From IMG/VR virus record IMGVR_UViG_3300044624_000337, positions 1-22,538 of that record: a DNA stretch of 22,538 nucleotides, one strand, 5' to 3'. This DNA comes from a virus. The translations under genes and the position numbers were made by a program. Each line of letters opens with the position of its first letter. Positions within the stretch are counted from its first letter, which is position 1. Shown piece after piece: positions 1 to 22,538 of this stretch. Under the pieces are notes generated by a model. The model did no database searches. It worked only from the letters and a program-made list of their open reading frames with translations, and was not told the DNA's origin.

Positions 1-784
1 ATTCCGAACTATCTACTCCGTTAGTTCTAATATCTGCCATTTTCTCTTTATACTTAGGGTCATCCATTGATGGGTAGTTTACTCTCTTAGCCCATTCAGG
101 TTTTCCTTCAATCTTTGATACCAATTCCCTTGCTTCATCGTGGAAGTTTGCATCAGTTAATGCTTCAACTGCCGCTTGATACATTGCTTTTTGATATCCA
201 TCTTTACCCAACTTTTGTGGAGTAATTCCAAATTCTTCTGCTTTTTTCTTAGCTTCTTTGTTTACAGTAGGATTACCTTTTCTAGCTTCTTTTGGTTTAG
301 AAGTAGGTTCGGTTTGTGGTTCTGCTTTACTTCCACCACCTTGTGAATACTTTGCGATTATATCTTTAGCGTATTTGTTACCAGGATTACCACTAATTGC
401 GGTCATTAAATCCATTGGTTTCAATTTTTTAGAATCAATATCAGCTGATAAGTTTGATAAATTAACACCATTCTCGTCTGCCCATCCCGCTACCGCAGTT
501 GCTCTTAACCCAGTCTTAGCTGCAATTGATTTAACAGTTGCCATACTATCTACTTTAGGTTCACCACCTCTATCTTTTGAATAATCTCCACCAAACATAT
601 CATTTGGTTTTGTAGCTTTCGATGGACCATCTTTTTTATCTTTAGGGTCTTCGTGAGAACCAGCTTTGATTGCCGCTTGATATGCATCTTTTGACTTGAA
701 GTGTACCAACTTTCCAGTTTCTTTACTTCTTGCTTTGAAATCTTCAGCTTCCGTTAATAATCCTTTTAATTTAATATTTGCCAT
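1..784 (-). CDS. Lysine-rich phage protein, 3' end cut by window edge
   Basis: The frame is open from an ATG at 784 to the left edge, giving 261 visible residues with no stop. The N-terminus, MANIKLKGLLTEAEDF, contains L-T-E|A, which fits the [L/I]-x-E cleavage rule of T4-type prohead proteases. Residues about 16-48 (KETGKLVHFKSKDAYQAAIKAGSHED) form a small charged module. A Lys/Pro/Glu linker (about 150-175) follows, then a helical segment with EALTDANFHDEARELVSKIEG (about 207-228). From memory these modules recur in unclassified virion-associated proteins of marine myophages, but I cannot name a function. The gene follows the endolysin after a 54-nt gap that carries a TATTTATA box, so it may have its own promoter. 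The leader has no Shine-Dalgarno sequence. Existence of the gene is secure; the capsid-internal role is inference. Confidence 0.8.
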   Translation of the reverse strand, partial: MANIKLKGLLTEAEDFKARSKETGKLVHFKSKDAYQAAIKAGSHEDPKDKKDGPSKATKPNDMFGGDYSKDRGGEPKVDSMATVKSIAAKTGLRATAVAGWADENGVNLSNLSADIDSKKLKPMDLMTAISGNPGNKYAKDIIAKYSQGGGSKAEPQTEPTSKPKEARKGNPTVNKEAKKKAEEFGITPQKLGKDGYQKAMYQAAVEALTDANFHDEARELVSKIEGKPEWAKRVNYPSMDDPKYKEKMADIRTNGVDSSE

Positions 785-801
785 TTTATATTGTTATATT
801 C

Positions 802-809
802 TATAAATA
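802..809 (-). promoter_or_regulatory. TATTTATA box upstream of the gene starting at 784
   Basis: The coding strand reads GTATATTTATAGAATATAAC, 17 nt before the ATG. It is one of seven copies in the window of the box TATTTATA, here followed by an ATATAA tract. A late-promoter role is inferred from recurrence upstream of start codons. Confidence 0.45.
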
Positions 810-838
810 TACGAATTTTTATTTACATTACCAAATCC

Positions 839-1675
839 TTACGCTAATAAGTGATAGTATTCTTTGAAATGTTTAATTCTGTCCGGTAATCCAATTGTAC
901 CACCATTTACTCTTTTAGTAATAGATGTTACAATAGTATCAGTTGCTCCACCATCTGCTAATTTGTTCAATCCATTCTTAGACCAGAACCAAGCTGCTGA
1001 CAGCAATGCGTAATTGCTACTAACTGCATCTGGATTTGATGCTATATCTTCGCCAATTGCTTTACCGAATTGAGTGTAGTTATCTCTACCTGTTAATTGG
1101 ATGTATCCTCTACCTCTGAATTTGTAGCCATCACCACTTGCTTCAGAACCATTAGCCATACGATTTGCATATACTTTATTTGCAATCTTTTGTGGTTGTC
1201 TAGCATAAGGAGTTGCCGCTGCTTCAGTTGGGAAATATTTCTTAAAAATACCAGCCAATCCTTTAGCTGAATAGTTTAGGTTTTCTTGTGTTACTCTAAA
1301 TCCACCACTCTCATGTCCACATTGTGCTAAGAAGTGTGCTAATCTTAGGGGAGTATTAATTTGGAACTTAGCTGCCGTATCAGGAATCATTGCGATTACT
1401 GCATCAGGAATATGTCCTCTTAATTTATCCAATTTCAATCCACCTACTGGTGCTATTGTTTGCACAGGTGGCGCAGGAACAGGTGTACCCTCTCCCATAA
1501 TTTTTGCCCAAGTTGCTGGTCCTACTATACCATCTGCGGTTAAACCATTTTTAGCTTGCCATTCCTTTACAGCTGCTTCGGTTTTAGGTCCAAAATTAGT
1601 TACGGCTGGTTCGATTCCCAGCTTTTGTTGCATTAACTTAACATTTTCGTTGTTATCGCCTTTTTTAAGTATCAT
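839..1675 (-). CDS. Endolysin: peptidoglycan-binding domain plus GH19 chitinase-like lysozyme
   Basis: This 278-aa protein should cut host peptidoglycan at lysis. Residues 3-60 are a PG_binding_1 repeat (KKGDNNENVKLMQQKLG, then FGPKTEAAVKEWQ and DGIVGPATW). A Pro-rich linker spans 61-80. Residues about 83-278 are a glycoside hydrolase family 19 domain. E122 in the QCGHESGGF stretch is the expected general acid, E131 a possible second acid, and FRGRGYIQLTGRDNY (187-200) is the family signature. There is no signal peptide or N-terminal anchor, so export would need a holin, and none is recognisable in the window. The start lies 4 nt after the stop of the upstream gene, so the two are probably co-transcribed. 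It could instead be a virion-borne lysozyme, since it sits among structural genes. Enzyme class is confident; exact role less so. Confidence 0.9.
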   Translation of the reverse strand: MILKKGDNNENVKLMQQKLGIEPAVTNFGPKTEAAVKEWQAKNGLTADGIVGPATWAKIMGEGTPVPAPPVQTIAPVGGLKLDKLRGHIPDAVIAMIPDTAAKFQINTPLRLAHFLAQCGHESGGFRVTQENLNYSAKGLAGIFKKYFPTEAAATPYARQPQKIANKVYANRMANGSEASGDGYKFRGRGYIQLTGRDNYTQFGKAIGEDIASNPDAVSSNYALLSAAWFWSKNGLNKLADGGATDTIVTSITKRVNGGTIGLPDRIKHFKEYYHLLA

Positions 1676-1679
1676 AATA

Positions 1680-2447
1680 TTAGTATTTTTTAATTTGTTT
1701 ATATTCTATAACTTCGGTTGGTTGTATAACTATTTCATTCCATAATGATGTTTTATTTTCAGAACAAGCTTTCCAATCTCTACAAAGGTTGCTCTCATTA
1801 TCTGGATAATATAAACGTAACATATTAGCTGCTCTATGTCCTTTATCAGTTGCAAATGTTTTTGCATCCGATTTGAATGCAGCAACTAAATTTCCTTTCA
1901 GTTTTACTAAAATATTACTTTCAGGTCTAAAAAATTCTTTTGCCTGAGTTGTAAATGTTGCTATTTGAAAAGGATATCCATTTTTAATACCATCAATGAT
2001 ATTAATCAGCCCTGCTTTGGAAGTCCAATGTAATGTAGTTACACTAACATCAGTTTTACCATATGTATCTTTTGTAAAATTTTCATTTAATAAAATATAT
2101 GGTTCAATTGCTCCTCTTGAATAAAAAAATGCAATTCTATCATTTTCAATATTAGTAATAAATTTATTATATTCTTTTCGTAATCCCCATACTTTATGAT
2201 TTACAAAATCTTCTATAAAATCTAATACTATTTTTCGTGTTAATTGTGGATATCTTTCTGTTTCTATATATAATTGAAAAGAAAAATATGTATTAATTAA
2301 ACCTATCAGTTCAGGACTATCATCAATACTACCACCTCTAGTATCAAATCCTTTTTTTTGCAAATCTAAAAACTTTTGGCATATTTCTTCCCATTCACTA
2401 ATAGTGTGAAATGAATCTTCTGGTTTGAAATATCCTCTAACTTCCAT
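1680..2447 (-). CDS. Candidate ADP-ribosyltransferase-like phage protein
   Basis: A 255-aa soluble protein with no signal peptide or membrane segment. The N-terminal half (1-105) is helical and unrecognised. The C-terminal half has a layout reminiscent of ADP-ribosyltransferases. TTLHWTS (137-143) could supply the first-motif His. FQIATFTTQAKEFF (160-173) resembles the central aromatic-x-S-T-S strand. LWNEIVIQPTEVIEY (235-249) resembles the last strand carrying the catalytic Glu (E238 or E245). T4 phages carry Alt, ModA and ModB, which ADP-ribosylate host RNA polymerase and other proteins, so such an enzyme would fit a takeover role. The match is by motif order only and the Ser-Thr-Ser core is degenerate (A-T-F), so it may be an inactive relative or an unrelated fold. 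It sits 14 nt after the previous gene and 4 nt before the endolysin. Confidence 0.4.
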   Translation of the reverse strand: MEVRGYFKPEDSFHTISEWEEICQKFLDLQKKGFDTRGGSIDDSPELIGLINTYFSFQLYIETERYPQLTRKIVLDFIEDFVNHKVWGLRKEYNKFITNIENDRIAFFYSRGAIEPYILLNENFTKDTYGKTDVSVTTLHWTSKAGLINIIDGIKNGYPFQIATFTTQAKEFFRPESNILVKLKGNLVAAFKSDAKTFATDKGHRAANMLRLYYPDNESNLCRDWKACSENKTSLWNEIVIQPTEVIEYKQIKKY

Positions 2448-2453
2448 AGTAAT

Positions 2454-2461
2454 TATAAATA
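2454..2461 (-). promoter_or_regulatory. TATTTATA box before the ADP-ribosyltransferase-like gene
   Basis: The coding strand reads GTAATATTTATAATTAC, then ATG after a 6-nt spacer. If it is a promoter, the transcript would be nearly leaderless. The close spacing and the missing ATATAAA tract make this the weakest member of the set. Confidence 0.25.
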
Positions 2462-2875
2462 TTACTCGGATTTATTTCCCTCACCAAAGTCAATTACTTC
2501 AAAAACTCTTGTCTGAATTTTCTTAGTACCTTCGGCATTTGTTAGGATAATTGAATTCTTAAACTTCTGCCAATTGATGACAAATGATGAATCTAATATA
2601 CCACCATTTTCTTCCTTAACCAATTCGTTAAGAGCATTTATAGTGTAAAGTGAATTAGATTCTTTCTTTCTATGTATTAGGATTGTGTTTTCTAACGGAA
2701 CTTCAGGTTGAAATGCCGTATCTATATTATATGTAACAAATAATTCTTCTAAATTAGATTTATTTTGTAATATATAAATATAGTTATAAACTATATGATA
2801 AGTTTCTCTTATTTGTTGTAGAGTATTTTGTAACTCCTCTTTTGTTGTAAATGTACAAAGTAACTGTGTCTTCAT
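2462..2875 (-). CDS. Conserved phage protein of unknown function
   Basis: A 137-aa acidic soluble protein that I cannot assign. Residues 1-60 look like an alpha/beta domain (MKTQLLCTFTTKEELQ, then IVYNYIYILQNK and ELFVTYNID). Residues 75-115 contain ILIHRKKESNSLYTINALN followed by ENGGILDSSFVINWQKF, which from memory recurs in uncharacterised proteins of T4-like phages. There is no signal peptide, metal-binding or nucleotide-binding motif. It is the only gene here with a clear Shine-Dalgarno sequence (GAGGAA, 3 nt before the ATG on the minus strand), which supports this start and sets its translation apart from its neighbours. A TATTTATA box lies 26 nt upstream. It probably leads the unit running through the ADP-ribosyltransferase-like gene and the endolysin. 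Confidence 0.75.
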   Translation of the reverse strand: MKTQLLCTFTTKEELQNTLQQIRETYHIVYNYIYILQNKSNLEELFVTYNIDTAFQPEVPLENTILIHRKKESNSLYTINALNELVKEENGGILDSSFVINWQKFKNSIILTNAEGTKKIQTRVFEVIDFGEGNKSE

Positions 2876-2901
2876 TCTTCCTCTTGTTTCTTTTTATTAT
2901 C

Positions 2902-2909
2902 TATAAATA
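2902..2909 (-). promoter_or_regulatory. TATTTATA box upstream of the conserved protein gene starting at 2875
   Basis: The coding strand reads TTAATATTTATAGATAATAA, 26 nt before the ATG, inside a 64-nt gap. A Shine-Dalgarno-like GAGGAA lies between the box and the start codon. Confidence 0.45.
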
Positions 2910-2939
2910 TTAAAAACCAAAAGGAAGGATAAAAACGGG

Positions 2940-5900
2940 CTATTTTTTAGAATCAAAACATTTTTGCATACCAGCTGACCAAGTTACTGTGTTTGCTGTT
3001 GGTGCAGTTGGTCCTTGCTTAGGTCTATATACCTTTTGAGCAATTTCTTCCTTTTTACCATCTTTATTGATTGCATACACATATACAACTTTACCAGTTA
3101 CTCTTACATTATCTTTATCGTATGTATATCTTTCTACAAAACTAAGTTCAAAACTATCTTCTAACTCTTTGGTATTAGCAACACCCAAACATTCTTTAAT
3201 TGTTTTTGGTGAAACTGCAATACCTTCCATCGCTAGTTGTGTATTTCTTCTTAATATTTGAGTAAAATCTTTGTCATTCTTAGGTGTATCTATTTTATCC
3301 AAATGTAATAATCCTTTTGCATCATCAAATGCCAACAAATCACCCAGTTTTTTAGGTTTTCCAGTTGAAGATTTTCCTGTTAATTTATTAAGATTCTTAA
3401 ATGTATCCGTTTGTATTCCAAGTGATTTTTTTCTAAGTTCACTCAATGCTAAATCAGTATCCAACCCAGCAGGCAACTTCTTCCCATCTTTTTTATAATT
3501 CGCCTTTTCAGAGTTTGCTGTTCTTTCAATTACTTTTCTATCATCACCACTTAACATTCCAGCTTTACCAACACTACTCATCACTTTGAAATAATTACCA
3601 TTTGATAATTTTGGTTTTTTATCTGCTAATTTATTAAATCTAGCTAAATATTGCTCATCCGATTCATTTGTGTTTCTAGGTAATATACCTTCTCTGATAG
3701 CATTTGTTTTCTTTCCACTTTTAGCCTTACCACTTAAAACATCATCTACACTTTTTTTGAAATTAGAAAAGTGTTTTTTAGTTTCTGGTGTTGTAGCTGC
3801 ATCATCCCCAAGTCTATCAAAATCTTTTGGTTTCATACTTAAAAAATAAGTAGATTGTTGAATTGATATATCTTTCAACCCTGCCTCAATATCTTTAATA
3901 GCTTGCTTATCTTTTAATATCAATAATTTAGCCTTATTAGCTGTTTTTTCATCAATTTGACCAGTTGATACTAAATTACTCAAACGTTCTTCTGATTTAG
4001 TATAATCATCTACTAATGTAGAATTACCTTGAATATCTTTTAATGTTTTTTTATCAGACCATCCATCATATATTACGTTTCCTTTTTCATCTAATGTTAG
4101 TGTAGCAGTATCTGCTGCGTTTTCACCACCGCCACTACTTTTAACCCATCCTAACATTACATCTTTTGGGATTTCATATACTGAATCCGTTTCTGAATCG
4201 TATATGAATGTTTTGTTAGCTTTATTTATTGTTTGCTCACATCTAGCTAAATCTTCTTTTGTACCCCCAAATACCTGCTTAGTTCTTTTTTTACCAAACT
4301 TACCTTCTTGAGTTGCTCTGTCAGCTCCCATAACTGCTCTATCCGCTTTTGATTTTGCACTTCTAGCAACAACAACACAATTTCTGTATATTTCTTTATT
4401 TTCGATATCAGCTGGTATTGCTATTTTATTTTCACTACCAATTGATACATCTTTTTGCTGTAATCCTAATTTTGTATTCTTTGTTCTTTCATATATAATT
4501 CTTCCTAATGTTTCCTCATCTAAATCAGGATGCTTTTCTAATATTTTAACTGCTTCATTTGACATGTTTTCGTTAAAATTAGAACCAGCATTACCCGGAG
4601 CTACCCAAGCAGCACCTTCAACATACCCATTATCTAAAGCTTGTTGAGATGTGGTTGAACCTTGTAATAATGGACCATCGCCCTTACCATACAATTCTTT
4701 TGTTACTTGCTTTTGTTTTGCAATTGATTCGGTACTATCCTTTGGTTCAGCTTTAGCTTTTTTAGTAGGTTTTTCGGATGGTATATCTGCGGTTGGTCTA
4801 AAATCACCAGCTCCTAACTTTTTTGCAGATGGTGTAGTTCCTGTTTGAGATTTTTTTCCTTTATCTTTTAATTTCATCGCTGCTATATAAGCTGGATGTT
4901 TTGTATCATATTTAATAGCTGATGAATATTTTATAGTTGTTGGTTTACCCGGTTTACCATTTTTTCCAATTGGAGTATATTTTACATCAGGATCATCGTT
5001 CTTTGGTTTAACTTCATCAATAAATCCATAAATCATTTCTAACATCAACTCATCTACTAAATGCAAATGTTCTGATTTTACGTTAGGTTCAATTGGAGTT
5101 TCAACATTATCCATTTCACCACTTTCTTTCTTTTCGTTATATGAGTCAACCATATCCTCCATCATTTCAGGAGTGATTTCCATTTCTTCTATTCCCTTTG
5201 CAATCAATTCGGTAAACTTAATCATATTTGCATCATCTTCAGCTTCACCATTAGCATCCGCAAATACAGCAGCCCTACCAGCTCCTAATAAAACAGTTTC
5301 AGCAACAACGTGTGGTACAAGTTCGATAGCAACGAGTTTTGCAAACCCAGCCGCACCTGCAGCTAAACCACCCATACCTGCAGCAAAAATTGCGGTAGTA
5401 GCTATTTTTATACCAACCGATTTTATTGCCTTTACTTCTTCCTCACTTACATCCTGCCCAGCAAAGAATTTACTAACACCTTTAGTAGCATCTTTGAATA
5501 TGTGAACTTCATGCTTAGCACCTTTTTTAATTGCTTTTAGAGCTCCAGCTGCTTTATCTTTTAAAGCCTGTCCTAAACTTCTTCTTGTTTCAGAACCGGG
5601 AGCACCTTCATTTTTTTCAAAGAATGCTTTTTCTTCCTTAGTCCAATTTTCTATTTTTTTCTTTACCTTATCAGTTAATCCATTCTTACCTACTGATGTT
5701 GGTGTTGATGGTGTCTCTTTATTTGCATCTGCTTTTTTAGGTGCGATTCCCATATCTTCTGCAAACTTATTTGCCATTGGGATAGCATCTTTAATATCCT
5801 GGTCTAATACCGTTGTTTTCATTGGTATTTGTTTATCTGGATTTGCAGCGTTATGAGCTACGATTGCTGCCCAACGGTGATGGCCATCTATTACATATCC

Positions 5901-7064
5901 ATCTCTACTCACATATATTGGTGCAGTAATCTTTGGATGATTAGGGTCTTTCTCTAAAGCTCCCATCATACCAACTACCTTTGCTCCAACTAAATCTTTT
6001 TGTGTTGCTTTCAATTTATCAGCAGGTACTTCGGTTTGTAAAGTTTTGATACCTTTTTGTTGTAGCATTTCTCTAAATACAGGTTCAGTATCCACTTCAC
6101 CACTTGCATCAGCTTCCATTCCAGCTGCTCTACTACCCGGCGATGCATTTCCTTTGAATTGTGGCATCTCATCTCTTGGTATTCCTAAGTTATCATCACA
6201 ATATAAGTTTGTACCTGGCACAGTTACATCACATAAGTTAATGTTTGGTGCTGGTTCTCCTTTAGCCTTTGCATCAGCTACTTGTTGTGCTACATTTTGT
6301 ATATCCGTATTGAATTTTTCTAATTGTGCAGGCTCTACTCCATCTGGAATATCAGAACCACCAGCAAATGTTTCCGGGTCAGCTTGTGGCATTTCCTTTG
6401 CAACATCTTTACTATCTATTGGATTAAATTCGTTTGTGTCTGATTTTGGTTCTTGTGCCTTTTCAGTTTCTTTATCAGCTTCCGCATCTTTTGCTAATTG
6501 AGCTTGAACTTCTTTTTCTTTATCCATTCGGGCAGCCATTGCTGGGTCTGCTTTTGGGTCAAACATAGCTTGTGCAGCTTTTGCTTTATCTTCACCACCT
6601 GCGGCTGGGTCTTCCCCACCTTTATCTTTACCTGCATCTGGTTTTTTTGGTTGTCCCTCACCTCCCAAATCCTGATTTATTTTATCTCTTTCAGGACTAC
6701 CATCAGTTGGTAGCATTTTTTCAGCTGCTACTCTACCAGGATGTTCAGCTGGTAATCTTAATAAGTTACCAACAATACCATCGGCATCTTCACCTTTGGC
6801 ATTTTTATATTTTATTGATTTATTAAGAATTGGATTTGCAAATTGCTTACTATCAGCTTCTTCTATATCATCCGGAGTTTTTCCTTTTTCAGTTAATAGG
6901 TTTTCTACCAATGGACCTTTGATGTGAGATAGTCCCATTTCTGAAAGTACAATACCCAACTCCTTTAAGTGGATTGGGTTCTTTGGGTTTGGCATTCCAT
7001 CATCACAACGGTATGCCCATTCAGAAAGTATTTCGTTTATTAATTCAGATAAATTCATATTCAT
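2940..7064 (-). CDS. Giant multidomain phage protein with ParB-like domain, probably virion-associated
   Basis: A 1374-aa mosaic protein. Residues 1-58 form a helical N-terminal module (LINEILSEWAYR, then DGMPNPKNPIHLKELG), of a type I recall at the N-termini of uncharacterised marine phage proteins; I-N-E and L-S-E sites at 9-15 resemble prohead protease targets. Residues 120-260 are a low-complexity Lys/Ala/Asp/Glu linker. Residues about 329-440 look like a ParB/sulfiredoxin-fold domain, with DGYVIDGHHRWAAIVAHN at 388-405. Residues 550-600 are hydrophobic and Gly/Ala-rich and could insert in a membrane. The C-terminal half has the motifs NFNENMSNEAVKILE, FGGTKEDLARC and SSGGGENAADTATLTLD, which look like a conserved unnamed domain. 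Its ATG shares a base with the stop of the nuclease gene (TAATG), implying translational coupling. Candidate roles are an ejected internal protein or a large structural protein; neither is proven. Confidence 0.75.
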   Translation of the reverse strand: MNMNLSELINEILSEWAYRCDDGMPNPKNPIHLKELGIVLSEMGLSHIKGPLVENLLTEKGKTPDDIEEADSKQFANPILNKSIKYKNAKGEDADGIVGNLLRLPAEHPGRVAAEKMLPTDGSPERDKINQDLGGEGQPKKPDAGKDKGGEDPAAGGEDKAKAAQAMFDPKADPAMAARMDKEKEVQAQLAKDAEADKETEKAQEPKSDTNEFNPIDSKDVAKEMPQADPETFAGGSDIPDGVEPAQLEKFNTDIQNVAQQVADAKAKGEPAPNINLCDVTVPGTNLYCDDNLGIPRDEMPQFKGNASPGSRAAGMEADASGEVDTEPVFREMLQQKGIKTLQTEVPADKLKATQKDLVGAKVVGMMGALEKDPNHPKITAPIYVSRDGYVIDGHHRWAAIVAHNAANPDKQIPMKTTVLDQDIKDAIPMANKFAEDMGIAPKKADANKETPSTPTSVGKNGLTDKVKKKIENWTKEEKAFFEKNEGAPGSETRRSLGQALKDKAAGALKAIKKGAKHEVHIFKDATKGVSKFFAGQDVSEEEVKAIKSVGIKIATTAIFAAGMGGLAAGAAGFAKLVAIELVPHVVAETVLLGAGRAAVFADANGEAEDDANMIKFTELIAKGIEEMEITPEMMEDMVDSYNEKKESGEMDNVETPIEPNVKSEHLHLVDELMLEMIYGFIDEVKPKNDDPDVKYTPIGKNGKPGKPTTIKYSSAIKYDTKHPAYIAAMKLKDKGKKSQTGTTPSAKKLGAGDFRPTADIPSEKPTKKAKAEPKDSTESIAKQKQVTKELYGKGDGPLLQGSTTSQQALDNGYVEGAAWVAPGNAGSNFNENMSNEAVKILEKHPDLDEETLGRIIYERTKNTKLGLQQKDVSIGSENKIAIPADIENKEIYRNCVVVARSAKSKADRAVMGADRATQEGKFGKKRTKQVFGGTKEDLARCEQTINKANKTFIYDSETDSVYEIPKDVMLGWVKSSGGGENAADTATLTLDEKGNVIYDGWSDKKTLKDIQGNSTLVDDYTKSEERLSNLVSTGQIDEKTANKAKLLILKDKQAIKDIEAGLKDISIQQSTYFLSMKPKDFDRLGDDAATTPETKKHFSNFKKSVDDVLSGKAKSGKKTNAIREGILPRNTNESDEQYLARFNKLADKKPKLSNGNYFKVMSSVGKAGMLSGDDRKVIERTANSEKANYKKDGKKLPAGLDTDLALSELRKKSLGIQTDTFKNLNKLTGKSSTGKPKKLGDLLAFDDAKGLLHLDKIDTPKNDKDFTQILRRNTQLAMEGIAVSPKTIKECLGVANTKELEDSFELSFVERYTYDKDNVRVTGKVVYVYAINKDGKKEEIAQKVYRPKQGPTAPTANTVTWSAGMQKCFDSKK

Positions 7065-7666
7065 TAAAATTTGTGGTCTTCATCTTCACATATCATTTCT
7101 AACTCATCCCAATGAAATTTTGGTTTTTGATTTAGAAATACAAAACATCTCCATTTGTTACTTTTTTCAAAATAGATATGTTTTTGTAAGTATGATGGAA
7201 TTGCTGCTCCAGTTGGTACTCTTTTTACAGGTGTATCAAAGAATGTTTTTATTAGTACAGTTATATTTTCAGTATCATCCCATTTACGGATTTGTTCTTC
7301 TAACAATCTCCACTCACCTCTATTAAGGTATTGGTCTTGCATTATACAATTTAAGTATGAGAATGTTTGTTTTAGGTTTACCATATTATCAGAGAATGTT
7401 GCAGCTGGTGCCCCATGTCCTTTATCGTATATATTTTTAGCATAATCTTCAGCATCTGATGTTTTAACATTTGGTTCTTTGTAGAAATCCATAGCTCCTC
7501 TATTCACATTTGTAGGTCTATTAGTTGAACGATACTTAATCACAAGGGGTTGCTCCAATGATTGGGAGTAAAGAACTTCAAATACTTCGTTTTTAATTCT
7601 AACATCTTGTCCAAACGAAATTAACGAAAGGAGTAGGAAACCGATAAGGATACTGATTTTTTTCAT
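7064..7666 (-). CDS. Exported NucA/Serratia-type DNA/RNA non-specific endonuclease
   Basis: A 200-aa protein with a classic signal peptide: KK at 2-3, hydrophobic core ISILIGFLLLSLI, and end SFGQ at 17-20, typical of flavobacterial secreted proteins. There is no lipobox Cys. The mature part carries the beta-beta-alpha-metal nuclease signature: DKGH (81-84, the family's DRGH with Lys for Arg; H84 would be the general base), N106 in YLNCIMQ, then LNRGEWRLLEEQIR (114-127) with the expected Asn115, Trp119, Glu123 and Arg127. It should cleave DNA and RNA with a divalent metal in the periplasm or outside the cell. At 200 aa it is slightly short for the family. A TATTTATA box lies 25 nt upstream, and the stop overlaps the start of the 1374-aa gene. 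Exclusion of superinfecting phage DNA or scavenging of nucleic acid are inferred roles. Confidence 0.85.
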   Translation of the reverse strand: MKKISILIGFLLLSLISFGQDVRIKNEVFEVLYSQSLEQPLVIKYRSTNRPTNVNRGAMDFYKEPNVKTSDAEDYAKNIYDKGHGAPAATFSDNMVNLKQTFSYLNCIMQDQYLNRGEWRLLEEQIRKWDDTENITVLIKTFFDTPVKRVPTGAAIPSYLQKHIYFEKSNKWRCFVFLNQKPKFHWDELEMICEDEDHKF

Positions 7667-7691
7667 ATTATAGCACTATTTTTGTATATAG

Positions 7692-7699
7692 TATAAATA
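7692..7699 (-). promoter_or_regulatory. TATTTATA box upstream of the exported nuclease gene
   Basis: The coding strand reads CATATTTATACTATATACAA, 25 nt before the ATG. It occupies the 39-nt gap between the polymerase stop and the nuclease start, suggesting that the nuclease and the coupled 1374-aa gene have their own late promoter. Confidence 0.45.
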
Positions 7700-7705
7700 T
7701 GATTG

Positions 7706-8989
7706 TTATAATTTTCCGTAATCTAATCCCCAACTAGCCTTAACAGGAAACCCACTTCCTTCAATTATTTCCTTTAATCCTCTAATAATCCCCTTATCTA
7801 TATCAGTCGGAACATCAAAAAGGAACGAATCGTATGTATAAAGGCAAAAGCGGATTCCACTCCCATCTATATAATCCAATACCCTTCTCATCACATCCAC
7901 ATTCATTTCAGTTTCCACCGCTTGTAGAAGATAGTTAAATACCTTTTGTGCATTGGGTTGTTCTATCCACTCCAATGGAATATGACGGTGTGGTGTTTGT
8001 AGGTATCCATTCCGTTGTGTTTCAATCCATAAGTTATCAATGTAATCAGCCACCTTATCGAAGTATGGTATTTGGCGGAACTCATCATCGATACCACCAT
8101 ACAACAATTGGAATGTTATCCCCTTCGATTCATCTATACTACAACCATATTGGTCAGCTAACCATTGGTGCATATTCCCATCCGGCACATCGAATCCAAT
8201 CAACTTAGCAATCAGACGGGGGTGATATGCGTTATAATCCATTTGAAGGAATATCCCATCCGATACGAAACATTCTCTACTACCATCGGTTTTGTTTAGG
8301 GCGGCATAGTTCACACCACCATGTCTATTGGATGGTCTACCTGTCACCGTAAATGGATTGTATTCCGTAAACACTAAGTTATCGCGTGAAAGCTGTTTGG
8401 AAGCTTGAGGCCATCTATCAATAAATTTTTTCCCATCGACCCGAATCCCATATCGTTCAATATCTGAAAGGGTTGGTAAGAATATATCGTTATACCAATT
8501 ATAAGTTTTATATTTTAGAGGAATACATTTTACGAATTGTGGTTCTATTGCTTCCGCAAGTTTAAGAATGGGAATGGATTGAATGATGTCCTCTTTGTAA
8601 CCCCTATGTAAAAGGGGAGCTACTAAGTGTTGTAGTGGTTGAGAATAATCTATTGTTTTGCCATGCTTTAAGAAATAAGCAGTATCAACATCATTCAATC
8701 CCTCCCTTACATTTGTAAAAGATTGTAGTAGCTTTTTCTTTTGAAATACCCATTTCTCACCGGTAGTATTCAACACACCTTCTATTTCCTCATTAGAGAG
8801 TGATACAGCGTCTGTGTGTTGTTGTGGTATGATGTACTTGTCCGATTGGGTACTAACGAATAGGAACGATATATGAGTGTTTTGCGGATGCTTCTCATTA
8901 TCTACCCACAATGGATACCAAATAGATGCTTCCGTTTCCAGTAATCTCTTTAATTCGTTTAATTCTATAATAGACTCTATAATTCTCAT
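7706..8989 (-). CDS. Minimal family-A DNA polymerase with degenerate exonuclease domain and no evident thumb
   Basis: At 427 aa this is far shorter than the roughly 600-aa Klenow-type core. The polymerase motifs are nevertheless clear: TGRPSN (216-221); RECF (238-241); motif A LQMDYNAYHPRLIAKL with D251; O-helix motif B KGITFQLLYGG with K289, F293 and Y297 in exact K-x3-F-x3-Y spacing; and motif C YTYDSFLFD with D387 (the usual His before Asp is Tyr). The position matching Klenow R754 is Ile. Residues 20-140 look like a remnant 3'-5' exonuclease domain: D30-x-E32 fits Exo I, but the Exo II Asn/Asp are absent. Only about 30 residues separate GIRVD (181-185) from TGRPSN, leaving no room for a standard thumb. 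It seems more GC-rich than its neighbours and lies downstream of a host-type promoter. Family assignment is confident; in vivo role unknown. Confidence 0.85.
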   Translation of the reverse strand: MRIIESIIELNELKRLLETEASIWYPLWVDNEKHPQNTHISFLFVSTQSDKYIIPQQHTDAVSLSNEEIEGVLNTTGEKWVFQKKKLLQSFTNVREGLNDVDTAYFLKHGKTIDYSQPLQHLVAPLLHRGYKEDIIQSIPILKLAEAIEPQFVKCIPLKYKTYNWYNDIFLPTLSDIERYGIRVDGKKFIDRWPQASKQLSRDNLVFTEYNPFTVTGRPSNRHGGVNYAALNKTDGSRECFVSDGIFLQMDYNAYHPRLIAKLIGFDVPDGNMHQWLADQYGCSIDESKGITFQLLYGGIDDEFRQIPYFDKVADYIDNLWIETQRNGYLQTPHRHIPLEWIEQPNAQKVFNYLLQAVETEMNVDVMRRVLDYIDGSGIRFCLYTYDSFLFDVPTDIDKGIIRGLKEIIEGSGFPVKASWGLDYGKL

Positions 8990-8994
8990 TGGAA

Positions 8995-9026
8995 TAAAGA
9001 TACAACTTTTTTACCAATTTACCAAA
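8995..9026 (-). promoter_or_regulatory. Flavobacterial-type promoter upstream of the polymerase gene
   Basis: On the coding strand TTTGG (9026-9022) is followed, 20 nt after its TTG, by TATCTTTA (9002-8995). This matches the Bacteroidota primary sigma pattern of TTG and TAnnTTTG at about this spacing, with A in place of the final G. The -7 element is only 5 nt before the ATG, so the mRNA would be almost leaderless. That weakens the call. Confidence 0.4.
9010..9025. repeat. Perfect tandem octamer in the polymerase promoter region
   Basis: TTTACCAA occurs twice head to tail (9010-9017 and 9018-9025), reading TTGGTAAATTGGTAAA on the coding strand. It lies between the candidate -33 and -7 elements, where a regulator could bind. 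Chance duplication in AT-rich DNA is possible. Confidence 0.6.
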
Positions 9027-9425
9027 TTATTTGTCAAAAATATCGGAGATATCAACAACCCATAATTTTGGGTCATGTCCGTAGCGAACTAAACCGGATA
9101 AACGAGTGTTTCCGGCAACTAAATCATAATCAGTATCACTAAATTTTACAACTATTGGATGTTCAACCAATCCATCTTTTATGTATTGTAATACGAATTT
9201 CTTTTTTGTAGGATGTAATCCATTAAAATCTAAATCTACATTTCCCAAAATATCTTTAATTTGGGAATAGTTTACAATGTATCCAGCTTTACCTCTCTTA
9301 ATCCATGCCAATCTACCCATTTCAACAAATTCCGGATAACGCTGTGCTTCTTCCCATTCACTATCAAAGTTTGGATGAGTGTATCTGATTGTACTTTCGT
9401 TTAATAATGTTTTTAATAATATCAT
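9027..9425 (-). CDS. Small ParB-like (ParB/sulfiredoxin fold) protein
   Basis: A 132-aa protein whose C-terminal half holds a ParB/Srx-type core: the strand HPIVVKFSDTDYDLVAGN followed by TRLSGLVRYG (107-116), where G-N-T-R-L-x-G-L matches the ParB box that binds nucleotide in this fold. Such domains occur in partition proteins, in nucleases and in free-standing phage proteins; with no helix-turn-helix domain, partition is unlikely. The N-terminus MILLKTLLNESTI contains L-N-E|S, a possible prohead protease cleavage site. The gene starts 16 nt after the upstream gene and has no Shine-Dalgarno sequence. Its stop codon abuts the tandem octamer in the promoter region of the polymerase. A nuclease or DNA-modifying role is possible but unproven. 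Confidence 0.7.
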   Translation of the reverse strand: MILLKTLLNESTIRYTHPNFDSEWEEAQRYPEFVEMGRLAWIKRGKAGYIVNYSQIKDILGNVDLDFNGLHPTKKKFVLQYIKDGLVEHPIVVKFSDTDYDLVAGNTRLSGLVRYGHDPKLWVVDISDIFDK

Positions 9426-9441
9426 CTATAAAACTGTATAA

Positions 9442-9795
9442 TTAATTTTTAGAAAATTGTAAAAGATTGGGTAAATACAAACTTACAGATGGTAAGTTTT
9501 TAGCTGCATATCTTATTGTTTTTGAATTAATTGTTTTAATTTCATCAACACTACCACTAATCTTCCAATTCAATGCTACTGTTAAATAAAATGAATTTAT
9601 AGAATACTTTGTAAAGTTTTTTGAATTAACTTCATAAACAACACCATTTCTATCATTTACCCTTTGTATAAAAAACCTTGTTATATAACCACGTTCATAA
9701 TCACTATCATCCGGCTTTGGTATAAATGTATTAACTTCGCTTAATGAAAAATCTCTTGGTAATTTTACAATTCGTTTGTATCGTTTCAAATCCAT
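9442..9795 (-). CDS. Conserved phage protein adjacent to the hub gene
   Basis: A 117-aa basic protein. Recognisable stretches are MDLKRYKRIVKLP at the start, DYERGYITRFFIQRVND (32-48), YEVNSK, and a C-terminal NLPSVSLYLPNLLQF. The Y-x-R-G-Y-I-x-R-F-F-I-Q-R pattern is one I associate with small unassigned proteins next to baseplate hub genes of marine myophages. It has no signal peptide, membrane helix or catalytic motif. The gene starts 9 nt after the hub stop and ends 16 nt before the ParB-like gene, so it is part of the same transcript as the hub. A baseplate or hub-associated role is inferred from position and compact beta-rich composition only. Confidence 0.65.
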   Translation of the reverse strand: MDLKRYKRIVKLPRDFSLSEVNTFIPKPDDSDYERGYITRFFIQRVNDRNGVVYEVNSKNFTKYSINSFYLTVALNWKISGSVDEIKTINSKTIRYAAKNLPSVSLYLPNLLQFSKN

Positions 9796-9804
9796 AATAA
9801 ATTA

Positions 9805-12150
9805 TTATTTAGCTGCATTATACATTTGCCTAAAGCCACCCTCAATTTCAGTTTTCCAAACCATACCATCTATAATATGCTTAACAGATAATATTTGAAA
9901 GAATCCACCAGTAGAATAACTATCAGGAATTCCTATAATTCTAAATTTATCACCACGTCTAAACCCACTTACACCATGTACCGTAAACTTAAATTTAATT
10001 GGAAGTAAAATAGATGTGGATTTACCACCCTCAATATCTATTATTTCCTGTCCAACTTTCAAATTTTCAAAAACAACTTGGTCATTGTATGCAGCCAAAT
10101 AGTTTTTATCATATACCTTATCTTCCCATTTTGCATCTTTAGCTAATACATCTACTTTTGGAACTAAACAAACTTTTTCAAAAAATGTTGCAAACTTTTT
10201 TTCGATTTCCGCTTTTACCTCATCACTTGCCTCCTGTCCTGCCTCACCTGTTACGTTTTTATCATCTCCTTTTTGTCCTGATATAATTTCTCCCGTTTGT
10301 TTTTCCTGCTCTATTTTATTTAGAACAATATCACTTTTTCCTTTAGCAAATAATTTACCTTGTATAACAGGAGATGATGTATTAACAGTTACAGATTCAC
10401 TCATTCTAGATGCTATAATTTGATTCATCATAGCACCACCAATATCCATATCAAATGCAGCATCTATAAAAATAGAATCCGGTCCACTTAAATTAAAAGC
10501 ATAAGCTTCAACAGTTTCACCATCCGATACCAAATTCATATCAACTACTCGCAATTCCGTAATTCCAGTTTGTGCATTTGGAGCTTCTTGTATTTGAAAG
10601 TCCCACATACCACCAGCGGCGGATGACATTCCATTTAATATCTGATATAATGCATCCTTTATTAAAAAGTTTTTTGTTTCCATAATACTTTTTACAAATG
10701 CAAAATTAACATAAAGGTCATTTAGAAATCCCCATCTACCTTCAGCTTTTTGCAAAGGTCTACTTCCTACTAAATTATAATCAATTTGTCTACCACCAGC
10801 GGCTCCATTTGATATAGCTCCTTTATATGGGAATCTAATTTCAGATTTACCAAATTTTACAGTGTTATCAGTAGTACCACTAAAATCTTTAACAGTACCA
10901 GATTTAGCAACTACGGAAAAATCAGGTGCTGGTGTTTTTTCATTTGGAATAAATAATTTTGATTTATCAGTACTAAATATTTTTGGGAACGCAGAACATA
11001 CTGTATTTGCTGTATTAATCTTAAATTTTACAATCTTCCCACCAACTACATATCCTTTGGCAGCTACAGTATTCATAATATCAACTATTACACCAAATTT
11101 AATAAATTTTTCTTCACTAGCAAGTTTTGTTCCTTCTGGCATATCAACTTTTTGTGTACCCTCATCACCTGCAACTACAACTGATGATTTACCATCTCCA
11201 AATATCCCACTCCAAAAGCTTCCTTCTGTTTCTGAATTTATATTTTCCGTAACTTCACTATCAAAATTTATATAAAATGCAGCGTTTTTCAAAAATTTTT
11301 CACCAAAAGTTTTTACAATACCAGTTCTTCTATTTGATGGTAACTCATTAAATGCAAATTGCCATCTTCTATAATCCAAAGTTGTTAAATCTATAAAAGA
11401 AAATATACCACTAACATTATATTCAAGTCCGGCAGGTGGATTATCGTTTTTACTATTTGCTTTATCCGCTGCAGTTAGTGTGTTATCGGCAGCCATAAAA
11501 TATGTAGGTAATTCGGTAAAACCCGTACATTTAACATTTACATCCCAATAAGTATCACTTGTACTTATAGACCCACCTGTTATAAATCCCAAATATACAT
11601 CAGATAATCCATTTGTACTTGACCTTCTCTTTTCAGTAGTTTTCATATCTTGATATGCACCAACACTTGCCGCAGATAAAGTACTTTTTGCTGATACTCC
11701 TTCTGCTGTATTCCATCCCCATTCAGCAAAAACAGTAAAACCGGGTTCTAAAAAATGTTGCATTATTAAATCTAACTGACCTAATGTAAAACAACGAATA
11801 GTAAAATTTAATTTTCTTGATATATTACCAGCCCCCTCATCACACTCCATATTAGTTACAATAGGAGAAGGTCTACCAGCACCATCAGGACTAGCTACAG
11901 CCGCCCCACCCCATGTTATACCAATAGTTCCGGCTTGCGATTTATTTCCATAAACCGTACCAGCTCCACTATCTCCAGATGCTTGAAATAATCCATAATC
12001 AGGATTTGAATATAATATAAGCCCATCACCTACACCAGATGCAAGCTTTACCCAACAATTCAATCCAGATATAACCAATGGGTTATTCTTTCGTGAAGTT
12101 AGAGTTTGAGCAACATACCCATGTATATTAGAAAAATTAGGAAATGCCAT
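9805..12150 (-). CDS. Baseplate hub protein (T4 gp27 / P2 gpD-like)
   Basis: A 781-aa structural protein. Near the N-terminus LNFTIRCFTLGQLDLIMQHF and VFAEWGWN (114-147) are typical of large hub proteins in non-model myophages. The last 65 residues read FKFTVHGVSGFRRGDKFRI, then GGFFQILSVKHIIDG and VWKTEIEGGFRQ. This is the gp27/gpD-type ending in which a tube-like barrel domain closes with a W-x-T-x-(L/I)-E-G-x-(Y/F)-R strand. The protein should form the trimeric hub joining the tail tube to the spike. It is about twice as long as T4 gp27 (391 aa); a Lys/Glu/Gly-rich insertion lies around residues 610-650. Position after the initiator and LysM genes matches P2 gpD. No lysozyme domain is present. 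The start ATG follows the LysM gene by 5 nt. Assignment rests on sequence pattern plus gene order. Confidence 0.65.
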   Translation of the reverse strand: MAFPNFSNIHGYVAQTLTSRKNNPLVISGLNCWVKLASGVGDGLILYSNPDYGLFQASGDSGAGTVYGNKSQAGTIGITWGGAAVASPDGAGRPSPIVTNMECDEGAGNISRKLNFTIRCFTLGQLDLIMQHFLEPGFTVFAEWGWNTAEGVSAKSTLSAASVGAYQDMKTTEKRRSSTNGLSDVYLGFITGGSISTSDTYWDVNVKCTGFTELPTYFMAADNTLTAADKANSKNDNPPAGLEYNVSGIFSFIDLTTLDYRRWQFAFNELPSNRRTGIVKTFGEKFLKNAAFYINFDSEVTENINSETEGSFWSGIFGDGKSSVVVAGDEGTQKVDMPEGTKLASEEKFIKFGVIVDIMNTVAAKGYVVGGKIVKFKINTANTVCSAFPKIFSTDKSKLFIPNEKTPAPDFSVVAKSGTVKDFSGTTDNTVKFGKSEIRFPYKGAISNGAAGGRQIDYNLVGSRPLQKAEGRWGFLNDLYVNFAFVKSIMETKNFLIKDALYQILNGMSSAAGGMWDFQIQEAPNAQTGITELRVVDMNLVSDGETVEAYAFNLSGPDSIFIDAAFDMDIGGAMMNQIIASRMSESVTVNTSSPVIQGKLFAKGKSDIVLNKIEQEKQTGEIISGQKGDDKNVTGEAGQEASDEVKAEIEKKFATFFEKVCLVPKVDVLAKDAKWEDKVYDKNYLAAYNDQVVFENLKVGQEIIDIEGGKSTSILLPIKFKFTVHGVSGFRRGDKFRIIGIPDSYSTGGFFQILSVKHIIDGMVWKTEIEGGFRQMYNAAK

Positions 12151-12155
12151 AAACT

Positions 12156-12452
12156 TTATTTTTTGAAGTTATCCAATATCTGAATATAATTAGTTGGTAT
12201 TCGTAAAATTGTTCCTTCTTTTAATGCAAATACTGCCGTATGTAAATTATTTGCAGATGCTATTATCCACCATAATGTAGAATCGTTATAAAAATAGTTA
12301 GCAAGAGTATCCAGTCTATCGCCTAATTCCGTAGCAACATATATATCATCATCTCGTAATGGAATATTTGGATATACTCTGCTTGAGTAAACCTCTCTAC
12401 CATCAACTGATTTTTTTAATTTTGCATCATAATATCTACTACTGAAATTCAT
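12156..12452 (-). CDS. Small LysM-like baseplate protein (T4 gp53 / P2 gpX type)
   Basis: A 98-aa protein. After RYYDAKLKKSVDGREVYSS it shows the hallmark of phage LysM-like baseplate proteins: YPNIPLRDDDIYVATELGDR, LDTLANYFYND, LWWIIASANNL, and a final GTILRIPTNY. In T4, gp53 carries a LysM-like domain and clamps wedges to the hub; in P2, gpX has an equivalent short LysM fold. Here the domain is thought to be structural and not for cell-wall binding. It sits between the 947-aa initiator-like gene (13 nt upstream) and the hub gene (5 nt downstream), exactly the U-X-D position of P2. The leader is A/T-rich without Shine-Dalgarno. Family recognition is good; the choice between gp53-like and gpX-like roles is open. 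Confidence 0.8.
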   Translation of the reverse strand: MNFSSRYYDAKLKKSVDGREVYSSRVYPNIPLRDDDIYVATELGDRLDTLANYFYNDSTLWWIIASANNLHTAVFALKEGTILRIPTNYIQILDNFKK

Positions 12453-12465
12453 TTTAATTTATATT

Positions 12466-15309
12466 TTATTTAGCTTTTGCTTTTGCCTTTTCTGGTTTTA
12501 TTGTTTTACCTTTTGGATTTGCACTTTGCGTTTGTTTCTTTTTATCAGTTTTATCTAATGACTTAGAACCATTTTTACCAGTTTGAGTTGATTTACCAAC
12601 ACCACCCTTACCATTTTCACTAACACCACCACTAAAGCCATACATACTTGATGTACTACCTTTACTTTGTAAAAACTTAAACGTTATAGCTACATCAATT
12701 ACTTTTGGAGCTTTATATCCACTAACATCCGTACCAATTTCCCAAGGAGAATTATCATCGATGGTATATGATAATGATTCTATAAAAGATTCTTTTGTTT
12801 TATATAAATCACCCAATGTTAAACTTACCAATGGTGGTGTCACAGCTCCATTTGCAGGATATCCTTGTGGATATACCATTTTTGCTAATACACCTAACTT
12901 ATCCCAAGCCGCAATGTGTTCTTCTGGATTTTGAGACCATACTCTAAAATTAAATGTTACATTACGTTCTACACTTTGGTATATATAATAACTAAATGGA
13001 GAACCTATAAATCTCTGACTATCCCAACTTGGAGAAAATGTTTCAGTAAGTCCTGTTATAGTACCTCTAAACATAACACTATTTTCAGCGTTAGTCAATG
13101 ATGCAATTACTAATGGAATAAAATCATAAGATTGTATATCCTTTCCAGATGCATCTTTTTTTACACCTGGCTTTTGTTTATTTATATAATCACCATTATT
13201 TGATGAAGTTCCATTTTTAGATTCTTGGTCTTTTTTAGGAAATTTGAATTTATCCGTATCTTCTTTTGTAGGTACTCCACCATTACCAGCTCCCACTTGA
13301 TTTAATTCAGCCGATACTCTTGGATTTGCCGCTGGATTTGTTTGTGTTTTGGTTAATATTTTAGCTAACTCACTATCGTTACCTCTACTTCTTAAATTAC
13401 TATATGCTCTAATTTCTTGTGTTATTGGAATTCCTTTATTTCTGATACCAATAACATTCTTAGGGTCTGGTTTAGAAACACCAGCTCCCGCTTGAGTTGC
13501 TGCTAAAACCGATGATAAATCATTTCTTGTGTTAATATCGGTTGTAGTTTCATCTACCGTATTCGAATATGCAGTTGATGGTATATTTGGGTCATTTTTT
13601 AATATAGGGTCTGATTCAGCTGATATTTGTTGTTTTTTTCCCAACACCTGTTGTCCTTCTTTCCTACCACCTATCAATTCAGATGGACGTGGTTTTTTTA
13701 CAGAAGAAACCGAATCTGGCAGTCCTTTTGGAGAAACGTTATCTTTAACCAAATTAGTAAACAAATTTTTACCACCCTTACCAACAGAACCTAAATTATT
13801 TGTTGATGGGAATTGTGATTTACTATTTTGTGTTATTTGTGGTTTACTAGCAGGATTTGCATTTGAATTTTCAGACGTAGTTCCTACCAATTGTGTTAAT
13901 CTAGTAGATAAATCATTTCTCAAATTTACATCATCAGCTAATTCATCAACAGTATTAGAATATGCAGTTGTTGGTATATTTGGGTCATATTTTAATACAG
14001 GATTATCTTTAGCCTGTTTTATCTTTACACCCACTTCTATCTGACCTTGCTTTCTACTTTTTGCTAATTGGGTAGGGTCTGGTTTAGGAGTTTGGAAAGA
14101 ACCATCTGGCTTAGTACCAGCTCCACTTGGTGTGGATGGTTTTTCAGGAGCTGTTTTTCCTAATTGATTGGAATTTGATTGTATATTTGATGTAGATAAT
14201 CCATTCAATTTATCTAACATACTTGATAAATCATTTCTCAATGCTACATCTTCGGATGCTTCATCAACGGTATCTGAATATCGGATTACAGAATCAGCTG
14301 CAGTAGGTGTACCTCCACTTTTCGTATCACCAACTGATTTCCCAGCTGATATTTCTTGTTGTCCTACTTTTTTGGCTTGTGATAAGTTTTTCTCATTATC
14401 TTTTTTAATATCAGCTACCTTATCACCTAATTTAGCAAATGGATTGTTTGATGCGTTTATACTATTTGTTGAACTTCCAGCGGTAGAACTTATTGGCTTT
14501 TCTACACTTGTTGTATTTGTACCTCTAGCTAATAATATTGATGATAAATCATTTCTACCAACTATATCATTATTTGATTTATCTACTGTAGTTGAATAGA
14601 ATGCCTGACTATCGTATTGAATTTCAGATGATGATTTTTTTGCGTATAATTGTTGTCCTTCCGTTCTACCTCCAAATAATTTTTTACGAACTGCATTTTT
14701 AGCTAATCCAATCCCTCCACCAATAACTCCATTTAATATTTGCTTAGGTGTACCTGTTGCGTTCTTTGCTAAAAACTTACCTACTAATGTACCAGCTGCA
14801 TCTTTCTTTATTTCTGCTAAAGTAACCATTGTATTTGGTTCTTTACCTGATTTGAATTTTTGATTCAATGCTATCTTTGTTGGTATCATTGTTTCGGGAA
14901 ATGCAATACCTAATTTAGATGCTAATTTTAATCCAGCGGTTTTACCTTTATTTATTAAATTACCAACAATCCCTCTATCACCGGCAGTTGTACCAGTACC
15001 ACCTTTCATAGTAGTAACCATATCGGTTGATTGAGTACTTAATCTAAAAACATCAGTACCATATATTATTGGTGCTGATAATTTATTTATAATTCTAAGT
15101 CCTGTTGCTTCTTCTTCAAAAAACGATTCCGATAACCTAGCACCAAATCTTCGTCTTAATACATTTGCTGCCTTAAATGGCAATCCTAACAAACTATTAC
15201 CAGGCGTAATAAGAATGTCTTTACTATCACGAATATCGTATTGCTTAGCTGCAGTCTGTCCGCTTTCTAAAACTTTAGTTTGAAATAATTCTTTTAATGA
15301 CTTTCCCAT
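12466..15309 (-). CDS. Tail-tube initiator/baseplate protein with internal repeats (gp48/gp54 or gpU-like C-terminus)
   Basis: A 947-aa protein. The N-terminal 210 residues are a unique region rich in Gly, Lys and Leu. Residues 213-650 hold four clear copies and one decayed copy of a repeat. Each copy starts with a G-x-x-x-G-Q-Q-like element (213, 315, 419, 547) and ends in Y-S-x-T-V-D-E followed by R-N-D-L-S-S (238, 344, 450, 581), joined by Ser/Thr/Pro/Asn linkers. Residues 724-880 form a folded domain (YDFIPLVIASL, RFIGSPFSYYIYQSVERNVT, PPLVSLTLGDLY, SFIESLSYTIDD, SPWEI, VIDVAITFKFL). I read this as a tube-initiator or baseplate cap domain. The tail is Lys-rich. T4 gp48 and gp54 are only 364 and 320 aa, so the repeat block is extra. 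The start overlaps the tape-measure stop by one base (TAATG). Confidence 0.6.
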   Translation of the reverse strand: MGKSLKELFQTKVLESGQTAAKQYDIRDSKDILITPGNSLLGLPFKAANVLRRRFGARLSESFFEEEATGLRIINKLSAPIIYGTDVFRLSTQSTDMVTTMKGGTGTTAGDRGIVGNLINKGKTAGLKLASKLGIAFPETMIPTKIALNQKFKSGKEPNTMVTLAEIKKDAAGTLVGKFLAKNATGTPKQILNGVIGGGIGLAKNAVRKKLFGGRTEGQQLYAKKSSSEIQYDSQAFYSTTVDKSNNDIVGRNDLSSILLARGTNTTSVEKPISSTAGSSTNSINASNNPFAKLGDKVADIKKDNEKNLSQAKKVGQQEISAGKSVGDTKSGGTPTAADSVIRYSDTVDEASEDVALRNDLSSMLDKLNGLSTSNIQSNSNQLGKTAPEKPSTPSGAGTKPDGSFQTPKPDPTQLAKSRKQGQIEVGVKIKQAKDNPVLKYDPNIPTTAYSNTVDELADDVNLRNDLSTRLTQLVGTTSENSNANPASKPQITQNSKSQFPSTNNLGSVGKGGKNLFTNLVKDNVSPKGLPDSVSSVKKPRPSELIGGRKEGQQVLGKKQQISAESDPILKNDPNIPSTAYSNTVDETTTDINTRNDLSSVLAATQAGAGVSKPDPKNVIGIRNKGIPITQEIRAYSNLRSRGNDSELAKILTKTQTNPAANPRVSAELNQVGAGNGGVPTKEDTDKFKFPKKDQESKNGTSSNNGDYINKQKPGVKKDASGKDIQSYDFIPLVIASLTNAENSVMFRGTITGLTETFSPSWDSQRFIGSPFSYYIYQSVERNVTFNFRVWSQNPEEHIAAWDKLGVLAKMVYPQGYPANGAVTPPLVSLTLGDLYKTKESFIESLSYTIDDNSPWEIGTDVSGYKAPKVIDVAITFKFLQSKGSTSSMYGFSGGVSENGKGGVGKSTQTGKNGSKSLDKTDKKKQTQSANPKGKTIKPEKAKAKAK
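13350..14680 (-). repeat. Diverged in-frame repeats within the 947-aa tail gene
   Basis: The plus strand shows GATAAATCATTTCT at about 13517, 13906, 14226 and 14544, and a longer near-match around 13571 and 13963 (GTATATTTGGGTCAT). These encode the R-N-D-L-S-S and D-P-N-I-P repeat parts. Copies about 318-393 nt apart imply past duplication of a roughly 106-131-residue unit. Confidence 0.8.
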
Positions 15310-18300
15310 TAACTATGTTTATATGAGTTACCTGATAATTTGTCTACAACTCTTGATACGCTTGAAGTAACTTTAACACCATCCATATGAACTGCTATTT
15401 TACCTGCTTTCAAGTCATCTCTTAATCCTTTTATTTCCGAAATCAATTCATCCATTTTAGCATCTTTTGATTCAGCGTCAGCTCCACCACCAATACCAAG
15501 AATACTAGCTAATCCAACTGTTATTTCTTTAATAGATGCCAATGCTGCAATTCCGGGTAAAGCAATTAATCCAGCAGTACCTAAGAATATCATAGATGCT
15601 CCTAATCCAAATAATGCTGTTGATAAAAGTGCAATAGGTCCTATCATTCCAAGTATACCACCCAATGATGTCATAATCATAGAAATACTTTCTGCTATTG
15701 GTCCAATTACATTACCCAATGCCCCCATACCACTAGCTAATATACCAATACCTGTACCTAATACTATTAATGCACCACCCAATGCAATCAATGCTAATAT
15801 ACCAGCACCAAATACCAATGCACCAACACCACTAAACATTATTGCTCCCAATGCAAATACAGCTCCAGCAAATAATACCAATCCCAATGCAGCTGCTGCA
15901 ACTGATTCCATACTTAATCCTGCTAATAAACTCATAGCATAGGTAAATGGTATCAACGCAATTCCTAATATTGCTATTGCTATCGAACCTTTTATTATAT
16001 CATTTGCTATTTTACTAATTACAAATGCACCTAATGCAAATGCTGCTAAAGCAATACCACCATATATTACAGATGCCCAATCAACTCCAGCAAATTGTTG
16101 AAATGCTAATGCCGATAATCCAATTACACCAGCAAGTAAACCAAATACCAATACTCCTTTTAATGCATTATCTCCAAATGATTTGAATCCTTTACCTAAT
16201 GCAGTTAAAGCAAGACCGGTTGGGATTCCTAAAAATGCAACAGCGGCCATACCAATAGCACCCACTGTCATAACTGCAAATGCAAGACCTGCCAATGATA
16301 GTGATAATGCACCGAATAGAACTTTACCATCGCCCATTTTCTTTAAGCCCTTTGCTAATTCACCTAAACCTTTACCAACTCCACTAACATCCATTTTAGA
16401 TAATACAAATAATGTTGGTAAACCAGGTATCATTCCTAAAAATCCTAAACCTGTTGGTATTAAGTTCAATGCTCCAAATAATACTTTACCATCACCCATT
16501 GCCTTTAATCCCTTAGCAAGGTCTTTTAACTTATCACCAATACCCGCTTTTCCTTTTGACATTTTGTCAGAACCATCAGCTACACTATCAGTTGATGGCA
16601 ATTCAGGTTTTTTATCCGTTCCAAATGATAATTTTTTACCAAACAAACCAGCTACCTTAGTTGCTGCCATTTTAGCAAAGTTACCAAGCATTTGGAATGT
16701 ACCCTTAACCATACCACCTATATTAAAACCCATTTGAGCAAGAGAACCTCCAAACTGAGCGCCGGCTAAAACCATACTACCCATTCCTTTAAGTACACTA
16801 CCCAATGGACCTGATGCAAATGCTGTTAATGATTGAGACCAACTATCAAATGTTGAAAGTTGTATAGAACCATCATCATTAAGTTTATCCTGATTCTTAA
16901 CCATTTTGTCAAGCTCTTCAGCGGATAATCCCAATGCTTTAGCTGCTTGACGTTTTTGGAAGATATCCATTTTATTGTATGCGTCAACTCCACCCATTTG
17001 AGCAAGGGCTTCTTTTACTGATGCTCCAATTTTACCTTCATATGCTAATTGTCTAGCTTTGTTCAAATTTATATTTCTACCAAGCATTGCACCTAATTCC
17101 AATTCATCGGTTATAGATGATTCGAAATCTAATAAGTGGTCGGTTACTTTGGTTAATGAACTCATGCTAACACCCAATCTAGCTGCTGCTACTGCGGCTT
17201 CTGCAATATTCTTTCCACCATCTTTACCATATAACGCAAATGCTTCAGTTGATTTAGCAACATCTTTCATTACAGCTGATGGCATTACTCCTTTTGATTT
17301 TGCTAACTGCTTTGTACTTTCAGCCATATCAGCCGCAATCGATGTGGAGTTATCATTTAATCTTGCAAAGTTTCCAGTTAATGCTGCTGCTTCCTGACCA
17401 CTAATACCCATATTAGTAGCCATTAAATTAGTATTCAATTGAGTTTGGAAAGTTACATCTTTCATACCACCCAATTCAGCATTCAACCCTTCAGCTGTTG
17501 CTTGAGCATCTTTGAACACGAATCCTAATGCGGTTGTTGAGAAAGTAACGCCTCCCATATAACCACCCATAGCTCTTACAGTCTCACCTAATTTTTGTAC
17601 TGCTGCTCCTGCTGCTAATAATGATGTACCAACAAATCCACGCCATCCACTAAACAAAAGTTTAGCAGTTGCCAATGCACCTCTTATACTTTTTTCAATA
17701 CCTTTATAAGCATTAAGTTGTGACTGTACTAATTCTTTTTCTTCTGCACTTATTTGTGAATGTTTTACTGCTATTTCATAATTTGCTTTTTGAGCTTCTA
17801 CCATCTCAAGCATAGCGTTAGCTTGCATATCCGTTAGCAAACCCATTTCTCTATCAAATTGAATTTTGTTTATAATTTGTTGAGTTTGTGCTGCATATTG
17901 GTCTCTTATAGCTGTTTGTGCTTGGACATCTTCTGGTCCACTTTCTGCTAATTTTTGTTGTAAACTTGTCAATCTACCAACATCACCAACCCTAGCATTC
18001 ATAATTTCCGCTTCTTCAGCGGTTGCATTGCCACTTGAAATTATGGTTGATAAAGTATCTTTTGATTTTGTAAGTGATTCTGTTTGAGCTGTTGTTAATT
18101 TTGAATATATTTTGCTTATGGATTCAATTCCGCTAAGCATATCACCAAATGCAACTTTAGTATCTTTAGCTAATTGAAGCCCTTCTCGTTGTGCACTATT
18201 TCTTCGTCTAACAGCTTTTTCAGTTGCATCAATACCCTTGGAGAGTTCTTTCATATCTGCTCTTTCTTGAGCAGTAAGAGCAGTACCTTTTTCCAAGAGT

Positions 18301-18395
18301 TGATTATACTTCTCTCTAGCTGCTCTTAGTTCATCTGGATTACCAATATTAACTGGTGTTCCGACTACTCCTGATTTGCCTCCGCTTGATGCCAT
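15309..18395 (-). CDS. Tail tape measure protein
   Basis: A 1028-aa protein that should span the tail tube lumen, set tail length and be ejected on infection. Residues 20-240 are alpha-helical and coiled-coil-like (DELRAAREKYNQLLEKGTAL, then repeated Gln/Glu/Lys heptads). Residues 250-590 alternate Gly/Ala-rich and amphipathic helices. Residues 626-754 contain three copies of a segment like LAKGLKAMGDGKVLFGAL at about 54-residue spacing (626, 680, 733, the last diverged). Residues 640-960 are strongly hydrophobic, with many Gly/Ala/Leu/Ile membrane-type segments. The C-terminus (HMDGVKVTSSVSRVVDKL) resembles other tape-measure tails. At about 0.15 nm per residue the tail would be near 150 nm. 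It lies after the gp26/gp51-like pair and a small gene, the usual tape-measure position, and ends in a TAATG overlap with the next gene. Confidence 0.9.
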   Translation of the reverse strand: MASSGGKSGVVGTPVNIGNPDELRAAREKYNQLLEKGTALTAQERADMKELSKGIDATEKAVRRRNSAQREGLQLAKDTKVAFGDMLSGIESISKIYSKLTTAQTESLTKSKDTLSTIISSGNATAEEAEIMNARVGDVGRLTSLQQKLAESGPEDVQAQTAIRDQYAAQTQQIINKIQFDREMGLLTDMQANAMLEMVEAQKANYEIAVKHSQISAEEKELVQSQLNAYKGIEKSIRGALATAKLLFSGWRGFVGTSLLAAGAAVQKLGETVRAMGGYMGGVTFSTTALGFVFKDAQATAEGLNAELGGMKDVTFQTQLNTNLMATNMGISGQEAAALTGNFARLNDNSTSIAADMAESTKQLAKSKGVMPSAVMKDVAKSTEAFALYGKDGGKNIAEAAVAAARLGVSMSSLTKVTDHLLDFESSITDELELGAMLGRNINLNKARQLAYEGKIGASVKEALAQMGGVDAYNKMDIFQKRQAAKALGLSAEELDKMVKNQDKLNDDGSIQLSTFDSWSQSLTAFASGPLGSVLKGMGSMVLAGAQFGGSLAQMGFNIGGMVKGTFQMLGNFAKMAATKVAGLFGKKLSFGTDKKPELPSTDSVADGSDKMSKGKAGIGDKLKDLAKGLKAMGDGKVLFGALNLIPTGLGFLGMIPGLPTLFVLSKMDVSGVGKGLGELAKGLKKMGDGKVLFGALSLSLAGLAFAVMTVGAIGMAAVAFLGIPTGLALTALGKGFKSFGDNALKGVLVFGLLAGVIGLSALAFQQFAGVDWASVIYGGIALAAFALGAFVISKIANDIIKGSIAIAILGIALIPFTYAMSLLAGLSMESVAAAALGLVLFAGAVFALGAIMFSGVGALVFGAGILALIALGGALIVLGTGIGILASGMGALGNVIGPIAESISMIMTSLGGILGMIGPIALLSTALFGLGASMIFLGTAGLIALPGIAALASIKEITVGLASILGIGGGADAESKDAKMDELISEIKGLRDDLKAGKIAVHMDGVKVTSSVSRVVDKLSGNSYKHS
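16130..16525 (-). repeat. Three 54-codon repeats within the tape measure gene
   Basis: Segments encoding K-G-L-K-x-M-G-D-G-K-V-L-F-G-A-L lie around 16300 and 16460 with clear DNA similarity (both contain ACTTTACCATC). A diverged third copy lies near 16150. The roughly 160-nt period gives in-frame copies. Confidence 0.75.
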
Positions 18396-18408
18396 CTAAT
18401 TTAATTTA

Positions 18409-18630
18409 TTAATAACTTTTATTAAGTTTATTTAGCTTTTTACGCAATTCATTCGTCATATTTTCCAACTCTTTCATATCATCTAATACTTCTTTTGGAA
18501 GTTTTGCTTTTTCAGCTTTTTTTATGATAGTATCAGCTGCGCCTTTACTTAAATTATCAAAGAAATTAGCTACAAATCTATCTGCAGCATCAAATAATCC
18601 TTCTTTGATTGGTTTTTTATTTGTTGACAT
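18409..18630 (-). CDS. Small charged protein before the tape measure gene
   Basis: A 73-aa highly charged, almost wholly helical protein that I do not recognise. The N-terminus MSTNKKPIKEGLFDAAD contains I-K-E|G, a good fit to the T4-type prohead protease rule. The remainder has an amphipathic helix FVANFFDNLSKGAADTIIKK and a Leu-heptad end (LENMTNELRKKLNKLNK) that could form a coiled coil. It starts after an intrinsic terminator and a TATTTATA box, so it probably leads the tape-measure transcription unit; its stop lies 13 nt before the tape-measure ATG. Possible roles are a small internal head protein or a tape-measure chaperone. Its coding status is supported by the exact fit between the regulatory gap and the tape-measure start. 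Confidence 0.65.
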   Translation of the reverse strand: MSTNKKPIKEGLFDAADRFVANFFDNLSKGAADTIIKKAEKAKLPKEVLDDMKELENMTNELRKKLNKLNKSY

Positions 18631-18649
18631 AGTTTGTTTCTTTATATTG

Positions 18650-18657
18650 TATAAATA
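18650..18657 (-). promoter_or_regulatory. TATTTATA box upstream of the small gene preceding the tape measure
   Basis: The coding strand reads AATATTTATACAATATAAAG, 19 nt before the ATG and directly after an intrinsic terminator. The terminator-promoter arrangement is the best context support for this motif being a promoter. Confidence 0.5.
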
Positions 18658-18671
18658 TTGGATAATAAAAA

Positions 18672-18695
18672 AGTGAGGATTAACGCATCCTCACT
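18672..18695 (-). terminator. Intrinsic terminator overlapping the stop of the gp51-like ORF
   Basis: A 9-bp stem (AGTGAGGAT with ATCCTCACT) with a 6-nt loop is followed on the minus strand by TTTTTTATTATC. The TAA stop of the gp51-like ORF lies within the hairpin. It separates the gp26/gp51-like unit from the tape-measure unit. Confidence 0.85.
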
Positions 18696-18910
18696 CTTGG
18701 TGATTTCATTTTAGATTGTATTTTCTTATTCTCCTCAGCTTCTTTTTTCTTAAGGTCTACTAACTTTTGGAAGTAGAATCTTCTAAGATAAAGTGGCATC
18801 GAATAAACTTCATACCAAGTAAACCCATTACTAAATTGAACCATTTCCCAAATTTGGGTATGTAGTTGAATTCTATAATCAGTTGGAAGGGTAAAAAAAG
18901 TTAATCCCAA
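18680..18910 (-). CDS. Short gp51-like / tail assembly chaperone partner ORF overlapping the gp26-like gene
   Basis: The 76-aa frame includes QIWEMVQFSNGFTWYEVYSM then PLYLRRFYFQKLVDLKKKE, which resembles the short ORF often found directly after gp26-like genes and before the tape measure. The only usable start in the overlap is TTG at 18910; an in-frame TAG lies four codons upstream, and the next ATG (18844) would cut into the conserved region. GGAGG occurs 15 nt before the TTG, rather far for initiation. The frame overlaps the gp26-like gene by 32 nt, and both frames share a T7 run, so the product may instead be made by frameshifting as an extension of gp26 (see findings). The stop codon lies inside a terminator hairpin. 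The ORF is real by composition; how it is translated is unresolved. Confidence 0.7.
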   Translation of the reverse strand: MGLTFFTLPTDYRIQLHTQIWEMVQFSNGFTWYEVYSMPLYLRRFYFQKLVDLKKKEAEENKKIQSKMKSPRVRMR

Positions 18911-19703
18911 ACGGGATATCTAGCGCCTCCGATTCGCCTGTAATATCAGATACAAATACATATCTCATATCCATATCTGGTGAAATTTCTTTTATATATG
19001 CTCTAAAAGATTTTGTATCTTTTGCTAAAAATGAATTTTGAATCCATCTATTAACAAATCCTCTATCTGAATTACCATCGACAGATATAATCATATATCT
19101 AAAACGAGTAGTTACATCCGATGCCAAAGATGAATTTTTATTCAATCTTTCTAATGCCTGAACTTCTTTTGTAATTTCAACTTCATCTTTATGTGTTAAT
19201 AATCTGAATTGAATTACTTTTCCATTTGAAGGTAATGTGAATTCGTATAAATTATTAGAATTTAGTTTATCGAAATCCAAATCTTTTGTTTTTATTGCCG
19301 ATAAATCAATTACCACTTGCTGTCTTTCTCCACTAAATGGGTCATTTACTTCTACCTCATAATCAGCTCCATATCCTAAAATACGAGTTGCTAATAAAAT
19401 AGCATTTTTATCACCGATATATACATCATCAATATTCAATCCCGGTTCAACAACAACTGATTCAAATAATCTATCCAAAACAATACCTTTTTTAATAAGA
19501 TTTTGTGATGCTAGGATATCTTCCTCTTTAGCTGTCATATATTTTAGTTGAATAGTACCCTTTCTTAATGGGTGTCCTTCTGGATAAACTAATCCTTGTG
19601 AAGGTAATTCAATTGTTTCCGTTGGAAAATCGAATTGTCTTGGTGGTGGTACATTAGATACTTTTGGAGTTTCTATGTGTTCCGTATTTGCAATTTCTGC
19701 CAT
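18879..19703 (-). CDS. gp26: Baseplate hub/assembly protein, T4 gp26-like
   Basis: A 274-aa protein of the T4-type baseplate family (T4 gp26; Pfam T4_baseplate). After a disordered Pro-rich start it shows IELPSQGLVYPEGHPLRKG, then IQLKYMTAKEEDILASQNLI (about 52-72), the most conserved part of the family, followed by LATRILGYGADYEVEV, DPFSGERQQVVIDLSAI, and the family ending IPFGINFFYPSN. T4 gp26 (208 aa) assists central hub assembly; relatives in other myophages sit just before the tape measure gene and may act as tail assembly chaperones. A TATTTATA box lies 26 nt upstream, following the terminator of the tail tube gene. The last codons overlap the gp51-like ORF at a T7 run. Family assignment is fairly confident. 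Confidence 0.8.
   Translation of the reverse strand: MAEIANTEHIETPKVSNVPPPRQFDFPTETIELPSQGLVYPEGHPLRKGTIQLKYMTAKEEDILASQNLIKKGIVLDRLFESVVVEPGLNIDDVYIGDKNAILLATRILGYGADYEVEVNDPFSGERQQVVIDLSAIKTKDLDFDKLNSNNLYEFTLPSNGKVIQFRLLTHKDEVEITKEVQALERLNKNSSLASDVTTRFRYMIISVDGNSDRGFVNRWIQNSFLAKDTKSFRAYIKEISPDMDMRYVFVSDITGESEALDIPFGINFFYPSN
18893..18899 (-). other. T7 run shared by both frames of the gp26/gp51-like overlap: candidate frameshift site
   Basis: The gp26 frame reads AAC TTT TTT TAC; the downstream ORF reads ACT TTT TTT ACC. A +1 or -2 slip by Phe-tRNA on the T run would join the two ORFs. It lies within the short zone between an upstream TAG in the second frame and the gp26 TGA. Sequence is seen; function is inferred. 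Confidence 0.4.
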
Positions 19704-19729
19704 AACATTAATATTTTTAAGTTTGTATA

Positions 19730-19737
19730 TATAAATA
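19730..19737 (-). promoter_or_regulatory. TATTTATA box upstream of the gp26-like gene
   Basis: The coding strand reads ATGTATTTATATATACAAAC, 26 nt before the ATG, in the 109-nt gap that also contains the tail tube terminator just upstream. Confidence 0.5.
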
Positions 19738-19742
19738 CATAG

Positions 19743-19760
19743 ATTTCAAAAAATTGAAAT
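19743..19760 (-). other. Second small hairpin between the tail tube terminator and the gp26 promoter
   Basis: ATTTCAA (19743-19749) pairs with TTGAAAT (19754-19760) around a 4-nt loop. This 7-bp AT-rich inverted repeat lies directly downstream of the terminator and just before the TATTTATA box. It may back up termination or be an operator. Confidence 0.35.
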
Positions 19761-19762
19761 AA

Positions 19763-19791
19763 AAAAGGGATACCTTTTGAGTATCCCTTTT
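19763..19791 (-). terminator. Intrinsic terminator after the tail tube gene
   Basis: A perfect 11-bp stem (AAAAGGGATAC with GTATCCCTTTT) and a 7-nt loop are followed on the minus strand by a T tract. It is 22 nt past the tail tube stop. The A/T flanks are symmetric, so it could also act on plus-strand transcripts. Confidence 0.85.
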
Positions 19792-19812
19792 ATTTTTTAT
19801 TTTAATTGAATA

Positions 19813-20301
19813 TTAGAATTCAAGAATTGCGTAATCGTAAGCCAATGTCAATTCGATTGTTGCTGGTTCGTTAGAATCAAATGCAACATCACCAAAATTT
19901 GCTTGTGAGATGAATGCACCTTTTAATTTCCACTGCTCAATCTTATCACCAACAGGACCTAACATATAGAAATCGATATCTTTCTTATAGAAATCAGCGT
20001 AGCCATCTCTACCAGTAATAGATTCATGTGATAAACGAACCCATTCCATCACCGATTGTGCACCAGATGGTACAATTGGGTCAAACAATGTAATTGTTAT
20101 ATCTTGCCATTCACCTTTACCTTTCAACTTTCTTTTTACGTTGATGTGGTCTAAAGTTATTACTTCAAATTGAATTGAAGGTCTTGCTGCCGCTTTAACT
20201 AAGTAAGATTGAATACCGTCAATTTCCATTACATAGCGGTTCTTCATCTTAGGTTCGAAGTTCGTATAGAACATCTTGTCAAACTCTAATATTTCTGCCA
20301 T
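19813..20301 (-). CDS. gp19: Tail tube protein (T4 gp19-like)
   Basis: A 162-aa protein of the T4 gp19 tail tube family (T4 gp19 is 163 aa). Visible family features are MFYTNFEPKMKNRYVMEIDG near the N-terminus, the beta-strand block SIQFEVITLDHINVKRKLKG and WQDITITLFDPI, VMEWVRLSHE, and the C-terminal AFISQANFGDVAFDSNEP then IELTLAYDYAILEF. Hexamers stack to build the inner tube through which DNA passes. It follows the sheath gene by 51 nt, a gap with a variant TATTTATA box and no Shine-Dalgarno, and is followed by a strong intrinsic terminator. Tube after sheath is the normal late gene order, and high expression from its own promoter would suit the large copy number needed. Confidence 0.95.
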   Translation of the reverse strand: MAEILEFDKMFYTNFEPKMKNRYVMEIDGIQSYLVKAAARPSIQFEVITLDHINVKRKLKGKGEWQDITITLFDPIVPSGAQSVMEWVRLSHESITGRDGYADFYKKDIDFYMLGPVGDKIEQWKLKGAFISQANFGDVAFDSNEPATIELTLAYDYAILEF

Positions 20302-20323
20302 TTTATTGTTGCTTTTTTATATT

Positions 20324-20331
20324 AATAAATA
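20324..20331 (-). promoter_or_regulatory. Variant TATTTATT box upstream of the tail tube gene
   Basis: The coding strand reads AGATATTTATTAATATAAAA, 22 nt before the ATG. The last base of the box differs from the other copies, but the flanking AATATAAA tract is retained. Confidence 0.4.
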
Positions 20332-20352
20332 TCTACTTTTTGCTTTTCCATA

Positions 20353-22538
20353 TTATGCTGAGAAACTTGCTCCAGTTGGTAAGATGTTGAAATCTATTAC
20401 GATAAATTCCGCTGTCTTTGCCGGTTGTAAGAAAATCTGTCCTGCTAATATGTTTCTATCAATTACATCCGGTGTGTTGTTGGATTCATCCATCACCACT
20501 TTGAATGCGTATAAACCTTGTCTTTGTTGAACTGCCTCTAAATAAGGGTTCACAGTGTTTAAGAATCTAGCTCTAGTAGTTGCTGTGTTTTGTTCGAACA
20601 CTAAGTAACGAGATGTTGAAGCGATAAACTTCTTAAGAACGATAAGTAATCTTCTAACATTGATTCTATCTAAAGCGGATGCCTTATCTTGCAATGTCTT
20701 CTGTCCGAATGCTACAATACCTTGTCCAGGGAATGAAGCGATTGGGTTTACTTTGTTCTCATAAAGAGTATCTCTTTCAGCATGTGTTAATCTATTTAGA
20801 ACACTAATTGCTCCAGTGATACCACCTCTATTCAAACCAGCAGGTGCGAACCATTCTGCTGCTAATCTATCGTTTGCAGCGAATACAGCCGGCATCAATA
20901 CTGATGGTGGAACTGAAAGAATTTTGTTAGTATTAGTATCCAAAGTTTTAACCCAAGGATAATAAGTTGCTACATAGTTTGAATCTACTGAATTTGATTG
21001 TGCAGTAGCTTCTGCAATTGATGCACCCACTCTATTAAAGTCTGCTATGTAGAAACAATCTTGTCTATCTTCAACCATATCAATTACCTTTGTAGTAACT
21101 GCAGGGTGTAATTCTCTAATAATACCTGGTGTTACAACCATATTGATATCATACTCATCAGCGTTAGAAATAGCGTTGATTGCTTTTGTATATCCTAAAG
21201 TACCATTTGATATTGAAGTTGCTAAGTTCAAACCTTGTGAGTTTGCTTGAGTCATATCAGTTCCTAAGTTAATTTTAACAGTAGGTGCGTTACCATCAAA
21301 TCCATATTGGAATCCTAAGATAAATTGTCTCTTAGCCATATCCGTAGAATTAGAACCAGTCATTACATATGATAATTGTGAATCAAATGCAAATGCTACG
21401 TTAGCTCCGTTAAGTGCACCAGCAGGAATTGGTTTCAAATACATTTTGTTATCATCCGATACACCAGCTGTTTCAAAATCAAATCCACTATAATAAATTG
21501 GAGATGATGCTGTGTTACTAGCTCCAGCTGTTGAGTAAACAACAGGAGGTACATATGAATCTTCGTTTGTATTGTTTGTTTTTATTGGATTTGTATAAGC
21601 CTCATGTCCAAATGGTGCTGCTGATATTGGGTATGAACCAGCTGCTGCTACTTCAACTCTTACATATTTTGATTGGTTTGCCCAATCACCAAATTCAGTA
21701 ATTTTACCACTATCATCAGTTGTATAATATCTATCACCAATTCTTCTACCAATGTAGTTAGTTGATGATGGGTCTAAGTTTACATTAGCAAATGTTTCTA
21801 ATACAACTTTTCTCTTATCAGTATCATCAAATCGTCTGATAGTTACAGTAAATGTAGAATAGTCAGTTGCACCATCTTCACCAGCTGCTTTAACATTAGA
21901 GATAGCAACTTTGAATTTAGTGTTATATGCAGTACCATCACCGATTGTTACAAATTTGAAAAGGTCATATCTTTCACCAGAAATCAATTGAGAATCAACC
22001 ATTGGAGTTTCAGCTTGTGCTGCATTTCCGTAAATTTGTGGTGGTAATGAAATACCTTCTACTATTGTTGCGTTATAAACAGAACCAGTATAAGTAGCCG
22101 CCATATTTTCAAAGAACATATAGCTATAAGCTTTTTTAGCTCCGAATGCGGATTCTCCAAACACATCAGCTATATCATTTGTAGCAGATGGTAAAATCGA
22201 TGCCGATACATTACCATTAGTACCAGAACCAGTTATACCACTTATAGTAAATGAACCAGATGTTGTTAGACTTGATACCAATGTTGGTCCTACAAATCCA
22301 ACTGCAGCATCTCCATTAGATGTTGAATATAGTGTTCCTACTATTTTTCTACCATTAATAGAACCGGATGCAACGATAGCGATACCGTTTGTTTGAGTAT
22401 AGCCACCAATACCACCAACTCTTACGATGGTAGCTTGTCCAGCTTCTCTTAAATAATTTTGTACTGCATACTCCGTATAATATGTTCCATCAACTTTTCC
22501 GAATTTTTCTTCGAATTCAGCTTGTGTTCTTACGATAG
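20353..22538 (-). CDS. gp18: Contractile tail sheath protein (T4 gp18-like), 5' end cut by window edge
   Basis: The frame is open to the right edge, giving 727 visible residues; a TTG at 22281 is internal and not the start. The first visible residues, including EFEEKFGKVDGTYYTEYAVQ then NYLREAGQATIVRVGG, are the classic N-terminal sheath domain. The middle is a long variable insertion. The end is strongly gp18-like: VAFGQKTLQDKASALDRINV, RRLLIVLKKFI, RYLVFEQNTATTRARFLNTV, DESNNTPDVIDRNILAGQIF and IDFNILPTGASFSA. This polymer surrounds the tube and contracts to drive it through the envelope. At more than 727 aa it is somewhat longer than T4 gp18 (659 aa). It is immediately upstream of the tail tube gene. 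Assignment is secure. Confidence 0.97.
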   Translation of the reverse strand, partial: IVRTQAEFEEKFGKVDGTYYTEYAVQNYLREAGQATIVRVGGIGGYTQTNGIAIVASGSINGRKIVGTLYSTSNGDAAVGFVGPTLVSSLTTSGSFTISGITGSGTNGNVSASILPSATNDIADVFGESAFGAKKAYSYMFFENMAATYTGSVYNATIVEGISLPPQIYGNAAQAETPMVDSQLISGERYDLFKFVTIGDGTAYNTKFKVAISNVKAAGEDGATDYSTFTVTIRRFDDTDKRKVVLETFANVNLDPSSTNYIGRRIGDRYYTTDDSGKITEFGDWANQSKYVRVEVAAAGSYPISAAPFGHEAYTNPIKTNNTNEDSYVPPVVYSTAGASNTASSPIYYSGFDFETAGVSDDNKMYLKPIPAGALNGANVAFAFDSQLSYVMTGSNSTDMAKRQFILGFQYGFDGNAPTVKINLGTDMTQANSQGLNLATSISNGTLGYTKAINAISNADEYDINMVVTPGIIRELHPAVTTKVIDMVEDRQDCFYIADFNRVGASIAEATAQSNSVDSNYVATYYPWVKTLDTNTNKILSVPPSVLMPAVFAANDRLAAEWFAPAGLNRGGITGAISVLNRLTHAERDTLYENKVNPIASFPGQGIVAFGQKTLQDKASALDRINVRRLLIVLKKFIASTSRYLVFEQNTATTRARFLNTVNPYLEAVQQRQGLYAFKVVMDESNNTPDVIDRNILAGQIFLQPAKTAEFIVIDFNILPTGASFSA

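Follow-up and report, generated by a model that had tools for sequence, protein, structure and literature searches.

A thumbless miniature family-A DNA polymerase of the divPolA1 family beside the tail genes of a T4-like phage

The divPolA1 proteins were described from 14 genomes, including that of Immutovirus, and according to the main text of that description they combine a truncated thumb and an intact palm with an inactive exonuclease domain whose catalytic aspartates are replaced (Yutin et al. 2024, Virol J 21:200, PMC11348598). The same text has divPolA1 occurring alongside a regular family A, B or C polymerase, with replication genes downstream (PMC11348598). In the literature, we found the term only in this paper and its preprint. 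A second point of reference is PolA of phage Tt72, in which the equivalent of Klenow E710 (Glu389) is described as the residue that keeps ribonucleotides out and contributes to holding the ternary complex; serine naturally occupies its E883 position (PMC9324360).

The window analysed here is the virus record IMGVR_UViG_3300044624_000337, positions 1 to 22,538 (22,538 bases). It comes from the tail module of a T4-like myovirus, and its major genes all lie on the minus strand. Pfam and PHROG matches identify a tail sheath and tube, a baseplate hub, a tape-measure-like protein, a gp53-like wedge and a large hub-like protein, together with two small proteins, a mini-polymerase, a non-specific endonuclease, a 1,374-aa protein, a 137-aa protein and an endolysin (Table 1).

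Table 1. Features of the mini-polymerase locus, in window coordinates
Feature	Position	Strand	Basis
divPolA1 mini DNA polymerase, 427 aa	7706..8989	-	PHROG, AF2, structure matches, hhalign, 197-member alignment
Exonuclease-like domain, residues 1-160, apparently without catalytic acid set	8510..8989	-	AF2 model aligned to Pol I over residues 1-427; alignment columns
Thumb stub, residues 186-215, two short helices	8345..8434	-	AF2 model and alignment
Palm and trimmed fingers, residues 216-427	7709..8344	-	hhalign to E. coli Pol I
D251, motif A metal ligand (Klenow D705)	8237..8239	-	hhalign and alignment
H256, steric-gate position (Klenow E710)	8222..8224	-	hhalign and alignment
Motif B, K289 to Y297	8099..8125	-	hhalign and alignment
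D387, motif C metal ligand (Klenow D882)	7829..7831	-	hhalign and alignment
Late-promoter-like TATTTATA between polymerase and endonuclease	7692..7699	-	Upstream of endonuclease in 66/66 relatives
Late-promoter-like TATTTATA, probable (inferred) start of operon ending with polymerase	18650..18657	-	Motif map
Further TATTTATA sites in intergenic gaps upstream of structural genes	19730-19737, 2902-2909, 2454-2461, 802-809	coding strand	
Companion gene, 137 aa, Immutovirus gp002 homolog	2462..2875	-	Synteny with polymerase in all clades
Non-specific endonuclease, directly downstream of polymerase in window clade	7064..7666	-	PF01223, E=1e-19; 66 loci

Family membership and coexistence with a replicase

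The 427-aa open reading frame is confirmed as a real, conserved family-A polymerase. It matches PHROG 17 'DNA polymerase' (E=1.7e-14); Pfam DNA_pol_A stays below its cut-off (15.1 vs 34.3 bits, E=0.012), and sequence matches in the PDB are weak (Taq, E=0.004). A tblastn search with the window polymerase finds relatives in 99 viral contigs, with 66-93% identity among the matches listed, while relatives near the Immutovirus protein occur in >300 viral contigs and relatives near the Microcystis phage Mel-JY01 protein in ~109. Homology to Immutovirus gp001 covers 87% of the query at 27% identity (tblastn, E=3e-38). Only six of 50,697 phage records hold a relative over at least 80% of its length: four Immutovirus, Mel-JY01 and the 484-kb LR756508. 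The cellular genomes searched yielded one matching contig, itself phage-like and within a MAG, and a host gene was rejected on this ground. In an alignment of 197 non-identical members (median pairwise identity 28%), D251, D387, K289, F293, Y297, R218, K349, Q356, Y384, Y386, H34 and H256 are invariant, and a dN/dS of ~0.17 within the window clade rules out decay or a pseudogene. The polymerase belongs to divPolA1, a family of miniature family-A DNA polymerases found in large, T4-like aquatic phages in addition to a normal replicase. With several hundred contigs in IMG/VR, the family is common, and whatever it does is probably important to many T4-like phages.

A full-size polymerase is also encoded in 25 of 30 large relative records (Immutovirus counted twice), namely PolB in 17 and a PolA of ~780 aa in 8. 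The five other contigs continue for only 3 to 17 kb past the mini-polymerase, and elsewhere the replicase lies at 23-37 kb. PolB is present in three of ten further records, the other seven being contigs of 25-53 kb. Among the close relatives, 10 long window-clade contigs encode PolB; the window record stops too early to reveal a replicase. Coexisting full-size PolB or PolA rules out the mini-polymerase as the replicase, in agreement with the preliminary description, which had proposed an extra polymerase with a special job other than genome replication. That description had named as contrary evidence a phage family in which this size is standard and this enzyme is the only, replicative polymerase; the size is indeed standard in this phage group, but the enzyme is not the sole polymerase. 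PolC/DnaE was seen among the large records in LR756508 only. In this record (W01), which also encodes the mini-polymerase, pieces of PolB occupy two frames (1,022 and 625 aa) and a 575-aa frame is DnaE-like. In one Mel-clade contig (G024:C1 53555-55532), PolB occupies two open frames (610 and 306 aa) and is possibly split.

Domain architecture and active site

The AlphaFold2 model of the mini-polymerase is confident (pLDDT 93.5, pTM 0.90) and matches Klenow (E ~1e-18) and Bst Pol I (Z 27.3 over 405 residues), with the model aligned from residue 1. Its thumb is truly missing, cut to a stub: Glu178 and Thr216 are 38 residues apart (~21-41 across the 197 relatives and ~21 in the Mel-JY01 clade), with two short helices between them (186-192, 194-199), compared with an equivalent spacing of 125 residues for E. 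coli Pol I (positions E218 and G344-R345 of A2, the full-length PolA of the Immutovirus clade). An exonuclease-like domain, palm and fingers account for the whole chain, so the thumb has been lost rather than moved elsewhere in the protein. The preliminary description had reported this absence, and no other segment of the model supplies a thumb; its placement of the reading frame and of GIRVD (181-185), TGRPSN (216-221), D251, K289/F293/Y297 and D387 is likewise correct. The fingers are trimmed as well, D251 and K289 being 38 residues apart vs 53, a feature that it had overlooked.

Profile alignment to E. coli Pol I (hhalign) pairs D251 with D705, K289/F293/Y297 with K758/F762/Y766 and D387 with D882. 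It also places Ile285 at R754 and Tyr386 at H881, both as stated earlier (Ile at the R754 position, YD for the HD of motif C), together with Ser388 at E883 and His256 at E710; for R841 it finds no partner in the mini-polymerase. Within the exonuclease-like domain, H34 is joined by the near-invariant columns H58, K85, D100 and P140. Position 30 is Asn in 126 and Asp in 62 of the 197 members. The earlier claim that the D-x-E of Exo I is kept holds for the window clade, which retains D30-x-D/E32, but not for the other clades, which mostly have Asn-x-Asn (Asn30/Asn32), and the identity of D30 as the Exo I aspartate is uncertain without superposed coordinates. No Exo II acid is seen, in line with the reported lack of Exo II.

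The invariance of the active site strongly suggests polymerase activity, but catalysis may be weak or altered because the equivalents of E710, R754 and R841 are replaced. Taken with the loss of the thumb, these replacements could also fit a homolog without catalytic activity that serves a structural or regulatory function, a reading we regard as highly improbable: 197 members sharing ~28% identity all keep both metal-binding aspartates and the O-helix K/F/Y, a pattern unexpected for a dead enzyme. In family-A polymerases, the thumb normally grips the product duplex, and its loss would lower processivity. A right-hand polymerase that keeps its active site without a thumb provides a test of what the thumb is for and, if active, would be a very small family-A framework.

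The steric-gate position in motif A (Klenow E710) is His in 197/197 members, another point passed over in the preliminary description. Glu is retained there by A2 and by divPolA2. The main text of the divPolA1 paper, supplements aside, contains neither 'steric gate' nor 'ribonucleotide' (PMC11348598). Since the residue at this position blocks rNTPs in other family-A enzymes (PMC9324360), and full-length PolA of the same phages and divPolA2 both keep the Glu, His256 might admit rNTPs and the enzyme might make primers, short transcripts or mixed strands. We consider such a ribonucleotide-using polymerase unlikely: the His side chain, bulky in its own right, could still serve as a gate, Phe293 is retained as in DNA polymerases, and DnaG-type primases occur in the Immutovirus clade, G001, G004, G025 and LR756508. 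The presence of these primases in several relatives also weakens a role as primase substitute; no DnaG-type primase was detected in G003 and some other relatives. Relaxed sugar selection is nevertheless the main alternative worth a bench test, and the invariant His makes for a sharp, cheap experiment.

Gene neighbourhood and a probable late-promoter motif

In a 188-kb relative (G003), the gene order runs sheath, tube, tape measure, gp53, hub, mini-polymerase, endonuclease, and continues with a homolog of the 1,374-aa protein, the companion, endolysin, SSB, RecA, 5' exonuclease, DnaB, NrdA and PolB. In most loci of three clades, SSB, RecA, 5' exonuclease and helicase lie downstream, in the relatives just beyond the position of the window edge, where the preliminary description had missed them. 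Its placement of the polymerase among late tail genes is therefore corrected in part: the site is the junction of a tail module and a replication/recombination module, and the tail-side assignment agrees with the distribution of the motif TATTTATA. The endonuclease, an Endonuclease_NS-type nuclease that follows the polymerase in nearly all window-clade loci, has an N-terminus (MKKISILIGFLLLSLISFGQD) resembling a secretion signal. A small gene on the other side (9027-9425, minus strand) has a weak ParB-like match and lies upstream of the polymerase in only 5 window-clade relatives.

Against a background of 1.5% per 60 bases, TATTTATA occurs within 60-70 bases upstream of the endonuclease in 66/66 loci and of gp036 in 40/41; it precedes the companion in 46/55 loci of the window clade and 65/71 of the Immutovirus clade. 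It is almost never found upstream of the mini-polymerase (0/70, 1/71 and 1/78) and never upstream of RecA or helicase. Because TATAAATA within the window alone barely exceeds chance (9 vs 5.1), the argument for the motif depends on its conservation from locus to locus. TATTTATA is conserved in three phage clades, resembles a T4-type late promoter and is probably one. Its presence upstream of the endonuclease, and near-absence upstream of the mini-polymerase, suggests that the polymerase is the last gene of a late tail operon. Such a position at the end of a tail/baseplate operon, read with the late-promoter map, would also suit an enzyme that is packaged with the tail or injected and repairs ends at the start of infection; we hold this to be quite improbable, no virion proteomics turned up in the papers searched, and the site borders replication genes as well.

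The 137-aa companion follows the polymerase in all three clades: in 55/55 window-clade loci with room for it, and in 71 and 72 loci of the others. Conversely, the polymerase is present in 55 of 80 companion loci, and no locus with >7 kb of upstream sequence lacks it. The companion occurs in exactly the same six phage records as the polymerase; this perfect co-occurrence may only reflect one phage clade, because the records with SSB (18) and gp53 (10) include the same six. Between clades, the companion is 34-49% identical and more conserved than the polymerase. These linkages, syntenic wherever testable, would fit a two-part polymerase in which the companion provides a thumb or clamp in trans and makes the enzyme processive, an arrangement that we find very doubtful. 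The AF2 model of the companion is confident (pLDDT 90.7), but its fold shows no resemblance to a thumb or clamp in Foldseek (no match at E<=0.001) or VIA (best Z 6.2 over 63 residues), and synteny of the whole block may account for the linkage.

Proposed role and comparison with described polymerases

The reading that we favor, at roughly even chances, is an active, exonuclease-deficient, low-processivity DNA polymerase, expressed late, that fills gaps or is coupled to recombination beside a PolB or PolA replicase. With palm and trimmed fingers intact, the exonuclease catalytic set apparently lost and the thumb a stub, the protein would synthesize DNA with low processivity and without proofreading. 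It would be made late, as the final gene of the tail/baseplate operon, and would fill short gaps or extend recombination or Okazaki intermediates before packaging. It would probably do so with the help of the downstream-encoded SSB, RecA-like recombinase and 5'-3' exonuclease, leaving genome copying to PolB or full-length PolA. Two points count against gap filling. Late co-transcription with tail genes would suit other late jobs equally, and the downstream replication genes, which lack the late motif, may be expressed at another time than the polymerase. A broader alternative, which we judge rather unlikely, takes divPolA1 as a family-A lineage in which the gate Glu became an invariant His, the thumb was lost and use became late, for rNTP incorporation or mixed strands and possibly with the companion as a thumb in trans.

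A thumbless second polymerase is already in print as divPolA1, and only details are added here. These are many additional members, the invariant His, a map of late-promoter-like sites and the companion, part of which may already stand in the supplements or figures of PMC11348598; apparently new are the gate His and the placement of the gene as the last of a seemingly late tail operon. As in the main text of that paper, the window protein is a homolog of Immutovirus gp001 with a truncated thumb, an intact palm and apparently no full exonuclease site, additional to a regular polymerase (in close relatives) and with replication genes downstream (in relatives, outside the window). Unlike the divPolA1 described there, the window clade has the endonuclease and the 1,374-aa gene between the polymerase and the replication genes, and keeps D30-x-D/E32. 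The divPolA2 protein (AUR84708 of MG592441) is likewise a supernumerary PolA-like protein of small size that has no normal thumb and coexists with a regular PolB, but by the same main text it has an unrelated N-terminal globular domain and no exonuclease-like domain (PMC11348598); its neighbourhood is variable, its motif A keeps Glu, and its profile similarity to the mini-polymerase is negligible. The large fragment of bacterial DNA polymerase I (Klenow, Bst, Taq) shares the fold and motifs A, B and C, whereas the mini-polymerase is ~150 residues shorter, with the thumb missing, the fingers trimmed and E710/R754/R841 replaced. In phage Tt72 PolA the motif C Asp is followed by a Ser, as it is here by S388, but that enzyme differs in its 703 aa, complete thumb, active exonuclease and Glu389 at the gate (PMC9324360). 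A complete thumb and a Glu at the steric gate are canonical PolA traits, and the mini-polymerase has replaced the one with a stub and the other with His.

Follow-up and report, generated by a model that had tools for sequence, protein, structure and literature searches.

A probable programmed +1 frameshift joins gp26-like and short gp51-like reading frames in a branch of T4-related viruses

A gp26-like gene and the short open reading frame overlapping its end in a viral sequence from IMG/VR (IMGVR_UViG_3300044624_000337) very probably encode a tail assembly chaperone in two forms, the longer of which would arise when a minority of ribosomes slip by +1 with tRNA-Phe on TTT-Y. The window, that is, the whole stretch of DNA analysed, covers positions 1 to 22,538 of that record, and all features described here lie on its minus strand. 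The genes there are ordered as tail sheath, tail tube (19813-20301; Pfam PF06841 gp19, 36.3 bits), the gp26-like ORF (18879-19703), the short ORF2 (18680-18910), a 73-aa ORF with weak sub-threshold Pfam and PHROG matches only (18409-18630) and a tape measure gene candidate of 1028 aa (15309-18395), which matched the immuto tail tape measure protein by blastp (E 9e-36). The gp26/ORF2 pair thus sits between the tail tube gene and the tape measure candidate, the placement of the G/GT type.

The gp26-like ORF ends with TGA (18881-18879) and shares 32 nt (18879-18910) with ORF2, a +1-frame ORF of 76 codons that starts with TTG and, from the slip on, is read over about 18680-18898. In the gp26 frame, the overlap contains ATT AAC TTT TTT TAC CCT TCC AAC TGA, with a run of exactly seven T residues (18899-18893) preceded by the codon AAC (18900-18902), while a GGAGG (18926-18930) lies 15 nt from the TTG. 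A +1 slip on the run would give ...GINFF-TLPTDYR..., and a -2 slip would add one F. All these elements, the overlap, the T7, the TTG start, the distant GGAGG and the joining of the frames by a +1 or -2 slip, had been named in the original prediction from this DNA and were found in the sequence. The T count was the same in independent assemblies and isolate genomes. The window has 19 runs of A or T of at least seven, so that T7 by itself says little.

We propose that most ribosomes would stop at the gp26 stop codon and release a short form of 274 aa (TAC-N type). In a minority, as the end of gp26 is reached, the peptidyl-tRNA-Phe on a TTT that precedes T (or C) would slip by +1, re-pair with the overlapping TTY and carry reading into ORF2, yielding a 340-aa form (TAC-NC type; 18680-19703) with a gp51-like C-terminal domain. 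For the window, the tryptic peptide across the junction of this product would be ...GINFFTLPTDYR. We infer that the slip is ribosomal and inefficient, and that both forms would act on the tape measure and the tube as lambda gpG and gpGT do.

Relatives were gathered from close and distant phage records, IMG/VR contigs and genome-bin contigs (several named Bacteroidota); the set leans to nearer kin because each large contig scan contributed its best 80 matches. When proteins of RM378, SP-15, XacN1 and GXN1 served as seeds for contig scans, the outcome was the seed's own copies alone, no match or a single contig. In a frame census, profiles of both ORFs were searched against the window and 264 loci in each of the three forward frames; many of the loci are one contig retrieved twice, and neither T4 (L085) nor the copy of the window itself (L091) was included. 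The gp26 profile matched all 265 sequences. ORF2 overlapped gp26 in the +1 frame in 249 of them and in the -1 frame in 6, was never in frame 0, and gave no match in 10. Five of these ten end at a contig edge (L033, L137, L168, L179 and L202), two are copies of RM378 (L086 and L170), in which T7 and an open +1 frame were seen by eye, and in three (L264, L266 and L090) visual inspection shows the -1 frame to be open. Removal of 4 junctions with too little sequence from the 249 and addition of RM378 by hand gave 246 junctions, 186 of them distinct, from which sets of 149 (<90% nucleotide identity) and 100 (<80%) were drawn; since the loci are related, counts over these sets are not independent.

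Comparing the sequences shows the slip site, the frame of ORF2 and a switch in coding. In all 149 +1 junctions, codon 1 or 2 is a zero-frame TTT with T or C as the next base. The junction opens with T7 in 119 cases, with TTTCTTT in 22 and with TTTCTAT in 4, and TTCTTTC, TTCTTTT, TTTTTTC and TTTTTTA each begin one; 27 junctions keep the +1 arrangement unchanged although none of their T runs exceeds three. The two Phe codons at the junction were TTT-TTT in 121 of 123 relatives from which near-copies had been removed, compared with 3 of 16 Phe pairs elsewhere in the same genes (Fisher p = 9e-14, ignoring kinship), where TTT makes up 75% of Phe codons overall. Thus, unlike T7 itself, the conservation of the T run exceeds chance. 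Moreover, no junction has a T directly before the two Phe codons (0/149, with 72 expected from codon use elsewhere), Asn before the pair being always encoded by AAC and Asp always by GAC. Since a preceding T would create the -1 heptamer T_TTT_TTT, this avoidance probably reflects selection against slipping in the wrong direction; with the frame at +1 and the preceding T absent, the +1 set does not have the -1 arrangement X_XXY_YYZ. The T run or another TTT-Y was kept in the relatives, its loss was not seen, and the comparison strongly supports the programmed frameshift that the original prediction had placed at the run.

Over the 100 diverse junctions, no +1-frame stop was found in the 16 codons from the slip on, while upstream of it stops reach up to 0.32 per codon; gp26 stays conserved for 3 codons past the first Phe, its end falling mostly at codons 6-8. 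In ORF2, the differences in 419 close, non-independent pairs are split 1124/611/2773 over the codon positions, indicating that ORF2 evolves as a protein. Taken together, these data give a high probability that the site is a programmed +1 frameshift.

Three other explanations for the joined frames were weighed. The original prediction had named a +1 or -2 slip, and a -2 slip as in phage Mu, which would add one Phe, allows perfect re-pairing of tRNA-Phe on T7 and is possible at 121 of the 149 junctions. At the other 28, namely the TTTCTTT/TTTCTAT group, one TTCTTTT and one TTCTTTC, tRNA-Phe cannot re-pair at -2, whereas it can re-pair at +1 in all 149; for this reason +1 is favoured, and we consider -2 very unlikely. 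Slippage of RNA polymerase on the T run, with one U lost from the transcript or two gained, would lead to the same product frame and could draw on a homopolymer of seven. However, the 27 junctions without a T run above three argue against it, and the exceptions of this kind disfavour both -2 and transcript slippage as a shared mechanism. Although the avoidance of a preceding T could fit slippage of either polymerase or ribosome, the TTT-Y rule fits codon re-pairing only, and we regard transcript slippage as having a smaller chance still of being correct.

Equally improbable, in our estimate, is that ORF2 is a separate gene, translated either from its TTG or by ribosomes that reinitiate once they have terminated on gp26. 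Overlapping genes are often coupled, and Mel-JY01 is annotated with ORF2 as a separate gene starting at TTG. In the stretch that separates the slip from the nearest upstream +1-frame stop, 90 of the 149 junctions have some in-frame start codon (ATG in 26, only GTG or TTG in 64), but 59 have no ATG, GTG or TTG, and 52 also have no CTG, ATT, ATC or ATA. Furthermore, conservation in the +1 frame starts at the slip rather than at any start codon, the position of the first downstream ATG in ORF2 varies widely among relatives, and separated ORFs with a good start for ORF2 were not seen in any close relative. A Shine-Dalgarno start of ORF2 from the GGAGG was also considered and rejected, no in-frame start being properly spaced and stops intervening in many relatives. 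The +1 slip of tRNA-Phe is therefore preferred over these alternatives. Counting against it are the 90 junctions with a possible start codon, the failure to find a consensus RNA structure (below) and a passage in PMC5009743, by which slippage in E. coli is reported to be much weaker on UUU_U than on CUU_U. A frameshift would explain why annotations often miss ORF2 or give only part of it; examples of the latter are immuto gp038 (L002 5836-5946) and SP-15 gene 046 (L087 4809-4928), both C-terminal ORF2 fragments called from a downstream ATG.

The gp26-like ORF belongs to the T4 gp26 family by its match to Pfam PF12322 (T4_baseplate; 31.2 bits, above the cut-off of 24.5), and it matched the baseplate hub PHROG 150 (E 2.4e-12). 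A search of the gp26 profile against PDB sequences returned a single, unrelated match (E 0.075), and ORF2 alone had no match in Pfam or PHROG. The fused protein, built by joining the frames with AACT read as one step, gave an AlphaFold model with a mean pLDDT of 89.4, in which residues 274-332 form a predicted helical ORF2 domain starting just past the slip (pLDDT 69-95 per 10-residue block). In a second-look alignment, the HK97 tail assembly chaperone 2ob9 ranked best of 993 solved chains with a middling Z of 6.0 (next 4.5; rmsd 3.3 over 78 residues), and plain Foldseek gave E 2.2. When the structure was searched against predicted viral proteins, an SP-15 baseplate hub subunit and T4-like hub assembly proteins were near the top. 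Because of the placement before the tape measure gene and these fold and family matches, the two products are best read as a short and a long chaperone, the fused one being predicted to combine gp26 with a short gp51-like domain.

ORF2 has homologues in the short gp51 proteins of KVP40 and cyanophages. Its profile matched D525 (E 4.6e-6), KVP40 (2.3e-5), S-SM2 (0.0059) and P-SSM2 (0.011), and, when read from the slip, the values were 2e-7, 5e-7, 2e-4 and 4e-5, respectively, compared with 0.014 for the best shuffle. The KVP40 record annotates its short gp51 as resembling a stretch of 40 C-terminal residues in T4 gp51, and cyanophage gp51 is described in a passage of PMC3037559 as having about 20% of the usual length. 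Compared directly with T4-type gp51, ORF2 scored within the shuffled range, with a collinear weak profile match at 21% probability, and a direct match was thus rejected as not significant. The label "gp51-like" in the original prediction therefore holds for the short gp51 proteins and not as a direct match to that of T4.

As to the proposed parallel with the T4 family, a large T4-related branch appears to frameshift its chaperone, in the +1 direction. T4 itself offers no parallel, its genes 26 and 51 being separate and divergent, with products sharing 25% identity. The gp26-like ORF lies in the Pfam family of T4 gp26, but T4 has two full-length genes where the window has a short gp51-like ORF2. 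A passage of PMC5009743 names T4 as the exception to chaperone frameshifting in long-tailed phages, and one in PMC10885494, citing Vladimirov 2022, states that in some T4-like phages a short and a fused gene replace frameshifting. The identity between T4 gp26 and gp51 and their divergent genes agree with such a short-plus-fused-copy arrangement. T4 gp26 (L085 7803-8429, minus strand) ends KEFFELL, encoded with TTC TTT and no heptamer, which may be the remnant of a slip site since lost.

The junctions of the cyanophages P-SSM2 and S-SM2, KVP40, Atu_ph07 and XacN1 share with the window the place after gp26, the Phe-Phe and the overlapping open frame, but their second frame is -1 and they carry a classical tandem -1 heptamer, whereas that of the window is +1. 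The heptamer is T_TTT_TTC in P-SSM2, S-SM2, KVP40, D525, Atu_ph07, L260 and LR756511, and T_TTT_TTT in XacN1 and RAS14, all with the second frame at -1; in LR756511 a separate start of ORF2 is possible, since an ATG overlaps the gp26 stop. Junctions of the -1 type were seen at L261-L266, L089, L090 and L260, from cyanophages, KVP40 and phages of Agrobacterium, Xanthomonas and Stenotrophomonas. P-SSM2 has a GGAGGG about 10 nt before its heptamer. The -1 cases are probably already known, because PMC12846349, with Vladimirov 2022 as its source, mentions -1 signals of the poly-T type in T4-like phages.

A tree of 109 gp26 proteins places the rows with T7 and TTTC, except RM378, in a 96-row clade (100/97) together with L015, while the +1 rows from Firmicute phages (SP-15, LIS04 and GXN1) cluster with the -1 rows. 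The frame labels need 7 changes on this tree, compared with a possible minimum of 3, with the deep order unsure because of long branches. A tentative scenario, which we hold to be somewhat doubtful, is that the ancestral T4-related gp26/gp51 frameshifted at Phe-Phe, that the direction flipped more than once, a T ahead of the pair going with -1 and a T or C behind TTT with +1, that T4 escaped by gene duplication, and that the +1 slip in Bacteroidota phages came to be helped by a new type of element upstream, a GAGG at a constant distance of 30 nt in a region under strong synonymous constraint.

The GGAGG of the window is placed accordingly, its GAGG starting 30 nt before the slip. Among the 100 diverse relatives, GAGG starts at -30 in 52 and occurs anywhere between -36 and -17 in 61, compared with 2.8% of 20-nt windows elsewhere. 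Synonymous bias reaches 1.0 to 2.9 per sequence at codons -11 to -7, -3 and -1, and at most 0.69 at 155 control codons. As the +1 frame is often closed there, this upstream constraint is not due to ORF2 coding; dual coding accounts for codon bias from the slip on only. Known Shine-Dalgarno stimulators lie 10-14 nt upstream for -1 frameshifting and 3 nt upstream in prfB. The GAGG is further upstream than these, its spacing does not fit a prfB-like Shine-Dalgarno role, and the fixed 30 nt fits no mechanism known to us. Downstream of the slip, folding energies are a little low (mean z of -0.70 and -0.96, compared with -0.13 and -0.48 in two controls), but RNAalifold found no consensus pairs over the 100 most diverse sequences, and subgroups paired only upstream of or within the slip; we thus do not claim a downstream RNA structure as stimulator. 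A hairpin in the window (ATCCC-GTTT-GGGAT, 18917-18904) was rejected as well: of its pairs, the only one free to vary is conserved in 50 of 100 relatives, and unrelated third-base pairs reach larger z.

The lambda gpG/gpGT and other tail assembly chaperone frameshifts were reportedly described in 2004 by Xu, Hendrix and Duda. That study is cited on chaperone frameshifts in a passage of PMC5009743. Lambda G/GT shifts by -1 on a heptamer, whereas the slip here would be +1 on TTT_Y. An experimental precedent for +1 on UUU_C is influenza PA-X, whose site is given as UCC_UUU_CGU in a passage of PMC3498833. PA-X resembles the present site in the P-site +1 slip of tRNA-Phe on UUU_C, GXN1 (L004) having TTC_TTT_CGT, and differs in its eukaryotic ribosome and unrelated gene. 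The prfB (RF2) site CUU_UGA also involves a P-site +1 slip, and TTT_CTT_TGG in the immuto group contains CTT_T; according to a passage of PMC5009743, UUU_U serves as the +1 site in a small minority of prfB genes. Our literature search found no report of a +1 frameshift at gp26/gp51, although Vladimirov, Gautam and Davidson 2022 may cover part of it, above all the -1 cases. Chaperone frameshifting as such is known, and the +1 branch at gp26/gp51 appears to be a new form of it. This branch supplies a well-defined natural +1 motif, TTT_Y with no T before the codon pair, at a slip site kept in well over a hundred related viruses, and its natural variants separate +1 from -2 and from transcript slippage.

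Several other ORFs were noted in the window. A 427-aa ORF amid the structural genes (7706-8989) had no Pfam match and carries motifs that presumably recall a small family A DNA polymerase. Likewise, we take the motifs DGHHRW in 2940-7064 and AGNTRL in 9027-9425 to be ParB-like, the latter ORF having no Pfam match. The ORF at 7064-7666, which adjoins structural genes and has a signal-peptide-like N-terminus, encodes a DNA/RNA non-specific endonuclease (PF01223, E 1e-19), and that at 839-1675, with peptidoglycan-binding and GH19 domains, is a likely endolysin.
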